Source: Arcobacter venerupis (lineage in GTDB: Bacteria > Campylobacterota > Campylobacteria > Campylobacterales > Arcobacteraceae). Taken from it: a stretch of DNA of 64,000 nucleotides. Where the stretch lies: positions 620,001 through 684,000 of the forward strand of contig NZ_CP053840.1 in assembly GCF_013201665.1 (NCBI RefSeq). Direction: 5' to 3'. A model generated the notes under the pieces. It saw nothing but the letters and a program-made list of their open reading frames with translations, searched no databases and was not told the origin of the DNA. Shown here in pieces: positions 1 through 64,000 of this stretch. Each line of letters starts with the position of its first letter. Within the stretch, counting starts at the first letter, position 1. The position numbers and the translations under genes are program-made.

Positions 1-362
1 GTGGAACAATTATGGATTTAGAAATAGATAAAGCAAATTCAAATGAAGGGAAAAAACCAACAGATACTGCTTCTCAAATGGCAAAACTATATGCAGAATA
101 TAATATTCCTATGGTTCAAGGTTTAGCAGTAACAGGTGGAGCGTATTGGACAGGAAAATCATATAGAGATGCAGCAAATACAGAGGTTATTCCATCTTAT
201 ACAGTTTATGATGGAGGATTCAGATATAAAACTAAATTAGATAAATATCCAACAACCTATATCGTTAATGTTACAAATCTAACTAATAAAGAGTATTGGA
301 GAAGTTCAACATCTTTTGGTGAACCTAGAAATATAGCTTTATCTATGAAAGTAGAATTCTAA
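1..362 (+). CDS. TonB-dependent siderophore receptor, C-terminal part (cut by window start)
   Basis: The reading frame is open from the first bases, so this is the 3' end of a longer gene and not a short protein starting at the ATG at 12. The roughly 120 visible residues are the last beta-strands of an outer-membrane TonB receptor. They include the NVTNLTNKEYW segment and the usual terminal aromatic residue (MKVEF). The same stretch, including the last five residues, recurs at the end of the next gene, so the two are tandem paralogues. The gap to the next gene is only 19 nt with no terminator, so they are probably cotranscribed. The substrate cannot be told from this fragment; a ferric siderophore is likely from the neighbours. 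Confidence 0.85.
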   Translation, partial: GTIMDLEIDKANSNEGKKPTDTASQMAKLYAEYNIPMVQGLAVTGGAYWTGKSYRDAANTEVIPSYTVYDGGFRYKTKLDKYPTTYIVNVTNLTNKEYWRSSTSFGEPRNIALSMKVEF

Positions 363-381
363 TTGACAAAGGAAATATAGA

Positions 382-2496
382 ATGAAAAATATAAAAAGAA
401 AAATAATTCCATTATCTTTTTGTGTATCAATGATTTTTAGTGCTCAACTTTTAGCTGAAAATACAGATACCTTACTTGAAGAGGTAACAGTAAAAGAAAA
501 TATTCAAAATGGTTCAGCTGAATATGGATATTTGGTTGAAGAAGTAAAACAAGTAGGTCCTTGGGGAACAAAATCACTGCAAGATACTCCTTATTCTATG
601 ACTGTAATGCCTAAAGAGTTAATTGAAAATACTGTAGCTGGAGATATAAATCAAATTTATAAAATTAATCCATTAATTGGAACTCAAGATTCTGTATCTG
701 TATGGAATACTCCATGGGTTACTTATCGAGGATTCAGTAATGAAACTGCTATTTTAGATGGAATGAGCATGGGTGGATACTTATATAATGTAAGTATGGA
801 AGAGATGGAAAGAATTGAAACAATTAGTGGATTAACTGGTTTTATGTATGGGGTTGGGAATGTTGGAGGAACAAGTAATTATGTTTTAAAGAGACCAACT
901 TCAACAAAAATTACAAATGTAACCATAGGAAATTATGGTGGTGGACAATATTTTGGGCATATTGATGTAGGTGGGCCAATTGATGAAAAAGGTAAATTCG
1001 CTTATAGATTAAATGCTGCATATACAGATGGCGATACTGAAATTGCTGGGCAAAGTGTAGAAAAAGAGTTAATTAGTGGAGCAATTGATTGGAAAGTAAA
1101 TGATAATTTATTACTTCAAGTAGAAGCTGCACACCAACATTATAGATTAGATGGAATTATCCCACGTACTTTTTTCCGTAATATGGATATGCCAGCAGCT
1201 TTTGATGCAAGTAAACAATATTCGCCCAATTGGACCTATAATGAAACACAATCAAATAGAATAGGTTTAAATGCAACATGGAATATTAATGATATTTTTA
1301 CATTAAGAAGTGCTTATTTACATAAAGAAGATGAAATAGAATCAATCAAAACTTATTATTATATGTATGGTAATGGAAACTTCGATTGGGGAGTAACAAA
1401 ATCCGCTCCTCAATATCAAACTGCAGATGGAATATACTCTTATTTAGATGCAAGTTTTGATACAAAAGGAATAGAACACAAAGTTACAATGGGAATTTCA
1501 GCAGATAAATATAAAAGTGAACAATATGTTGATTCTTTTATAAATAGAAGATTTACTAACTCTAATATGTATGATTATATTAATTCCTCAGAACCAAATA
1601 TAGGAACATATGGAAAAGGAAATAAATATAAATCATCAGATTCTGCAAACACTAATATAATTTTGGGTGATGAGATAATTTTTAATAATCAATGGTCTAT
1701 TTTGGCTGGATTTAATCGTTCAAATATTGAAACTACAAGTTATAGTTCAACGGGTAATAAAACAGCTGAATACGATAAAACAGCTATTACACCAACTGTA
1801 TCTTTGATTTATAAACCAATAGAAAACTTAACAACATACACTACTTATATTGAATCTTTAGAACAAGGAACAATAGTTGGAGATACTTACAAAAATGCAA
1901 ATGCAATATTAGACCCACTTGTTAGTAAACAATATGAAGTTGGAGCAAAATACGCATTTACTGAAAAAGTTTTATTAAGTACTGCTCTATTTAGGATTGA
2001 AAAATCAAATCAATATTCAGATGATGGAACAGAATTTGGAACTTATGTTCAAGATGGTTTAGAAGTACATGAAGGAATAGAGTTAACAGTTACAGGAAAA
2101 GTTACTGATAGATTAACTGTTATGACTGGTGGAACATATATGGATTTAAGTATTGAAGATAGTAATGATGCTGCTTTAAAAGGTAAGGAGCCAACAGGTG
2201 TAGCTTCAAAACTTGCAAAAATCTATGCTGAATATGATTTAGCAAATATTAAAGGAGTAACTTTAACTGGTGGAGCATATTATACAGGTGAAAAAAATGT
2301 CGATTCTGCAAATACTGACAAAATACCAGGTGTTACTTTATTTGATGCAGGAGCTAGATATAAAACAAAAGTTAGTAATTATCCTACAACATTTCGTCTA
2401 AATGTTGCAAACCTAACTGATAAAGATTATTGGGCATCAACAGAAACACTTGGAACTCCAAGAAATATTGCATTTTCTATGAAAGTAGAATTCTAA
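382..2496 (+). CDS. TonB-dependent siderophore receptor
   Basis: This 704-residue outer-membrane receptor imports a ferric chelate using TonB energy. A signal peptide covers about residues 1-25 (ends near QLLAE). The plug domain follows (about 50-180, with DTPYSMTVMP and the YRGF segment), then a 22-strand barrel ending in a terminal Phe. The length is normal for the family. It follows the end of a paralogue in the same orientation and is followed by a terminator-like hairpin, a small membrane protein and a PepSY protein, the usual company of siderophore receptors. Receptor class is clear; the ligand is not determinable from sequence alone. Confidence 0.93.
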   Translation: MKNIKRKIIPLSFCVSMIFSAQLLAENTDTLLEEVTVKENIQNGSAEYGYLVEEVKQVGPWGTKSLQDTPYSMTVMPKELIENTVAGDINQIYKINPLIGTQDSVSVWNTPWVTYRGFSNETAILDGMSMGGYLYNVSMEEMERIETISGLTGFMYGVGNVGGTSNYVLKRPTSTKITNVTIGNYGGGQYFGHIDVGGPIDEKGKFAYRLNAAYTDGDTEIAGQSVEKELISGAIDWKVNDNLLLQVEAAHQHYRLDGIIPRTFFRNMDMPAAFDASKQYSPNWTYNETQSNRIGLNATWNINDIFTLRSAYLHKEDEIESIKTYYYMYGNGNFDWGVTKSAPQYQTADGIYSYLDASFDTKGIEHKVTMGISADKYKSEQYVDSFINRRFTNSNMYDYINSSEPNIGTYGKGNKYKSSDSANTNIILGDEIIFNNQWSILAGFNRSNIETTSYSSTGNKTAEYDKTAITPTVSLIYKPIENLTTYTTYIESLEQGTIVGDTYKNANAILDPLVSKQYEVGAKYAFTEKVLLSTALFRIEKSNQYSDDGTEFGTYVQDGLEVHEGIELTVTGKVTDRLTVMTGGTYMDLSIEDSNDAALKGKEPTGVASKLAKIYAEYDLANIKGVTLTGGAYYTGEKNVDSANTDKIPGVTLFDAGARYKTKVSNYPTTFRLNVANLTDKDYWASTETLGTPRNIAFSMKVEF

Positions 2497-2522
2497 AAAA
2501 GAGATTTTAAAAGTCTCTTTTT
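2496..2522 (+). terminator. Hairpin with T-run after the receptor gene
   Basis: A 9-bp stem (AAAAAGAGA paired with TCTCTTTTT) with a 9-nt A/T loop begins at the receptor stop codon and ends in T residues. It looks like an intrinsic terminator or attenuator. The next gene starts only 15 nt later, so some read-through is likely. Confidence 0.6.
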
Positions 2523-2537
2523 ATACATAGGAAAAAA

Positions 2538-2843
2538 ATGAAAAATTTAATAAAAACTTTATCAACCCCAGAACAATCTGGAAAAAAAATAGGATTATTT
2601 AGAACTCTCTGTGCTATTTTTGGAGGATTACTTGTATCTTATCTTGGGATGACTCTATTAATTTATATAATTCCAGGAATTCCTGGTGAATCTATAATTG
2701 TTCCATTACTTTTTAATACCATGGCTTGGGCAATGATAGCTTTGTGGATAAGTATTTCTCCTACAAAATTAAGTGCAATATTGAGAGTTGTAATTCCAAC
2801 TTTAATATTTACAATTTTAATAGCTATTTTATATAATATTTAA
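2538..2843 (+). CDS. Small inner-membrane protein of siderophore locus (DUF3649-like)
   Basis: The predicted protein has 101 residues with three hydrophobic segments (about 22-46, 53-72 and 79-99) and no catalytic motif. Its size, topology and position between a TonB receptor and a PepSY protein resemble the small DUF3649-type iron-uptake membrane proteins found in such loci. That family assignment rests on context and pattern, not on a diagnostic motif. It lies 8 nt before the next start and is surely in the same operon. Its role may be to assist inner-membrane handling or reduction of the ferric chelate, which is inference. Confidence 0.6.
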   Translation: MKNLIKTLSTPEQSGKKIGLFRTLCAIFGGLLVSYLGMTLLIYIIPGIPGESIIVPLLFNTMAWAMIALWISISPTKLSAILRVVIPTLIFTILIAILYNI

Positions 2844-2851
2844 GGTAAAAA

Positions 2852-4429
2852 ATGAACGAAAACGTAGAAAAAGAATCCAATAAACTATTAACTCAAAGAC
2901 TTCAAAGAGTACATGTGGCAACAGGTATAAGTTTTTCTTTAATCATGTATGTGGCCGTATTTTTTGGAATATTTGCAATTTTACTTCCCTATATTCAAGT
3001 ATGGGAAAAACCGTCTCGTCATTTTAAAACTGCTGATATTACAACTATTGATTATAGCTCTATGATAGACCCTGTTTTATCAAATCCAGACTATCCAAAA
3101 ATTAATCCTATTGAAATTATTTTTCCAGGATATATGGAAGATCCAGCATTAAAAATCTCAACAGATTTTGTAAAAACAAAAGTTTTTAATCCAAATACAA
3201 ATCAAGAAGTTGAAAATGAAGATGAATTGTCTCAATTAGCTAGATTTTTAAATCATATGCATTATGGAAGACCATTTAAAGATTTTGGATATATGCTTTT
3301 TGGTTTTACAGCGGTTGCTGGAATGTTTTTAGTTATTGGTGGAGTAATTTTAATTATAAAAATAAAATATAAAAATAGTACTAAAACAACAAGTGGAAAA
3401 TTCTCAAAATGGCATAGAAAAATATTTACTTGGGTTTTTCCACCTTTTATCATCATTACTCTAACGGGTGCTTATATGAATATTGGATTTGATGGTTCAG
3501 CACCTATGACATATTTAGCTTCAAAAGGACAAACTTCAGAAGTATGGAATTTAACAGGGCCAGTTTTATTTCCAGATGAGCCTAGACTTGAAAAGAAAAA
3601 TGATAATGTTCCTATGCTTGCTATAAATGAATTATTAAAAAAAGCAAAAGAAATAAATCCTAATATTGATTTTCAAATGGTAAAAATTATCAATTGGCAA
3701 GACACAAGTGCCATAGCAAAATTTGAGGGATATAACCCTTATATGCCATTTTTAAATGGTATTTCAAACAAACCAAGTGTAACACTAAGTGGAGTTGATG
3801 GAAGATTAATATCTCAACAAAAAGTAATGGATAAACATTGGAGTGGACTATTTTATGATAGTGTATTTTTCTTACACTTTTTATTTGGAGTTGATACTTT
3901 TACTCGACTTTTAATAGCAACAATTATGAGTATTTCAACTTTTGCTTTAGGTTTTGGTGTTTTATTATGGCTAGAAAAAAAAGCAAGAAAAATACCTGAA
4001 TCAGTACCAGTTTATCAATGGATGGGAAAATTATCATTAAGTGTAATGATAGGAGTTATTCCTGCAACTGGATTATTGTTTTTTCTTCAATGGCTTTTAC
4101 CTTTTGATATGGAAAATAGAGTTGTATTACAAAAAGGACTTTTTGCTCTTTTATGGTTATCCACTTTAACTTGGTCATTTTATAGATTAAACTCTTATCA
4201 AGCTGCAAAAGAGTTTTTATTTTTAGGTGGGATTTTATTTATTTTAAGTCCAATAATTCACTTCTACAATAGTGGATTTTCACCTATAGAATTATATAAA
4301 AATGATATGACAAGTATTTTAAGTGTTGATATTGCTCTGTTTATTTTTGGAAGTTTACTTGTTTTTATTGCTATTAAATTACCACAAAAAAGAGTTGACG
4401 TTCAAAAATTTTGGACAAAAAATTTATAA
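2852..4429 (+). CDS. PepSY-associated transmembrane protein (siderophore/iron utilisation)
   Basis: This is a 525-residue inner-membrane protein. Hydrophobic helices lie near residues 25-48, 147-170, 190-210 and 345-375, with a further cluster from about 390 to 505. A periplasmic PepSY-type region sits between them. His residues flank the helices (for example KWHRK and HFLFG), as in PepSY_TM proteins that probably bind haem and pass electrons to periplasmic ferric siderophores. It follows the small membrane protein by 8 nt and precedes a periplasmic protein gene by 12 nt. The reductase role is known for some family members and is inferred here. Confidence 0.85.
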   Translation: MNENVEKESNKLLTQRLQRVHVATGISFSLIMYVAVFFGIFAILLPYIQVWEKPSRHFKTADITTIDYSSMIDPVLSNPDYPKINPIEIIFPGYMEDPALKISTDFVKTKVFNPNTNQEVENEDELSQLARFLNHMHYGRPFKDFGYMLFGFTAVAGMFLVIGGVILIIKIKYKNSTKTTSGKFSKWHRKIFTWVFPPFIIITLTGAYMNIGFDGSAPMTYLASKGQTSEVWNLTGPVLFPDEPRLEKKNDNVPMLAINELLKKAKEINPNIDFQMVKIINWQDTSAIAKFEGYNPYMPFLNGISNKPSVTLSGVDGRLISQQKVMDKHWSGLFYDSVFFLHFLFGVDTFTRLLIATIMSISTFALGFGVLLWLEKKARKIPESVPVYQWMGKLSLSVMIGVIPATGLLFFLQWLLPFDMENRVVLQKGLFALLWLSTLTWSFYRLNSYQAAKEFLFLGGILFILSPIIHFYNSGFSPIELYKNDMTSILSVDIALFIFGSLLVFIAIKLPQKRVDVQKFWTKNL

Positions 4430-4441
4430 AAAAGGATTCTT

Positions 4442-4933
4442 ATGAAAAAAATTATATATATATTTCTTTTAATTAGTTCATATATTTACGCCCATGAAAT
4501 TATGATGAATGTTGTTGATAACAAAGATAATACAGTAACTGTAATAGGTGGAGAGACAATTCCTGGAGCTTTGATAAAATTTGAATCATTAAAAACAGGT
4601 GAGGTTTTATTTAAACAAAGATTACCACAAGAGAGTGAATTAACGATTTCAATTCCAAATGAACCTTATCAAATAGTTTTAGATGCAGGTCCTGGAGAAA
4701 AAGTGGTAAAAGATGGAATTCTTTTAAGTGGTGATAATTTTGATAAATCAACAATAAAAGCACACGTAATAGAAAAATTAACAAAACCTGAACATGAAGA
4801 AGAGGAGTTTGATTCTCTTACTTTGTCATTATTTATAATTGGATTTATCTTACTTTTATTAACTATTTATTTTAGTGCAAAAAATAGTAATAAAATTTTA
4901 ATTCAATTAAAAGATTCTCATCAACATACGTAA
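4442..4933 (+). CDS. Periplasmic, C-terminally anchored protein of unknown function
   Basis: The protein has 163 residues. A cleavable signal peptide (about 1-17, ending IYA) is followed by a beta-rich domain of roughly 90 residues, an acidic KPEHEEEEF linker and one C-terminal membrane helix (about 127-145). The layout is that of a small periplasmic beta-sandwich tethered to the inner membrane. The His and Glu residues before the helix could bind metal. It is the last gene of the receptor/PepSY operon, which suggests a part in iron handling. I do not recognise a named family. Confidence 0.6.
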   Translation: MKKIIYIFLLISSYIYAHEIMMNVVDNKDNTVTVIGGETIPGALIKFESLKTGEVLFKQRLPQESELTISIPNEPYQIVLDAGPGEKVVKDGILLSGDNFDKSTIKAHVIEKLTKPEHEEEEFDSLTLSLFIIGFILLLLTIYFSAKNSNKILIQLKDSHQHT

Positions 4934-4998
4934 AATTCTTTTATGATTTAAGTATTCGTTTTATGTGTTAACATAGAACTTTATACTTGGATTATTTT

Positions 4999-5015
4999 AA
5001 TAACGATTATCAATT
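4999..5015 (+). promoter_or_regulatory. Fur-type box upstream of hemP
   Basis: The 17-nt element AATAACGATTATCAATT resembles the Fur 7-1-7 operator (consensus TGATAATNATTATCA). It recurs with one change at 9401-9417, before the PiuB-like gene. A second A/T-rich half-match (CATTATCATTCG) follows at about 5038-5049. It sits roughly 80 nt before the hemP start, so iron repression of hemP and perhaps the following receptor is likely. Confidence 0.55.
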
Positions 5016-5094
5016 TTATAAAAGATTAAGTTTTACTTCATTATCATTCGATTAATACTTCGTTAATAAATTATTTCTTTTATTAATAAAGTAA

Positions 5095-5247
5095 ATGAAA
5101 ATAGGTATTAAAGTGAAAGAAAATAAAGATAAACAATTAGATTCAAAAGAGATTTTTGAAAAAGAAAAAACTATTGAAATCATTCATGATGGGCAATCTT
5201 ATTACTTAAAAATCACAAAAGCGAATAAATTAATACTGACAAAATAA
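5095..5247 (+). CDS. hemP: HemP-family hemin uptake protein (short)
   Basis: This 50-residue gene is easy to miss. It reads MKIGIKVKENKDK and then a conserved core ending in ITKANKLILTK. HemP proteins share a core in which a short hydrophobic strand with HxGxxYxLxIT is followed by a terminal KLILTK; IIHDGQSYYLKIT and KLILTK match it closely. The ATG at 5095 is chosen; an in-frame GTG at 5113 is an alternative, and neither has a strong Shine-Dalgarno. It lies between a Fur-type box and a TonB receptor. HemP is linked to haem and iron uptake and in some bacteria acts as a transcriptional activator of the receptor gene, though the mechanism in this group is unknown. Confidence 0.75.
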   Translation: MKIGIKVKENKDKQLDSKEIFEKEKTIEIIHDGQSYYLKITKANKLILTK

Positions 5248-5262
5248 TTACAAAAATAAATC

Positions 5263-5302
5263 TAGCCAGCCATAGTAAAGTTCTCCTACAAATAGCCAGC
5301 CA
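5263..5302 (+). repeat. Pair of TAGCCAGCCA direct repeats
   Basis: The decamer TAGCCAGCCA occurs at 5263-5272 and 5293-5302, exactly 30 nt apart start to start (about three helical turns). It is unusually G+C-rich for this intergenic region. It lies between hemP and the receptor gene, so a protein-binding or RNA-pairing site acting on the receptor is plausible. Confidence 0.5.
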
Positions 5303-5343
5303 ATTTTAAAGTTAAGTAATAAATTTACTTTATCGTAAGCTGG
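5296..5343 (+). other. Possible leader RNA stem-loop before the receptor gene
   Basis: CCAGC (5296-5300) can pair with GCTGG (5339-5343). Inside it TAAAGT (5307-5312) can pair with ACTTTA (5327-5332), giving a two-tier stem-loop that uses the second TAGCCAGCCA repeat. It would lie in the 5' leader of the TTG-start receptor mRNA. Function is unproven. Confidence 0.35.
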
Positions 5344-5402
5344 TATTAAATAAATAAATAAAATTATTTATTTAAGAATAAAACTTTCCATGGAGGAAAA
5401 AA

Positions 5403-7559
5403 TTGAATAAATATATTACAAGTAAGAAACATAAAACTGCAAATTATTTAGGCGCATCAGTTGTTACAGCAACTGTATTATTAACATCACCAATTATTTT
5501 ACAAGCTGAATCAACAGTTTTACAAAAAGTTGATGTTGTTGGAGTTGAAGATTTAGATTATTCAAATAGTTATAAAGTTAATAAATCATCATCATCAAAA
5601 GTTACACAAGATTTAGTTGATACCCCTCAAACAATTACTGTTATTACAAAAAAAGTAATGGAAGAACAACAAGCAACAACTTTAGTTGAAGCTCTTAGAA
5701 ATACTCCTGGTATTACATTAAATCTTGGTGAAAATGGAAATACAAACTCTAAAGATAATATTAATATGAGAGGGTTTGATGCTCAAGGAAGTATTTATAA
5801 AGATGGAATTAGAGATTTAGCAAACTCAAGTAAAGATACATTTAACACAGAAGCAGTTGAAGTTACAAAAGGTGGAGTTGGAGCTGATAATGGAAGAGGT
5901 GTTTCATCTGGATACATAAATCAAGTTACAAAATCAGCTACAAATAAAGATGAAGTTGCAGGAACTTTGGGTTATAGTACAGCAAAAAATGCTAGATTAA
6001 CAGCTGATTTAAATAAAAAACTAAATGAAACAACAGGTGTTAGATTAAATGTAATGAAACAAGATGGTGAAGTTGCTGGTCGTGATGAAGTTGAAATTGA
6101 TAGAACAGGAATTGCTGGTTCTGTTGGATTTGGAATAGGAACAGCTACAAGAACAACTATTAATTATGAACATACAGAACAAGATGATGTTCCAGATGGA
6201 GGAATTCCAACTGTTGGATTAGACGGAAGCGCACAAAAAGCTGATACTTCTACATTTTATGGAAGTTCTGATGATTTTGAAGAAGCAAAAAATGATACAT
6301 TTACTATAAAATTTGAACAAGATATATCAGATAATACAATATTTACAAATACTTCAAGATATGCAAAAACAAATCAAGAAATGTTATTAACATCTCCATT
6401 TAATTTTTCAACTACTGCAAATACTGTAACAAGATCAATGCATGCAAGATGGCAAGAAAATGAAATATTGACAAATCAATCTAATTTTACAACAGAAATA
6501 CAAACTGGTATGTTATTACATAAAATTAGTACAGGTATAGAATTAATAAAAGAGAATCAAGTTACAAAAAATTATACTTCTCAAACAGCGCAAACTTCAA
6601 GTTTATATAATCCAACTAATATTTCTTGGAGTGATTTAACATTATCTGGACAAAAAAGTGATGGAGAAACTACAACTGTTGGCGCTTATTTATTTGATTC
6701 AATAAATATTGGAGAAAAATTCATCTTTACAGGTGGAGGAAGATTTGATAAATATGACACAACTAATGATATAGTTTCAAGTACTTTAGTTCCATCGACA
6801 ATAGAAGATAAAGGAAATCTAAATAGTTATAAAGCAGGGTTAGTTTACAAACCACTTGATAATGGAAGTGTATATATTTCACGAGCTACAACACAATTAG
6901 CACCAGGTGGAGCAAACTTTACTTTAAGTGCAACAACTACAAGTGCAAATAACCCAAATATGGAACCACAAAAATCAACTACTGATGAAATTGGTACAAA
7001 ATGGGATTTATTAAATAATAGATTATCTTTAACAACAGCAATATATAAAACTGTTGTAGAAAATGAAACTATGACTGAATCAGATGGAAGTACATCTCAA
7101 AATGGAGAAAAAGAGGTTGAAGGTATTGAATTTGGTGCAGTTGGAGAAATTACAGATAAATGGAATATCACAGCTGGTCTTGCAAAAATGAATACTGAAT
7201 ATACAAATTCTACATCAACAAATGAAGGTTTGAGTTTAAGATTCTCTCCTGAGCATACAGCTACACTTTGGTCAACTTATAAATTTACTTCAGTATTTAA
7301 TGTAGGAGTTGGAGCAAGATACGTAGGAACACAAACTGTAACAACAAGTACAACATCAACTGCTCCAATTAAAAAAATTGATGAATATACTGTGTATGAT
7401 GCAATGGCTTCTTATAAATTTAATAAAAATTTAACATATCAATTAAATATTTATAATTTAACAGATGAAGAGTATGTATCAAATATGAATAATGCTGGAA
7501 GAAGATACACTCCAGGTGCTTCAAGAAGTGGATTATTAACACTTGCATATAAATTTTAA
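5403..7559 (+). CDS. Fiu/PiuA-like TonB-dependent catecholate siderophore receptor
   Basis: This is a 718-residue outer-membrane receptor. The start is a TTG at 5403, six nt after a strong GGAGG. A long signal sequence (cleaved near LQAES) precedes the plug (about 70-180, DTPQTITVITKKVMEE, NMRGFDAQGS, EVTKGGVGADNGRG). The barrel ends LTLAYKF. The gene is followed by a PKHD-type hydroxylase and a PepSY protein. That order is the fiu-ybiX / piuA-piuC-piuB arrangement, where the receptor imports monomeric catechol-iron complexes. The catecholate assignment therefore rests on both sequence style and neighbours. Likely Fur-controlled through the upstream region. Confidence 0.9.
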   Translation: MNKYITSKKHKTANYLGASVVTATVLLTSPIILQAESTVLQKVDVVGVEDLDYSNSYKVNKSSSSKVTQDLVDTPQTITVITKKVMEEQQATTLVEALRNTPGITLNLGENGNTNSKDNINMRGFDAQGSIYKDGIRDLANSSKDTFNTEAVEVTKGGVGADNGRGVSSGYINQVTKSATNKDEVAGTLGYSTAKNARLTADLNKKLNETTGVRLNVMKQDGEVAGRDEVEIDRTGIAGSVGFGIGTATRTTINYEHTEQDDVPDGGIPTVGLDGSAQKADTSTFYGSSDDFEEAKNDTFTIKFEQDISDNTIFTNTSRYAKTNQEMLLTSPFNFSTTANTVTRSMHARWQENEILTNQSNFTTEIQTGMLLHKISTGIELIKENQVTKNYTSQTAQTSSLYNPTNISWSDLTLSGQKSDGETTTVGAYLFDSINIGEKFIFTGGGRFDKYDTTNDIVSSTLVPSTIEDKGNLNSYKAGLVYKPLDNGSVYISRATTQLAPGGANFTLSATTTSANNPNMEPQKSTTDEIGTKWDLLNNRLSLTTAIYKTVVENETMTESDGSTSQNGEKEVEGIEFGAVGEITDKWNITAGLAKMNTEYTNSTSTNEGLSLRFSPEHTATLWSTYKFTSVFNVGVGARYVGTQTVTTSTTSTAPIKKIDEYTVYDAMASYKFNKNLTYQLNIYNLTDEEYVSNMNNAGRRYTPGASRSGLLTLAYKF

Positions 7560-7563
7560 ATAG

Positions 7564-7583
7564 TTCAATCCGAAAGGATTGAA
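7564..7583 (+). terminator. Hairpin after the receptor gene
   Basis: TTCAATCC and GGATTGAA form a perfect 8-bp stem with a GAAA tetraloop, followed by TTATTATTTT. It begins 5 nt after the receptor stop. It is a weak terminator or an mRNA-stabilising 3' structure that would give less hydroxylase than receptor. Confidence 0.6.
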
Positions 7584-7591
7584 TTATTATT

Positions 7592-7622
7592 TTATAAATG
7601 GAATTATTGATTTCATTTATAA
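7592..7622 (+). other. Second hairpin, just before the hydroxylase ribosome binding site
   Basis: TTATAAATG followed by GAAT pairs with ATTT followed by CATTTATAA. This makes a 13-bp stem with one G-T pair and a 5-nt loop. It ends about ten nt before the AAGGAAG that precedes the ATG at 7644, so it could influence transcription or translation of the hydroxylase. Confidence 0.45.
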
Positions 7623-7643
7623 AGTAATAAAAGGAAGATAAAA

Positions 7644-8324
7644 ATGCTTTTACATATACCAAATGTATTAACAAAGGAACAACTAATTGAGTGTAGAAAA
7701 CTCTTAGAAAAAGCTTCTTGGATAGATGGAAAACTAACAGCTGGTTCACAAGCTGTTAATGTAAAAAGTAATCTACAATTAGCTGAGAATGATCCTTTAT
7801 TAAAATATTTAAGAGAGATAATAACTTCTTCTTTAAAAGCAAATCCTCTATTTGTATCAGCTGCTTTACCAAATCATATAATTTCTCCATTTGTAAATAG
7901 ATATGAAAATAGTGGTGCTTATGGGAATCATGTTGATAACTCAATTTTATATGATGCAACTATTGGTAAAAGCTATCGTACAGATATTTCTTGTTCACTA
8001 TTTTTCACAGATCCACAAGAGTATGAAGGTGGTGAAATGGTTATCGAAGATACTTTTGGAACACATGAAGTAAAACTTCCAGCAGGGGATTTACTTCTTT
8101 ATCCATCTACTTCTTTACATAGAGTTGAACCAGTTACAAAAGGTGTTAGAATGGTGAGTTTCATGTGGATTCAAAGTATGATTAGAAGTGCTTGGAAAAG
8201 AAGTATTTTATTTGAACTTGATAACACAATTCAAAGCTTAAGGGCTAAATATGGCGAAACACAAGAAGCTGTAAATTTATCAATTCATTATCATAAACTA
8301 CTTCAAGAGTGGGCAGAAATTTGA
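7644..8324 (+). CDS. piuC: PKHD-type Fe(II)/2-oxoglutarate hydroxylase (PiuC/YbiX family)
   Basis: The protein has 226 residues, almost the same length as E. coli YbiX. The iron-binding His-x-Asp is visible in GNHVDNSI (about 93-100), and the distal His in TSLHRVEPV with the 2-oxoglutarate-binding Arg in KGVRMVSF (about 155-175). Family members are cytosolic dioxygenases always found beside Fiu/PiuA-type receptors. They are thought to modify imported catechol siderophores or receptor-linked substrates, but the substrate is not established. It follows the receptor by 84 nt holding two hairpins and overlaps the next gene. Confidence 0.92.
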   Translation: MLLHIPNVLTKEQLIECRKLLEKASWIDGKLTAGSQAVNVKSNLQLAENDPLLKYLREIITSSLKANPLFVSAALPNHIISPFVNRYENSGAYGNHVDNSILYDATIGKSYRTDISCSLFFTDPQEYEGGEMVIEDTFGTHEVKLPAGDLLLYPSTSLHRVEPVTKGVRMVSFMWIQSMIRSAWKRSILFELDNTIQSLRAKYGETQEAVNLSIHYHKLLQEWAEI

Positions 8325-9424
8325 ATGAAAAACTAAATTTTATTCCAAATGATTTAGTCTGTTTAAAAGATTATGAACGATATGCAAAAAAGATTATGGA
8401 TTTAAACTCTTTAGCTTATGTTTGTAGTGGAGCAGGGGATGAGGTAACTTTTAGAAGAAATGAAGAGGCCTTTTCAAATATTTTTTTAGAAACAAATACC
8501 TTAGAAGATTTAAAAGGTGCAAATACAAAAATAGAACTATTTGGACAAACTTATGAAACTCCTATTTTTTTAGCTCCAGTTGCTTATCAAAAATTAGTGG
8601 ATGTAAATGGCGAAATAGCAACAGCACAAGCAGCAAATGCTATGAATACCTGTATGTGTGTTAGTTCCTTTTCCAGTTGTACTTTAGAAGATATTTCATC
8701 ATACACAAATTCTCCTCTTTGGTTTCAGCTTTATATTCAACCAGATATGAATATGAATTTAGAGCTTATAAAAAAAGCTGAAACTCTAGGATTTAAAGCT
8801 TTAGTTATTACAATAGATGCACCAATTTCAGGACTTAGAAATACTGAACAAAAAGCAGAATTTTGTTTGCCACAAGGTGTTAGTGCTATAAATATAGAAA
8901 ATTTAAATCCGACCCAAATGACAAATAATTTTGAAAATATTTTAGATATTACAAAAATACTTCCCACTTGGAAAGATATAGAATTTATAAAAAAAAATAC
9001 AAAATTGCCAGTTATTCTAAAAGGAATTACATCTGTTTCTTATGCAAAAAAAGCTATTGAATTAGAACTTGATGCGATTGTTGTATCTAATCATGCAGGA
9101 CGAACATTAGATACACTTCCTGCAAGTATTGAAATATTGCCAAAAATAGCAAAAGCAGTAAATGGGAAAATACCAATTTTATTTGATGGTGGAATAAAAA
9201 GAGGAACAGATATTATTAAAGCAATTGCAATGGGTGCTAGTGCTGTTATGATTGGACGACCAATAATGTATGGACTAGCAACTGCAGGTGCTTTAGGAGT
9301 TGCGCATACACTTAAAATTTTAAAAGAAGAACTTGAAGTCTCTATGATATTTACAGGTTGTAAAGATATTGAGCAAATAAAAGAAATTGAGTTAATTTTT
9401 AATAACAATTATCAATTACATTAA
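8309..9424 (+). CDS. FMN-dependent 2-hydroxyacid dehydrogenase/oxidase (lactate oxidase-like)
   Basis: This 371-residue TIM-barrel flavoenzyme oxidises an L-2-hydroxy acid. Visible FMN_dh signatures are WFQLYIQPD, TIDAPISGLRN, the Lys of VILKGI, the catalytic His-Arg segment SNHAGRTLDTLPAS, and the phosphate-binding loop DGGIKRGTDIIKAIAMGASAV. No membrane-binding insert is seen, so a soluble oxidase or monooxygenase is more likely than LldD. The GTG at 8309 overlaps piuC by 16 nt; a TTG at 8321 that overlaps its stop is a rival start. Its place inside a catechol-siderophore operon is unusual. Confidence 0.88.
   Translation: MGRNLNEKLNFIPNDLVCLKDYERYAKKIMDLNSLAYVCSGAGDEVTFRRNEEAFSNIFLETNTLEDLKGANTKIELFGQTYETPIFLAPVAYQKLVDVNGEIATAQAANAMNTCMCVSSFSSCTLEDISSYTNSPLWFQLYIQPDMNMNLELIKKAETLGFKALVITIDAPISGLRNTEQKAEFCLPQGVSAINIENLNPTQMTNNFENILDITKILPTWKDIEFIKKNTKLPVILKGITSVSYAKKAIELELDAIVVSNHAGRTLDTLPASIEILPKIAKAVNGKIPILFDGGIKRGTDIIKAIAMGASAVMIGRPIMYGLATAGALGVAHTLKILKEELEVSMIFTGCKDIEQIKEIELIFNNNYQLH
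9401..9417 (+). promoter_or_regulatory. Fur-type box upstream of the PiuB-like gene
   Basis: AATAACAATTATCAATT differs by a single base from the element at 4999-5015. It overlaps the last codons of the preceding gene and lies about 65 nt before the TTG start at 9481. It probably gives the PepSY gene its own iron-repressed promoter. Confidence 0.5.
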
Positions 9425-9480
9425 AAAATCGTTAAAATTAATTTGTTAATATTTCATCGAAATTAATAAGGAGCATAAAA

Positions 9481-10701
9481 TTGCATAAAAAAATATGGTT
9501 TAAAATACATTGGATTCTAGGAATTACAGCTGGAATAATTCTTCTAGTTGTTGGAATTAGCGGAGCCACTTTATCATTTGAAAAAGAGATAATTAAATTT
9601 ATAAATAAAGATACATTTGTAGTATCAGTTCCAAGTGAAGCAAAACTTTCAACAAAAGAGTTATTAGAAAAGTTTCAAACAAATTTCCCTAAAGCAAAAA
9701 TAAATAGTATTTCATTTTCAAGTGATGCAACAGCATCTACTACCATAAATATTGCAGGAGAAGGGAAAGATGCAAGAAGAGGAATAACTTATTATGTAAA
9801 TCCTTATACTGCAGAAGTTTTACCACAAATTAAAGGAAAAGATTTTTTTGCATTTATGTTGCAATTACATAGATGGCTAGCTTTTGAAGGAACTATGAGA
9901 GAAGTAGGAAAACAAATAGTTGCTATTTCAACAATTGCGTTAGTTATTCTTGCTTTAAGTGGTATAGTTGTTTATTGGGGAAGAATTAAACATTCATTTT
10001 TCAAAAGTTTTACTTTTAAATTTAAACATAAAGGCAGAGCTTTTCTTTCAACAATGCACAGTGCAGTTGGTATGTGGGTTTTACCTTTTTATCTTCTTGC
10101 TGCATTAACTGGACTTTTTTGGTCTTATGATTGGTACAACGCAGCATTATATAAAATAGCAGGAGTTGAAAAACCTCAAAGAAATATGCCTGCACAAATG
10201 AAAAATCCTCAACAAGGGGATAATTCACAAGGGCAAAGAGCACCTAGAAATAAAGATAATCAACGAGTTGATGGCGAAAAAGTTGAACAAATTCCAACTT
10301 CACAAAATATAGCTACTTTTGATGATTATCAAAAAGCAGTAGATTTATTTAATACAACTATTCAAATGAATTATTACACTGCATCGGTAAAATTTCCTCC
10401 AAAAGGAACAGTTTATAGTTTTAGTTATTTAATTGATAAATCAGACTACTTTAGGGAAGTGAATACATTAGAACTTGATATTAATTCAAATGAAGTAATA
10501 AAACATGATAAATTTGAAGATAAACCTTTAAATGAACAACTAATGAGAAGTATTTTACCTTTACACACAGGGGAATATTTTGGCCTTATTGGACAAATTG
10601 GTATGTTTTTAGCTTCAGCGCTTATGGCACTGTTTACAATAACTGGATTCATGTTATATATAAATAGACATAAAAAGAAAAGAAACAATCTAAATCATTA
10701 A
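9481..10701 (+). CDS. PepSY-associated transmembrane protein (PiuB-like)
   Basis: The predicted protein has 406 residues. It starts at a TTG seven nt after AAGGAG. Four membrane helices are visible (about 12-34, 135-162, 186-208 and 365-390). Conserved His residues lie at or near helix ends (KIHWILG, QLHRWLAFEG, MHSAVGMWVLP, LHTGEYFG). A Pro/Gln/Asn-rich low-complexity segment lies near 225-270. The layout is that of PepSY_TM proteins such as PiuB, thought to reduce ferric siderophores in the periplasm using inner-membrane electrons. It completes the receptor-hydroxylase-PepSY set. An IS fragment begins directly after its stop. Confidence 0.87.
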   Translation: MHKKIWFKIHWILGITAGIILLVVGISGATLSFEKEIIKFINKDTFVVSVPSEAKLSTKELLEKFQTNFPKAKINSISFSSDATASTTINIAGEGKDARRGITYYVNPYTAEVLPQIKGKDFFAFMLQLHRWLAFEGTMREVGKQIVAISTIALVILALSGIVVYWGRIKHSFFKSFTFKFKHKGRAFLSTMHSAVGMWVLPFYLLAALTGLFWSYDWYNAALYKIAGVEKPQRNMPAQMKNPQQGDNSQGQRAPRNKDNQRVDGEKVEQIPTSQNIATFDDYQKAVDLFNTTIQMNYYTASVKFPPKGTVYSFSYLIDKSDYFREVNTLELDINSNEVIKHDKFEDKPLNEQLMRSILPLHTGEYFGLIGQIGMFLASALMALFTITGFMLYINRHKKKRNNLNH

Positions 10702-10707
10702 AAAAGG

Positions 10708-11340
10708 GAGTGTTAGAAATTTTGTGTCAATCTGATAGAATTTATTCTAGAGGATTGAACAATGAATCAAATACTTATAACAGATGCACTTGAACAAATT
10801 AAAGCTAGTGAATTTGAACTTGATATTCCAAGAGACCGTAACGGCTCGTTTGAACCACAAATTGTAAAGAAACATCAAACTCATATCTCTGAGCAGATTG
10901 AAGAGAAAATACTTTCACTTTATGGACTTGGAAACAGTTATCAACAGATTGATGAACACATTGAAGAACTCTATGGTTTAGAGTTTTCTAAAGCTACAAT
11001 TAGCCCAATAACTGGTAATGTGATAATAGCAACAATGTCCAGTGGAGGAACAAGTGGGAACATTTAAATACTCTGAAGAGATTAGATGTATCATCTACAC
11101 CACCAATATTATTGAATCAGTTCACAGGCAGTTTAGAAAGCTTACAGCTTAGAGCGAACACTAAGTGTGAGAAAAACCAAAGGAGCTTTTCCAAATGAAA
11201 ATAGTTCGCTCAAGATTCTCTATATGGGTATTCAAAACTCTTCTAAAAAATGGACTATGCCTATTTGGAATTGGTCTTTAACAATTTCACAGTTAGCAAT
11301 ATTATTTGAGGGCAGACTGGATGAATCTTTAAACTAATGA
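10708..11340 (+). mobile_element. Remnant of an IS256-family insertion sequence
   Basis: The left end (GAGTGTT, then AATTTTGTGTCAA at 10718-10730) precedes an ATG at 10762. The first 80 or so residues of an IS256-type transposase follow (LSLYGLGNSYQQIDEHIEELYG, FSKATIS). The frame then breaks and jumps to the C-terminal part: [27 protein letters not shown], a degraded stretch with stops, then [24 protein letters not shown] and ILFEGRL ending near 11335. The central catalytic region is missing and no right end is seen here. A matching inverted end lies alone at 20681. The element is dead. Confidence 0.85.
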
Positions 11341-11415
11341 CTTAAAAAGTGATTTTTGTTGTTCAAAAAATCCTAAGGGTTTGAGAGAATCTCTAAATTC
11401 TACTTCTTGAACACT

Positions 11416-11487
11416 TTTTGGAACAAATTACATCTCTTAAAAAGGCTATTAGGCTAATAAGTGAGATTTTCTGATTTTGTTCCAAAA
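11416..11487. repeat. Inverted repeat with 12-bp arms, hairpin or MITE-like
   Basis: The stretch from about 11341 to 11575 holds no gene. Within it TTTTGGAACAAA (11416-11427) and TTTGTTCCAAAA (11476-11487) are exact inverted arms. Inner ATCTC/GAGAT and TATTAG/CTAATA pairs would extend a long stem. It could be a terminator for the minus-strand operon, a recombination site or a miniature element; nothing decides between these. Confidence 0.45.
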
Positions 11488-11575
11488 TTTAGGAGATTGT
11501 GAACTTAACGTCTCCCATTACTATTTGAATGCATAGGATATGTTGTTAGCTTCATAAGACAAGCCACAACATTAG

Positions 11576-12244
11576 CTATATAAAATCTAAAGTTAATATC
11601 AAACGCTTTTCATTGGCTATTAATCCTGGTGAACGGTGGACTAAGCCTGCATTTTCATTACCTTCCCAAAGTGTACCTTTGATTAATGCAACATCGCCAC
11701 AATCTAGTTGTTGGATATCACTTTCACTTTGGTAAAGACCAGATTCACTGTCAGGCAAGCCGTCACAACCCCATCCCAGTTTTGTTTGATCAACCAGTTC
11801 ATGCGGTAGCCATTGCGTAGCTATACCTTGATAGGTCGTCACAAGACGGCAAGGCACTTTGTCCACATGAAACTTAGGGCACATCGCTTTATCTAAAACT
11901 TTCAAACGCATACCTGCTTGTTTAAGTTCAAATAAATAACAAAACATATCCACAAGCAGAGCTATATCTTCGCTAACTTCAGTCATATTGTTATCAAAAG
12001 ATTCGCTAATACGCGAAAGCGCATCTTCTGGTGTTAAGATCATTTCCTTTTGGAATGTAGGATTCAATGCTAAAAATTCTTTTACCAAAAATTGTTTCTG
12101 ACGTCGCCAAATGGCTATATTGATCTCTTCTTTATAGATATCGCTCAAAACCGTTGGTTGTTTATCCTGAGACATATGTCGGAACATATATCCCTCTTGA
12201 CTCCATTCCCTAGCAATATTAAGATTTTTTTTATTCATCATCAT
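11576..12244 (-). CDS. DUF1826 family protein
   Basis: The protein has 222 residues. The DUF1826 pattern is clear: MCPKFHVDKVPCRLVTTYQG and TQWLPHE, later LWEGNENAGLVHRSPG and RLILTLDF at the C-terminus. Biochemical function is unknown, but family members recur beside zinc-responsive genes (COG0523 GTPases and zinc-free paralogues of zinc enzymes). It is the last gene of a four-gene minus-strand operon with a HisI-RibA fusion. Its base composition is visibly richer in G+C (about 40%) than the rest of the window, suggesting recent arrival from another lineage. Several His and Cys residues could bind metal. Confidence 0.85.
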   Translation of the reverse strand: MMMNKKNLNIAREWSQEGYMFRHMSQDKQPTVLSDIYKEEINIAIWRRQKQFLVKEFLALNPTFQKEMILTPEDALSRISESFDNNMTEVSEDIALLVDMFCYLFELKQAGMRLKVLDKAMCPKFHVDKVPCRLVTTYQGIATQWLPHELVDQTKLGWGCDGLPDSESGLYQSESDIQQLDCGDVALIKGTLWEGNENAGLVHRSPGLIANEKRLILTLDFI

Positions 12245-12262
12245 TTTTTCCTTTAATATTCA

Positions 12263-12538
12263 TTAATGTTCATGTTCGTCTTCATGTTCATCAAGCATAT
12301 TTCTAATTTTTTTATAGATATCTTTTGCATCTTTATTTGATAGTCTCTTTTCTTCAATCAGTTTTAAAACTTGATTTAATTCTTCAATAAAAGATGCAAT
12401 ATCTTTTTTTGCTTCAATAATCTCTTCTTCTTCATTTCCTTTTTCTATTTCTTCATTTAATTCATCTAAAAAAGCTTGTGATTCTGGTAGCATCACGTTA
12501 AATATTATACTTTCTAATTCTACTTTTATATTTTTCAC
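12263..12538 (-). CDS. Small acidic helical protein with His/Glu metal-binding-like tail
   Basis: This 91-residue protein is mostly charged helix with heptad-like spacing (about 15-80) and ends DEHEDEHEH. The alternating His/Glu tail resembles the metal-collecting tails of zinc and nickel chaperones. No named family was recognised. It lies 14 nt after the zinc-ribbon gene and 18 nt before DUF1826, so it is cotranscribed. A zinc-buffering or chaperone role is inferred from the tail and the neighbours only. Confidence 0.6.
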   Translation of the reverse strand: MKNIKVELESIIFNVMLPESQAFLDELNEEIEKGNEEEEIIEAKKDIASFIEELNQVLKLIEEKRLSNKDAKDIYKKIRNMLDEHEDEHEH

Positions 12539-12552
12539 TTATTTCCTTATTT

Positions 12553-12810
12553 TTAGTTGTTTTCATAGCCAAATTTAATTGATTCTTCCTCAATTTTCTT
12601 TTTAACTAGTTCATGATTCCAATAATGTCTTTTGGCAAAATTCTCAATCTCTATTTCTCTTTGTTCCAAAGTACAAAATATAAATATTCTTTTTAAAAAT
12701 GGTTGAGGAATTTGTATTGCAAGCATTTGAAAATAGTTTTCTTTACAACTTTTAGAACAAAAAGCTTTACTCATAGGGATTTTTTTTCCACAGTAAGGAC
12801 AATTTGACAT
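12553..12810 (-). CDS. Small zinc-ribbon/treble-clef protein
   Basis: The protein has 85 residues. NCPYCGKK (Cys4 and Cys7) and FCSKSCKENYF (Cys18 and Cys22) form a four-Cys zinc-binding knuckle, followed by a helical C-terminal half rich in Lys, Glu and aromatic residues. It is similar in style to short YacG-like or recombinase-associated zinc knuckles, but I cannot name a family. It sits 14 nt downstream of the HisI-RibA gene in the same operon. A zinc-binding protein in an operon probably induced by zinc shortage is notable and may mean a sensor, a buffer or simply a structural site. Confidence 0.65.
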   Translation of the reverse strand: MSNCPYCGKKIPMSKAFCSKSCKENYFQMLAIQIPQPFLKRIFIFCTLEQREIEIENFAKRHYWNHELVKKKIEEESIKFGYENN

Positions 12811-12824
12811 TATTTTTCCTTTAT

Positions 12825-13727
12825 TTAAAGTAGATGTCCTAGTTCCTCTTTTTTTGTTTTTAAATAGTTTTCATTAAACTTATTTGTTTTTGTAATTGCT
12901 GGTATTCTTTCAACTATTTCAATACCACATTTTTCAAAAAAACTGATTTTTTTAGGATTATTAGTAATTAATCTCATTTTTGTTATGCCTAAGTCTTTTA
13001 AAATATATTCAACTGCTTTATAATCTCTTTCATCTTCTTTAAAGCCTAGTTTTAAATTCGCTTCTACTGTGTTAAATCCATGGTCTTGAAGATTATAAGC
13101 ATTTACTTTATTAACTAAACCTATATTTCTTCCCTCTTGTCTATGATATATTAGTAGACCACCATCTCTAGAAATAAGTTCTAATGCTAAATCCAATTGG
13201 TTATTACAATCACATTTTAAACTTCCAATCGCATCTCCTGTTAAACATTCACTATGAACTCTTACAAGTGGTGCTTCAATATCTTTAAAGTCTTTACTCA
13301 TAATTGATAAATGTTCCTGACAACCATCTTTATAAGCTTTTATGTTAAAAACTCCATATTTTGTTGGTAAATTTGCAATTTCTGAACTAACAATTTTTTT
13401 TTGATTTTCTTTTTGTAAATATGATCTATAAAAACAAGATTTAGCGCCTGTATGACAAGCTGTATTGCCAATTTGTTCTACAATCACTAAAAGTGTATCT
13501 TCATCACAATCAACTCTTAAATCAATTAGTTTCTGAATATGACCACTCTCCTCACCCTTTTTCCAGATTCTGTTTTTACTTCTTGAGAAATAGTGAACAA
13601 TTTTGGTTTCAATAGTCAAATCAAAAGCCTCTTTGTTCATATAACCCAACATTAATATCTCATTTGTTCCATATTCTTGGGCAATAACTGGAACTAATCC
13701 ATTAGATTTTTTAAAATCAATTTCCAT
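12825..13727 (-). CDS. HisI-RibA fusion: phosphoribosyl-AMP cyclohydrolase / GTP cyclohydrolase II
   Basis: The protein has 300 residues in two complete enzyme domains. Residues 1-105 are HisI (histidine pathway): W54-K-K-G, SGHIQK, the D73-C-D-E-D77 metal motif, and zinc-ligand Cys at 74, 91 and 98 (ACHTG, SCF). Residues 120-300 are RibA (first riboflavin step): RVHSECLTGD and KCDC supply zinc Cys 161, 172 and 174; YHRQEGRNIGL binds GTP. The catalytic Tyr211, Asp232 and Arg234 equivalents are present, ending YLKTKKEELGHLL. There is no RibB domain and no HisE domain. It heads the minus-strand operon across from an extra pyrC and a queD, which suggests a set of metal-stress paralogues. Both halves look active. 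Confidence 0.9.
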   Translation of the reverse strand: MEIDFKKSNGLVPVIAQEYGTNEILMLGYMNKEAFDLTIETKIVHYFSRSKNRIWKKGEESGHIQKLIDLRVDCDEDTLLVIVEQIGNTACHTGAKSCFYRSYLQKENQKKIVSSEIANLPTKYGVFNIKAYKDGCQEHLSIMSKDFKDIEAPLVRVHSECLTGDAIGSLKCDCNNQLDLALELISRDGGLLIYHRQEGRNIGLVNKVNAYNLQDHGFNTVEANLKLGFKEDERDYKAVEYILKDLGITKMRLITNNPKKISFFEKCGIEIVERIPAITKTNKFNENYLKTKKEELGHLL

Positions 13728-13786
13728 AATTTACTCTTTTTTATTTTTATAATTTAATTGTATTTTTGAAATCTTAGCAAATAAGA

Positions 13787-13813
13787 TTTAAATGCAACTT
13801 AGTTGCATTTAAA
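13787..13813. promoter_or_regulatory. 27-bp perfect palindrome, Fur-family (candidate Zur) operator between divergent operons
   Basis: TTTAAATGCAACT and AGTTGCATTTAAA flank a single central T at 13800, with no mismatch over 13-1-13. The core TGCAACT-T-AGTTGCA has the 7-1-7 geometry of Fur-family operators. It carries a TTGCAT -35-like hexamer on each strand. Each is followed 15 bp later by a -10-like hexamer: TAAAAT at 13825-13830 on the plus strand and TAAGAT at 13776-13771 on the minus strand. One bound repressor would block both operons. Zur is proposed from the gene content, not from a known consensus in this group. Confidence 0.75.
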
Positions 13814-13856
13814 AACTCTTTAGTTAAAATGCGCCAAATTAAAAGGAAAATCTAGT

Positions 13857-14870
13857 ATGGAAAAATTTATTATAAACTCTGCATTAGATATGCATCTCCA
13901 TTTAAGAGATGATGATATGCTCAAGCTTGTAGCACCCTTAACTTCAAAAAGTTTTGCAGGTGCACTTATTATGCCAAATCTTCTTCCCCCAATTACTACA
14001 AAAGAGGCTTTGTTATCATATAAGCAAAGAATAAAAGAAGCAACAAAAGAAGATATTTTTACTCCTTATGTGACAATATTTTTTCAAGTGGAGTATTCAT
14101 ACTCATTTTTAGAAGATATAAAAGATGAAATAATTGCGGTAAAACTTTATCCTTTTGGAGTAACAACAAACAGTGAAACAGGTGTATCTTCAATGGATGT
14201 TGAAATTTTAAGACCAACACTTGAATCAATGAGTAAATTAGGTATTCCTTTATGTGTACATGGAGAAACAAAAGGTTTTGTAATGGATAGAGAAAAAGAG
14301 TTTTTACCTATTTATGAATCTTTAGCTATAAATTTTCCAAATCTTAAAATAATTATGGAGCATATTTCAACAAAAGAAGCAATTACATTACTTGATAAAT
14401 ACGATAATTTATATGCAACAGTTACTATTCATCATTTACTTTTGACCCTTGATGATGTAGCAGGTGGAATGTTAAATCCCCATAATTTTTGCAAACCAAT
14501 TGTAAAAAGATATGAAGATAGAGATGCTTTACAAGAAGTAGTATTACAAGCTCATCCTAAAATTATGTTTGGTTCAGATTCAGCTCCCCATCAAAAAGAG
14601 AATAAAGAGTGTCATCATGGAGCAGCGGGAGTATTTAATTCACCTATTGCTTTACAACTTTTAACTGAATTATTTGAAAAAAATGGAAAATTAGATAACT
14701 TAAATACTTTTGTAAGTTTAAATGCACAAAAAATTTATAATTTAAAACCTATTTCTAAGCCAATTACTCTAATTAAAAAAGATTTTATAGTTCCTGATGT
14801 TTATTCTTACAAAAACGAACAAGTAGTTCCAATGTTTGCAGGGAAAACTTTAGCTTGGAGTATAAAGTGA
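13857..14870 (+). CDS. pyrC: Dihydroorotase (probable PyrC2-type paralogue)
   Basis: This 337-residue enzyme closes N-carbamoyl-aspartate to dihydroorotate in pyrimidine synthesis. The metal-binding HLH is at residues 13-15 (DMHLHLRD) and the Lys that becomes carboxylated is at 96 (AVKLYPFG). Further ligands appear in CVHGE and MEHIST, and the catalytic Asp in GSDSAPH, so it should be active. It starts at ATG 13857 after AAAAGGAAAA. Position in a divergent cluster with HisI-RibA, QueD and DUF1826 matches the zinc-responsive pyrC2 paralogues known in other bacteria. A housekeeping copy elsewhere in the genome is predicted. It overlaps queD by 4 nt. Confidence 0.88.
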   Translation: MEKFIINSALDMHLHLRDDDMLKLVAPLTSKSFAGALIMPNLLPPITTKEALLSYKQRIKEATKEDIFTPYVTIFFQVEYSYSFLEDIKDEIIAVKLYPFGVTTNSETGVSSMDVEILRPTLESMSKLGIPLCVHGETKGFVMDREKEFLPIYESLAINFPNLKIIMEHISTKEAITLLDKYDNLYATVTIHHLLLTLDDVAGGMLNPHNFCKPIVKRYEDRDALQEVVLQAHPKIMFGSDSAPHQKENKECHHGAAGVFNSPIALQLLTELFEKNGKLDNLNTFVSLNAQKIYNLKPISKPITLIKKDFIVPDVYSYKNEQVVPMFAGKTLAWSIK

Positions 14871-15412
14871 TTATAAGAAAGAAATTTAAATTTGAAGGTG
14901 CTCATATAGTAAGAAATTGTTCAACAAAAAGGTGTAAAACATCAATTCATGGACACTCCTATGAAGTTGAAGTATTTTTTACTTCTAATAAATTAGACAA
15001 TGGCTATATGGTTTTAGATTTTGGATTAACAAAAAAACATATTAAAAATATTATAGACTCTTTTGATCATGCTTACTCTTTATGGTCACAAGAAACTGAT
15101 GAGTTTAAAAATTTTTTTAAAACAAATTCACTGCGTTGGATAGAGATGCCAGTATCTCCAAGTGCTGAAATCTATAGTTTGATGTTTTTAAAATTTATTG
15201 ACCATATTTTAAAAAATACAAGTTTTTTTAATGGTGAAGGAGATGTTAAAGTATCATCTGTTCGAGTTCATGAAACAAAAACTGGTTATGCAGAAGCCTT
15301 TAGGGATGACATGGATTCAATTGAATTAGATATAAAAAAAGTTGTTTTTTCAGATGAAGTAGTAAATGAATGGAAAAATAAAAATGAATTATTAAAAATA
15401 TTATCTATGTAA
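14867..15412 (+). CDS. queD: 6-carboxy-tetrahydropterin synthase-like protein (QueD family)
   Basis: The predicted protein has 181 residues. The GTG at 14867 is chosen: it overlaps the pyrC stop as GTGA and lies six nt after a GGAG. The upstream TTG at 14855 would place that Shine-Dalgarno inside the gene. Zinc ligands His13 (FEGAH), His28 and His30 (SIHGHSYEVEV) are present. Candidate catalytic Cys lie at 18 and 23, and VHETKTGYAEAF holds the later His/Glu. Typical QueD is about 120-140 residues, so this member carries insertions around 75-130. It serves the preQ0 (queuosine) pathway or a related pterin step, and in this setting is probably a zinc-stress QueD2. Confidence 0.85.
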   Translation: MIIRKKFKFEGAHIVRNCSTKRCKTSIHGHSYEVEVFFTSNKLDNGYMVLDFGLTKKHIKNIIDSFDHAYSLWSQETDEFKNFFKTNSLRWIEMPVSPSAEIYSLMFLKFIDHILKNTSFFNGEGDVKVSSVRVHETKTGYAEAFRDDMDSIELDIKKVVFSDEVVNEWKNKNELLKILSM

Positions 15413-15446
15413 AGATAATTTTTATTTAAAATATAAAGGAAAAATT

Positions 15447-15833
15447 GTGATAGAAAAACCAAAAGATGTATTAGAACAATGGATGCAAGCCATAAATGAT
15501 GGGAATGTTGAAAGTTTACTTAGCTTATATGATAATGATGCTGTGTTGATACCAACATTTTCAAATAGATTATTAAATACTGCAGATAAATTAAAAGATT
15601 ATTTTGAAAAACTTGGAAATCGCGAAGACCTCAGTATTGCATTACATGAAAAAACATTAATAACTCAAGAGTTAGGAAATCAAATTTATTCATTGAGTGG
15701 TATTTATAATTGGCGTTTTGCAGTGGATGGAGAATTATTAAATTTTGAAGCAAGATTTAGTTATGTAATTGACCTTTCAAGACCAAATCCAATTTTACAT
15801 CATCACTCATCTCAAATTCCTAGAATGTTATAA
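15447..15833 (+). CDS. SnoaL/NTF2-fold protein (DUF4440-like)
   Basis: The protein has 128 residues and starts at a GTG six nt after AAAGGA. LEQWMQAINDGNVESLLSLYDNDAVLIPTF is the standard opening of the NTF2-like cone fold, and the chain ends HHHSSQIPRML, as in the SgcJ/EcaC and CaMKII-association-like group. Such proteins bind small molecules or act as isomerases. No specific reaction can be given. It follows queD by 34 nt and likely ends the plus-strand operon. Its His cluster may be only a fold feature. Confidence 0.75.
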   Translation: MIEKPKDVLEQWMQAINDGNVESLLSLYDNDAVLIPTFSNRLLNTADKLKDYFEKLGNREDLSIALHEKTLITQELGNQIYSLSGIYNWRFAVDGELLNFEARFSYVIDLSRPNPILHHHSSQIPRML

Positions 15834-16010
15834 AAAATAAGAAGTAAAACTATAATTATAACTATAATTTTATGTGCGGTACTGTGCGAAAAGTATAATT
15901 TTTAAATTAATATTTATTTAACTATAACTGTACTTATAGGAAAATAACTATTACTTCACAAATCTTCTAATATATGAGATAAATAGTAAGTTCAATACAA
16001 AGGATTTATT
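15834..16010 (+). other. Leader region of the resolvase fragment; possible res-like site
   Basis: This gene-free stretch holds repeated ACTATAA units (about 15848-15867 and 15931-15940) and a pair of TGTGCG hexamers at 15873-15878 and 15883-15888, ten nt apart. Serine resolvases act at sites just upstream of their own gene, so this may be the remains of such a site. No complete palindromic crossover site was recognised. Confidence 0.3.
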
Positions 16011-16439
16011 ATGAATGTAGGTTATGCAAGAGTTTCAACTTCAAGTCAAAATCTTGAGAATCAAATTAATCAACTCAAGCGTTCAGGCTGTGAAAAGATA
16101 TTTTCAGAAAAAAGATCAGGAAAGAATGAAGTAGATCGCGAGCAATTTAAGATTATGATGGGCTTCGTAAGAGAATGTGTTGTACTTTATATTACAAAAC
16201 TAGATAGATTAGCAAGGTCTGTAATAGACCTTCATAACATTGCAAAGTTTTTACAAAATAAAGATGTAAATCTCAAAGTATTACATCAAAACATTGATAC
16301 GACATCTCCAGCCGGTAGACTGTTATTTACAATGTTAGGTGCTATTGCAGAGTTTGAACGTGATTTGATAAATGAACATGTTAGAGAAGGGATTGAAGCT
16401 GCAAAGAAAAAAGGTGTTCAGTTTGACTACTTCATTTAA
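16011..16439 (+). pseudogene. Serine recombinase (resolvase), truncated before the DNA-binding domain
   Basis: The 142 visible residues are the catalytic domain of a Tn3/Hin-type resolvase. They include GYARVSTSSQN with the nucleophile Ser near position 10, KLDRLARSV with catalytic Arg residues, and the long E-helix (TMLGAIAEFERDLINEHVREGIEAAK). The protein stops at GVQFDYFI where intact members continue GVxFGRK into a helix-turn-helix of 40-50 residues. It cannot bind a res site normally and is probably a relic of a plasmid or transposon. It lies between the zinc-type island and the Fic gene, with no identifiable transposon ends. Confidence 0.8.
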
Positions 16440-16454
16440 TCACTAGTTAAAATA

Positions 16455-17591
16455 TCAAGTTTTATGATTTATCGTATATTTAGTACCTTTTCCTGTTGAA
16501 CCTTCAACTTTTTTGATGCAAGCTTTTTCAAGTAAGTCTGCTAAGTCTCTTGATGCATTGGTTTCTGCTGTATTAGCAATTTTTACATATTTCTTCTTTG
16601 TTAAATCACCTTTAAAATTTTCATTACCTATATCTAGAAGTTTATTTAATACTTTAATTTGTCTTGCATTTAATTCATCACTCCTATGAGCATCCCAGAA
16701 CTTTGTTTTATCAACAATGTATGATAGTTGTTTTTGGGCATCTAATAAAGCGTCATGTAGAGTTTTAAAAAACCATTCCATCCAATATGTAATATCTAAA
16801 GGCTCGTCTTTTTGAAATCTACCTGTTGTTTTGTCTAGTGCATTATAGTATCCAATTCTATCTTCATAGATACTCTTTGACATAGTATAAATTTTTGAAA
16901 AAGAAGATTTTTCTAGTTTGGATAAAACTCTATCTGTTAAAGCTCTAGTTATACGACCATTTCCATCATCAAAAGGGTGAATAATTACAAACCAAAGATG
17001 TGTAATTGCTGCTTTTTCTAAAGAACTAGGTGTTTCATTAAACCATTGGATAAAACTATTCATTTCTTGCTCTAATGTATCAAATGGTGGTGCTTCGTAA
17101 TGAATCTTTTCATTTCCATAATCACCTGACACAACTTGCATAGAGCCATCGCCTCTGAATTGAGCTACTTTTATTTTAGAAAATCCACTGTAACCCTTTT
17201 CAAACATTGCATGATGCCAACCAAATATTTTTTCTAAATTTAAAGCTTGTCCATAATGTGTATTAGCATCAATTAATATTTCGACATAGTTGTCTTCTTT
17301 CCTAATAGCATTATAGTATTCATGAGATTCAAGTCCAAGTTTTTGTTTAATAGAAGATCGTACACTTTGTCTATTTAATATTTCTCCTTCAATTTGACAA
17401 CTGGCTATTATCTCATTTTCAAGGGTACTAGCTAAAGAGTATTTTGTACTTTCTTGATCCATTAAAAGCATAAAAGCTTTTAGTTTACCTTGCTCATATG
17501 CAATATCTCTTAATATTAGTGATACTTTATCTTTATCATATTTAAAATTAGGATACTCTTCGTATTCCCAAATCCATTTTTGTTTTTTCAT
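16455..17591 (-). CDS. Fic-family protein (DUF4172-Fic-winged helix), predicted AMPylator
   Basis: The protein has 378 residues. The N-terminal DUF4172 opens WIWEYEEYPNFKY. The inhibitory helix motif S-x-x-x-E-G appears as SCQIEGE near residue 67. The full Fic active site HPFDDGNGRITR (about 203-214) has the catalytic His, Asp, Asn-Gly and Arg. The last 70 residues look like a winged helix (ARQIKVLNKLLD, KIANTAETNASRDLADLLEKA). Fic proteins transfer AMP from ATP to Tyr/Ser/Thr of targets, and this one is self-inhibited in cis. The start codon is followed upstream by a repeated GGTATG element, suggesting autoregulation by the C-terminal domain. The target is unknown. Confidence 0.92.
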   Translation of the reverse strand: MKKQKWIWEYEEYPNFKYDKDKVSLILRDIAYEQGKLKAFMLLMDQESTKYSLASTLENEIIASCQIEGEILNRQSVRSSIKQKLGLESHEYYNAIRKEDNYVEILIDANTHYGQALNLEKIFGWHHAMFEKGYSGFSKIKVAQFRGDGSMQVVSGDYGNEKIHYEAPPFDTLEQEMNSFIQWFNETPSSLEKAAITHLWFVIIHPFDDGNGRITRALTDRVLSKLEKSSFSKIYTMSKSIYEDRIGYYNALDKTTGRFQKDEPLDITYWMEWFFKTLHDALLDAQKQLSYIVDKTKFWDAHRSDELNARQIKVLNKLLDIGNENFKGDLTKKKYVKIANTAETNASRDLADLLEKACIKKVEGSTGKGTKYTINHKT

Positions 17592-17609
17592 AGAATCATT
17601 TTAACTAAA

Positions 17610-17656
17610 TTGGTATGAAAAAGCAACTTTTACATACCAAATAACGGTATGAAAAA
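17610..17656 (-). promoter_or_regulatory. GGTATG repeats upstream of the Fic gene (candidate operator)
   Basis: TTGGTATG (17610-17617) and CATACCAA (17633-17640) form inverted arms, extended by AAAAG/CTTTT inside. GGTATGAAAAA recurs directly at 17646-17656, identical to 17612-17622. Three copies of the half-site lie within 47 nt, starting 19 nt upstream of the Fic ATG. Such spacing suits cooperative binding by a winged-helix autoregulator. The remaining gene-free stretch to about 17863 shows nothing else I can support. Confidence 0.55.
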
Positions 17657-17863
17657 CTATATTTATCGTATCATTAACTCTACGAAATTAAAAAATCCAT
17701 TATATTATGGACATGCTCCAAATCTCAATTCTATTTTGAACAAGCTTTCTGTTAGTAAAAGCTGCTCTAAAAGTAAGAGGTTTAGCAACTTTACGTTTGA
17801 AATGAGCCGATGAATTACCCACAGGGTAATTTATTGGCTCCACTGATTTATTAGCTATTTTAA

Positions 17864-18301
17864 TCAAAATGATAATACACCGCAATACAGACATGAATTG
17901 CATATAAAAATTTGATTTAAAAAAAATCCTATTGCAAAACTAAAAAATCCTAGTATTAAATTTTGAACGGGTAAGCGATTGTTTTTCCTCTTCAACAAAA
18001 AAGCTGTAATCATAACCGTAAGAAAAGCTCCTGGAAGTGAAAACATATGTCCTAACCCTAGAAGTCCTTCTTGTATCTTAGCAGTCCAGTTTATGTTCAA
18101 ATAAATTATAAAACTAATAGCAATTGCCGTTGATACTCCTGTGTAAAATGACGAAGTAAGCTTAAAAGCTGCACTCAGTCCAAGAATTACAACTGGTACT
18201 GTAAAATAGTACCAAAGTCCTGCATACAAGCCATCACCTATTACCAAAACCAATATTGGTACTATCATAGATACTAGTATTGATAAATACAAATTTTTCA
18301 T
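17864..18301 (-). CDS. Integral membrane protein of unknown function
   Basis: The protein has 145 residues with four hydrophobic helices (about 5-27, 31-50, 57-72 and 80-105) and a fifth near the C-terminus (115-135). It has few charged residues and no motif that identifies a family. The C-terminal residues include a CNSCLYCG cluster that could bind metal or be fortuitous, since the frame runs into a region without other coding signals. It stands alone on the minus strand between Fic and the cupin gene. Real coding is likely but not certain. Confidence 0.5.
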   Translation of the reverse strand: MKNLYLSILVSMIVPILVLVIGDGLYAGLWYYFTVPVVILGLSAAFKLTSSFYTGVSTAIAISFIIYLNINWTAKIQEGLLGLGHMFSLPGAFLTVMITAFLLKRKNNRLPVQNLILGFFSFAIGFFLNQIFICNSCLYCGVLSF

Positions 18302-18385
18302 GATACCTCTAATTTTACTTTATAAGCTAATGTTTAAAATGAGCAATCAAAAAGCCGCACGCAGGTTTCTCTGATTTGTTATATT

Positions 18386-18820
18386 TTACCATTGCATACG
18401 CTCAGATACACCAATACCGTCTTGTGTAGGCTTTATACTATTCATACTATCCTTTACAGTTTGAATAACGACAAATAGTAAATTCGTATCTTCAGAAGTA
18501 TTGCAGATGTTTCTGACTGCATCAGGATTTACCTTTATAACACTACCTTCTTTAATTGATATTTTATTTCCATCGATTTCAAATTCGCCAATACCGCTTA
18601 AAATAATAAATAGCTCTTCATTTTTTTTATGCTTATGATTAAACGGGAAAAATTGTTTAGGTACAAAACTATTTAAAGATATTTCACTTCCTGATAATTT
18701 CATCAACTCATTTAAAAATATTTTCCCATCTAAAACTTTTTTAGAGTCAGGTAAAATATATTGTTTATTTGTAAGATCTTCTAATTTCCCAATATTTGCA
18801 AATTCATAGTTTGTTGTCAC
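18386..18820 (-). CDS. Cupin-fold protein
   Basis: This 144-residue protein has a single cupin barrel. Motif 1 is seen as FNHKHKKNEELFIILSGIGEFEIDG (about 59-84), with the two His and the Glu that bind a metal. Motif 2 is seen as GSVIKVNPDAVRNICN (about 91-107), where the usual metal-binding His is replaced. Cupins of this type are small-molecule or metal-binding proteins, and the reaction cannot be assigned. It is preceded by an imperfect stem-loop at 18925-18954 and appears monocistronic. Confidence 0.82.
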   Translation of the reverse strand: MTTNYEFANIGKLEDLTNKQYILPDSKKVLDGKIFLNELMKLSGSEISLNSFVPKQFFPFNHKHKKNEELFIILSGIGEFEIDGNKISIKEGSVIKVNPDAVRNICNTSEDTNLLFVVIQTVKDSMNSIKPTQDGIGVSERMQW

Positions 18821-18924
18821 GAGGCTTTTCCTTTGTATATAACTATTTATTAAATATACATTATATGTAAAACACCCTAAAAATTAACAAATAACATGCA
18901 AAAAGTGTCGTATATCAAAATACC

Positions 18925-18954
18925 TACAAACACCTTAAATAAGGTATTTTTGTA
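18925..18954 (-). other. Imperfect inverted repeat upstream of the cupin gene
   Basis: TACAAA and TTTGTA form the outer arms, ACCTTA and TAAGGT the inner arms, with an AA loop and a small asymmetric bulge. It lies about 105 nt upstream of the cupin start and 70 nt before the aminopeptidase relic. It may be an operator or a terminator of either side. Confidence 0.35.
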
Positions 18955-19021
18955 GATGTTACTATAAAAAACATTGGAAATTGAGATGCTTCTTAAATAA
19001 ATTATGAAGAATAATGTGTGA

Positions 19022-19624
19022 CAAAAAATTACTACAAGAATAAGTTATAAAACTGTTCAACAACCTATTAAATCTGGTATGACATTAAAAGAAGTTGATA
19101 TTATGGCAGAAAAATGTATAGTAAATTTAGGTGCCCGTCCTTCTTTTAAAGGATTATATGGATTTTTTGGTGCTATTTGTTTATTCTTAAATGAAGTTAT
19201 TATTCATGATTTGCCTTCAGACATTGTATTAAAAGATGGAGATATTTTAGGTCTTGACATTGGTACTAAGGTTGATGGATGTTATGGTGATGCTGCTATT
19301 TCAATGCCAATTGGTAAAATATCAAAAGAAGATGATGCATTAATTGTTTGTGCAAAAGATTAGTTATATCATGCAATCAGTATAATAAAGGTAGGTATGA
19401 GATTTAAAGAGTTATCATATGAAATAGAAAAATTTATTGTTAATAGAGGATATCGACCTTTAGTTAAATTTTGTGGTCATGGAATTGGGAGAAAACCACA
19501 TGAAGAACCAGAAATTCCAAATTATTTAGAAAATGGAACTCCTAAATCTGGACCTAAAATAAAAGACGGAATGGTATTTCCTATGATATGTCAAAAAGAT
19601 AAAGAACCAGTTATCTCGGAGTAG
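19022..19624 (+). pseudogene. Degraded type I methionine aminopeptidase
   Basis: Two pieces in the same frame are parted by a TAG at 19361-19363. Before it are PIKSGMTLKEVDIMAEKCIV, the His of LNEVIIHDLP, and the two metal-binding Asp of LGLDIGTKVDGCYGDAA. After it come the remaining body, GHGIGRKPHEEPEIPNY with its metal-binding His, and KDGMVFPMI. The expected Glu of the IEP motif is lost, the last ligand region is missing, and no good start exists (a TGA lies directly upstream at 19019). Normal MetAP has about 250 residues. This is a dead second copy; the essential map gene must lie elsewhere. Confidence 0.88.
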
Positions 19625-19718
19625 TTTCAATAAAAGTAATATTAACATTAAAAAAGTAACTTGTAAATTATGCAGTTATATTTAGACTTCAAAACTGCAG
19701 AACAATAAAGGAATTGAA

Positions 19719-20477
19719 ATGGAAAACTATTTTGAAAAAGAGTTTAAGCTACGATATTTTGAAATGGATAACACAGGAAAAGCTTCTCCTATAACTATGA
19801 TGACATTGCTGCAAGAAACAGCAGCCGATCACTGTGCTTTTGCTGGTCATAGTTTATTGTCTCTTATGTCACAAAATTTAGGATGGGTATTACTTTCTGG
19901 AATGATGGAAATAGATAGATATCCTGAGTACAATGAAAAGATTATTATACGAACATGGCTTTCAAAATATAAATCTATCAGAGGTACAAGAGAAAACATT
20001 ATTTATGATGAACACTACAATATTATAGGGAAAGCCAAAGGGTTATGGCTTTTTTTTGATATCGAAAAACGAAGACCTAAAAAAATTCCAAATTATTTTA
20101 GAGAAAATTGGTTGTCTTGCGAGGAAACATCTTTAGATCATGATATATCAAGTACAATGAAGAGCATTAAATCCCCTCAATATCTCAATAAGTTTACTGT
20201 CAATCGCTATGATACAGACATAAATAAGCATGTAAATAATATAAGTTATTTTCATTGGCTTCTAGAATCAATACCTAAAGAGATTATAGATAACTATTAT
20301 TTATACTCTATTGATGGGCGTTTTTTATTAGAGTCACAGTATGGGGATAGTATTGTTTCTTATACAAATAAAGTTGATGGTGAAAACTCTTTTATACATG
20401 AGATTTATATAGAAGGGAATAATAATCCTTGTGCTACTGCAAAAACAATATGGAAAGCAATGAAAAGTAAAAAGTAG
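19719..20477 (+). CDS. Acyl-ACP thioesterase family protein
   Basis: The protein has 252 residues in a double hot-dog arrangement. The first repeat has LRYFEMDNTGKASPITMMTLLQETAADHC and GWVLLSGMMEIDRYPEYNEKIIIRTW, typical of the FatA-like PF01643 family. The second repeat carries NRYDTDINKHVNNISYFHWLLE with the Asn/His pair used in catalysis. It should release free fatty acids from acyl carrier protein. It starts at ATG 19719 after AAAGGAATTG. It is the last gene before the solitary IS end, so it belongs to the accessory region. Confidence 0.87.
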   Translation: MENYFEKEFKLRYFEMDNTGKASPITMMTLLQETAADHCAFAGHSLLSLMSQNLGWVLLSGMMEIDRYPEYNEKIIIRTWLSKYKSIRGTRENIIYDEHYNIIGKAKGLWLFFDIEKRRPKKIPNYFRENWLSCEETSLDHDISSTMKSIKSPQYLNKFTVNRYDTDINKHVNNISYFHWLLESIPKEIIDNYYLYSIDGRFLLESQYGDSIVSYTNKVDGENSFIHEIYIEGNNNPCATAKTIWKAMKSKK

Positions 20478-20680
20478 GAATTATTATATTTTATTGTATT
20501 TTTGATAAAATATTTAGTAAATAGTATTATATTACTCCAAGTACGTTTTTGATCAGGCTATACTAAATCATACTCAGAATTAAAAGATTCTAAGTTAAAA
20601 TAACAAGTTCCTCAACCTGTACTTTTTGGTGCAAGTTAGGATTAGTAAAATTAACTATGATAAAATTTTAGGACTATCGA

Positions 20681-20707
20681 GCTTTGACACAAAATTCTGA
20701 ACAGTCT
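20681..20707 (-). repeat. Solitary IS256-type terminal inverted repeat
   Basis: TTGACACAAAATT (20684-20696) followed by AACAGTC is, on the opposite strand, nearly the same as the end at 10708-10730 (GAGTGTT, then AATTTTGTGTCAA). Similarity continues inward (GATAG in both). No transposase lies next to it. Together with the disrupted element at 10.7 kb it brackets the accessory region in inverted orientation. The 200 bases before it contain no gene. Confidence 0.65.
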
Positions 20708-20710
20708 CTT

Positions 20711-20742
20711 AAAAAACTAAGAGAATACACTCTTAGTTTTTT
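20711..20742 (-). terminator. Bidirectional intrinsic terminator
   Basis: AAAAAACTAAGAG and CTCTTAGTTTTTT form a perfect 13-bp stem with loop AATACA. It ends at the stop codon of the minus-strand acyltransferase gene and has A/T runs suited to termination on both strands. Confidence 0.85.
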
Positions 20743-22451
20743 TAATTTTCAATATATCTTTGTCTTGCACTATCTTTTATTTTTTCAACTTCAACTAAAA
20801 TAAATCCATCAATACAATCAGCAAAATCATTATCAACATTAAATCCTAAGAACTTAACACCTTTATCTTCAGCAATATCGCTATATTGTTTATAAAGTGT
20901 AGGAATAGAAACTCCAATATTTGCTAAAGTTGATTTTAAAAATTTAAAATCTTTTTTCTTATCATTTAAATCAAAAAGCTCTTTTATTTCTAAAATATTA
21001 CTAGAGTAAGAATAAGGAACTTTTGGCTCAATCAAGTTTTCCTCATCCCCAAAATAGTGAGAATAATAAAATATCATCATATCTTTTGCAACTCTTGGGA
21101 ATGATGCGCTGATTGAAACTGGGCCAAACATGTATTTTACATTTGGATTTGCTCTTAAATATGCACCAATACCAAACCATAAATAATCCAAGGCTCTTGT
21201 TCCCCAATATTTTGGTTGTACAAAACTTCGACCAAGTTCAATAGAATCTTTTAAATAAGGTGTAAACTCTTCATTATATTTAAATAAAGTATTCGAATAA
21301 AAGCCTTTAACACCAATATTTTTAAAAATATAATCAGAGTTTCCAATTCTATACGAACCTACAATTTCTAAATCATTTTCATCCCATAAAATAATATGTT
21401 GGTAATAAATATCATATTTATCTGTATCTCTTTTTTTATTTACACCTTCACCCACTTTTCTAAAAGATAACTCTCTTAATCTTCCAAGCTCTTTTAAAAC
21501 AATTGAATCTTCAGTGTAATCATATAAATATATTTTTTTCCCATCATTTGTTTGACCAATTAGATTTGATTTTTTTAATTCATTTAATAAATCAATTCTA
21601 CTTACTGGATGGGCTATTGCACTTTGGGTTTCAAAAAAAGACTTTTTTCCTTTTTTTAAACTATATAAATGTTTTCTATAAAGATTTAATAAAAATTTTT
21701 TATCTATTCCTTTTGGGACAATATTTTCATTTGGAATAATTTGTCCAACTTTTACACCTATTCTTTTTGATTTTTTATTGAACATTTCGTGAGATAATAA
21801 AAGAGTTGAAAAAGTTTTATTTATTACTGAAATTGTATAAAAGGTTTTTGAGTTTTTTGCATCTAAAAATATTGGTAAAATTGGTGAATTTGTATTTTTT
21901 GCAAAGTTTAAAAAACCTTTATTCCAAAGTGGATCTTTTATTCCTTTTGCAGTTGCTCGACTCACTTCTCCAGCTGGAAAAATAATCACAGCTTCTTCAT
22001 TATTCAAAGCTTCATACACTTTTTTTATATCAGTTTTTGATTGTCTAATTTTATAATTATCTATTGGAATTAAAAGAGAATGCAAAGCTTCAAATCCTGC
22101 TAAAAAATCATTTGCTACTATTTTTACATCTTTTCTTACTTGAGAAATCAATCTTAATAAACATAAAGCATCAAGTCCACCTAAAGGATGATTTGCAATA
22201 ATCATTACCTTTCCACTTGTCGGAATATTTTGTAAGTCGCTACTTGAAACTGTATAGTCAAAATCAAAATAATCTAATACAGCATCAACAAATTCAAACC
22301 CTTTTAGGTGAGCATTTTGTGTTAAAAATTGGTTTATTGAGTCTTCATGAACTATTTTTTTTGCAATTTTAAACAGAGATTTTTTTAGAAAATTCTCTTT
22401 TTTATCCATATTTGGGAATTTTTTTTCAATCTCTTTTTGTACATCTATCAT
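20742..22451 (-). CDS. olsF: Bifunctional acyltransferase, OlsF-type ornithine lipid synthase
   Basis: The protein has 569 residues. The N-terminal half is a PlsC-type O-acyltransferase: NHPLGGLD (about 85-92) and IIFPAGEVSR (about 155-164). The C-terminal half (about 300-480) is a GNAT-like N-acyltransferase of the OlsB type, with GSYRIG, ELGRSFVQPKYWGTRALDYLWFG and FGPVSISASFP. This fusion order is that of OlsF, which makes ornithine lipids: the C-terminal domain N-acylates ornithine and the N-terminal domain adds the second acyl chain. Ornithine lipids replace phospholipids when phosphate is scarce. A PhoB-type box lies directly upstream (22506-22474), facing the divergent 5'-nucleotidase gene. 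A haemolysin-like lysophospholipid acyltransferase is the alternative label. Confidence 0.82.
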   Translation of the reverse strand: MIDVQKEIEKKFPNMDKKENFLKKSLFKIAKKIVHEDSINQFLTQNAHLKGFEFVDAVLDYFDFDYTVSSSDLQNIPTSGKVMIIANHPLGGLDALCLLRLISQVRKDVKIVANDFLAGFEALHSLLIPIDNYKIRQSKTDIKKVYEALNNEEAVIIFPAGEVSRATAKGIKDPLWNKGFLNFAKNTNSPILPIFLDAKNSKTFYTISVINKTFSTLLLSHEMFNKKSKRIGVKVGQIIPNENIVPKGIDKKFLLNLYRKHLYSLKKGKKSFFETQSAIAHPVSRIDLLNELKKSNLIGQTNDGKKIYLYDYTEDSIVLKELGRLRELSFRKVGEGVNKKRDTDKYDIYYQHIILWDENDLEIVGSYRIGNSDYIFKNIGVKGFYSNTLFKYNEEFTPYLKDSIELGRSFVQPKYWGTRALDYLWFGIGAYLRANPNVKYMFGPVSISASFPRVAKDMMIFYYSHYFGDEENLIEPKVPYSYSSNILEIKELFDLNDKKKDFKFLKSTLANIGVSIPTLYKQYSDIAEDKGVKFLGFNVDNDFADCIDGFILVEVEKIKDSARQRYIEN

Positions 22452-22473
22452 TTTATACTCCTAATTTATCGTA

Positions 22474-22506
22474 ATTTTATTTTTCTTTGATTACAACAAG
22501 GTGACA
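22474..22506 (-). promoter_or_regulatory. Pho-box promoter driving olsF
   Basis: On the minus strand TGTCACC starts at 22506, TGTAATC starts 11 nt later at 22495, and TAAAAT starts 27 nt after the first T (22479-22474). Two 7-mers at an 11-nt step upstream of a -10 without a -35 hexamer is the PhoB-activated promoter plan. The first repeat is close to the E. coli TGTCATA consensus. Confidence 0.75.
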
Positions 22507-22533
22507 AAAACATTTTGTAATCATAATATTTTT

Positions 22534-22566
22534 TGTTATCAACATGTAATCTTTTATTTTTATACT
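22534..22566 (+). promoter_or_regulatory. Pho-box promoter driving the 5'-nucleotidase gene
   Basis: TGTTATC starts at 22534, TGTAATC at 22545 (11-nt step), and the -10 TATACT at 22561, 27 nt from the first T. The -10 leaves about 20 nt of leader before the AAGGGA and ATG at 22594. It is back-to-back with the olsF box, 28 nt away. Confidence 0.78.
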
Positions 22567-22593
22567 ACGCAAAACAAAAACAAGGGAAAAATT

Positions 22594-25500
22594 ATGAAGA
22601 TACAAGTAAATAGGATATTATCCTTTTGTTTAGTGGCTTTATTAGCAGGTTGTGGAGGAGGTAGTTCTTCTTCGACTAATGAATCTTCTACATTTACAGT
22701 TGAAAGAGGATCTGTACTTAACGCAACAGTTAAAGATGCAAACGGACAAATTGCATCAAGTGTAAATGCCACAAATAGCTATACCTTTGCAAAAGAAATT
22801 AAATATCCAGTTACAGTAAGTGGTGGATTTATTGATGTGGATAATTCAGGGGATAAGAGTGTTGGAGATATTGAATTAACAACTCCATTAATGACTTATT
22901 CAGGAACAAATATTACTCTTATCACAACTGCAATTTCAGATTCAAATGAACAAACAAGAGATAATAAATTAAAACAATTAGCTCAAAGTTTAGGAGTTAC
23001 TACAGATGAATTATTAAAACTACCATCACAAAGTTATGAGAGTTCAATTTTATCAAATGAGTTATATAAAGCTTTAAAAAACAATTCAGATACAAATTTA
23101 ACACAAATTATAAGCGATTTAAATACATATGGAATTGTTACAAATTTTCAAACAAAAAAAGATTCTATTGATAAAAATAAAACTTTAAAAGAATTCGCTT
23201 TGGATTTAGAACAAGAGTATGTAGATGAATTAGTCTTAGCTGGGAAATTAAATGTTGTAACTTTCGACGACATAAAACAAAATATGAATGAGGACTCTTT
23301 TGAATTATCATTATTTCATGTAAACGATATTCATTCACATATTTCAAGTGAAGCATTAACTTACACAGTAGATGGTACTTCAAAAAGTGTTCAAACAGGT
23401 GGATATGCAAGAATCATCACAAAATTAAAAGAGTTAAAAACTGCGAATCCAAACTCTTTAATTTTAAATGCAGGGGATACTTTTCAAGGGACTTTATACT
23501 ATTCACTATTTAAAGGTGAAGCTGATGCAGCTGCTATGAATCTTATTGCTTGGGATGCATATACTTTAGGAAACCATGAATTTGATGATGGAGATGAAGG
23601 ATTAAAAAGTTTTTTAGATAGATTAAATAAAAATATTTCTGTAATTTCATCAAATGTTGTTGCTTCTGATAATAGTGTTTTAAAAAATTATTGGACTCCT
23701 TATGTGATAAAAGAAGTAAATGGACAAAAAGTAGGAATAATTGGTATTGATATTTCAGGAAAAACAAAAGATTCATCAAATCCAAGTGATGAGATAACTT
23801 TTTTAGATGAAACACAAACAGCTCAAAAATATATAGATGAATTAACACAATTGGGGGTTAATAAAATTGTTTTATTAACCCATCAAGGTTATGAAAATGA
23901 TATTACTATGGCAAACGAATTGACAGGAGTAGATGTTATCATTGGTGGTGATTCACATACTTTACTTGGAGATTATTCAAATATAGGTTTAAATAGTATT
24001 TCAAATAATTATCCAGCAAAAGTTAAATCAAAAGATAATAAAAAAGTATGTATTGCACATGCTTGGGAATATGCTCATGTTTTAGGAAATTTAGATGTTA
24101 TATTTAATAAAAATGGTGACATTGTAGCTTGTGGAGGAAATCCTTTATTACTTGTAGGAGAAGACTTAGGTGTTAAAAATAAGAATGTTGCAGTTGTAAG
24201 TGAAGATGAAACTGCACTTCAAACAATTAAAACTTATGAAGATCAAGTTGAAGTAAAAAAAGCTACACAAATTGGAATAGCAGGGCAAAAATTAGGACAT
24301 AATAGAATTCCAGGAGATAAAAGGGATGGAACATCTATTTTACCTTTAGGCAGTGACATAGCTCCAATCGTTGCAAAATCTTTTTATGATTTAAGTAATT
24401 TAGCCGATGCTTGTATTCAAAATGCAGGTGGAGTAAGAGTTGCAATTGAGAAAGGAAATATTACTTTAGGTGATGCTTACACTTTATTACCTTTTGCAAA
24501 TACTTTGTTTGAAATTAAAATGAAAGGTAGTGAGATAAAACAAGTTCTTGAAGATGCTTTAAATAATACCTATTCAGTTGATGGTTCAAGTGGATCTTTT
24601 CCTTATTCGTATGGACTAAGATATGATATTGATGTTAGCCTTGGAAATAATAATAGAATCTCTAATCTTGAAATAAAAAATAGAAAAACAGGAACTTGGG
24701 GAAATATCCAAGCTGATACTATGTATACAATTGTTACAAACTCTTTTACAGCTGGTGGGAAAGATGGTTATGTGACATTTAAAACTGTTCAAGATGAAAG
24801 AGGTAAAGGTGTTGATACATATTTAGATTATGCAATGAGTTTTGTAAAATATGTTGAAAATAAAACGTTAAATAATGAGCAAGTAACAAAATTACCATCA
24901 AGTGATCATCCAATAAAAAGTTATAAAGATGCAAATGGACAAATAATAGTTGATTCAACTGATGTAATAGCTCCAACTCTTGAAAGTGCAATTATTTCAA
25001 ATGATGGTTTAAGTATTGTCTTAACATATTCCGAAAACTTAAAAGGAAGTGTAAGTGCTAGTGATTATTCAATTAGTGGGGTAACTATAACAAATGCAAT
25101 AATAAGTGGAAATACAGTAACTTTAACACTTTCATCAGAAATTACTCAAGATAGTACACTAAGTCAAATTGAATATAATGGAACAGGTGTTACAGATGAA
25201 GGTGGAAATAAAGTAGTTATTGGAAATATTTTAACTATCACAAATAACTCAAATGCTAAAAATACAGCTCCTATAACATTTACACCAAATAGTGGAACAA
25301 CACAAGGTTCATCTGATACTTCATCTGCAATAGCTTTTGATGATAACTATATGATGGTTATTGACGATGAAGCAAATGTAATTAGATATTATTCAAGAAA
25401 AGGTTCTGATGCATTAAAAGAAATATCTTATGATGCACATGTAACAGCCGGAAAAGAGTTAGATGCAGAAGCAACAACAAAAATAGAAGATAGTATTTTT

Positions 25501-27813
25501 GTTATAGGTTCTCATTCAAATAAAAAAAGTGGTGCAGAAGAGGATAATAGAGAATACATCTTAAAATTTACAGCTGAAGATTCAGGAGTAGATACAAATT
25601 TAATATTTGCAGATAGCTATTCAAATTTAGAAAATGATTTAGTAGCTTGGGATAGTAATAATATTCATGGAAAAGGTGCAAATTATTATGGTTTTGCACT
25701 ATCGGCTCAAACAGCTGTTGTTCCTGAAAATGTAAATGGTTTTTCAATTGAAGGATTAACAAGCTCATTGGATAATACAGAGCTTTATTTAGGTTTTAGA
25801 GCGCCTTTACTTAATACAACTACAAGAAATAAAGCATTAATAGTTCCTGTAATTATATCTTCAATTATGGATGGTAGTACAACTACAAATACAGGTGCAA
25901 TTTTTGGGGAAGCAATAGAGTTAAATTTAGGTGGAAGAGCCATTCGCTCAATTGAAAAAGCTGCGGATAATAGCGGATATTTAATTCTAGCAGGTCCAGC
26001 AATGGCTTCAAAAGATGAAGTTGAAAATAATTTTAGATTATTTAGATGGAATGGTTTAAGTGGTGATGTAAATCAACCAGTTGAATTAGGTACAAATTTA
26101 GATGTTTTAAGAAATGAAACTAAAGGAAGTTTTGAAACTATAGTTGAAGTAAAAAGTACACAAACAGGAACTTGGGTACAACTATTAACAGATAATGGAG
26201 ATACTATTTGGAGTGGGAAATCTCAAGTTTCAAAAGATTTACCAGCTAGTGAACAAAAATTCCAAGGTTTTTGGGTGAAATTAGCTCAAGATGTAGTTGA
26301 TCAAACAGCACCAATTTTGGTAAATAAAACACCTGCAAATGATACTTTAGATGTTTCAGTTAGTACAAATATAGTTCTTAATTTCAACGAAGGAATAAAA
26401 GCTGGAACTGGTAATTTTATTATTAAAAAAACAGCAGATGATTCAGTTGTAGAAACAATTGCTGCAAATAGTGATATTGTTTCTTATTCATTTAACACAG
26501 TAACAATTAATCCAACACAAGATTTAGATTTTCAAACACAATATTATGTTGTTATAGAAAATAGTGCGATTAGTGATAATTATGGAAATAATTTTACTGG
26601 AATTAGTAGTTCAAGTGATTTTAAATTTACTACAAAACTAGCACCAAAAACATATTCACTTCTTATTACAGAAGTGAATTCAAATGCAAGTGGAGATGAT
26701 TTTTTTGAAATATATAATTATGGTTTAACAGATATTAATTTAAGTGGTTGGAAATGGAGTGATGATAGTGCAGATTTCGCTACAGCAACAGCATTAGGGG
26801 ATTTGACTTTAAGCGCTGGTAAAGTATTAGTTATTACAAAATCAATAGATGAAACTGCTTTTAGAACTGCTTGGAATTTAGATTCAAGTGTATCTATTGC
26901 AGCCGTTGGGGGTTCTGGTCTTGGAAAAGGTGATGCTGTAGTATTATTTGATGAATCAGGTGAAGTAGTTAGCTCATTTAGTTATAAAACTACAACAATT
27001 ACAGCTTCTGATGGAACAATTATATCTTCATCTTTAAGAGCTGATAATCAAAATATTGTTGCAGAGCACACAGGTGTAGCAGTTGGAGGAAGTGATGCAA
27101 AAGCTTCTGCTATTTGGGATGGTGTATCTGTGGTAACTCCAAAATATATCTATGCTCAAGCTGGATTATTGGATTCTTATTCTCAAACAACATCAACAAA
27201 TGGAACAGGATCTCCAGGAATTGTGGGAAAAGCAGCTTTACTTATTAGTGAAATTTCTTCAAATACAACAGAAACAACAGATTTTTTTGAGCTTTATAAT
27301 TACAGTTCAACAGATATAAATCTAAGTGATTGGAAATGGGATGATGATTCAGCTAATTTCTTGGATGCTTCAGTAAGCAATTTTGGAAACGTAACTGTTG
27401 AAGCTGGAAAAACTTTAGTTGTTTTAATTACAGCAGATGAGACTAAAATAGCAACTTTTAAAACACTTTGGGATTTAAGTGATACAGATAAAATCATAGC
27501 AGTTGCAGGGCCTGGACTTGGAAAAGGAGATGCAGCTGTAATATTTGATTCTGTAGGAAGAGTTGTAACTTCACTTAATTATGGAATAGCTGATAAAACT
27601 GCAAGTGATGGAACAATAATAACAAAATTAGGTCAAGGTAGTTCAACAAATCATACAGGAAAAGCTTTAACGGGAAGTGGAACGGATTCTACTTCAATTA
27701 TTTGGGATACAGCTTCTGCTTTATCACCTACTTATACAACAGCTGTAAGTGGAGAGTTAGGTGCTAAAACCGCAACGAATGGTAATATAGGTTCTCCCTC
27801 AATTGCAAAATAA
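22594..27813 (+). CDS. Giant multidomain 5'-nucleotidase (UshA-like) lipoprotein with lamin-tail domains
   Basis: This 1739-residue surface or periplasmic lipoprotein (lipobox LLAGC, Cys near 20) should free phosphate from nucleotides. The ATG at 22594 is chosen because the Pho-type -10 lies just before it. Order: a 200-residue N-terminal module shared with the gene at 27895; a calcineurin-like nuclease core (DIHSH 245-249, GDTFQG, GNHEFD 326-331, GGDSHT); and the 5'-nucleotidase substrate domain (about 560-760). Then come a SwmB/Ig-like domain, a propeller-like stretch (about 890-1220), an Ig-like domain (TAPILVNKTPAND) and two lamin-tail domains (near 1355 and 1550). Standard UshA is about 550 residues. 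The lamin-tail repeats, common in extracellular nucleases, suggest binding of nucleic acid or surfaces. Confidence 0.88.
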   Translation: MKIQVNRILSFCLVALLAGCGGGSSSSTNESSTFTVERGSVLNATVKDANGQIASSVNATNSYTFAKEIKYPVTVSGGFIDVDNSGDKSVGDIELTTPLMTYSGTNITLITTAISDSNEQTRDNKLKQLAQSLGVTTDELLKLPSQSYESSILSNELYKALKNNSDTNLTQIISDLNTYGIVTNFQTKKDSIDKNKTLKEFALDLEQEYVDELVLAGKLNVVTFDDIKQNMNEDSFELSLFHVNDIHSHISSEALTYTVDGTSKSVQTGGYARIITKLKELKTANPNSLILNAGDTFQGTLYYSLFKGEADAAAMNLIAWDAYTLGNHEFDDGDEGLKSFLDRLNKNISVISSNVVASDNSVLKNYWTPYVIKEVNGQKVGIIGIDISGKTKDSSNPSDEITFLDETQTAQKYIDELTQLGVNKIVLLTHQGYENDITMANELTGVDVIIGGDSHTLLGDYSNIGLNSISNNYPAKVKSKDNKKVCIAHAWEYAHVLGNLDVIFNKNGDIVACGGNPLLLVGEDLGVKNKNVAVVSEDETALQTIKTYEDQVEVKKATQIGIAGQKLGHNRIPGDKRDGTSILPLGSDIAPIVAKSFYDLSNLADACIQNAGGVRVAIEKGNITLGDAYTLLPFANTLFEIKMKGSEIKQVLEDALNNTYSVDGSSGSFPYSYGLRYDIDVSLGNNNRISNLEIKNRKTGTWGNIQADTMYTIVTNSFTAGGKDGYVTFKTVQDERGKGVDTYLDYAMSFVKYVENKTLNNEQVTKLPSSDHPIKSYKDANGQIIVDSTDVIAPTLESAIISNDGLSIVLTYSENLKGSVSASDYSISGVTITNAIISGNTVTLTLSSEITQDSTLSQIEYNGTGVTDEGGNKVVIGNILTITNNSNAKNTAPITFTPNSGTTQGSSDTSSAIAFDDNYMMVIDDEANVIRYYSRKGSDALKEISYDAHVTAGKELDAEATTKIEDSIFVIGSHSNKKSGAEEDNREYILKFTAEDSGVDTNLIFADSYSNLENDLVAWDSNNIHGKGANYYGFALSAQTAVVPENVNGFSIEGLTSSLDNTELYLGFRAPLLNTTTRNKALIVPVIISSIMDGSTTTNTGAIFGEAIELNLGGRAIRSIEKAADNSGYLILAGPAMASKDEVENNFRLFRWNGLSGDVNQPVELGTNLDVLRNETKGSFETIVEVKSTQTGTWVQLLTDNGDTIWSGKSQVSKDLPASEQKFQGFWVKLAQDVVDQTAPILVNKTPANDTLDVSVSTNIVLNFNEGIKAGTGNFIIKKTADDSVVETIAANSDIVSYSFNTVTINPTQDLDFQTQYYVVIENSAISDNYGNNFTGISSSSDFKFTTKLAPKTYSLLITEVNSNASGDDFFEIYNYGLTDINLSGWKWSDDSADFATATALGDLTLSAGKVLVITKSIDETAFRTAWNLDSSVSIAAVGGSGLGKGDAVVLFDESGEVVSSFSYKTTTITASDGTIISSSLRADNQNIVAEHTGVAVGGSDAKASAIWDGVSVVTPKYIYAQAGLLDSYSQTTSTNGTGSPGIVGKAALLISEISSNTTETTDFFELYNYSSTDINLSDWKWDDDSANFLDASVSNFGNVTVEAGKTLVVLITADETKIATFKTLWDLSDTDKIIAVAGPGLGKGDAAVIFDSVGRVVTSLNYGIADKTASDGTIITKLGQGSSTNHTGKALTGSGTDSTSIIWDTASALSPTYTTAVSGELGAKTATNGNIGSPSIAK

Positions 27814-27831
27814 ATTGAACCTCATAATAAT

Positions 27832-27858
27832 AAAAAAGAGGCTAATTGCCTCTTTTTT
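27832..27858 (+). terminator. Intrinsic terminator after the 5'-nucleotidase gene
   Basis: AAAAAAGAGGC and GCCTCTTTTTT form a perfect 11-bp stem with loop TAATT and a T tail. The next gene starts 36 nt later with no visible Pho box of its own, so it may depend on read-through. Confidence 0.88.
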
Positions 27859-27894
27859 TAGAATTTTTTTAAATATTTTAAAGTAGGAGAAAAA

Positions 27895-30204
27895 ATGTTT
27901 AAGAAAGTCTTATTAAGTGCAATTACTGCATATTTTTTAGTTGGATGTGGAGGAGGAAGTTCTTCTTCAAGTACAAGTGATACATCTACAACAATAAATG
28001 TAGAAAGAGGAGCTGTTTTAAATGCAACAGTAAAAGATGCTTCAAATCAAATAGCAATATGGAATAAAGGAACAAATAGTTATACCTTTAAAAATAGTAT
28101 AACTTATCCAATTAGTGTAACGGGTGGTTTTGTAGATATTGATAATGATGGAATTAAAAATAATTCAGATTTTGATTTAGATTTAGAGCTAAAATCAAAT
28201 AGTGGGAAAAATGTTACATTAGTTTCAACTATTATTTATAATGATAATCAAACAACTCAAAAAAATAATTTAAATATCTTAAGTCAAGAGTTCTCTTTAA
28301 GTGAAGATGAGTTGTTAGATTTACCATCATCAAAAAAAGAGTTGGCACTATTATCAAATATTATTTACAAAAATTTAGAATTAAATTCTTCGATAAACTT
28401 AGAAAATATTGTTGAATTAATCTCTTCAAAGAAAATAGATTTAAAACAAGAGTATGAAAAAATAGATTTACAAAAGTTTTCAAATCTAAGCTCAAAAGAG
28501 TTTTTAGAACAAAATGAATTAGAGACAATCAAAGAGATAAAAAACATTAAATCTTTAAGAGATACACTACCTACTTATAGTGGAAGTGATTTAACATCAA
28601 CTGAAGTTTTAAATGAAAAATCTGCATATATTTCACCTCAGTGTTATACAAAAACTCAAGATGAGAATCAAAATGTATATAATCCTTGTTTTGCATGTCA
28701 TATAAACTCAGTTGAACCAAATTATATAAATGATTGGGATTTACAAGAGAGTTATTCTTTTAGTGAAAATAGCTATAAAAATCCTTTTACAAATAGTTTT
28801 AAGGATAGAACAACTTTAGTAAATGCCATAAATGATAATCAAATACTTGAATATATAAATCAAGACAATTACAAAGATGAAGATGGGAATATTATTCTTA
28901 ATACAAAATTAAAATATGATTTGCCAAGCCAATGGGATTTTAGCTTTGATGGAGTAAAAGATGGAGTTTGGAGTGGATACATTCCTGATTGTTATTTTAA
29001 TTTTGATGATGAGGGATTTGATTTAGATAATAATGGTAATTATACAGGTTGGAGAGTTTTTGCATATACGCCTTTTTTAGGTACATTTTGGCCTACAAAT
29101 GGAAGTACAGATGATGTATTAATTAGACTTCCAAAATCTATGATGCAAGATAGTAGTGGAAACTTCTCCAAAGAGGTTTATAAAATAAATCTTGCAATTG
29201 TAGAATCAATGGTGAAAAAACAAGATGTTGAATTAGGATTTGAAGTTGATGAATCAAAATATGGTGTAGATTTAAATCATAATAATGTGATTGATAAAAC
29301 ATCAAAAATTGTATATCAATGGACTAAACCAGATGCAATTACAAACTATCCAAAGGTGATTTATTATAATTATTATGTTGGACTTGCAAAAAGTAAACTT
29401 GAAACAAATGAGTTAAATATATCACCTGGTCTTTATCCAAATGAGACAGAATTTTTACACTCTGTACGATATATAGGAATAAAAGATGATAAAAGTGGAA
29501 TAAAACTAGCAAATAGAATGAAAGAGTTAAGATATGCAAAAAAAACTACTTGGAATAACTATGCACAACTTAGTAATGCAGCTTTAAGTGAAGTAAAGGA
29601 AAAAGATACTTTTCCAGATAGATTAAGAACAATTAAGGGAAATATTGAGAGTGGTTTATCAACTGGACTTGGCTGGAATTATCAAGGATTTATAGAAGAT
29701 GCAAGGGGAAATCTAAGACCTCAAAGTTATGAAGAGACTTTATCATGTATTGGCTGCCACTCTGGAATTGGTGCAATAACAGATTCAACTTTTGCCTTTC
29801 CTAGAAAATTTGAGAATGCTGATAGTTGGTATCATTGGAGTAAAAAAGATTTAACTGGTACAAAAGATAGAATACTTTCAAATTCAAAAGGAGAATTTGC
29901 CTTTTATTTAGAACAAAATAAAGCTGGAGATGAGTTTAGAGGAAATGATGAGATAAAAAATAAATTTTTCGATGTAAATGGAGATTTAATTCAAAATGAA
30001 GTTGATAAAATTGCAAATGATATTACATATTTGATATATCCAAGTGTAAATAGAGCAATGAAATTAAATAAAGCATATAAAGTAATTGTTGATGAACAAA
30101 GCTTTATTTATGGAAAAGATGCACACATAACACCTCTAAATGATACAGTTTATGATGAGGTAGAAATAGATAAATCAACGGGAATTAGTGCTGTTAAATT
30201 CTAA
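27895..30204 (+). CDS. Diheme c-type lipoprotein of unknown function
   Basis: The protein has 769 residues. The lipobox LVGC (Cys18) is followed by a Ser/Thr linker and the same 200-residue module as the 5'-nucleotidase lipoprotein (VERGAVLNATVKDA, then a Ca-loop-like DIDNDGIKNNSD). The rest (about 240-769) has two haem-binding CxxCH sites, CFACH at 265-269 and CIGCH at 618-622, about 350 residues apart. Conserved aromatic and acidic blocks include FLGTFWPTNGSTDD and YNFDDEG-like segments. It is closely similar to the gene at 30281, which lacks the N-terminal module. I know no named family. The context points to phosphate stress; an electron-transfer or oxidative role follows only from the haem motifs. 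Confidence 0.8.
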   Translation: MFKKVLLSAITAYFLVGCGGGSSSSSTSDTSTTINVERGAVLNATVKDASNQIAIWNKGTNSYTFKNSITYPISVTGGFVDIDNDGIKNNSDFDLDLELKSNSGKNVTLVSTIIYNDNQTTQKNNLNILSQEFSLSEDELLDLPSSKKELALLSNIIYKNLELNSSINLENIVELISSKKIDLKQEYEKIDLQKFSNLSSKEFLEQNELETIKEIKNIKSLRDTLPTYSGSDLTSTEVLNEKSAYISPQCYTKTQDENQNVYNPCFACHINSVEPNYINDWDLQESYSFSENSYKNPFTNSFKDRTTLVNAINDNQILEYINQDNYKDEDGNIILNTKLKYDLPSQWDFSFDGVKDGVWSGYIPDCYFNFDDEGFDLDNNGNYTGWRVFAYTPFLGTFWPTNGSTDDVLIRLPKSMMQDSSGNFSKEVYKINLAIVESMVKKQDVELGFEVDESKYGVDLNHNNVIDKTSKIVYQWTKPDAITNYPKVIYYNYYVGLAKSKLETNELNISPGLYPNETEFLHSVRYIGIKDDKSGIKLANRMKELRYAKKTTWNNYAQLSNAALSEVKEKDTFPDRLRTIKGNIESGLSTGLGWNYQGFIEDARGNLRPQSYEETLSCIGCHSGIGAITDSTFAFPRKFENADSWYHWSKKDLTGTKDRILSNSKGEFAFYLEQNKAGDEFRGNDEIKNKFFDVNGDLIQNEVDKIANDITYLIYPSVNRAMKLNKAYKVIVDEQSFIYGKDAHITPLNDTVYDEVEIDKSTGISAVKF

Positions 30205-30222
30205 ACTTATAATATGAATAAT

Positions 30223-30255
30223 TGTTATCAATTTGTAATAAATTAGAAGTAAAAT
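30223..30255 (+). promoter_or_regulatory. Pho-box promoter driving the second diheme operon
   Basis: TGTTATC at 30223, TGTAATA at 30234 (11-nt step) and -10 TAAAAT at 30250, again 27 nt from the first T. It begins 18 nt after the stop codon of the previous gene and 58 nt before the ATG at 30281. It is the third copy of the same layout. Confidence 0.75.
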
Positions 30256-30280
30256 CATAGAAATTTTAAAGGCCAATTTT

Positions 30281-32035
30281 ATGATTAAAAGAAAAATTTT
30301 AATTTCGAATTTACTTCTAATTTCAACGTTATTTGCAAATGAAGTTAACTTAAAATCAACAAATACAACTAATCCTACAGCATACATTCCTAGTCAATGT
30401 TATACAAAAACAGTAAATGATAAAAATGAGAATATATTATATAACCCCTGTTTTTCCTGTCATATTCAAAATAAAGAACCAAATTTCACATTAAGTGATG
30501 CAGATTTACAAGAGGGATATGATTTCCCTGCACCAGCACTTAAAAATCCTTGGACAAATTTATTTAAAGATAGAACTAAAGAAGTAAATAAAATTAGTGA
30601 TGAAGAGATTTTAAAATACATTAGACAAGATAATTATAAAAATCAAAATGGTGAAATAATTTTAAAATCAAAACTTCAGAATTTAGATAATAAATGGGAT
30701 TCTAATGATAATAAAAAGTGGGATGGCTATATTCCAGATATTTATTTTAATTTTGATGATGAAGGTTTTGATAAAGATGAAAATAATAATTTCACTGGTT
30801 GGAGAGCCTTTGCCTATCAGCCTTTTTTGGGAACATTTTGGCCAACAAATGGAAGTACAGATGATGTAATGATTAGACTTTCAAAACCATTTCAAAGTGA
30901 TGAAAATGGAAAATTTGATTTAGAAGTTTATAAATTAAATTTATCAATTATTGAAGCTTTGATAAAACAAAAAACAATAGATATAAATGAAGTTGATGAG
31001 AAAAAGTATGGAGTAGATTTAAATCAAAATGGAGTTTTAGATAATTCATCTCAAATTGTATTTAAATGGGAAAAACCAAAATATGATGCAAGTACAAAAA
31101 AATTAAAAGATTTTTCAATCTCTTATGTGGGACTTGCAAAAAAAATGCTTGAAAATAATGAAATATTAATAGCTCCTGGACTTTATCCAATAGGTACTGA
31201 ATTTGCCCATACGGTTAGATATATAGATGTGGATAAAAATGAAGATATCAAAATGTCAAATAGATTAAAAGAATTTAGATATGCGAAAAAAACATCTTGG
31301 AATAAATATTCACAACTTAATAATATAGGTTTAGCAGATATTAAAGAAAAACATGATTTTCCTGATAGATTAGATGTTTATATAGGTAATTTAGAAACTG
31401 GAATAAATAATAAAAGAGGTTGGTATTTTCAAGGATTTATAGAGGATATTAAAGGTGATTTAAGACCACAAACCTATGAAGAGACACTATCATGTATGGG
31501 ATGCCATACAAATATGGGAGCAATTGCAGATTCAACTTTTGTATTTCAAAGAAAATTAGAAAAACAAAGTTTAGCTTCTGGTTGGTACCATTGGAGTAAA
31601 AGTGGATTAAAAAATATTCCAGATAAAATCTTAGATGATGGACAAACAGAATATGTAAGATATTTAAAAGAAAATAGTGCAGGTGATGAGTTCCGATCTA
31701 ACGATGAAGTAACAAATAAATTTTTTAAAAAAGATTGGGAAAAAGATACTCAAAATATTGAAAAAGACTTAGTAGCAAAACTTGACAATCCAGAAGTTAT
31801 TTTAAATCAAGCTTGGAAATTTAATATCGAAGAGATAAATAAGATAAAAGAAGATATTTCTTATCTAATCTTACCTTCAAAAGAAAGAGCTTTAGAACTT
31901 AATAAAGCTTATAAAATAATTGTAGATGAACAAAGCTATATTTATGGGAAAGATATTCATATAAAACCTACAAACAATGTTCATAAAGAGTTAGAAAAAG
32001 GAACTATGACTAACTTACAAAAGATATTAAAATGA
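30281..32035 (+). CDS. Periplasmic diheme c-type protein of unknown function
   Basis: The protein has 584 residues. It has a signal peptide (cleaved near LFA-NEV) instead of a lipobox. Haem sites CFSCH (57-61) and CMGCH (405-409) match those of the preceding paralogue in spacing, and the blocks YTKT, GYIPD, YFNFDDEGF, GWRAFAYQPFLGTFWPTNGSTDD, YGVDLN, GLYP and DEQSYIYGKD are shared. It carries an extra segment near 485-510. It is the first gene of a Pho-box operon whose next three genes follow by ATGA overlaps and look like metal uptake. Its function is unknown; the haems would be attached in the periplasm. Confidence 0.82.
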   Translation: MIKRKILISNLLLISTLFANEVNLKSTNTTNPTAYIPSQCYTKTVNDKNENILYNPCFSCHIQNKEPNFTLSDADLQEGYDFPAPALKNPWTNLFKDRTKEVNKISDEEILKYIRQDNYKNQNGEIILKSKLQNLDNKWDSNDNKKWDGYIPDIYFNFDDEGFDKDENNNFTGWRAFAYQPFLGTFWPTNGSTDDVMIRLSKPFQSDENGKFDLEVYKLNLSIIEALIKQKTIDINEVDEKKYGVDLNQNGVLDNSSQIVFKWEKPKYDASTKKLKDFSISYVGLAKKMLENNEILIAPGLYPIGTEFAHTVRYIDVDKNEDIKMSNRLKEFRYAKKTSWNKYSQLNNIGLADIKEKHDFPDRLDVYIGNLETGINNKRGWYFQGFIEDIKGDLRPQTYEETLSCMGCHTNMGAIADSTFVFQRKLEKQSLASGWYHWSKSGLKNIPDKILDDGQTEYVRYLKENSAGDEFRSNDEVTNKFFKKDWEKDTQNIEKDLVAKLDNPEVILNQAWKFNIEEINKIKEDISYLILPSKERALELNKAYKIIVDEQSYIYGKDIHIKPTNNVHKELEKGTMTNLQKILK

Positions 32036-32763
32036 GAGATTTACACGATATGTTTTTGAATTTTGTTATTGGAACACAACAAAAAATAAATCTTTTAACA
32101 AGTGATTATTTTGATAAATTAGAAGCTGGGGATAACTCAATGTTTATTTATATTTTAGCTGTTTCTTTTATCTATGGTTTAGTTCATGCCTTAGGGCCAG
32201 GACATGGGAAAATGGTAATTGCTAGTTACTTTTTAGTTAAAGGTACAAAAATGAAAGATGCTTTTAAAGCTGGATTTTTAACATCACTAATTCACACAAT
32301 TTCAGCTTTAGTAATTACCTTCACTTTATATATATTTTTTGAAAATACTATTACAAAATATTTTTCACAAATTAATACAAACATGTATAAAGTATCTGCA
32401 ATTTTTATTATATTAATTGCTTTTTTCTTGTTTTATGAAACCTATAAAGATAGAAATGAAGAAGAAAAAATACAAAGAATTGAGAATAAAAGTTTATTAG
32501 CTGTGACAATGTCCATAGGAATTGTTCCTTGTCCTGGCGTTATGTCAATAGTTTTATTTTCTATAATTTTAGGATATATAAATTTAGGTATTTTAAGTGC
32601 AATTTTTATGAGTATTGGTATGGGAATTACTATTTCTCTTGCTGCAATTATTTCAAGTCAAATAAAAAATACACAAAATAAGAATTTACACGTAATAATA
32701 AATAAAATCAGTTACCTAGGAATTTTAGTGCTATTTTTAATGGGTGCAATCTTATTAGTATGA
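32032..32763 (+). CDS. NicO/RcnA-family metal transporter
   Basis: The protein has 243 residues with about six membrane helices. It shows the NicO hallmark HALGPGHGKMV (helix near residues 55-65) and a second motif, GIVPCPGVMSIVLF (about 162-176). NicO members carry Ni or Co in either direction, and those paired with DUF1007 are often linked to zinc, nickel or cobalt uptake. It overlaps the diheme gene by ATGA at its start and the DUF1007 gene by ATGA at its end. Translation is therefore coupled and the metal probably serves the same stress response. The ion is not determinable. Confidence 0.85.
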   Translation: MRDLHDMFLNFVIGTQQKINLLTSDYFDKLEAGDNSMFIYILAVSFIYGLVHALGPGHGKMVIASYFLVKGTKMKDAFKAGFLTSLIHTISALVITFTLYIFFENTITKYFSQINTNMYKVSAIFIILIAFFLFYETYKDRNEEEKIQRIENKSLLAVTMSIGIVPCPGVMSIVLFSIILGYINLGILSAIFMSIGMGITISLAAIISSQIKNTQNKNLHVIINKISYLGILVLFLMGAILLV

Positions 32764-33242
32764 AAAAAATTACACTTTTCTTTTTAGTCAATTTAAATCT
32801 ATTTGCTCATCCTGATTATTTTTTGGATACGAGTTTACAAATTAATGAAAATAGTATAAAAAATCAATGGAAATTTGATGCTTTAAATTCAAAAATTTTG
32901 CTATTTGATTTTGATAAAAATAAAAATAAAATATTAGATGGGAATGAAAAACAGGAGTTTTTAAATACACATTTTTTTAAGTTAAAAAGCAACAAATTTA
33001 ATATTTATTTAGAAAATGAAGAACAAGAATTTGAAATAGTTCCTCAAAATGTAGATGTACTTTATGAAGATAAAAGATTATCAATAATTTTTGATATTCC
33101 TTTTTCTTTAAAAGGAGATACAACTTTTTGTACTATGGATGAAAAAATTTATTTAGCTTATAAATTAAATGATCTAAAAACCAATTTTAAAACAGATATT
33201 CAAAGTAGTGAATATGATTATTGTATAGGAGTTACAAAATGA
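32760..33242 (+). CDS. DUF1007 family periplasmic protein
   Basis: The protein has 160 residues. The signal peptide ends at LFAHPDYFLD, so His becomes the first mature residue, as is usual for DUF1007 metal-binding proteins. The body has KNQWKFDALNSKILLFDFDKNKNKILDGNE, a Ca-loop-like DFDKNKNKILDGNE. Partner of the NicO transporter upstream (ATGA overlap), presumably handing metal to it. A final TFCTMDEK and DYCIG give two Cys. It overlaps the next gene by 4 nt. Confidence 0.82.
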   Translation: MKKITLFFLVNLNLFAHPDYFLDTSLQINENSIKNQWKFDALNSKILLFDFDKNKNKILDGNEKQEFLNTHFFKLKSNKFNIYLENEEQEFEIVPQNVDVLYEDKRLSIIFDIPFSLKGDTTFCTMDEKIYLAYKLNDLKTNFKTDIQSSEYDYCIGVTK

Positions 33243-33547
33243 AAAAGTTATTAATAATGTTATTTGTATGTATAGATTTATTTGCTCACCCAGTAAATTA
33301 TACTATTGATTTAGTTGTATCTTATGATGAAAAAGCAAAAGAGGCAAAAATTATTTGTCAAAGTAATAGCAAAAATAAATGTGGTTTATTTAATATAAAT
33401 TTATTAGATAAAGATGATAAATCTATAGCTGATGTGAAATTTCCTTTTTTAAAAGAGTTTGTTTTAATTAAAACAGAAACGAAACCTTCAAAGTTAGATT
33501 TTTACCTTAGAGACGTTCCTGAACATAAATATACAAAAATTTTCTAA
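33239..33547 (+). CDS. Small periplasmic protein of the NicO/DUF1007 operon
   Basis: The protein has 102 residues. The ATG at 33239 overlaps the DUF1007 stop as ATGA. An upstream ATG at 33221 lies inside the previous gene and would spoil the signal peptide. The signal peptide ends LFAHPVNYT, again exposing an N-terminal His-Pro pair. Two Cys (ICQSNSKNKCGLF) may form a disulfide. The first 18 residues and cleavage site mimic DUF1007, suggesting a metal-binding accessory. I recognise no family. Confidence 0.68.
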   Translation: MKKLLIMLFVCIDLFAHPVNYTIDLVVSYDEKAKEAKIICQSNSKNKCGLFNINLLDKDDKSIADVKFPFLKEFVLIKTETKPSKLDFYLRDVPEHKYTKIF

Positions 33548-33658
33548 TAATTAAGATACCACTAGAAATTATAAGAAAAAAGTATATTTACTTATCCTGT
33601 CTTGTTTACGGACTTTAAACGTAAAATACAATTATTTTTTGGTTACCACATTGATAGA

Positions 33659-33691
33659 TGTTATCAACTTGTAATTTGTTGTTTTTATAAT
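33659..33691 (+). promoter_or_regulatory. Pho-box promoter driving the PhoX-phytase gene
   Basis: TGTTATC at 33659, TGTAATT at 33670 (11-nt step) and a perfect -10 TATAAT at 33686, 27 nt from the first T. The ATG at 33724 follows AAAGGAA with a short leader. Because a PhoX phosphatase is a classic phosphate-starvation gene, this copy anchors the identity of all four boxes. Confidence 0.82.
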
Positions 33692-33723
33692 TTAGCCGTC
33701 AAAACTCTTAAAGGAAATAAAAA

Positions 33724-36700
33724 ATGAAAAAGTCGTATTTAAGTCTAAGTGCATGTGCTTTATTAGCTACATTCGCATTTGTAGGATGTGGAGGATCTGG
33801 AAGTTCTTCATCATCAGGTGGCAGTACTGCTAGTACAGGAACATTACAATTAAATCCATATTTAGCAAATATTGATTATAAATGTGGTACAAAAACAGGA
33901 ACTACTAATGCTAATGGAGAATATTCATATGTAGCAGGAGATACTTGTACTTTTGTAATTGGTGGAAAATCACTAAATGCAACGGGAAGTTCAAATCTTA
34001 CTATTGAAGAACTTGCAAGTCAAAATGAGGGTGTTTCAAGCGAAGTATTATCTGCGTATATTATTGCAAAAATGTCTAAAAAAACTGGTCTAACTTATGA
34101 TATAAATAATTTACCAACAACTTTTGAATTACCAGATGACATTGAGGGAGAAACATCAAATGCTTTATCATTTGATACTTTTGAAAATTTAAAAGCTAAA
34201 TTAACTGATGAAACATTAAAAACAGATATTGATAGTGTTAAGTTTGACGTTGCAAATAGATTTGCAAAAAGAGTATCTTTATCAATTGAAGCAGTTGCAA
34301 CACCAATAACTGATGGTGAGAAATTAACTCAACAAGTTGCAACAAAAGCTTATGTAAATGGTGAAAAACAAGATATTTCATATACACAAGTTATGAAAAC
34401 AACAATGGCAGATAATGGTGAAGTTTTAGGTCAATCTAAAGATTATCAAGATAATCCAATTACATTTTCAGATGGAAGTCCTTATATTTGTAATGGTACA
34501 AATGCAGGTGAAGGTTCAGGAATGGACTTTACATCACTACATAATGTTGATGGTAAATTATTTGCAATTTCTCAATTTGAGTGTGCTTTAGGTTCAATGT
34601 ATATGGTTGAAATAGATCAAAATAAAGATACTGGAAAACTTACACCTAAAACTAATACTTTACAATATATCTCTCAAAAAGCAGGATTTGGTGGATTTGT
34701 ACACTGTGCTGGTCAAAGAACTCCTTGGAATTCTCATCTTTCTTCAGAAGAGTATGAGCCAGATTCAAAATCACCAGATGGAAACTCATATTATACTGAG
34801 TTAGCAAAATATTGGGGTGGAGATGCAAATAAAGTAAGTGCATATTATTATGGATGGACGCCAGAAATTAAAATAGAAAATAGCACTCCTGTGTATTCAA
34901 AACATTACGCTATGGGAAGATTTTCACATGAATTAGCATATGTAATGCCAGATAATAAAACTGTGTATCTTTCAGATGACGGTACGAATGTTGGTTTCTT
35001 TATGTTTATTGCAGATACTGAAAAAGATTTGAGTTCAGGAACATTATACGCAGCTAAATGGAATCAAACATCACAAGCTGGAGTAGGTTCTGGAGAAGCA
35101 GATTTAACTTGGATTAATTTAGGTCATGCAACTAATTCTGAAATCAAAACTATTCTAGACCCTGATGGAGATGTAACTACAAACGATGCTCCAACTTTTG
35201 CAGATATTTTTGATTCAGTTTCTCCATCAAATGGAGTTTGTGATAGTGGATTTACTTCTGTAAATACAAGTGTTGGGCAAGAGTGTTTAAAAGTTAAAGC
35301 TGGTATGGATAAAACAGCTTCAAGATTAGAAACTAGAAGATATGCAGCAATCAAAGGTGCAACTACTGAATTAAATAAAGAAGAAGGAATTACTTTTGAT
35401 AAAAATTCTGGAAAATTATATGTTGCAATAAGTGATGCTAGAAAAGGTATGGAAAATAGTACTACTAGCTCATATGATATAGGTGGAAATAATGATATTA
35501 AAATTGCACCTAATAAATGTGGTGCAGTTTATGCCCTTGATGTTTCAACTACTACAGTAAAAGATACATTAAATGTAGCAATAGAATCATCTTACGTAGT
35601 TAAAAATATGAAAGGTATTGTTGCTGGTATACCAACAACTTATGATAGTAGTTCACCATATGCAGGAAATTCTTGTGATGTAAATGGAATTTCAAGTCCT
35701 GATAATCTTTCATTCTTAGAAAATTCTAGTACTTTAGTTATTGGTGAAGATACTTCTTATCACCTAAACAATGTAGTATGGGCATATAATACTAAAACAA
35801 CAGAATTAACAAGAACATTTACTACACCACTTGGTGCTGAAACAACTTCTGCATTTTGGTTCCCAAATCTAAAAAATGGATTTAGTTATTTAGGAGTTGT
35901 AACTCAACATCCAAATTTAAATACAACAGATGGTGGAGAATCAGCTTATGGATATGTTGGGCCATTTAAAAATTTAACAGATTTAAAAGAGAGTACACCA
36001 CAAGTATCTAAAAGTGGAGAATCTTTACCTTATACTGTTTTAAAAGATGATTTATTAGATGGTGCAGGACAAGCTTTTGAAATTAGAAATGGTGGATATG
36101 GTTCAGCTATGGCAGCAGATCCTGCTAATACAAATAGTTTCTATGCAATAACAGATAGAGGTCCAAATGCAGATTATACAGGAACACAAGGAAAAGGTAA
36201 AAAATTCCCAGTACCTGATTATACTCCAAGAATTGGACACTTTAAAGTTACATCAACAGGTGAAGTAGTAAAAATTGAAGAAATTTTACTAAAAGATAGA
36301 GATGGAAATAATATTACAGGTTTACCAAATACAAGTGCTTTAGGTGGAACAGGTGAAATTCCTTATGATGTAAATGGAAATGTAATTGTTGATTCTAAAG
36401 GAAATATGAGATTAGATGATTATGGTTTAGATAGTGAAGGTTTAGCTACTCTTAAAGATGGAACATTCTGGATTAGTGATGAATATGGACCACATATTGT
36501 TCATTATGATGCAACAGGTAAAGAGATAGAAAGAATTAATCCATTTGCAAGTGATTCAAGAAATAAATATACTTTACCAGCTGAGTTTGCTAATAGAAGA
36601 GCAAATAGAGGGATGGAAGGTTTAGCTATTACGCCTGATCAAAAAACTTTAGTTGGAATTATGCAATCAACAATGTATAATCCATCAAGTTCAGTAAAAG

Positions 36701-37284
36701 ATCTTGATGTTACAAGAATAGTATCAATCAATTTAGAAAATGGAACAGTTAAACAATACTTATATAAACAAGAGAAAAAACAAAATGCTAACTCAGAATT
36801 AGTTGCAATTGACAATGATACTTTCTTAGTTTTAGAAAGAGATGAAAATTTCTTAAAAGATTCAGGAGTTGAAAATACTCAAAAAAATGTATATAAAATT
36901 AAATTAAGTTCAGGTACTGAACTTGAAAATATTACATTATCTACTGGTATGGTTCAAAATAGTTCTTTAGGATTAACAATTGATGGTAGTACTTTAGAAG
37001 AGTATGCCTTAGCAAATGGTTGGTCAGGATTAGAATCAAAAGGAATCAAACCAGTTGAAAAAACTTTAGTGTTAGATATGGTTGCAAAAACAAACTATCC
37101 ACATGATAAAATGGAAGGTTTATGGCTTATTAACAACTCAACACTTGGTGTTTTAAATGATGATGATTTTGCAGTAACAGCGACAGATGGTATATTAGAA
37201 CAAAAATATCTTGATACTAATAAATCAGTAATTGATAGTAATGTTTTATATATTATTGATGGTTTAGATTTAAGTGCAAATTAA
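33724..37284 (+). CDS. phoX: PhoX alkaline phosphatase fused to an esterase-like phytase domain, lipoprotein
   Basis: The protein has 1186 residues. The lipobox is VGC (about residue 22), followed by GGSGSSSSSGG and an N-terminal beta domain (about 35-160). The PhoX/DUF839 phosphatase (about 200-750) shows CAGQRTPWNSHLSSEEYEPD, MGRFSHELAYVMPDNKTVYLSDDG, EEGITFDKNSGKLYVAISDARKG and SPDNLSFLENSS; this family uses Fe and Ca. The C-terminal part (about 765-1186) is the phytase-like esterase domain: GYGSAMAADP, YAITDRGPNADY, DSEGLATLKDGTFWISDEYGPHIVHYD, NRGMEGLAITPDQ and DKMEGLWLIN. Single PhoX is 450-700 residues, so this is a true fusion. It should free phosphate from diverse organic esters outside the cell. 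Confidence 0.9.
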   Translation: MKKSYLSLSACALLATFAFVGCGGSGSSSSSGGSTASTGTLQLNPYLANIDYKCGTKTGTTNANGEYSYVAGDTCTFVIGGKSLNATGSSNLTIEELASQNEGVSSEVLSAYIIAKMSKKTGLTYDINNLPTTFELPDDIEGETSNALSFDTFENLKAKLTDETLKTDIDSVKFDVANRFAKRVSLSIEAVATPITDGEKLTQQVATKAYVNGEKQDISYTQVMKTTMADNGEVLGQSKDYQDNPITFSDGSPYICNGTNAGEGSGMDFTSLHNVDGKLFAISQFECALGSMYMVEIDQNKDTGKLTPKTNTLQYISQKAGFGGFVHCAGQRTPWNSHLSSEEYEPDSKSPDGNSYYTELAKYWGGDANKVSAYYYGWTPEIKIENSTPVYSKHYAMGRFSHELAYVMPDNKTVYLSDDGTNVGFFMFIADTEKDLSSGTLYAAKWNQTSQAGVGSGEADLTWINLGHATNSEIKTILDPDGDVTTNDAPTFADIFDSVSPSNGVCDSGFTSVNTSVGQECLKVKAGMDKTASRLETRRYAAIKGATTELNKEEGITFDKNSGKLYVAISDARKGMENSTTSSYDIGGNNDIKIAPNKCGAVYALDVSTTTVKDTLNVAIESSYVVKNMKGIVAGIPTTYDSSSPYAGNSCDVNGISSPDNLSFLENSSTLVIGEDTSYHLNNVVWAYNTKTTELTRTFTTPLGAETTSAFWFPNLKNGFSYLGVVTQHPNLNTTDGGESAYGYVGPFKNLTDLKESTPQVSKSGESLPYTVLKDDLLDGAGQAFEIRNGGYGSAMAADPANTNSFYAITDRGPNADYTGTQGKGKKFPVPDYTPRIGHFKVTSTGEVVKIEEILLKDRDGNNITGLPNTSALGGTGEIPYDVNGNVIVDSKGNMRLDDYGLDSEGLATLKDGTFWISDEYGPHIVHYDATGKEIERINPFASDSRNKYTLPAEFANRRANRGMEGLAITPDQKTLVGIMQSTMYNPSSSVKDLDVTRIVSINLENGTVKQYLYKQEKKQNANSELVAIDNDTFLVLERDENFLKDSGVENTQKNVYKIKLSSGTELENITLSTGMVQNSSLGLTIDGSTLEEYALANGWSGLESKGIKPVEKTLVLDMVAKTNYPHDKMEGLWLINNSTLGVLNDDDFAVTATDGILEQKYLDTNKSVIDSNVLYIIDGLDLSAN

Positions 37285-37292
37285 TTATATTT

Positions 37293-37316
37293 AGTTTATG
37301 AAGTGTTTCATAAACT
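37293..37316 (+). terminator. Hairpin after phoX
   Basis: AGTTTATGAA and TTCATAAACT are perfect 10-bp arms with a GTGT loop, starting 9 nt after the stop codon. There is no T-run, so it may be an mRNA 3' stabiliser or a weak terminator assisted by the palindrome that follows. Confidence 0.5.
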
Positions 37317-37323
37317 TATGATA

Positions 37324-37353
37324 AAATCTCCCTTATTTAAATAAGGGAGATTT
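37324..37353. other. Perfect 30-bp palindrome overlapping the DUF445 ribosome binding site
   Basis: AAATCTCCCTTATTT is followed directly by its reverse complement. The second arm contains AGGGAG, the Shine-Dalgarno of the ATG at 37357. As RNA it would fold into a long stem hiding that site and ending in TTT. It can serve as terminator for phoX and as a translation brake on the next gene, or as an operator for a dimeric protein. Confidence 0.6.
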
Positions 37354-37356
37354 CAT

Positions 37357-38061
37357 ATGAATAAATCAGACATCACAAATATAATCACCGTTTTAATCAT
37401 GGCTTTTGGTTACTCAAATGGGAATGAAATAATTTATATGGTTGGATTATTTGCCTTAAGTGGAGCAGTTACAAATACACTTGCAATCCATATGTTGTTT
37501 GAAAAAGTTCCATTTTTATATGGAAGTGGAGTGATTGAAAGTAAATTCTCACAATTTAAAATCTCAATTCATAATCTACTTATGAACCAATTTTTTACTC
37601 GTGAACATCTAAAAAGATTCTTCGAAGAAGAAGTATCAAGTGCTAAAAAAACAATAGATTTTGAAAAAATCCTAAACAAAACAGATTTCTCACCAGCTTA
37701 TGAATCACTAAAAGAATCAGTAATGCAATCATCTTTTGGTGGAATGTTAGGAATGTTTGGTGGCGAGGCAGCTTTGGAGCCTTTAAGAGAACCCTTCACA
37801 AAAAAACTACAAGCTTCAATAATCTCAATCTCAGCTAGTGATGCTTTCCAAGAAGTAGTAAATGAAGCCTTAAAATCAGAAGATTTAAGTGAAGATATTT
37901 ACAATAAATTAAGTAAAATTGTAAATACAAGACTTGAAGAACTAACACCCTCAATGGTAAAAGAGATAGTTCAAGAAATGATAAAAGAACACTTAGGATG
38001 GTTAGTTATTTGGGGAGCTGTTTTTGGTGGAGTAATAGGTTTACTATCTACTTTAATATGA
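37357..38061 (+). CDS. DUF445 family membrane protein
   Basis: The protein has 234 residues. A membrane helix pair near 8-48 contains GAVTNTLAIHMLFEKVPFLYGSGVI, the DUF445 signature. A cytosolic helical region and a final helix (LGWLVIWGAVFGGVIGLLSTLI) follow. Members sit in the inner membrane and their function is unknown. The usual DUF445 length is 200-450. Start ATG 37357, eight nt after AGGGAG, which is buried in a palindrome. The next gene starts 21 nt downstream and is probably cotranscribed. Confidence 0.85.
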   Translation: MNKSDITNIITVLIMAFGYSNGNEIIYMVGLFALSGAVTNTLAIHMLFEKVPFLYGSGVIESKFSQFKISIHNLLMNQFFTREHLKRFFEEEVSSAKKTIDFEKILNKTDFSPAYESLKESVMQSSFGGMLGMFGGEAALEPLREPFTKKLQASIISISASDAFQEVVNEALKSEDLSEDIYNKLSKIVNTRLEELTPSMVKEIVQEMIKEHLGWLVIWGAVFGGVIGLLSTLI

Positions 38062-38082
38062 TAGTTTTTATTAGGGTATTTT

Positions 38083-38328
38083 ATGTATAAAGTTATTATA
38101 GAAGAAGATTGTAGTTGTTTTAGGAATAGTGATTTAAAATCACATAATGTATTTGATAATGAAGACAATGCATATGATTTTGCAATTAATATGAAAAATA
38201 GAATGAATGGCGAATTTTGTTCAAAACATTCATTCCAAGTTTTGAAGATTTTCGACAATTTTAGAATTGCTTTAGCAAAACCTTTAGAAAAATCATTTAA
38301 ATGTTGTGGTAGTGGTTGTTGTAAATAG
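38083..38328 (+). CDS. Small Cys-rich protein of unknown function
   Basis: The protein has 81 residues. The N-terminus is EEDCSCF, the middle EFCSKH and the C-terminus FKCCGSGCCK. Seven Cys in 81 residues, with a CC-GSG-CC tail, suggests metal binding or a redox role. It has no signal peptide, so it is cytosolic. It probably forms an operon with DUF445. No family recognised. Confidence 0.6.
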   Translation: MYKVIIEEDCSCFRNSDLKSHNVFDNEDNAYDFAINMKNRMNGEFCSKHSFQVLKIFDNFRIALAKPLEKSFKCCGSGCCK

Positions 38329-38331
38329 TTA

Positions 38332-38373
38332 GTGAATTATAAAATGATAGTTAGAATTTAATTTATAATTCAC
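38332..38373. terminator. Inverted repeat between convergent genes
   Basis: GTGAATTATAAA and TTTATAATTCAC are exact 12-bp arms separated by 18 nt, lying between converging genes. The position suits a bidirectional terminator, though T-runs are lacking. Confidence 0.45.
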
Positions 38374-38624
38374 GAATAATGTGAATAATGGGAATTTTCA
38401 TCCTTTTTAAACTCTAATACACTTTTTAATGAGTTTATTTCATCTTTAAAAGTGTTTATTTCTTCTTTTAAATTACTATTTTCTTTTTCTAGTTTTTCTA
38501 TTATTGCTTTTAATTTCCCTATTTCTTGATAAATTATTTCATTTCTGCTTCTTAAAATCAAAGCTTCATTTTTATATTTTTCTGCTTCTTCCATAGAAAG
38601 TTTGCTTAATAATTCATAATTCAT
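38370..38624 (-). CDS. Short coiled-coil protein of unknown function
   Basis: The protein has 84 residues. The ATG at 38624 follows AAAGGA with correct spacing; an ATG 27 nt further upstream has no such site. Residues 25-75 are a strong coiled coil with Leu/Ile heptads (IGKLKAIIEKLEKENSNL and on). The tail is HYSHYS. It resembles short SlyX/ZapB-style coiled coils in form only. Confidence 0.6.
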   Translation of the reverse strand: MNYELLSKLSMEEAEKYKNEALILRSRNEIIYQEIGKLKAIIEKLEKENSNLKEEINTFKDEINSLKSVLEFKKDENSHYSHYS

Positions 38625-38778
38625 TTTAAATCCTTTGAAATTAATATACATATCATATTATAAAAGTGTAGTATTAGAATATCTTTTTACTTTAAAATCT
38701 TTATTTTTTGAAATTTTATTACAATCAATAACAAAACTTTAATATGTTAGAATAAACCAAAAATTTTTTGGGGAAAAG

Positions 38779-39087
38779 ATGGCAGAGGGAATTGAAGTAA
38801 TAGTTTTATTAGATGTTGGTGGTTTAGAAGATAAGGTAAAGTTTGAAAAACATGTGAAAAAAGAGGGATTTAAGCCTGTTGATGGAGAAGATTTTGTATA
38901 TACTGCAACTTCATCAACTACGACTTTTTCAACAAAAGCTTATATTTTAGAGGTTTTCAAAAAAGGGCTTCAAAAGAATGTTTTTAATGATGCAAATTTG
39001 ATTTTTTTATTAAATGAAACACCATATCCAACATATTATTATGATAAAGAAACAAATGATTTTGAGTTAATCCAAGAAGAAAAATAG
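38779..39087 (+). CDS. Conserved small protein preceding mfd
   Basis: The protein has 102 residues, soluble, alternating strands and helices. VIVLLDVGGLEDKVKFEKHVKKEGF and AYILEVFKKGLQKNVFNDANLIFLLNETPYP suggest a small ferredoxin-like alpha/beta fold. It begins after GGGGAAAAG. Its stop TAG shares a base with the mfd start codon, so the two are translated together. No family known to me; a link to DNA repair is inferred only from coupling. Confidence 0.62.
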   Translation: MAEGIEVIVLLDVGGLEDKVKFEKHVKKEGFKPVDGEDFVYTATSSTTTFSTKAYILEVFKKGLQKNVFNDANLIFLLNETPYPTYYYDKETNDFELIQEEK

Positions 39088-42074
39088 TGAAAAATATTTA
39101 CGAATTTTTAAAAAATTTAAAAGACGAGAAAAGAACAAAAGAGTGTCAACTCTTAATCGTAAATGACGATAGACAAGCTCAAATAGCTTCAGATATTGTG
39201 GCATATTTGGGTTTGAAGCCTTTTGTTTTATCTGATTTTAGAGCAAATTTTGGAGATGATTTATTGTCATTTTCCAATGAATTACAAGATATTACTGGAA
39301 CTTTGAGTTCATATTACTCTTACAAAAAACAAGACAAAATCCTAATCTCACCAATACGAACTGTTTCTTTTCCACTTCCAAAAGAGAAATGTTTTGATAG
39401 TTTTACAATAAATTTTGCAGATACAATCAAAATTGATGAACTAAAATCAAAACTTTACAATTGGGGATATTATTTTGTAGATATTGTTACAAGTGAGGGT
39501 GAAGTCTCTATTCGTGGGGATATTATTGATATTTGTCCACTTGGAAGTGAGTTTGGATATAGGGTTTCACTTTTTGATGATGAAGTTGAGAGTATTAGAA
39601 AATTTGACATTGAAGATCAAAAATCAACAAAAGATGAAATAGAAACTTTCACTATAAATCCAGCTTTTTTAGCCCTTGATGAAAATTCATTAAGTGCTAT
39701 AAATGAGCAAATAGAAAATATTTCAAGTGATGCTTTTATCAAAGATATTCACTCTTTGGGATTTTGGTATTTAGATGAACTGGGCGAATATTTACCCCAA
39801 AATCTTAGCTCATTTATCACTCAAGATGCTTTAGATGAACTAGAAGAAGTTTATGTTTTTGAAGAGAAAAGAATAAACAAAGATAAATTTTTATTAACAC
39901 CTCAAATCTACAACAGCCGAAACTATCAAGAAATTGCCCCTGCAAATGTAAAAGAGTTTATCTCTTTTCACAAAGAGAAAAAAATCACAATCATTTCAGG
40001 AACTGAAGCTAAAGTAAAAGGTTATGAGTTAGATTTAAATGATAAAAATATCAAATATGTTTTTGAAAACTACATCATAAATCTTGTTGGAGCCAATGAA
40101 GTAATTATCTCTCTAAACAAAGAAGTAAAAAAACGAAGAAAGAAAAAAGTAAAACTTGTTCTTGATGAACTTCAATTAAACGACTATGTAGTTCACGAAA
40201 AACACGGAATTGGACAATACAAAGGAATCGAACCCGTAACTGTTATGGGTGCAAAACGAGACTTTGTAATTGTTATGTACGCAGGCGATGACAAGCTTTT
40301 AATTCCCGTTGAAAATATTGATTTAATTGATAGATATGTGGCTGATGGAAGCTCTTATGCTGTTGTTGATAAGCTTGGTAAAGGCTCATTTGCTAAACTA
40401 AAAGAGAAAGTAAAAGATAGATTATTTGCCATTGCAAATGATATTATCAAAATTGCAGCTGCCAGAGAACTTGTAAATGGAATTCAAATCAACACAGACA
40501 AAAAAATTCTTGAAGATTTCCAAAAAAGTGCAGGTTTTGATTATACAAAAGACCAAAAAAGAAGTATTAGAGAGATTTTTACAGATTTAAGTAGCGGTCG
40601 AGTTATGGATAGACTTCTTTCAGGAGATGTTGGATTTGGTAAAACAGAAGTTGCAATGAATGCAATGTTAGCTGTAATTTTGGATGGTTATCAAGCGATT
40701 TTCGTTTGCCCTACAACACTTCTTGCGACACAACACTATCATAGTATGCAAAAAAGATTTTCAGAATTTGGAATAAATATCGCCAAACTTGATGGTAAAA
40801 CACCAGCGAAAGAGAAAACTGCTATTAAAAAAGCTTTAGAAAATGGTGATATAAAACTTGTAATTGGAACGCACTCACTTTTAGAAATTAAAACAAATAA
40901 TTTAGCTTTAGTAATCATAGATGAAGAGCATAAATTTGGGGTAAAACAAAAAGAGAAACTAAAACACCTAAGAGAAGATGTTCATATCTTCTCTATGAGT
41001 GCAACACCAATTCCACGAACTCTAAACCTTGCCTTATCAAAACTAAAAGGTATGAGTTCACTTTTGACTCCACCAACGGAAAGATTGGGAGTGCGAACTT
41101 ATGTAAAAGAGTTTAGTGATAAATTAATCAAAGAGATTATTTTAAGGGAAAAAAGAAGAGGTGGACAACTTTTTTATGTGCATAATAACATAGCTTCAAT
41201 TGAAGCAAAAAAAAGAGATATTGAACAAATAGTTCCAGGAATCAAAATTCAAGTTATCCACTCTCAAATCAAACCAGACCTTGCGGAAAAAATCATAGAT
41301 GCCTTTGAAAACAAAGAGTTTGATATTTTACTCGCAACTTCAATCGTTGAATCAGGACTTCACTTACCAAATGCAAACTCAATTATCATCGATGGAGCTG
41401 ATAGATTTGGAATCGCTGATTTACACCAGTTAAGAGGAAGAGTTGGAAGAAGTAACAAAGAGGGATTCTGTTATTACGTTGTTGAAGATAAAAAACAAAT
41501 CACAGATGATGCAGTAAAAAGACTTGTGGCTTTAGAGTCAAATTCATACTTAGGAAGTGGAACGGCGCTTGCTCACCAAGATTTAGAAATCAGAGGTGGT
41601 GGAAATATTATAGGCGAAGCCCAAAGTGGACACATCAAACAAATCGGATACGGTTTATATCTAAAAATGTTAGAAGATGCCTTAGCGAGTTTAAGTGGTG
41701 AAAACAAACCAGAGAAAAAAACAGTTGATATAAAACTAGCAATTTCAGCATACATCTCAGATGATTACATCCATGAAGACCGAGTTAGACTTGAACTTTA
41801 TAGAAGACTTAGTCGCGCAAGTGATATTCAAGATGTGTATAAAATCGAAGAAGAGATGGAAGATAGATTTAGTAAACCAGATATTTATACAAAACAGTTT
41901 ATAGAACTAATCATCATAAAAATTCTAGCGTTAAATCTAGGAATCCAAAGTATCAGCTCTTATGAAATGGCTATTACATTTACAAAAGCAGATGACACAA
42001 AAGAGACAATCAAATCACCAAGCAAAGATGATGACGATATTATTGCTACAACTTTGAGGTATTTGAGAAAGTAA
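39087..42074 (+). CDS. mfd: Transcription-repair coupling factor Mfd
   Basis: The protein has 995 residues and starts at a GTG that shares its first G with the previous stop. An N-terminal UvrB-like region (about 1-330) is followed by the RNA polymerase-interaction domain (LNDYVVHEKHGIGQYKGIEPV, near 365-390). The superfamily 2 translocase shows Walker A LLSGDVGFGKTEVAMNA, the DEExH-type IIDEEHKFGVKQKEKL, FSMSATPIPRTL and the RecG-like QLRGRVGRSNKEG. A TRCF C-terminal domain ends the chain. E. coli Mfd has 1148 residues; the shorter form is usual in Campylobacterota. It frees stalled RNA polymerase and recruits UvrA. Confidence 0.95.
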   Translation: MKNIYEFLKNLKDEKRTKECQLLIVNDDRQAQIASDIVAYLGLKPFVLSDFRANFGDDLLSFSNELQDITGTLSSYYSYKKQDKILISPIRTVSFPLPKEKCFDSFTINFADTIKIDELKSKLYNWGYYFVDIVTSEGEVSIRGDIIDICPLGSEFGYRVSLFDDEVESIRKFDIEDQKSTKDEIETFTINPAFLALDENSLSAINEQIENISSDAFIKDIHSLGFWYLDELGEYLPQNLSSFITQDALDELEEVYVFEEKRINKDKFLLTPQIYNSRNYQEIAPANVKEFISFHKEKKITIISGTEAKVKGYELDLNDKNIKYVFENYIINLVGANEVIISLNKEVKKRRKKKVKLVLDELQLNDYVVHEKHGIGQYKGIEPVTVMGAKRDFVIVMYAGDDKLLIPVENIDLIDRYVADGSSYAVVDKLGKGSFAKLKEKVKDRLFAIANDIIKIAAARELVNGIQINTDKKILEDFQKSAGFDYTKDQKRSIREIFTDLSSGRVMDRLLSGDVGFGKTEVAMNAMLAVILDGYQAIFVCPTTLLATQHYHSMQKRFSEFGINIAKLDGKTPAKEKTAIKKALENGDIKLVIGTHSLLEIKTNNLALVIIDEEHKFGVKQKEKLKHLREDVHIFSMSATPIPRTLNLALSKLKGMSSLLTPPTERLGVRTYVKEFSDKLIKEIILREKRRGGQLFYVHNNIASIEAKKRDIEQIVPGIKIQVIHSQIKPDLAEKIIDAFENKEFDILLATSIVESGLHLPNANSIIIDGADRFGIADLHQLRGRVGRSNKEGFCYYVVEDKKQITDDAVKRLVALESNSYLGSGTALAHQDLEIRGGGNIIGEAQSGHIKQIGYGLYLKMLEDALASLSGENKPEKKTVDIKLAISAYISDDYIHEDRVRLELYRRLSRASDIQDVYKIEEEMEDRFSKPDIYTKQFIELIIIKILALNLGIQSISSYEMAITFTKADDTKETIKSPSKDDDDIIATTLRYLRK

Positions 42075-42091
42075 TCAAATACCAAAGAGTT

Positions 42092-42406
42092 TTAGCAACA
42101 CTCCAACTCACAAACACTCAAAGCTTTCATCCCTTGTTCATCTTCTGCTTTTTCAAACAGTTCATCCAAATAAAAAGAGTTAGAACATACAAGATATAAT
42201 AAAGCCTCTTTTTCATCATCTTTTGGGTCTCTTGTATAGTAAGCTTTTGGAATCATTGGAACTACTTTTTTCCAGTAGATATTCATGTTTTTTGGATTTT
42301 CAAGAACTCTTAGCATATTGTCAATCACTAAACAAGCATTTTCAAAACAATCTATATTTTTGAAGCTTACATATCTTTCATCAATTCGGATTTCTTTTTC
42401 AGACAT
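42092..42406 (-). CDS. cowN: CowN, nitrogenase-sustaining protein under carbon monoxide
   Basis: This 104-residue protein has the CowN pattern RYVSFKNIDCFENACLVIDNML, NIYWKKVV, DELFEKAEDEQGMKALSVCELECC, with the terminal Cys pair. The ATG at 42406 is chosen because AAGGAGA lies just before it; an ATG at 42421 would place that site inside the gene. CowN protects nitrogenase from carbon monoxide and is found in diazotrophs, so nif genes should exist elsewhere in this genome. It ends 17 nt from the mfd stop, in convergent orientation. Confidence 0.85.
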   Translation of the reverse strand: MSEKEIRIDERYVSFKNIDCFENACLVIDNMLRVLENPKNMNIYWKKVVPMIPKAYYTRDPKDDEKEALLYLVCSNSFYLDELFEKAEDEQGMKALSVCELECC

Positions 42407-42511
42407 TAAAGTCTCCTTCATTATTTTATATACAATTGTACTTGTTAATCTGCCTAAGTGCTATGTTATAATCTGAAGATTTAGTAACATTTTACGAAAG
42501 AAAAGGGAAAT

Positions 42512-43504
42512 ATGGCGGAAGTTTCAAGTGTTACCTTTCATTATGTGTTAAAAGCTTTAGAGAAAACAACAAATATCTCTATCGAAAAAATGCTAAATGA
42601 AGTTGAGTTATCTTCTGATGTTTTATCAAAACATGATGGCAAAATAGATAGTAAAAAACTATCTTTTATTTTTAGATATTGTATGAAAGAATCAAATAAT
42701 CCAGCTTTAGCTTTGCATATAGGACAAGCTGTTTCTTACCAATCTTTGGGACTTTTAGGATATTTACTTTTAAATACAAATAGTTTAAAACAGATGATTG
42801 AAAAGTTTAATTATTATCAAAAAGTAATAAGTGGATATTTTAAATTTCAGTTTTTTGATGATGGGATTTATTATAAATTAGCAATCTATATAAATGAAAA
42901 CCCAATGATTCCAGTTCCAAGTTTTCATGCTCAAGTTCATTTATCTTCGATTGTTTCAATATTAACTCAGATTTTAGGGCAAAAAGTAACTCCTGAATTT
43001 ACATATTTTTCCCAAGAAGTTGATGAAAATCTAGTGGAATATCAGAAAATATTTGGAGATAATATCTTTTTTTCAAAAGGCGAAAATGCTATATTTTTTA
43101 AAATTGATAGATTAAATATTCCAGTGAAAAATCCAAACTTTTCAATGTTGGATTTTTTTGAAAATGAAGCAAAAAAAATTTTAGATGAATTAGAAATGCA
43201 ATCTTGGTATGCAAAAGTTGAAAAAGAGATTTTAAAAAACATAGGAGAAAAAGAAGTAACAATAGATTTAATCTCTTCAAATCTTGGAACAACTCCTCGG
43301 ACTCTACAAAATTATTTAAAAGCTGAATCAAAAACTTTTAGGGATGCTTTAGGGAAAATTAGACAAAAATTAGCTCAACATTATATAGAAAATACAAAAA
43401 TGGATTTAGGAACAATCTCTTTTCTATTGGGTTATAGCGAAGCTAGTTCATTTTTTAGAGCATATAAAAAGTGGAATAAAAAAACACCAAAACAAAGTAA
43501 ATAA
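42512..43504 (+). CDS. AraC-family transcriptional regulator
   Basis: The protein has 330 residues. The N-terminal 190 residues match the Arabinose_bd/OruR-type sensor of AraC regulators (ALHIGQAVSYQSLGLLGYLLLNTNSLKQMIEKF). The C-terminal part has two helix-turn-helix motifs (TIDLISSNLGTTPRTLQNYLKAES and GTISFLLGYSEASSFFRAYKKW) of the AraC type. Regulators with this sensor often control amine or fatty acid metabolism. It reads divergently from cowN across a 105-nt gap, but control of cowN is only a possibility. Confidence 0.9.
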   Translation: MAEVSSVTFHYVLKALEKTTNISIEKMLNEVELSSDVLSKHDGKIDSKKLSFIFRYCMKESNNPALALHIGQAVSYQSLGLLGYLLLNTNSLKQMIEKFNYYQKVISGYFKFQFFDDGIYYKLAIYINENPMIPVPSFHAQVHLSSIVSILTQILGQKVTPEFTYFSQEVDENLVEYQKIFGDNIFFSKGENAIFFKIDRLNIPVKNPNFSMLDFFENEAKKILDELEMQSWYAKVEKEILKNIGEKEVTIDLISSNLGTTPRTLQNYLKAESKTFRDALGKIRQKLAQHYIENTKMDLGTISFLLGYSEASSFFRAYKKWNKKTPKQSK

Positions 43505-43536
43505 AAAAGAGAAGAACTTAATCTATTCTCTTTTTT
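43503..43536. terminator. Bidirectional intrinsic terminator
   Basis: AAAAAAGAGAA and TTCTCTTTTTT form an 11-bp stem with a 12-nt loop, starting at the AraC-gene stop and facing the convergent hydrolase gene. The 130 nt after it hold no gene. Confidence 0.85.
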
Positions 43537-43663
43537 ATTAAAGGAAGGAGCCTGATGGCGTCTAAAATAATAGTTAATATTTATGGGATATTTATAATAA
43601 ATTCCTGTAAAATTTATTACGAATTTTTATTATAGAAAAAACAAGTGTGCAAAAAGAGGGTAG

Positions 43664-44665
43664 TTAAAATATCTCTAATTCACAAACAACCTGAGCATGG
43701 TCACTACTAAGAAGTGAGCCATTTTGATTCTTTTGTAAATGTTTATCTAAAACTTCATAAGAAGTTATCTTTCCTATATTATTTGCTCTATTTTTATCAA
43801 ATAAATTTGAAACAAAAATATAATCAAGGATATTCCCTTTTCCAGCAAAATAACTCGTTGGAGTTCTTTTTATCTCTTTTTGTTCTGGATGTGGATTATA
43901 AACTTTTTTTTCAAAAAAATAATAAGCATCAAGTAATAAATAATCATCTTTTTTCAAACTATCATCATGGTATCTTTGATTTGTTAATGCTTCAATAGTT
44001 ATTGAGAACTCTTTATCATTTAAGTCTGTCATCAAAACAGCAGGATTTGTTGTTCGTTTAATATCACTAAAAATCGAGCTTGCTTCACAAAGTCTTTGTT
44101 TTAATGACAAAGAATAGTTATCTTTTAAAGATTTTTTAACTTTTTCTTTTTTTTCAGTTAATGTTGATTTTTTTGTAAAAACATATTCAAATTCATTATC
44201 TCTATTTGATTTTAGATGGCAAACATATACATCTAAATCTTTTTGATTTGGCAATGCAATAGTCGCTTTTATTGGAGCTCTTGCGAATTTAAAAAAACCA
44301 TCTAAATGGTGTTTTTTAAGTGCAGTAAAATCTATTTCAATTCTTTTTAGATTTTTAATTGGATATTTTGAAGCAAGACCTACAATTGTACTTGTAAAAA
44401 CTTTATCATTTTTTTTATCACTTTTAGGACTATCAATTGTTTTAAAATATTTAAATCCTAGTTCAGCAAGTAAAGCTTTTAAAGCTTTTTTTGAGAAAAC
44501 CTCTTGGAAACCAATAATATCGCAGTTCATTTCAGTGATTTGATTTTTTATCCAAGCTGTTTTTTCTTCCCATTGCTCAATATTGAATTTTTCTTTTTTT
44601 GTATACCACGAATATGGTGGTTCAACAAATTGAAAAAGGTTAAATGTTCCTACTCTTATTTTCAT
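43664..44665 (-). CDS. Endonuclease/exonuclease/phosphatase family protein
   Basis: The protein has 333 residues. EEP signatures are GTFNLFQF at the N-terminus, CDIIGFQEVFS with the metal-binding Glu, CHLKSNR, MTDLNDKE and the terminal SSDHAQVVCEL with the catalytic Asp-His pair. There is no signal peptide, so it acts in the cytosol. Substrates of this fold range from DNA to phospholipids and nucleotide second messengers, and none can be chosen here. It lies 5 nt downstream of the diguanylate cyclase gene on the same strand and is surely cotranscribed. Confidence 0.85.
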   Translation of the reverse strand: MKIRVGTFNLFQFVEPPYSWYTKKEKFNIEQWEEKTAWIKNQITEMNCDIIGFQEVFSKKALKALLAELGFKYFKTIDSPKSDKKNDKVFTSTIVGLASKYPIKNLKRIEIDFTALKKHHLDGFFKFARAPIKATIALPNQKDLDVYVCHLKSNRDNEFEYVFTKKSTLTEKKEKVKKSLKDNYSLSLKQRLCEASSIFSDIKRTTNPAVLMTDLNDKEFSITIEALTNQRYHDDSLKKDDYLLLDAYYFFEKKVYNPHPEQKEIKRTPTSYFAGKGNILDYIFVSNLFDKNRANNIGKITSYEVLDKHLQKNQNGSLLSSDHAQVVCELEIF

Positions 44666-44670
44666 GTTTT

Positions 44671-46779
44671 TTAAAGTATAAAAATACTATTTCTCCCTAA
44701 TTTTTTAGCTTCATATAAACAATCATCAGCCTCTTTATAAAGTAAATCACTATTTGTTATTTCATCTTTTTCTTTTGAGACAATACCAATTGAAATAGTT
44801 ACAAATTTAGATACTTCATTCGCTTTATGTTCAATTTTTAGATTTTCTATTTCATCTTTTATTAAATGTGCGAATTCCATTACTTTTTCTTTATTTAAAG
44901 TAGTAATAATTCCAAACTCTTCCCCACCTAATCTAAAAGCAAAATCACTTCCTCTTAAAGTTCTTTTTTTAAATACTGAAGCTACTTTTTCTAAAACTAC
45001 ATCTCCTTGTTGATGTCCATATGTATCATTGTATTGTTTAAAATAATCAATATCTATAACTAAAAATGAAAAATAGTGATTTTCCCTTTTTGCTCTATTA
45101 ATCTCTTCTTCAATTTTTATATTAAAAAATCTTCTATTATAAAGATTAGTTAATTCATCTGTAATGGATAATTGTTCAATATGTTTTTTATCTGTAATAT
45201 TAGTTCTAATTGCTGTAAAACCAATAAATTCATTGTTTCTAAAAAGAGGTTTTATTATTGCATATATCCAATAATCTTTTCCATTTTTATTTCTATTATG
45301 AATTTCACCTTCCCAGATTTGACCACTAAGTAATCTATCCCACATATCTTCATAAAATTTATCTGGTGTATCAGGGTGCCTTACAACTTTATGAGTTTTC
45401 CCTATAAGTTCTTCTTTTGTATAGCCTGAAATTTTACAAAAAGCTTCGCTTACATCTACAATATATCCATCTTTATCTGTAGTAGAAATAATTATATTTT
45501 CATTGATTAATTGTATATGATCTTGTAATCTTTTTTCTGTTTCATTTTTATTCTCAAGAGTAATATTTAACTTATTTGCCAATGAAATAAACTCTTTATA
45601 TGTTAAATTTTTAGTATCAATTGTTTTATTTTCTCTTGAAGCTTTATCAAAAGATGAAATAAGATAAAGTACATTTAAATTTATAAATTTTGATATTCTT
45701 TTTGATGTTAAATATAAAGCTATAACCATAAGAATAAACATAATAAAAATATAAATAAATTGGTCATTAATAGATTTTTTAAAAATATTTTCGATATTTT
45801 CTAACTCATTATTGATTTCATCTAAATAAATTCCACAACCAACAATCCAACCATATTTTTCATATTTTTTAACAAAAGAGATTTTATCGTACTCTTTTGT
45901 TGAATTTATTTTTTTGAACTTATAAAAAATAAATTCACCTTCAGGATTTTTAACAGCTTCAACTTGTTGAGAATATAAATTTTTATTAGGGTGAATCATA
46001 GCAGGTTCGTTTCTTTTTCCATCAAAAACCAAACTATATCCATCTGTAGAATTAACAAAAAGATAATTGTCTTCATTAAATCTAATACTTGCAATTAAAT
46101 CTAAAATTTCATTTTGAGCTAAACTTTTAATGTCATCAGTATATTCACCCATCCCAATATGTAAATTATATGGTTCAAATAATTTTACAAAAGATATTTT
46201 AGTATATTGTTTATTATCAGTATTATTAGGTCTTACGAAACTATTTGTTAAAAAACCTTCTTTATTTTCAATTGCAATTTTTGCTTGTTCTTGAATAAAT
46301 AAATTGTTATTTCCATCTTTTAAATTCCAAATATCATTGTATTTATCAAGTAGAATTTTTTTATTAAAAAGAATTGCTTGACCTTTATTACTGTTTATGA
46401 AAAAGTAAGTTTTATCATTCTCATAACTTAAATTATTCAAAGTTCTTGCTATTAATAGTTCTATATCTTCTTTACTTTTTGAATTCTTATTTTCATCATA
46501 AATAGTCATTGCTATGTTATGTGCTTGAGTTACTCTTTCTTTGATTTTTTCTTTTATAGAATTAGTTAATATAATCTCTTTTTGGTCTATTAGATTCTCT
46601 ATACTAATAACTTCTCTTTTTATCTGCTCTTTCTTTGATTTTATAAATTCAGTTTTTATAAAAATTTTATCTTCTTTAAATTTTTTGTATTGAAAAGTGA
46701 TAGATATCATAAATGACAAAAAAAGTGTAGTAAATGCTATTGCAATGATGATTCTTATTATAAAATTTGATAACTTCAA
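44671..46779 (-). CDS. Membrane diguanylate cyclase with tandem Cache and PAS domains
   Basis: The protein has 702 residues. A first membrane helix (about 9-29) is followed by a periplasmic region with two Cache folds (TYFFINSNKGQAILFN and NYLFVNSTDGYSLVF; each ends in a GMGEYTDD or GCGIYLDE turn), then a second helix (about 338-358). A PAS domain (about 425-535) comes next, and the C-terminal GGDEF domain has TDELTNLYNRRFF and RLGGEEFG. No RxxD inhibitory site is evident upstream of GGEEF. It makes cyclic di-GMP in response to a small extracellular ligand. EEP-hydrolase gene follows directly. Confidence 0.92.
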   Translation of the reverse strand: MKLSNFIIRIIIAIAFTTLFLSFMISITFQYKKFKEDKIFIKTEFIKSKKEQIKREVISIENLIDQKEIILTNSIKEKIKERVTQAHNIAMTIYDENKNSKSKEDIELLIARTLNNLSYENDKTYFFINSNKGQAILFNKKILLDKYNDIWNLKDGNNNLFIQEQAKIAIENKEGFLTNSFVRPNNTDNKQYTKISFVKLFEPYNLHIGMGEYTDDIKSLAQNEILDLIASIRFNEDNYLFVNSTDGYSLVFDGKRNEPAMIHPNKNLYSQQVEAVKNPEGEFIFYKFKKINSTKEYDKISFVKKYEKYGWIVGCGIYLDEINNELENIENIFKKSINDQFIYIFIMFILMVIALYLTSKRISKFINLNVLYLISSFDKASRENKTIDTKNLTYKEFISLANKLNITLENKNETEKRLQDHIQLINENIIISTTDKDGYIVDVSEAFCKISGYTKEELIGKTHKVVRHPDTPDKFYEDMWDRLLSGQIWEGEIHNRNKNGKDYWIYAIIKPLFRNNEFIGFTAIRTNITDKKHIEQLSITDELTNLYNRRFFNIKIEEEINRAKRENHYFSFLVIDIDYFKQYNDTYGHQQGDVVLEKVASVFKKRTLRGSDFAFRLGGEEFGIITTLNKEKVMEFAHLIKDEIENLKIEHKANEVSKFVTISIGIVSKEKDEITNSDLLYKEADDCLYEAKKLGRNSIFIL

Positions 46780-46921
46780 TTTGAATTCTTTTCCCTATAG
46801 TATTAGGTTAGTATATCTAAAAATTGGAGTTCTTTATATTAAGGTTTCATTAATATTCAATTCATAAATTGTTAAAACCACCATGTCATAATTTCACATA
46901 TCAAAAATAAAAGGATTTAAA

Positions 46922-47398
46922 ATGACAAGAAAAAATAAACTAATATCTGGATTAATAATAAGTGTAATACTAGGAAGTAGTTTATATGCTACTGCTGACA
47001 TGGATAAAAGAGGTGATGATAAACCAAAAGGTGATTTTAAATGTATGATGAAAAAAGACAATATGCATAAAATGAATGCTCAAAGAGGTGGAATGTTTCA
47101 TATGTTTGATGAATTAAGTTTAACAGCAGAACAAAAAACTAAGTTAGAACAAATTATACAAGATAGTAGAAAAAATATGAAATCTGAAGATGAAGCTTTC
47201 ACTAAAGATGGCTTTGATAAAGCAAAGTATATTCAAATTATGTCTGAAAAAAGAGATAATATGTTAAAATCTCAAGCAGAAGTAATTGAAAAATCTTATG
47301 CTGTTTTAACAGCTAAACAAAAAGAACAATTAAAAGTTTTAATGGATTTGAGAAAAGAAAAAATGCAACAAAGAATCCAAGATAGAATAAAAGGGTAA
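46922..47398 (+). CDS. Spy/CpxP-like periplasmic protein
   Basis: The protein has 158 residues. It has a signal peptide (ends LYATA), a Met/His/Lys-rich segment (CMMKKDNMHKMNAQRGG) and two LTxxQ repeats (LSLTAEQKTKLEQII and LTAKQKEQLKVLM) that mark Spy/CpxP chaperones. Met/His content points to copper or other metal stress. It is followed 3 nt later by a response regulator and a kinase, as cpxP lies beside cpxRA, so it may be both a target and a feedback partner. Confidence 0.82.
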   Translation: MTRKNKLISGLIISVILGSSLYATADMDKRGDDKPKGDFKCMMKKDNMHKMNAQRGGMFHMFDELSLTAEQKTKLEQIIQDSRKNMKSEDEAFTKDGFDKAKYIQIMSEKRDNMLKSQAEVIEKSYAVLTAKQKEQLKVLMDLRKEKMQQRIQDRIKG

Positions 47399-47401
47399 AT
47401 T

Positions 47402-48082
47402 TTGATTAAAATTGCAATGATTGAAGATGATTTAGAATTAGCTGAAGTTCTAACACAATATTTAAAGCAATTTAATATGGAAGTTACCAATTATGAAGAG
47501 CCATTTTTGGCTCTTTCATCTTTAAGAATGAATAAATATGACCTTATAATTTTAGATTTAACACTTCCTGGAATGGATGGATTAGATGTTTGTAAAGAGA
47601 TTGTTAAAAATTTTAATATTCCAATAATTATTTCAAGTGCAAGAAGTGATATAACTGATAAAGTTACAGCTTTACAACTTGGAGCGGATGATTATTTACC
47701 AAAACCTTATGACCCTAGAGAACTTGAAATACGAATTAAAACAATTTTACGAAGATTTAATCACTCAAATATTCAAGAAGATGAACCTATAAATAAAATT
47801 TTTTCTTTAAATACTGAAAAAAAAGAGATTACAAAAAATGGTAAATATATTAAATTAACAGCAGCAGAATTTGAAGTATTATCTCTTCTATTAAAAAGAG
47901 AAGGTTTTATTATTTCAAGGGAAGATATTTTTGATAATTCAGATATATTAAACCAAGATTATGAAAGTTCAGGTTCACTTGCAGTTATTATAAACAGAAT
48001 AAGACATAAAATTGAAGAAAATCCAAAAGAACCACAATATTTACACACAATTAGAGGGATGGGATATAAATTTATACAATGA
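47402..48082 (+). CDS. OmpR-family response regulator
   Basis: The protein has 226 residues. Receiver domain: acidic pair in MIEDDLELAEV, phosphoacceptor Asp in LIILDLTLPGMDG (about residue 53), Lys in YLPKPYDPRE. C-terminal winged helix: LTAAEFEVLSLLLKREGFIISREDI and INRIRHKIEENPKEPQYLHTIRGMGYKF. The start is TTG at 47402 after AAGGG. ATGA overlap with the kinase. Probably CpxR-like envelope or metal stress control, inferred from the Spy-like gene upstream. Confidence 0.92.
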   Translation: MIKIAMIEDDLELAEVLTQYLKQFNMEVTNYEEPFLALSSLRMNKYDLIILDLTLPGMDGLDVCKEIVKNFNIPIIISSARSDITDKVTALQLGADDYLPKPYDPRELEIRIKTILRRFNHSNIQEDEPINKIFSLNTEKKEITKNGKYIKLTAAEFEVLSLLLKREGFIISREDIFDNSDILNQDYESSGSLAVIINRIRHKIEENPKEPQYLHTIRGMGYKFIQ

Positions 48083-49329
48083 ATAGACAATCAATATTTT
48101 TTACAATAGGCGTAAGTTTTATAATATCAATGCTTTTAGTAGTAATTAGTTTTTTAATCTTAATTACCCATGATTATAGAATGAAAGAAGGACAATTGCT
48201 AGATAAGTATGTTCCAGTTATGAAAATGGTTAATAGACAAGAAAAAGCAAATTTCGATCAAGATTTTTTAAAAAATTTAGAGGAAATAAAGTATAAACTA
48301 TTCATAAATATGGCTGAAATAAATGCTATAACGTATAATCCAAAAACAAAAATATTATTTGAAAAGGTTAATCCAAAACATGAAGATATTTTTAGAATTT
48401 TAACTTTAAATGATAAAAATTATATTTACATGAAAAAAAGAGGAGAAACTATTTTAATAGCAGATGACAATACAACAAATAGTAATAGTCATATTTATAT
48501 TATTTTAGTTTTTACAATTTTATTAATTACAATCATTTTAGTTTATTTAATTACTTTGCGAAAGTTAATGCCTTTAAAAATTTTAAAAGATAAAGTTAAA
48601 ACTTTAGGTGATGAAAATTTTGATTTTGAATGTTGTAATTTAAAAGGAAAAGATGAAGTTTCACTTCTAGCGCAAGAGTTTAAAAAATCAGCAGAAAAAT
48701 TAAAAAGTTTAAAAGAAGCTAGAAATATATTTATTAGAAATATTATGCATGAGCTAAAAACTCCAATTACAAAAGGAAAATTTTTAACTCAATTAGAACA
48801 AAATGAACAAAATAATGAGAAACTAAAATCAGTATTTAATAGACTGGAATCTTTAATAAATGAGTTTGCTTCAATTGAAGAGCTAATTTCTTCAAATAAA
48901 AATATAGAAAAAAAGTTTTATTATTTAGATGATATTATTGATAATGCAAAAGATATTTTGATGATTGAAGATGAACATGTTATTTCAAAATATGAGAATA
49001 AAAAATTAGAAATAAATTTTAAACTATTTTCAATCGCTGTTAAGAATTTAATTGATAATGCAGTTAAATATTCACCAAATAAAGAGGTTCTTATAAAAAC
49101 AGAAGAACAAAATATAATATTCGAAAATAGTGGAGATGAACTAAAATATCCTTTAGAAAACTATTTTGAACCATTTTTCTCAAATGAAGATAAACAAAAA
49201 AACTCTTTTGGTTTAGGATTGTATATAATTAGTAATATTTTAAAAGCAAATAACTATACTTTAGAATACGAATTTGAAGATGGAATAAATAGATTTACAT
49301 GCAAAAAGGATGAACCATCTACGATATAG
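48079..49329 (+). CDS. Membrane sensor histidine kinase
   Basis: The protein has 416 residues. It has two membrane helices (about 8-30 and 137-158) with a short periplasmic loop, then a HAMP-like segment. The H-box is FIRNIMHELKTPITKGKF, and an N-box is in KNLIDNAVKYSPN. The ATPase G-boxes are abbreviated: IFENSGDEL replaces the DxGxG loop, and SFGLGLYIISNIL is present. It partners the regulator just upstream by ATGA overlap. The last 13 nt overlap the probable start of the next gene. Confidence 0.9.
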   Translation: MNRQSIFFTIGVSFIISMLLVVISFLILITHDYRMKEGQLLDKYVPVMKMVNRQEKANFDQDFLKNLEEIKYKLFINMAEINAITYNPKTKILFEKVNPKHEDIFRILTLNDKNYIYMKKRGETILIADDNTTNSNSHIYIILVFTILLITIILVYLITLRKLMPLKILKDKVKTLGDENFDFECCNLKGKDEVSLLAQEFKKSAEKLKSLKEARNIFIRNIMHELKTPITKGKFLTQLEQNEQNNEKLKSVFNRLESLINEFASIEELISSNKNIEKKFYYLDDIIDNAKDILMIEDEHVISKYENKKLEINFKLFSIAVKNLIDNAVKYSPNKEVLIKTEEQNIIFENSGDELKYPLENYFEPFFSNEDKQKNSFGLGLYIISNILKANNYTLEYEFEDGINRFTCKKDEPSTI

Positions 49330-50462
49330 CAATTATTGGAGCAGGAGCTAGCGCTTTGATGTTAGCTTCAAATTTAGATAAAAAAAAATATAAAAATATT
49401 TGCCTTATTGATACAAATGCAAAAATTGGCTCAAAGATAAAAGTTTCTGGTGGAGCAAAATGTAATATCACAAATGAGCTTGTAACTTCTAATAATTATT
49501 TAGGAGATAGGGAGTTTGTAAAAGAACTTTTGAAAAATTTTTCAAAAGATGATTTATTGGCTTTTTTAAATAAAAATGGTGTAACTCCTAAAATAAATCC
49601 CAAAATTGTAAAAGGAACATACTTCTGTAACACTAGCCAAGATGTTATAGATATGTTTACAAAAATAACGACTCACGTAAAAAAATATCTAAATACTACT
49701 GTTTTAGACCTAGATTTTGATAAACATTTTAAAATTAAAACAGATTCAAAATTGATAGAAGCAAAAAAGGTTGTAATTGCAAGTGGTGGACTCTCTTATA
49801 GTATGTTAGGTGCTTCTTCAATAGCCTTTGATATAGCAAAAAAGTTTGGACACTCAATTATAAAACTTGAACCTGCACTTGTAGGTTTTACAGTACAAAA
49901 AGAGCAGTTTTGGTTTAAAAATCTTGCTGGAATTTCAATGCCTGTTTTTACTTTTGTTGATGATAAAAGAATTGAGGGATCGTTATTATTTGCTCACAAA
50001 GGTTGTTCAGGGCCTGTTATATTAACAAGTTCTCTTTATTGGAAAAAAGGAAAAATGGCAATTGATTTTTTACCTAAACAAAAATTAGAGAGTTTTTTAC
50101 ATGGAAATAAAATTATATCTTCAGCACTACCACTTCCAAAAAGATTTATTCAAGAATTTTTATTAAGTGTTGAATTAGAAGATAAAAGTGTTTCCAAATT
50201 AACAAATGATGAAAAAACAAAATTATTATTATTAAAAAATTATGAATTTTCACCAGCTGGTAATTTTGGTTATACAAAAGCAGAAGTTACCAAAGGTGGA
50301 ATAAATACAGATGAAATAAATCATAGTAGTTTTGAAAGTTTAAAATTAAAGGATTTGTACTTTATTGGGGAGTGTTTAGATATTACAGGAGAACTTGGAG
50401 GATTTAATTTTCAAATAGCTTTTAGTGAGGGTATGATTTGTGCAAGGGAACTAAATAAATAA
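49317..50462 (+). CDS. FAD-dependent oxidoreductase of the YhiN/HI0933 family, non-standard start
   Basis: Family members begin with a Rossmann GxGxxG at the very N-terminus. The frame encodes YDIAIIGAGASALMLASNL from 49320 on, but it has no ATG, GTG or TTG upstream of the motif (a TGA lies at 49311). A Shine-Dalgarno AAGGA ends six nt before an ATC at 49317, so initiation there is proposed; a one-base error near 49310-49316 would instead give an ATG start. If translation began at the TTG at 49356 the FAD site would be lost. The rest is typical: VSGGAKCNITN, VIASGGLSYSMLGASS, GECLDITGELGGFNFQIAFSEG. Confidence 0.8.
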   Translation: MYDIAIIGAGASALMLASNLDKKKYKNICLIDTNAKIGSKIKVSGGAKCNITNELVTSNNYLGDREFVKELLKNFSKDDLLAFLNKNGVTPKINPKIVKGTYFCNTSQDVIDMFTKITTHVKKYLNTTVLDLDFDKHFKIKTDSKLIEAKKVVIASGGLSYSMLGASSIAFDIAKKFGHSIIKLEPALVGFTVQKEQFWFKNLAGISMPVFTFVDDKRIEGSLLFAHKGCSGPVILTSSLYWKKGKMAIDFLPKQKLESFLHGNKIISSALPLPKRFIQEFLLSVELEDKSVSKLTNDEKTKLLLLKNYEFSPAGNFGYTKAEVTKGGINTDEINHSSFESLKLKDLYFIGECLDITGELGGFNFQIAFSEGMICARELNK

Positions 50463-50538
50463 AAAATTATTTATAAGTAATTTATTTAGTTTTTGATATT
50501 ATCCAAACTAAAGTAGAACTTATTAAAAAAGGTTATAA

Positions 50539-51942
50539 ATGTTTTTTGGAAATAAGAATTTAGAAGAAAAAGTTGTTTTTTTAGATAAACAAATTGAAGA
50601 GTTGAAACGTGAACTTCTTTTAAAAGATAAAGAAAAAGAAGAGATGAAAGCAAACTTTTCTACACAATTAGAAAATATAACTACTTTAAATGAAAAAAAG
50701 TTTGAACTTTTTAAACAAATTGCTAGTCATTCTCAAGAAGAAGGTTTAGTTGTTTTTGATGATAAAAATAAACTATTTTTTTCAAATAATCTTGCTAGTT
50801 CAAATATAAAAGATTATTCTGTTGTTTTAAATGCAGTCTTAGAAAATAATAATCGTTTAATTTTAGAAGATTGTGAAGCTAATATTGAAGTAAAAAGATA
50901 TGAAAATTATAAAATTGTTTCATTAAGAAGAACTTCAATCCATGACAATAAAAATGGTGGACTATTAGATAGACACAATAAAAATATGACTAAATCTTTA
51001 GATAATACACAAAAAACATATTTAGCCTTGCTTGAAGAACTACAAGGGATGTCAAAAGAGTCAAAAGAGACTGCAGTGGGCTCAACACAAGGTTTAGATT
51101 TAATTAATGAAATAGTAAGCGATACAAATAATTTACACAATGAAATAGAAATAGAGAATGATGTTGTAAATTCATTAGTTTCAAAAAGTAAAGATATTGC
51201 ACAAGTTATTAATATAATTCAAGAAATTGCATTCCAAACAAATATCCTTTCTTTAAATGCAGCGGTTGAAGCAGCAACTGCTGGAGAAGCAGGGCGAGGA
51301 TTTGCAGTTGTTGCAGCAGAAGTTCGAAACTTAGCAAATAGAAGTGCTGACGCAGCAAAACAAATCAAAGATGTTGTTACTTCAATCCAAAATGAAACAG
51401 GAAAAATCAAAAATAGTTCAGACTCAGTATCAACAGTTGTGAATGAAACAAAATCAAGAATTGATATTTTAAGTAAGTTAATGAATACTTTCCAAAAAAA
51501 TTCAAATAGATCAGTTTATGAAGTTGAGAGTATTTCAAATAAAATATTTATAAATCTAGCAAAACTTGACCATGTTATTTATAAAAATAATCTATATCAA
51601 TTAATCTTTGGTGGAGAGCATAATTTTAATGCAGTTGATCACCATAATTGTAGACTTGGTAAATGGTATGATACGGGACTAGGAAAAGAGCAATTTAGTT
51701 TGGTTCCCTCTTATAAAGGTCTAGAAAAACATCACCATATAGTTCACCATGAAGCAAATTTATTAGCAAAAGAGTGTTCAGGACATAGTGTTTCTTGTTC
51801 TAAACAATTAATTGAAGATAAAATTGAATTAGTTGAAAATGGAAGTGAGCAAGTATTTATCTACCTTGATAGAATTTTAGAAGAAAAAAATGAAGTAATA
51901 ATGAAAGAAGCTGCACATAAATTATTTGGGGAAGGAAAATAA
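50539..51942 (+). CDS. Cytosolic chemoreceptor with zinc-binding CZB domain
   Basis: The protein has 467 residues with no membrane helices. An N-terminal coiled coil (about 1-60) is followed by a small PAS-like region, then the MCP signalling hairpin with [40 protein letters not shown]. The C-terminal CZB domain (about 335-420) has [23 protein letters not shown] and [15 protein letters not shown]. Its His/Cys residues bind zinc and can sense zinc or hypochlorite. It leads a cluster of receiver and two kinases (2-4 nt gaps), so it may signal outside or beside the main chemotaxis array. Confidence 0.92.
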
Positions 51943-51943
51943 G

Positions 51944-52321
51944 ATGAATAATGAAAAATACTCTATTGTAATCGTAGATGATGAAACAGAAATTTTGAAT
52001 GTTTTAAGTAGATTTTTAACTAGAAATGCAAACTTTTCAGTTTCTACATATTCTAATCCAATAACTGCATTAAGTAGTATTGGAAATGCAAAAGTTGATT
52101 TAGTTCTCTTAGATATTATGATGCCTCAAATGAATGGATTAGAAGTTTTAGAAAAAATCAAAGTTAATAATCCTGAGCAAAAAGTTATTATGATGACAGC
52201 TTATTCAACTTTAGATAAAGTTCTGAAGTCTCATAAAGAGGGTGCTACAAATTATGTTATGAAACCTTTTGATTCTTTACAAGCTTTAGAAAAGAAGATA
52301 ATAGAAGTTTTGAAGTCATAA
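51944..52321 (+). CDS. Single-domain response regulator (CheY-like)
   Basis: The protein has 125 residues. The ATG at 51944 directly follows the chemoreceptor stop with GGGGAAGGAAAA before it; a TTG 18 nt upstream is rejected as it precedes that site. Visible sites are IVDDETEIL, LLDIMMPQMNG with the acceptor Asp, MMTAYST and MKPFDS. No output domain. It probably relays between the kinases downstream and the chemoreceptor. Confidence 0.9.
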   Translation: MNNEKYSIVIVDDETEILNVLSRFLTRNANFSVSTYSNPITALSSIGNAKVDLVLLDIMMPQMNGLEVLEKIKVNNPEQKVIMMTAYSTLDKVLKSHKEGATNYVMKPFDSLQALEKKIIEVLKS

Positions 52322-52325
52322 ATTA

Positions 52326-54338
52326 ATGAATGATAAAAACCTAAATATTAGGTACTTTATTTATTTTTTAATTTCTGTTTTTTTAGTAATTTTACTCATA
52401 GATTTTTTAAAAAAACAGCAAATAGAACACTTTTTAAATAATTACAAAGAATCTGTTGATAAAGAATATTCTAAAAATTATAGTGAATATAAAGATAACA
52501 CAGAATTAATATATTTTAATGAATTTGTAAAAGAAAAAGATTTTGTTGAAATTTTTAAAAATATTAACTCTTTAAATATAGAAAATAAAAAGAAAGAGAT
52601 TTATAGTTATTTAAAAAAAAGTTACTCTTTTTATAAAACATTAGATATTTCTGATATAAGTTTTTATTCTTCATCAAATGAATTCTTATTAAGTATGCAA
52701 GATAAATCTCAAAATAAATATACTTCACTTTTAATGGAAAAAATTGTGTTAAATAAAAAGGAGTTAAGCAGTTTTATAATTGTTGATGGTAATTATTATT
52801 TAATATTTGCAAAACCAATATTTGATGAAAAATTGAATTTTTTAGGTGTTATAAATATCGAATTTGATTTTAAATCATTAATCAAAAAATTAGAAAATAA
52901 TAGTGATTTTTTATTTACAGAGTTATTTTCAAATGATATTAAATTTGATGAAAGCTTTTACTACAATTTATCTACTTCTCAAAAAAAATTATTGATAAAT
53001 GATATAAAAGAATCAAAAAATTTTGTTTTACTTACTAAAGAACATTCCTATGCTTTTCCTGTTGTTTTCTTACAAATATTAAAATCTGAAATAGATGATA
53101 ATAGTTTATATTTAGTTGCTTATAATACAAATAAAGACTCAATAGTGGGAAAAATTGATAAATATTTTGATTTTTTATTTATTTTAATTATTTTATTTAT
53201 TGTCATAATATTCTATTTGTCTTATAGAATAAAATATTTTAAAATACAAACTTTGATAATAAATAAAAAGTATTTAGAATTATTCTCTCAAATGGATGAT
53301 TATGTAATCATGGTCGAAACAGATTTAAATGGAATTATTACGTATGCCACTAAACCTTTTTGTAAAATTTCTGGATATTCACGAAAAGAGTTATTGGAAA
53401 AAAACATAAATCTTTTAAAACATCCAGATATGTCAAAAGGTTTTTTCAAAAAACTTTGGAATGAATTACATACAAATAAGATTTGGGAAGGGGAGATAAA
53501 AAATCAAGATAGATATGGAAATTCTTATTGGGTTAGTGGAATAATAATTCCAAAGTATAATTTTAATAACGAAATTGTAGGATATATCTCGATTAGATCA
53601 AATATCACTGATACAAAACAGTTAGAAAAAATAAATAAACTTTTAAAAGAAGATTTATCAAATAAATTAAATGAGATAAAAATGAAAGACCAAACATTAA
53701 TTGACAATACTAAAGTTCAATTAATGTCAAAAATATTAGATTCGTTAGGTCATCAATGGAAACAACCAATATTAAGTATATCATCTTTGCTTTACAATTT
53801 AAAAGTAATTATAAGTAATGAAGAGAAAAATCAAAATAAACTAGAATTGATTAAACAAACACAAATAGAATTAAAAAGTTTATCTGAAGTACTTAATGAA
53901 ATAAAATATCTTTTTCAAGAAAATGAAGAACAAAAATCAAAGTTCTCAGATGTTATAAGAGAAGCTATTTTATCAATTCAAGAAGAGTTAGAATTAAATA
54001 ATATAAAAGTTAAATATGATTTAAATAGTCAAATAAACATAGATATTTCATTTAATGAGTTAAAAAATATTATATTAAATATGATTAAAAATAGTATTGA
54101 ATTAACAAAATTAAATAATCAAAAAGAAGTTGTGATAATAATTAGTGCAATAAAAGAAGATGATTTATTAATTAAAATTGAGGATAATATAAAATTAACA
54201 GATAAAAATATAGATGAAAATTTGAATAATCATTTATATTTAGTGAAATTATTTGTAGAAAAAAACAGAGGTCTTTTTTGGTTTGATAATACAGATTATT
54301 GTACAAATTATTATATAAAATTAAAAAATGGAAATTAA
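52326..54338 (+). CDS. Membrane PAS sensor kinase with degenerate ATPase domain
   Basis: The protein has 670 residues. Membrane helices lie near 11-28 and 275-300 around a periplasmic Cache-like sensor (about 30-270). The PAS domain (about 318-430) has VIMVETDLNGIITYATKPFCKISGYSRKELL. The H-box DSLGHQWKQPILSI is intact. The ATPase part keeps an N-box (NMIKNSIE). However, the DxGxG loop reads KIEDNIKLTD and the second Gly-rich box reads NNHLYLVKLF, so ATP binding is doubtful. It probably works only with the complete kinase downstream (3-nt gap), as sensor or phosphoacceptor. Confidence 0.85.
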   Translation: MNDKNLNIRYFIYFLISVFLVILLIDFLKKQQIEHFLNNYKESVDKEYSKNYSEYKDNTELIYFNEFVKEKDFVEIFKNINSLNIENKKKEIYSYLKKSYSFYKTLDISDISFYSSSNEFLLSMQDKSQNKYTSLLMEKIVLNKKELSSFIIVDGNYYLIFAKPIFDEKLNFLGVINIEFDFKSLIKKLENNSDFLFTELFSNDIKFDESFYYNLSTSQKKLLINDIKESKNFVLLTKEHSYAFPVVFLQILKSEIDDNSLYLVAYNTNKDSIVGKIDKYFDFLFILIILFIVIIFYLSYRIKYFKIQTLIINKKYLELFSQMDDYVIMVETDLNGIITYATKPFCKISGYSRKELLEKNINLLKHPDMSKGFFKKLWNELHTNKIWEGEIKNQDRYGNSYWVSGIIIPKYNFNNEIVGYISIRSNITDTKQLEKINKLLKEDLSNKLNEIKMKDQTLIDNTKVQLMSKILDSLGHQWKQPILSISSLLYNLKVIISNEEKNQNKLELIKQTQIELKSLSEVLNEIKYLFQENEEQKSKFSDVIREAILSIQEELELNNIKVKYDLNSQINIDISFNELKNIILNMIKNSIELTKLNNQKEVVIIISAIKEDDLLIKIEDNIKLTDKNIDENLNNHLYLVKLFVEKNRGLFWFDNTDYCTNYYIKLKNGN

Positions 54339-54341
54339 GAA

Positions 54342-56840
54342 ATGAGAATACCTTTTTATGTAAAACTATTTTTTGCTTTTATAATTTTTGCAGTTTTATT
54401 ATTGGGTTTCGCTTCTTTTGCTTTTAACAATTTTTATAAATTTAATAATGAAAAAAAAGAGAAAGAAAATATAATAAATATTTTAAAAAATCAAGAAAAG
54501 AGTTTTAAAAATAATATAAAATCTTTTGATGAAAAGATATTTTTATTATCTCAAAAAGATTTTTTAAAAAAAGAGAATAAAAAAGAGTCTTTAGAATTAT
54601 TTAAAAAGATTCTTTTTAATAATGAAAATATTCTAGAATTTAAAGTTGTCTCTTTAGATGCTCAAGAGATTTTTAAAATCATAAATATAAATAGTGAGAT
54701 AAAAATAATAGAAGATGAAAAGTTACAAAACATCTATTCTAACTCTTATTATAAAAATATCAGAACACTAAAAAATCAAGAAATTTGGCATGATAATTCA
54801 AACTTAGAAAAACCAACAGTAATTAATTTTGTATTAAGAGAGAAAAATTATTTTCTAATTTTAAAGGTCGATTTCAATGGATTCTTTACTAATATTTATA
54901 AAAACTTTGATAAAAAAACTTTTGTTATATCAAGTGATAATATACTTCTAAATTACAATAATACAAATCTTTTCCATGAAAATAAAGAAGTTGACTTATA
55001 TAAAAAAGAGTTAAATAATATTAAAAGTGTAGATTTTTATGAAACAAATAATCTTTTATCAAAAAAAGTTTATTTGAATGAAAATAAATATTTTATTTTT
55101 ACAATAAATATTGAAGATGAATCAAACAATAACTATTTTAAAGATTATTATAAATCAATAATAATTATAGGTCTTTTTTTATCAATAATTTTGGCACTTC
55201 TTTTTTCTGAACCAATTGCAAAATTAAATAAAAAAATTGAAGATGAAAATAAAAACTTAGATTTAAGTATTAAAAGAAGTTTTATCGAATTGGATGAAAA
55301 TCAAAAGGTAATTGATAAACATATTATGTTTATTCGAATGAGTAAAAATAATATAATTTTAGAAGTCAGCTCTGCATTTTGCTATTTTCTGGGTTTTTCA
55401 AAGGGTGAATTAATTGGACATAACTATCAAATGTTAATCCATAAAGATACAAGAAAAAAAGAGTATATAAAACCTTGGAAGTTTGCAAAACAAGGAAAAT
55501 CTTATGTTGGTGAAATAAGAGGAATCAAAAAAGATGGTGAATCATTTTGGGTAGATTTGTTTATTGAACCAAATTTTAATAATTTAAATAAAATAGTTGG
55601 CTACACAATAATCGCATACGATACAACAAACAAGAAAAAAATTGAAGATTTATATCAAAATATAAATAATCAAGTTGAACAATATAATGCAATATTTGAA
55701 AATGTAAACAGTGGAATTGCTTTAATTGATTTAAATGGAAATTTCAAAAAGTTAAATAGTACATTTGGCAAATTTTTAGAGTATAAGAATGAAGAGTTAT
55801 TATCTATGAAATGTTTAGATATTGTTCCAGAAAGCTCAAAAGAACTTCTTTTAAAGATATTAAAAGAAGCATATGAAATAGGTAATATTTCTAATATTGA
55901 AAAGATTTTTATAAAAAAACATGGGAAAACAATACATCTAGAATTATCATTAAGTCTTTTATCTGATAAAAAACATTTTGTGTTTGTGGTGAATTCTCTT
56001 GAAGATAAAAGAAAACTGCAAGAGTTAAATCAGAATCTTGAACTACGAATAAATCAAGAAGTAGAAAAAAGTATCCAAAAAGATAAACTTCATCAACAAG
56101 AACAGATTAAAAATGCAAAATTAACTTCAATTGGTTCCCTTGCTGCTGGAATTGCCCATGAAATAAACACTCCACTTACATATATAAAAGGAAATCTTGA
56201 ATTAATGTATTATGATATTTTAGATTTACCTCAAAGTGAAATTCAAGAAAGAATGAAATACGATAGTGAAAAAATGAAAGAGGGAATTAATAGAATTGCA
56301 AATATTGTAGAATCCATGAGAGAAATGTCACAAAGTACTAAAGAGGTAAAAGAAAAAATAAATATATTTTCAACTTTAGTAATTTCACTTACAATGGCAT
56401 ATAATCGTTCTAGACAAGTATCTAAAATATATTTAAATGATAAATTATTTGATATAGATTCTATAAATAAAAATGAATATAAATTTTTCTCAAAAATACA
56501 AAAACAAAGAATTGAACAAGTTTGGATTATAGTAATAAATAATGCTTTAGATGAACTTGTGAAAATTGAAGATTATGATAATAGAGCTTTGAATATAAAT
56601 ATTTTTGATGAAAATGATGAAATTATTGTTAAATTTAAAGATAGTGCAGGTGGAATAAAAGAGGAAATTATCAAAGATATTTTTGAACCTTTTATTTCAT
56701 CAAAAGAGCATAGTGGAATGGGTGTTGGATTAAATATTGCCAAAAAAATTGTAGATGAACAAGATGGAATTATAAAAGCTTATAATGAAGATTCTGGTGC
56801 AGTATTTGAAATTAGATTACAAAAGTGTGAAGAAGAATAA
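54342..56840 (+). CDS. Membrane sensor histidine kinase with two PAS domains
   Basis: The protein has 832 residues. Helices lie near 8-28 and 272-292 around a periplasmic sensor. Two PAS domains follow (about 325-435 and 450-560), then a coiled coil. The kinase core is complete: SLAAGIAHEINTPLTYIKGN (H-box), VWIIVINNALDEL (N-box), VKFKDSAGGIKEEIIKDIFEPFISSK (DxGxG equivalent) and GMGVGLNIAKKIVDEQDG (G-box). It is the last gene of the chemoreceptor-receiver-kinase cluster and can supply phosphate for it. Confidence 0.92.
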   Translation: MRIPFYVKLFFAFIIFAVLLLGFASFAFNNFYKFNNEKKEKENIINILKNQEKSFKNNIKSFDEKIFLLSQKDFLKKENKKESLELFKKILFNNENILEFKVVSLDAQEIFKIININSEIKIIEDEKLQNIYSNSYYKNIRTLKNQEIWHDNSNLEKPTVINFVLREKNYFLILKVDFNGFFTNIYKNFDKKTFVISSDNILLNYNNTNLFHENKEVDLYKKELNNIKSVDFYETNNLLSKKVYLNENKYFIFTINIEDESNNNYFKDYYKSIIIIGLFLSIILALLFSEPIAKLNKKIEDENKNLDLSIKRSFIELDENQKVIDKHIMFIRMSKNNIILEVSSAFCYFLGFSKGELIGHNYQMLIHKDTRKKEYIKPWKFAKQGKSYVGEIRGIKKDGESFWVDLFIEPNFNNLNKIVGYTIIAYDTTNKKKIEDLYQNINNQVEQYNAIFENVNSGIALIDLNGNFKKLNSTFGKFLEYKNEELLSMKCLDIVPESSKELLLKILKEAYEIGNISNIEKIFIKKHGKTIHLELSLSLLSDKKHFVFVVNSLEDKRKLQELNQNLELRINQEVEKSIQKDKLHQQEQIKNAKLTSIGSLAAGIAHEINTPLTYIKGNLELMYYDILDLPQSEIQERMKYDSEKMKEGINRIANIVESMREMSQSTKEVKEKINIFSTLVISLTMAYNRSRQVSKIYLNDKLFDIDSINKNEYKFFSKIQKQRIEQVWIIVINNALDELVKIEDYDNRALNINIFDENDEIIVKFKDSAGGIKEEIIKDIFEPFISSKEHSGMGVGLNIAKKIVDEQDGIIKAYNEDSGAVFEIRLQKCEEE

Positions 56841-56887
56841 AAGGTTATTTAAATACAATTAGAAAAAAATTTTAACAAAGAAGATAG

Positions 56888-57712
56888 ATGAGAATAGGAT
56901 TTATTGGCGATATTGTTGGTCGACCTGGAAGAAAAATCATAAAAGAAAATTTAATAAAAATAAAAAAAGAGTTTGAAATCGATTTTGTAATCGGAAATGG
57001 TGAAAATGCAAGCCATGGTTTTGGTTTAACAATTGAGGGATCAAAAGAGCTTTTAAAAAGTGGAATAGATTTAATAACAGGTGGAAATCACAGCTTTGAT
57101 AAAAAGAAAGATATGATGGTTTTACTTGAAACTGCTAATGTTTTACGACCTGATAATTATCCTGATGGATTAGTTGGAAGTGGAGTAAAAATTTGCGAGA
57201 TTCAAACTTCAAATGGAATTGAAAAATTAGCTGTTATAAATCTAATGGGACAATATGGAATGCCAACTGTTGAAAATCCTTTTAATTGGGCAAAAAAGTT
57301 AGTTTCAAAATTACAAGAAGATGGAATTAAAAACATCTTTTTAGATTTTCATGCAGAAGTTACAAGCGAAAAAAGAATAATGTTAATGATGTTTAAGAAT
57401 CAAATAAGTGCAATTTGTGGAACACATACACATGTGGGAACTGATGATTTACAAATATTTGAAAACACAGCATATCTTACAGATATTGGCTTAACTGGAT
57501 GTAGAGATAATGTTATTGGAATGGATAGTAAAATTCCAATTCAAAAAGTAACAACAGGAATTGGTGGACATTTTGAAGTTCCAAACTCTTGTAAATCAAT
57601 TTTGCAAATGATGGTAGTAGATATTGAAGATGGAAAAGCTCAAAGTGCATTTAAAATAAAAAAATATTGTAATAATCCTAAATTATTTATTACTGAGGCT
57701 TTTGTTGATTAG
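56888..57712 (+). CDS. YmdB-family metallophosphoesterase
   Basis: The protein has 274 residues. The TIGR00282 pattern is complete: [58 protein letters not shown]. These supply the di-metal site. Members act as cyclic-nucleotide phosphodiesterases in the cytosol and affect biofilm or developmental choices in other bacteria. It overlaps the following glycosylase gene by 11 nt. Confidence 0.92.
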
Positions 57713-58345
57713 TATTTCAAACTCTTACGAGCTTTTAGTATATTTAAAGAATCAAAATTTAATAGATGAAAGCTTAGAGTTTTGGTGGCCCTCAAATAAT
57801 GATTTTGAAATTTTAATAGGTGCTATTTTAACTCAAAATACTAAATGGACAAATGTAGAAAAATCTCTAGAAAATTTAAGAAAAATAGATTGTTAAATTT
57901 AGAAAATCTAGCAAATTGTGATTTACAACTTTTAACAGATGCCATAACTCCAAGTGGATTTAAAAATCAAAAATCAAAAAGATTAATTCAATTAGCAAAA
58001 AATATACTAAAAGATTTTGAAACTTTTGAGAACTTTTGCAAAAAAGTAAATCTTGAGTGGCTTTTAAAACAAAAAGGAATTGGGCCCGAAACTGCCGATG
58101 CAATTTTGTGTTACGCTTGCAAACAAGAATATATGGTTGTGGATAAATACACAGCAAAATTATTGGCAAGATTTGGCTATGAGTTTGATTCATATTACGA
58201 TATACAGTCATATTTAGTATATGGAATTAATGATAATTACGATAAAATAAGCCAACTATATGGTTATGAAATCCCATTAAATAAAATTTATGCAAGGTTT
58301 CATGGCAAAATTGTCGAATTTATGAAACGAAATCCCAAAGGCTAA
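57702..58345 (+). pseudogene. Endonuclease III-family DNA glycosylase with a frameshift
   Basis: The first frame (57702 to the stop near 57895) gives the N-terminal part, with [27 protein letters not shown]. The second frame (to 58345) gives the rest: [19 protein letters not shown], the helix-hairpin-helix KQKGIGPETADAIL and the catalytic Asp of MVVDKYTAKLLARFG. The break coincides with five A at 57881-57885; six A would restore one protein of about 214 residues. No Fe-S Cys cluster is seen, as in the MagIII-type 3-methyladenine glycosylases of this phylum. It may be a true mutation, a slippage-controlled gene or a sequencing error. It starts at a TTG after GAGG, overlapping ymdB. Confidence 0.82.
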
Positions 58346-58348
58346 TTG

Positions 58349-59140
58349 ATGATTATAATTCCACAAACAAAAGGTGGCGTAGGTAAATCTACTGTTGCAA
58401 TGCAAGTTTTAGCTCCATATTTATATAAAAAACATGGTAAAAAAATTACATACATTGAAATAGATGATGAGAATAACGATTCAAAATCATTTACAAGAAC
58501 TGAAATTGTAAATAAAAAAATGTTAGGAACAAATAGATTAAGCGAATTAGATGAACTAATCTTAATGGATGATAACCACGAAGTTATTGTCGATGTTGGT
58601 GGAAATAAAACTTCATCTTTAGTTCTTGATGAGATTAAAAAAGTTGGCTCTTTTGGAAATGTTAAATGGATTATTCCTTTAGGTGATGGTGAACTTGATG
58701 GAAAAAATGCAATAGCAACCATGAAAAAAATCAGAAAAATAGAAAAAAATCCAGAAGACAATATAATTTTTGCCCTAAATAGAGCTATTTCTATGGATGA
58801 AGATTATTATAATGAACAATTTATTAACTTTTTTGGACACAAATATTTAGAGTCAAACTCTGTAATTTGCGATTTTGTAAAAGACCCAAAATATTTTCCA
58901 GTTAAAAATGACAAAGTAATTACAATGAGTAGATACTTAGGTTCAACTGTTTGGGAAATGGCTTATAACAACACTGATTTTGCAGCAAAAGCAATTCAAG
59001 CAAAAGAAGTTGGAGATATTGAAAGTGCTAGAAAATATCTATTTTTTAGAAGAATTCAAACAGAAGCAAAAGATTATGTATTAAACACTTTAAATAAAAT
59101 TTTTTGTGATTTAGATAGATGGATTGAAATTAAAAAATGA
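58349..59140 (+). CDS. ParA/MinD-like P-loop ATPase
   Basis: The protein has 263 residues; ATG 58349 preferred over the TTG just before it. The deviant Walker A KGGVGKST is at about residues 8-15, and the second signature EVIVDVGGNKTSS holds the catalytic-region Asp. The last 100 residues lack the usual ParA DNA-binding basic patches. It is not next to a parB-like gene but overlaps by ATGA a gene for a small membrane-anchored protein. The protein is more like the TraL/StbB type of plasmid-derived ATPases than chromosomal ParA. It may position a membrane or mobile-element complex; the cargo is unknown. Confidence 0.85.
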   Translation: MIIIPQTKGGVGKSTVAMQVLAPYLYKKHGKKITYIEIDDENNDSKSFTRTEIVNKKMLGTNRLSELDELILMDDNHEVIVDVGGNKTSSLVLDEIKKVGSFGNVKWIIPLGDGELDGKNAIATMKKIRKIEKNPEDNIIFALNRAISMDEDYYNEQFINFFGHKYLESNSVICDFVKDPKYFPVKNDKVITMSRYLGSTVWEMAYNNTDFAAKAIQAKEVGDIESARKYLFFRRIQTEAKDYVLNTLNKIFCDLDRWIEIKK

Positions 59141-59385
59141 GTGATATGAGCTTTAAACAAGCAAAAGAGCTTGTTGAAAGAATGGAATTTTCAGAAATTG
59201 CTTTACGAAAAGCAGCTGATAATTTAGAAAAATCAACACAAAATTTTGGAATAACTTTAAAACACCAAGAAGATATTATAAATAAATTGCCTTACGCTGA
59301 TAAAAAATTATCGTATATGGTTATTGCTGTTGCTGTTAATATTGGATTGATTGTTGGATTAATAATAGGTAAGTATATTTTATAA
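59137..59385 (+). CDS. Small tail-anchored protein, partner of the ParA-like ATPase
   Basis: The protein has 82 residues. A helical cytosolic part (about 5-58) is followed by one C-terminal membrane helix (YMVIAVAVNIGLIVGLIIG, about 60-78). It overlaps the ATPase gene by ATGA, so the two are made together. No family is recognised. A tail-anchored helix with a ParA-like ATPase suggests a membrane tether for it. Confidence 0.7.
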   Translation: MSDMSFKQAKELVERMEFSEIALRKAADNLEKSTQNFGITLKHQEDIINKLPYADKKLSYMVIAVAVNIGLIVGLIIGKYIL

Positions 59386-59412
59386 AATAAGAAAATTAGG
59401 ATAAATGTAATA

Positions 59413-60123
59413 ATGGAAAAACAAGAAAAAATCGTATCAATGTTCAATGATATTGCAGGAACTTATGATGTTGCAAATAGAGTTTTATCAATGGGAATTG
59501 ATAAGTCATGGAGAAATAAAGCTTGTAATTTAGCTTTTAATTTTTATGGTAAAAAAAGTATTAGCAAAATTGTAGATGTTGCATGTGGAACGGGTGATAT
59601 GATTCTATTTTGGAAAAAAGTTGCAAATGAAAACTCAATTAATTTAGAAAATATCATTGGAGTTGATCCAAGTGTTGGAATGATGGAAGTTGGTAAAAAG
59701 AAACTTCCAGATGTTGAATTTATTGAAGCAGGAGCTGCATCAATGCCACTTGATAGCTCTAGTGCTGATATTATTTCAATTTCATATGGAATTAGAAATG
59801 TAGTACAAAGACAAGAAGCTTTTGATGAATTTGCAAGGGTTCTAAAAAAAGATGGATTAGTTGTAATTTCAGAGTTTACAAAAAACAAAAAAGAGAAATT
59901 ACTTGACCATTTAACAGATTTTTATATGAATAAAATTCTGCCAGTTTTAGGTGGATTAATTTCAAAAAATAAAGAAGCATATACATATTTGCCAAACTCA
60001 ATAGATGAATTTTTAACAACAGAGAATTTATGTAAAGAGCTTAAACTTGCAGGACTTGAGCCAATTCATGTAAAAGCATTTTCAATGAATATCTCAACTT
60101 TAATAATCGCTAGAAAAATTTAG
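59413..60123 (+). CDS. ubiE: Demethylmenaquinone/ubiquinone C-methyltransferase
   Basis: The protein has 236 residues. The UbiE/MenG pattern is full: FNDIAGTYDVANRVLSMGIDKSWR, SAM-binding VDVACGTGDM, VDPSVGMMEVGKKKL, SYGIRNVVQRQEAFDEFARVLK. It methylates the quinone ring, here most likely for menaquinone or methyl-menaquinone, the quinone of this phylum. Stop is 17 nt before xseA. Confidence 0.93.
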   Translation: MEKQEKIVSMFNDIAGTYDVANRVLSMGIDKSWRNKACNLAFNFYGKKSISKIVDVACGTGDMILFWKKVANENSINLENIIGVDPSVGMMEVGKKKLPDVEFIEAGAASMPLDSSSADIISISYGIRNVVQRQEAFDEFARVLKKDGLVVISEFTKNKKEKLLDHLTDFYMNKILPVLGGLISKNKEAYTYLPNSIDEFLTTENLCKELKLAGLEPIHVKAFSMNISTLIIARKI

Positions 60124-60140
60124 TTTTCTAGCATTAAAAT

Positions 60141-61394
60141 ATGAATAAAGCAATCTCAGTATCAACATTAAATGTTCAAATAAAATCCCTTCTTGAAACT
60201 ACATTTATCCAAGTTTATGTGGAAGGTGAAATTTCAAATCTTACTTATCATAACTCTGGACATATCTATTTTTCAATAAAAGATGAGAGTTCAACACTTT
60301 CATGTGTAATGTTCAAAGGAAATACAAAATATCTAAAATTCCAACTTGAAAATGGACAAAAAGTAGTAATTAATGGAAATATTACTGTTTATGCACCAAG
60401 GGGAAATTATCAACTTTTATGCAATAAAATTGAACCCTCAGGTCAAGGTGCATTGGCATTTGCCTTTGAGCAATTAAAAAACAAACTTGAAGCAAAAGGT
60501 TATTTTGACGGAAATTATAAACAACCACTTCCAAAGTATCCTAAAAAAATTGCACTTGTAACTTCTCCTACAGGGGCTGCTATTGAAGATATGAAAAAAG
60601 TAGCAAATCATAGATGGCCTTTGGTTGAATTTATTTTAGTTCCAACTTTAGTTCAAGGTGAGGGCGCTGCTTTTGATATTGCAAATTCAATTAAATATGC
60701 AGATAAATTACACTGTGATATTATGATTGTAGGACGAGGTGGTGGAAGTATTGAGGATTTATGGGCATTTAATGAAGAAATAGTGGCAATTGCTATTCAT
60801 GAAGCTAGAACTCCAATTATTTCAGCAGTTGGACATGAAGTTGATTATATGATTTCTGATTTTGTGGCAGATATTCGAGCAGCAACTCCTTCAAATGCAG
60901 TTGAAATTGCATTACCAGATATAAATGAACACAGAATGTATTTAGACTCTTTGAGTAATGAATATATTAATAGATTAAAAAATATATTGTTTAATAAACA
61001 GCAAGAACTTTCTAATATGAAAAGATTGTTTGAACAAAACTCTATTGAGACAAAATTTAATTATATTCAAACAGAAATAAATCTTTTGAAATCTTCATTT
61101 AAAACCGATTTATCTCAAAAGATTTTGAGCTCTTTAAATGAACTTAATTTATTAAAAAATAGTATGAAAAATAGTTTTTCAGCTATATTTGTTAAATCTC
61201 AAAATCAAATAGATTTATTAAAATCAAATTTTGAATTAAATCATCCAGATAAAAAAGATAAAAATGGTTTTGTGCAAATTTCAAAAGATAATAAAATAAT
61301 ATCTTTATCAGATTTATCTATTGGTGATGAAATAGATTTACAAACGCCTAAATATATTGCAAGCTGTATTTTAAAGGAAATTAAAAAACAATAA
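60141..61394 (+). CDS. xseA: Exodeoxyribonuclease VII large subunit
   Basis: The protein has 417 residues. The N-terminal OB fold (TFIQVYVEGEISNLTYHNSGHIYFSIKDESS) is followed by the nuclease domain with KIALVTSPTGAAIEDM, GRGGGSIEDLWAFNEE and AVGHEVDYMISDFVADIRAATPSNAVE. The coiled-coil region and terminal beta segment come last. With XseB it degrades single-stranded DNA; no xseB is next to it here. Confidence 0.95.
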   Translation: MNKAISVSTLNVQIKSLLETTFIQVYVEGEISNLTYHNSGHIYFSIKDESSTLSCVMFKGNTKYLKFQLENGQKVVINGNITVYAPRGNYQLLCNKIEPSGQGALAFAFEQLKNKLEAKGYFDGNYKQPLPKYPKKIALVTSPTGAAIEDMKKVANHRWPLVEFILVPTLVQGEGAAFDIANSIKYADKLHCDIMIVGRGGGSIEDLWAFNEEIVAIAIHEARTPIISAVGHEVDYMISDFVADIRAATPSNAVEIALPDINEHRMYLDSLSNEYINRLKNILFNKQQELSNMKRLFEQNSIETKFNYIQTEINLLKSSFKTDLSQKILSSLNELNLLKNSMKNSFSAIFVKSQNQIDLLKSNFELNHPDKKDKNGFVQISKDNKIISLSDLSIGDEIDLQTPKYIASCILKEIKKQ

Positions 61395-61466
61395 ATTTTA
61401 AGTTTACAGTAGGTAGAATAATAAAAAACAAGTAAAAACTCTAAAAGCAATTAAAAGGAATGTATT

Positions 61467-61946
61467 ATGGAAGATAATGAAAAAAAAGTTATAGATTACG
61501 CAAATACTAGTGAATTCATGACATTTGAATTAGGCGCAATGAAGTATGCTATTGAATTGCCAAAAATTAGAGAAATTTTGACATATCCTGATAATATTAC
61601 TCCTCTACCTAATATTTCTAAATGGGTAAAAGGATTAATTAGTTTAAGAGGTGAAGTTGTTCCAATTTTAGATATTAGACTTAAATTTAACACAGGTCCT
61701 GGAACATATGATGAAAATACATCTGTAATTGCAGTTATTACAGAAGATAAAAGAATTATAGGAATAGTTGTAGATTTAGTTGATGATGTTCAACGACTTG
61801 ATACAAGCATGTTAGCTGCTGTTTCTGAAATGGGTTCTGCAATTCCATCAAAATACTTAAAAGGTTATATTAGACTAGCAAATAACCAAATGTTAGTTGT
61901 TATGGATATTGAAAGAGTTGTTGCAAAAGAAGAATTAAGAGATTAG
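61467..61946 (+). CDS. cheW: CheW coupling protein
   Basis: The protein has 159 residues. EFMTFELGAMKYAIELPKIREIL, LPNISKWVKGLISLRGEVVPILDIRLKF and IIGIVVDLVDDVQRL are typical CheW strands. It links chemoreceptors to CheA. It starts after AAAAGGAATG and is followed 25 nt later by a receiver-PAS protein in the same direction. Confidence 0.93.
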   Translation: MEDNEKKVIDYANTSEFMTFELGAMKYAIELPKIREILTYPDNITPLPNISKWVKGLISLRGEVVPILDIRLKFNTGPGTYDENTSVIAVITEDKRIIGIVVDLVDDVQRLDTSMLAAVSEMGSAIPSKYLKGYIRLANNQMLVVMDIERVVAKEELRD

Positions 61947-61971
61947 TACAAAAATAAAAATAAGTGATTTT

Positions 61972-63324
61972 ATGAGCATAGATAGAAATTTATTAAAAAG
62001 ATTAACTCTTTTATATGTTGAAGATGATGATGTAATTAGAACAGAATTGTCACAATTATTAACAAATTTTTTTTCTATGGTGCATGTTGCAAAAAATGGG
62101 AAAGAGGGCTTAAGAACTTATCTTGAAAATCAAGACCATATTGATTTAATATTAACAGATGTTAACATGCCTGAATTAAATGGTATAGAGATGATAAAAA
62201 AAGTTCGAGATTTCGATACTAAAATACCTGTAATTTTTGCAACAGCATACTCAGATAGTGAATTTTTAGTTGAAGCAATTAAATTAAGAGTTCAAGAGTA
62301 TATTGTAAAACCAATCGATGTTCGATATTTAATCTCATTAATGAATGATGTTGCTAGTAATCTTTATCAAGATTTTTTATTAACACAACAACAAAATGAA
62401 CTTGAACAATATAAAGAGATTATAGATTTAAATAATATTGTTATAAAAATGGATACACATTTAAATATTACTTATGTAAATGAACATTTTTGTCAAATAT
62501 CAGGATTTTTACAAGAAGACTTGATTGGAAAAGAGTTTAAATATTTAAAATACCATGATATGGGAAATGATATTTATACAAACTTATATGCAAATATTTT
62601 AAATAATAAACCTTGGCAAGGAAAACTTAAAAATATAAAAAAAGATGGTAGCTCTTTTACTACAGACGCATATGTTATCCCAACTCTTGATGAAACAGGA
62701 GAAATGACAGGTGCAATTTCTATTCAAAAAGATATAACCGAAGAACTTAATAAAAAAAGAGAAATTCAATTGGCTTTAATGCGAGAGAAAAGTGACTTTT
62801 TTATTAAAAGTAAAGAGGGAAATTTAGAACAAAACCAAGTAATTAATGAGTTAAAACATAAACTAGGAAAAGTTCAAATAGAGTTAGAACAATCATTAAA
62901 AAATATAGATAGATATATTTATAATAATGAAAAATATAGATTAGAAAATAAAAACCTAAAAACTGAGTTAGGATTATACAAAAAGAATTCAAATACAAAT
63001 ACTGCCTTTAAATTTTCAAAAGAGAATAGTGATTTAAGATTAGAAAATAAAAAACTAAAAGATAAATTAACTCAACTTGGATTAGATGATGAAAAAATAA
63101 TTTCTCAGCAAAGAGTTAATTATGAGATTAAAATTACTGAATTAGAAGATCAAATTAATGAATTACAAGAAAAAATAGATTCTATTCAAACTGATGATGT
63201 TTTATTGCAAAAATTAGAATATTGGAAAGAAAAAGCAAAAAAAGAAACATCAAGAATTGAAAATCTTGAAAAACAAATTATTGCACATGGTGATACTACA
63301 TTTATGAATAAGATATTTAATTAG
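61972..63324 (+). CDS. Receiver-PAS-coiled-coil signalling protein
   Basis: The protein has 450 residues. The receiver domain (about 1-130) has YVEDDDVIRTEL, ILTDVNMPELNG with the acceptor Asp, FATAYSDSE and IVKPID. The PAS domain (about 150-260) shows NITYVNEHFCQISGFLQEDLIGKEF. The remaining 180 residues are coiled coil, with no kinase, GGDEF or HD output. It may scaffold or dimerise a signalling complex; neighbour cheW suggests a chemotaxis-related role. Confidence 0.88.
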   Translation: MSIDRNLLKRLTLLYVEDDDVIRTELSQLLTNFFSMVHVAKNGKEGLRTYLENQDHIDLILTDVNMPELNGIEMIKKVRDFDTKIPVIFATAYSDSEFLVEAIKLRVQEYIVKPIDVRYLISLMNDVASNLYQDFLLTQQQNELEQYKEIIDLNNIVIKMDTHLNITYVNEHFCQISGFLQEDLIGKEFKYLKYHDMGNDIYTNLYANILNNKPWQGKLKNIKKDGSSFTTDAYVIPTLDETGEMTGAISIQKDITEELNKKREIQLALMREKSDFFIKSKEGNLEQNQVINELKHKLGKVQIELEQSLKNIDRYIYNNEKYRLENKNLKTELGLYKKNSNTNTAFKFSKENSDLRLENKKLKDKLTQLGLDDEKIISQQRVNYEIKITELEDQINELQEKIDSIQTDDVLLQKLEYWKEKAKKETSRIENLEKQIIAHGDTTFMNKIFN

Positions 63325-63333
63325 ATGTGAATA

Positions 63334-63360
63334 AATAAATCAAGAAGATCTTGATTTATT
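63334..63360. terminator. Hairpin between convergent genes
   Basis: AATAAATCAAGA and TCTTGATTTATT are perfect 12-bp arms around an AGA loop. The second arm overlaps the stop of the minus-strand cyclophilin gene, so it suits both directions. Confidence 0.7.
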
Positions 63361-63889
63361 CTTCAATTTTAATAGATATGATTTTTACATCTTCCAAAGG
63401 TTTATTACCTTCATATCTACTTGTTGTTGGAACACTTTCGATTTTCTTAACTACATCAAAACCTTCTTTAACATAACCAAAAATTGTATGTCTTCCATTT
63501 AACCAATATGTTGGAACTGTTGTAATAAAAAATTGACTTCCATTAGTATTTGGACCTGCGTTCGCCATTGCAAGAATTCCTGCCTTATCAAATACTGCAT
63601 TTGGAGCAAATTCATCTGCAAATTTTCCACCCCAAATTGACTCACCACCAGCACCAGTTCCTGTTGGATCTCCACCTTGAATCATAAAGTCTTTTATAAC
63701 TCTATGAAAAATAAGACCATTGTAATAACCATTTTTTGAATGTGTTACAAAGTTTTCTACAGCTTTTGGAGCTAAATCAGCTCTTAACTCTATTTTTATA
63801 TTTCCTTTTGAAGTTTCAATCGTTGCAATAGGATTTGAAGCTTGCAAAAGTAAAACAAATGAAAAAAGAATAAAGAATATTTTTTTCAT
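63356..63889 (-). CDS. Periplasmic cyclophilin-type peptidyl-prolyl isomerase
   Basis: The protein has 177 residues; ATG 63889 follows GAGGG at six nt, so the upstream TTG is not used. A signal peptide (ends LLQAS) is followed by the cyclophilin core: [61 protein letters not shown]. The catalytic Arg and Phe/Gln residues are present. It assists folding of secreted proteins. The 110 nt upstream hold its promoter and no other gene. Confidence 0.93.
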
Positions 63890-64000
63890 GAACAACCCTC
63901 TACATAGTAAATTTAATAAATAGTATCTTATTTTATATTTAAAGAAACATAAAAGAATTTTTTTTAGTTGAATTTAAATAAAAAGTGTTAAAATTCAGAA

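Follow-up and report, generated by a model that had tools for sequence, protein, structure and literature searches.

The gene block between positions 20,742 and 37,284 of a 64,000-nucleotide stretch of the Arcobacter venerupis genome (the window) raises the question of which signal and which regulator its four similar promoters serve, and what the proteins under them have in common. The original prediction was that four identical promoters define a phosphate-starvation regulon here. All four were found where they had been placed, on the predicted strands (Table 1), and their layout is the same throughout, i.e. a 7-mer, 4 nt, a second 7-mer, 9 nt and a -10 hexamer starting 27 nt after the first T, although the sequences themselves differ among the sites. 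The end of the -10 hexamer lies 22-32 nt 5' of the start codon of olsF, the nucleotidase, the diheme protein and phoX.

Table 1. Genes and predicted Pho promoters of the block (positions in the window)
Feature	Position	Strand	Details
olsF, bifunctional ornithine lipid synthase, 569 aa	20742..22451	minus	NCBIfam NF052615 824.8 bits, cut-off 620
Pho promoter 1	22474..22506	minus	TGTCACC-N4-TGTAATC-N9-TAAAAT; before olsF, -10 ends 22 nt 5' of ATG
Pho promoter 2	22534..22566	plus	TGTTATC-N4-TGTAATC-N9-TATACT; before nucleotidase gene
Lipoprotein-like 5'-nucleotidase/NAD-nucleotidase-like enzyme, lamin-tail domains, 1739 aa	22594..27813	plus	PF02872, PF00149, PF00932
Diheme c-type protein, long lipoprotein-like form, 769 aa, two CxxCH	27895..30204	plus	Sub-threshold cytochrome P460 match only
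Pho promoter 3	30223..30255	plus	TGTTATC-N4-TGTAATA-N9-TAAAAT; before diheme-NicO-DUF1007-orf operon
Diheme c-type protein, 584 aa, two CxxCH	30281..32035	plus	CxxCH invariant in alignments A1 and A2
NicO-family metal permease	32032..32763	plus	PF03824 70.1 bits
DUF1007 protein	32760..33242	plus	PF06226 54.9 bits
Small protein, probably secreted	33239..33547	plus	Accompanies NicO-DUF1007 in neighbourhoods
Pho promoter 4	33659..33691	plus	TGTTATC-N4-TGTAATT-N9-TATAAT; before divergent phoX
Divergent PhoX with C-terminal phytase-like domain, 1186 aa, lipoprotein-like	33724..37284	plus	PF05787 84.0 bits, PF13449 172.9 bits

The shared spacing is, as had been claimed, beyond chance. A looser form of the motif has four matches in the window, each with 0 mismatches, and none of 100 shuffles reached four (mean 0.75 and largest 3 at up to 1 mismatch). 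The strict pattern TGTYAYC-N4-TGTAATN-N9-TANNNT, drawn up after the four sites had been read, fits all of them exactly and matches nothing else in the 3.209-Mb genome. With a weight matrix whose training set includes them, the four sites score 26.7-31.4 bits, the next-best window site 8.0 and the best site in the reversed window 9.9, a gap of at least 16.8 bits over the best background. Across 104 Arcobacteraceae genomes the strict pattern has 39 matches in 24 genomes, including 35 in 23 genomes other than the source, against 1 in the reversed control; 80 genomes have no exact match. Directly downstream of 37 of the 39 lie olsF (16), phoX (9), the diheme gene (7), phoD (2), pstS (1), the nucleotidase (1) or a Na/Pi transporter gene (1), and the other two belong to a Cj0069-family gene and to an olsF separated from its box by an IS110-family gene. 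A chance likeness among AT-rich promoters would fit the scan at up to 2 mismatches, in which the source genome has 28 matches and its reversed control 25, but it is scarcely credible given the exact-match counts, the position of those matches at gene starts, with the insertion-split case the sole exception, and the gap in matrix score. Because the 2-mismatch count barely exceeds its control, only the strict form and the gene context are treated as informative.

That context points to phosphate. In the genome-wide scan, which the original prediction had named as its check, near-matches whose -10 is in register lie before both pst-phoU operons (pstS2-pstCAB-phoU2; pstS1; pstC1-pstAB-phoU-psiE-phoB-phoR-like genes), and also ppk2, where the box falls within the final bases of the preceding gene, and an LpxH-like/patatin pair. 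Nor is the motif randomly scattered: seven of the 19 7-mer pairs in the genome have a -10 in register, each being either one of the window sites or a site preceding pst or LpxH-like genes, and the remaining 12 score -11.6 to 11.0 bits. These 12 were set aside, seven lying inside ORFs and two being followed by no ORF start for 350 nt; the other three (L319, L322 and L325) have ORFs 75-114 nt downstream, yet score -4.4, 0.3 and 8.1.

The sites are also kept before the same genes in relatives. A box of at least 12 bits stands 5' of olsF in 26 of 30 loci, the window's own site counted, with four loci below that score. Promoter 3 has an equivalent in the same place in G010, G056, G057, G068 and G083, promoter 4 has one 5' of phoX in G010, G021, G022, G058, G068, G083 and G099, and the divergent pair of boxes recurs in G021, G022, G083 and G099, there upstream of diheme or phoX genes. 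When 100 distinct regions upstream of divergent phoX genes were scored, the two training loci being left out, 27 reached 8 bits, compared with 0 reversed controls, and 73 fell below with this Arcobacteraceae-derived matrix. In G317, phoU and a phoB-like gene lie on either side of divergent phoX. In G261 divergent phoX forms a row with a 470-aa ORF, a phoB-like gene and phoU, and an olsF-like gene is oriented divergently from it. One box that seemed to drive a Tat-type PhoX (L111/L121) was discarded, since Pfam assigns L111 to PhoD and L121 is its close homologue.

The near-matches before pst and phoU genes, together with the family-scan hits before phosphate genes, argue for an ordinary PhoB-type Pho regulon in the Arcobacteraceae, and it is very probable, judging from sequence, that the four sites are promoters of this phosphate-starvation regulon, as had been predicted. 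That judgement does not extend to any accessory role of the encoded proteins. No earlier report of an Arcobacteraceae Pho box was found in the open-licence literature, and the promoters offer a ready definition of the regulon for this family, placing ornithine-lipid synthesis directly under it.

The regulator is likely to be the PhoB-like protein encoded close to the end of the pst-phoU operon (gene at 234258), with its binding and its response to phosphate both predicted. Its best NCBIfam model is PhoB at 175.9 bits, below the cut-off of 296.2, the PhoR-like protein is also below its equivalog cut-off, and Trans_reg_C has 43 matches in the genome, so that by sequence a different regulator is conceivable. 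Other OmpR-family regulators bind tandem repeats as well, and another member of the family, responding for example to envelope or redox stress, could own these sites, with the phosphate genes incidental. This is very unlikely, given the near-matches before both pst operons and ppk2, the exact matches before pstS, phoD and Na/Pi transporter genes in relatives, and the location of the PhoB-like gene inside one pst operon. The OmpR-family candidates at 1547572 (the best match; L042), 689742 (L046) and 526511 (L045) were rejected, as no Pho box of at least 8 bits was found in any of the regions, and the 234258 gene is preferred. By eye, the gene that follows 1547572 is Trk-like.

Under low phosphate the PhoB-like response regulator would bind as a dimer to the two 7-mers 11 nt apart, replace the -35 contact and recruit RNA polymerase to the -10 hexamer 9 nt downstream of them. 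The E. coli Pho box has a TGT-A core with the -10 just downstream. It consists of two 7-mers with four bases between them, an 11-nt direct repeat (PMC4415409, in excerpt). The window sites have this 7-mer pair at an 11-nt step, the TGT-A core and the closely following -10 in common with the E. coli box (CTGTCAT type), and differ in their consensus, TGTYAYC/TGTAATC, and in gene content, i.e. OlsF, the diheme protein and divergent PhoX. A PhosR box was reportedly described by Wosten in 2006. In Campylobacter jejuni the two-component system PhosS/PhosR is phosphate-responsive and controls pst and phoX (PMC9449129 and PMC3197622, both in excerpt). The same 33-nt layout precedes canonical phoX in the f3 genomes, which are probably Campylobacter: 8 of the 23 upstream regions inspected have a pair of GTTTC elements at that step, with the -10 in register where counted. 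The C. jejuni-type regulon differs in its 7-mer, (A/T)GTTTC(C/T), and its PhoX is Tat-type, has Arg385 and lacks a diheme neighbour. Between the Arcobacteraceae and the f3 genomes there is also a difference in the recognition helix of the best PhoB-like match.

The presence of an OlsF-type synthase gene behind one promoter was borne out by the equivalog score (Table 1), and the protein has both acyltransferase domains (PF19576, PF13444); it would supply a phosphorus-free membrane lipid under low phosphate. Vibrio cholerae has OlsF and forms ornithine lipids at low phosphate (PMC12186959, in excerpt). The family and the low-phosphate link are shared; the difference is the Pho box directly 5' of olsF in many Arcobacteraceae, for which no report was found in the open-licence literature. 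The further claim that two promoters drive clear phosphate genes holds for the placement of the nucleotidase and phoX genes, but this PhoX is one of a divergent branch and lacks a Tat signal. The nucleotidase, which would cut nucleotides while PhoX and its phytase-like domain cut phosphoesters, scores 425.4 bits against the nadN model, slightly below the cut-off of 436, and its promoter probably also drives the 769-aa diheme gene, judging from the 81-nt gap. For the third promoter the prediction can be refined, its target being the diheme-cytochrome/NicO/DUF1007 operon. The NicO-DUF1007 pair is presumably a relative of ZevAB, for which no confirming paper was found in the open-licence literature; the small protein after it has no Pfam or NCBIfam family. 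The diheme cytochrome and the NicO/DUF1007 metal system may be accessories of the phosphatases. An Rfam scan of the window returned nothing at gathering scores.

The regulon itself is ordinary; what is unexpected is the content of the block, a divergent PhoX accompanied by a diheme c-type protein that falls in no known family. PF05787 (gathering score 24) gives the divergent branch 50-95 bits and the intact canonical type >350, and the fold of the window protein matches 4a9v with Z 26.7 (438 aligned, rmsd 3.3). The residues of the PhoX site were reportedly described by Yong in 2014. Six positions attributed to the metal site (C179, E194, E273, D292, E387 and D479; the numbering agrees with the PDB alignment) are kept in 116/116 distinct divergent and 22/22 distinct canonical sequences, whereas position 385 is Lys in all 116 and Arg in all 22. 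The window PhoX has a lipobox, no RR and no Tat motif, and of the 113 divergent ORFs that have a full start, two carry a crude Tat pattern, in each case in a start that looks over-extended. With Pseudomonas fluorescens PhoX (4a9v, 3zwu) it has the fold and the six positions in common, and it differs in Lys at Arg385, a lipoprotein-like Sec signal, the diheme neighbour and the C-terminal phytase-like fusion. The exchange at 385 and the low PF05787 scores would suit a propeller enzyme other than a phosphatase, but this is unlikely given the retained metal-site positions, the Pho boxes and pst-operon neighbours, and the same Lys in Psip1, a proven Fe/Ca phosphatase (PMC11098088, in excerpt). By its described residues, Psip1 resembles divergent PhoX in Lys385, Sec export and a PhoX-like site, but has no equivalent of D292, which the divergent branch keeps in 116/116; the excerpt describes no cytochrome link for Psip1.

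The 584-aa diheme protein has no relative in Pfam, NCBIfam or PDB sequences, and its model (pLDDT 87.9) gave no Foldseek match in the PDB at E <= 0.001. Residues of about 130-428 weakly match the fold of cytochrome P460/c'-beta (Z 5.4, 136 aligned, rmsd 3.3), from which the protein differs in its two CxxCH motifs, its length of about 560 aa and its position below the Pfam cut-off; PF16694 (cytochrome P460) reaches 23.5 bits in the 769-aa protein, below the gathering score of 27, and is not listed for the 584-aa protein. Among 298 genomes of the class, 34 have divergent PhoX, and 30 of these also have the diheme gene; that gene is absent from all 27 genomes with Tat-type PhoX and is found in 1 of the 264 that lack divergent PhoX. 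Both genes are present in 73 of 80 loci, counted without the nested-ORF filter, which discards diheme ORFs where the locus is GC-rich (L147, L189); 69 of these 73, from several phyla, have them within 300 bp, the other gaps being 450, 1223, 2084 and 2253 bp. A looser count of PhoX-like ORFs gives 76/80 loci. With the filter, 73 of 74 pairs lie within 300 bp, and the loci without PhoX are L149, L191 and L196 (diheme ORF <700 bases from the contig end) and L204, where 3.3 kb upstream was available and held no PhoX. Distances in the PhoX and diheme trees agree weakly (rho 0.24, permutation maximum 0.19, n=73), and co-evolution was therefore left out as support for the tie.

It is a serious possibility, if short of probable, that the diheme protein is a separate enzyme acting, for example, on NO, hydroxylamine or peroxide and merely sharing the starvation regulon: the weak P460-like fold, the sub-threshold Pfam match and the weak tree agreement favour this, while co-occurrence that divides by PhoX type and the close spacing of the two genes in several phyla argue against it. 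More tentatively, the diheme cytochrome might be the redox partner of divergent PhoX, building its iron site or maintaining it in the ferric state outside the cytoplasm, where Sec would deliver this Lys385 phosphatase; the same tentative proposal would have Fe/Ca phosphatases able to work in low-oxygen, sulfidic habitats. Were this redox tie functional, phosphate scavenging in oxygen-poor waters would depend on a redox partner, and the two proteins would constitute a novel type of enzyme-maturation system within the Pho regulon. No earlier report of the pair, which ties divergent PhoX to a cytochrome unnamed in the libraries searched, was found in the open-licence literature. Given the separation of scores, a survey that relies on the standard PhoX model would pool the divergent branch with the Tat type or, at stricter thresholds, miss it. 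The branch occurs across the Campylobacterota and, in other phyla, among bacteria that cycle sulfur and metals.

All four putative promoters lie where the original prediction placed them, with zero mismatches to TGTYAYC-N4-TGTAATN-N9-TANNNT, although "identical" holds only for their common layout and the sequences themselves differ. The genome, one contig of 3,209,085 bases of which the window spans 620001-684000, contains no other exact match to this pattern and three more at one mismatch. A weight matrix built from 37 sites, these four included, scores them at 26.7-31.4 bits, compared with 8.0 bits for the next site in the window and 9.9 for the best in the reversed window. The promoter reading is well supported, and it is very probable that the four sites are promoters of a PhoB-type Pho regulon; no account of an Arcobacteraceae Pho box was found in the open-licence papers searched.

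Putative Pho promoters and other features (L, fetched locus; G000:C1, the A. venerupis contig; other G-numbers, compared genomes)
Feature	Location	Downstream genes or remarks
Promoter 1	window 22474-22506 (-)	OlsF-type lipid synthase
Promoter 2	window 22534-22566 (+)	nucleotidase
Promoter 3	window 30223-30255 (+)	584-aa protein with two CxxCH, NicO permease, DUF1007 protein, small protein
Promoter 4	window 33659-33691 (+)	1186-aa PhoX fused to phytase-like domain
Nucleotidase and 769-aa diheme protein	window 22594-30204	alike in N-terminal lipoprotein-like segment VERG(S/A)VLNATVKDA
Acyl-ACP thioesterase-like gene	window 19719-20477	near olsF
PhoB-like protein	L040:4259-4933	receiver and winged-helix domains
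EAL-GGDEF-CBS gene	L040:9037-10767 (G000:C1 about 239036-240766)	between pstS1 and pstC1; Pho box downstream, before pstC1
LpxH-like phosphoesterase and patatin phospholipase genes	L043:4168-5680 (G000:C1 3053167-3054679)	behind Pho-type box
7-mer pair	L325:1948 (G000:C1 2575347)	8.1 bits; 114 nt ahead of 146-aa ORF
IS110-family transposase gene	L108:6807-8006 (G083)	between olsF and conserved Pho promoter
Cj0069-family gene	L123:5624-6640 (G085)	DUF6815, ATP-grasp-like; behind strict Pho box
Divergent phoX, broken frame	L290:3530-5382 (G242)	two ORFs; no diheme neighbour

The prediction had proposed looking for the motif before pst, phoU and phoBR genes, and near-matches with one or two mismatches occur ahead of both pst-phoU clusters. 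One-mismatch sites precede pstS2, the first gene of a pstS-pstC-pstA-pstB-phoU operon; ppk2 (TIGR03707, 374.3 bits, cut-off 301.8), where the box overlaps the end of the preceding gene; and the LpxH-like gene with patatin next, which suggests that lipid turnover may be Pho-controlled beside OlsF. Two-mismatch sites precede pstS1 (21.7 bits) and pstC1 (14.0 bits) in a cluster ordered pstS, EAL-GGDEF gene, pstC, pstA, pstB, phoU, PsiE-family gene, PhoB-like regulator and histidine kinase; the matrix training set held all named own-genome sites except the 14.0-bit one. The majority of the remaining 19 two-mismatch matches fall within ORFs. Pairs of TGTNAY/TGTAAY 7-mers at an 11-nt step number 19 in the genome versus 3 in the reversed control; seven are window sites or named near-matches and the other 12 score at most 11.0 bits. 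The pair in L325, ahead of an ORF resembling a mechanosensitive channel by eye, was not counted as a Pho promoter.

The PhoB-like protein has PhoB as its best NCBIfam model (175.9 bits, cut-off 296.2) and the adjoining histidine kinase has PhoR (133.8 bits, cut-off 334.2). The recognition-helix stretch KTVNVAIKRLKAK is common to this regulator and its matches in six Arcobacteraceae genomes, while the best sequence matches in five small genomes of another family, probably Campylobacter, carry KTINIALTRLRNK or a helix near it. In the same five genomes the canonical phoX promoters read (A/T)GTTTC(C/T)-N4-(A/T)GTTTCC-N9 followed by a TATACT-like hexamer, or close variants. The GTTTC pair was present in 8 of the 23 canonical-phoX upstream regions shown, some of the others carrying other repeats. 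The paired differences in helix and box are consistent with, without proving, one PhoB lineage having changed its DNA word.

A scan of 104 family genomes with the strict pattern gave 39 matches, in 24 genomes, against one match for the reversed pattern. Assigned by the gene downstream, these matches precede olsF (16), phoX (9), the diheme protein gene (7), phoD (2) and, once each, pstS, the nucleotidase (the window's own), an Na/Pi transporter and a Cj0069-family gene; in one further match, in G083, olsF is now parted from its box by the IS110-family gene. The box before the Cj0069-family gene may offer a clue to what that family does. A box of at least 12 bits lies within 220 nt in 26 of the 30 best-scoring olsF loci fetched, some of whose sites were in the training set, and in none of 30 reversed controls. 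The four loci below this level comprise two at 6.3 and 7.4 bits and two, G083 among them, with no box. At the search threshold olsF occurs in 76 of the 104 genomes, a figure that includes a few weak or partial matches, and a divergent box pair with one box facing olsF recurs in G021, G022, G083 and G099.

The OlsF-type assignment was confirmed at equivalog level (824.8 bits, cut-off 620). Upstream of the thioesterase-like gene nearby, the weight-matrix scan found no box of at least 6 bits. The 769-aa protein, whose gene follows that of the nucleotidase, and the 584-aa protein are paralogues, and segments of the VERG(S/A)VLNATVKDA type are present in loci L106 and L115 too. The NicO-DUF1007 pair, which resembles the zinc-uptake pair ZevAB, could provide either the nucleotidase or PhoX with metal; NicO was found in 6 of 80 diheme loci (the best 80 of 166 confirmed stretches).

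The window's PhoX is a PF05787 family member, but of a divergent, low-scoring branch and not of the standard type. Among 298 class genomes searched with PF05787, 27 carry the standard type (more than 350 bits for intact genes, less for a few broken copies), 34 carry only the low-scoring type at 50-95 bits, and none has both. Tat is a carrier of folded proteins, and its motif is visible in 23 of 27 standard-type loci, the other four having broken or incomplete N-termini; a crude Tat pattern was found in 2 of 113 divergent ORFs with a full start. With positions numbered as in P. fluorescens according to the PDB alignment, residues C179, E194, E273, D292, E387 and D479 are kept in all 22 distinct standard and all 116 distinct divergent proteins, while position 385 is Arg in 22/22 and Lys in 116/116, respectively. 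The predicted PhoX domain (pLDDT 90.0) aligned with 4a9v at Z 26.7 over 438 residues (rmsd 3.3); among other propellers the best reached Z 21.9 over 269. Psip1, an Fe/Ca phosphatase exported by Sec, shares Lys385 with divergent PhoX but is reported to lack the D292 that divergent PhoX keeps (PMC11098088). Upstream of 100 distinct divergent phoX genes, excluding two training loci, the box scores at least 8 bits in 27 (at least 12 in 11) and below 8 in 73, and reversed controls gave none.

Divergent PhoX is closely tied to the diheme protein, a family without Pfam, NCBIfam or PDB-sequence relatives save a sub-threshold P460 match. When the species collection was searched by peptide pattern and tblastn, 166 of 227 candidate stretches were confirmed; the best 80 loci, by title, are chiefly from Campylobacterota, with Gammaproteobacteria, Deferribacterota, Geobacter, Turneriella and Caldithrix. 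Exactly two CxxCH occur in 73 of 76 loci counted (one in two loci, three in one), and divergent PhoX is present in 73 of these best 80 of 166, at most 300 bp away in 69. Among the 298 class genomes, the diheme gene accompanies divergent PhoX in 30 of 34 genomes versus 0 of 27 with standard PhoX, and appears in 1 of 264 without divergent PhoX (G346, a broken copy); Fisher's test gives p about 1e-35, a value that ignores the relatedness of genomes. It lies within about 2 kb of 32 of 37 divergent phoX places, the exceptions being G317, G326:C12, G261, G321 and G242. In G317 phoX stands between phoU and a phoB-like gene, and in G261 it is in line with a 470-aa ORF, a phoB-like gene and phoU, and an olsF-like gene is divergently oriented. 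No account of the PhoX-diheme pair was found in the open-licence papers searched.

The predicted diheme structure (pLDDT 87.9) bears a weak, one-domain resemblance to cytochromes P460 and c'-beta (Z 5.4, 136 residues, rmsd 3.3), and the main rival reading of the pairing is a separate enzyme within the same starvation response. The metals used by the reference PhoX and PhoD enzymes are Ca and Fe(III) (PMC5768637). We infer, as a possible but rather doubtful role, that the diheme cytochrome oxidises or holds the iron of a Sec-exported divergent PhoX. Such an enzyme would have to acquire its metals outside the cytoplasm, in habitats whose iron tends towards the ferrous state, a difficulty that a cytochrome dedicated to this task would overcome. 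Separately, the EAL-GGDEF-CBS gene of the pst cluster, a homologue of which occupies the same place in G054 (L119), suggests that phosphate control may be linked to c-di-GMP.
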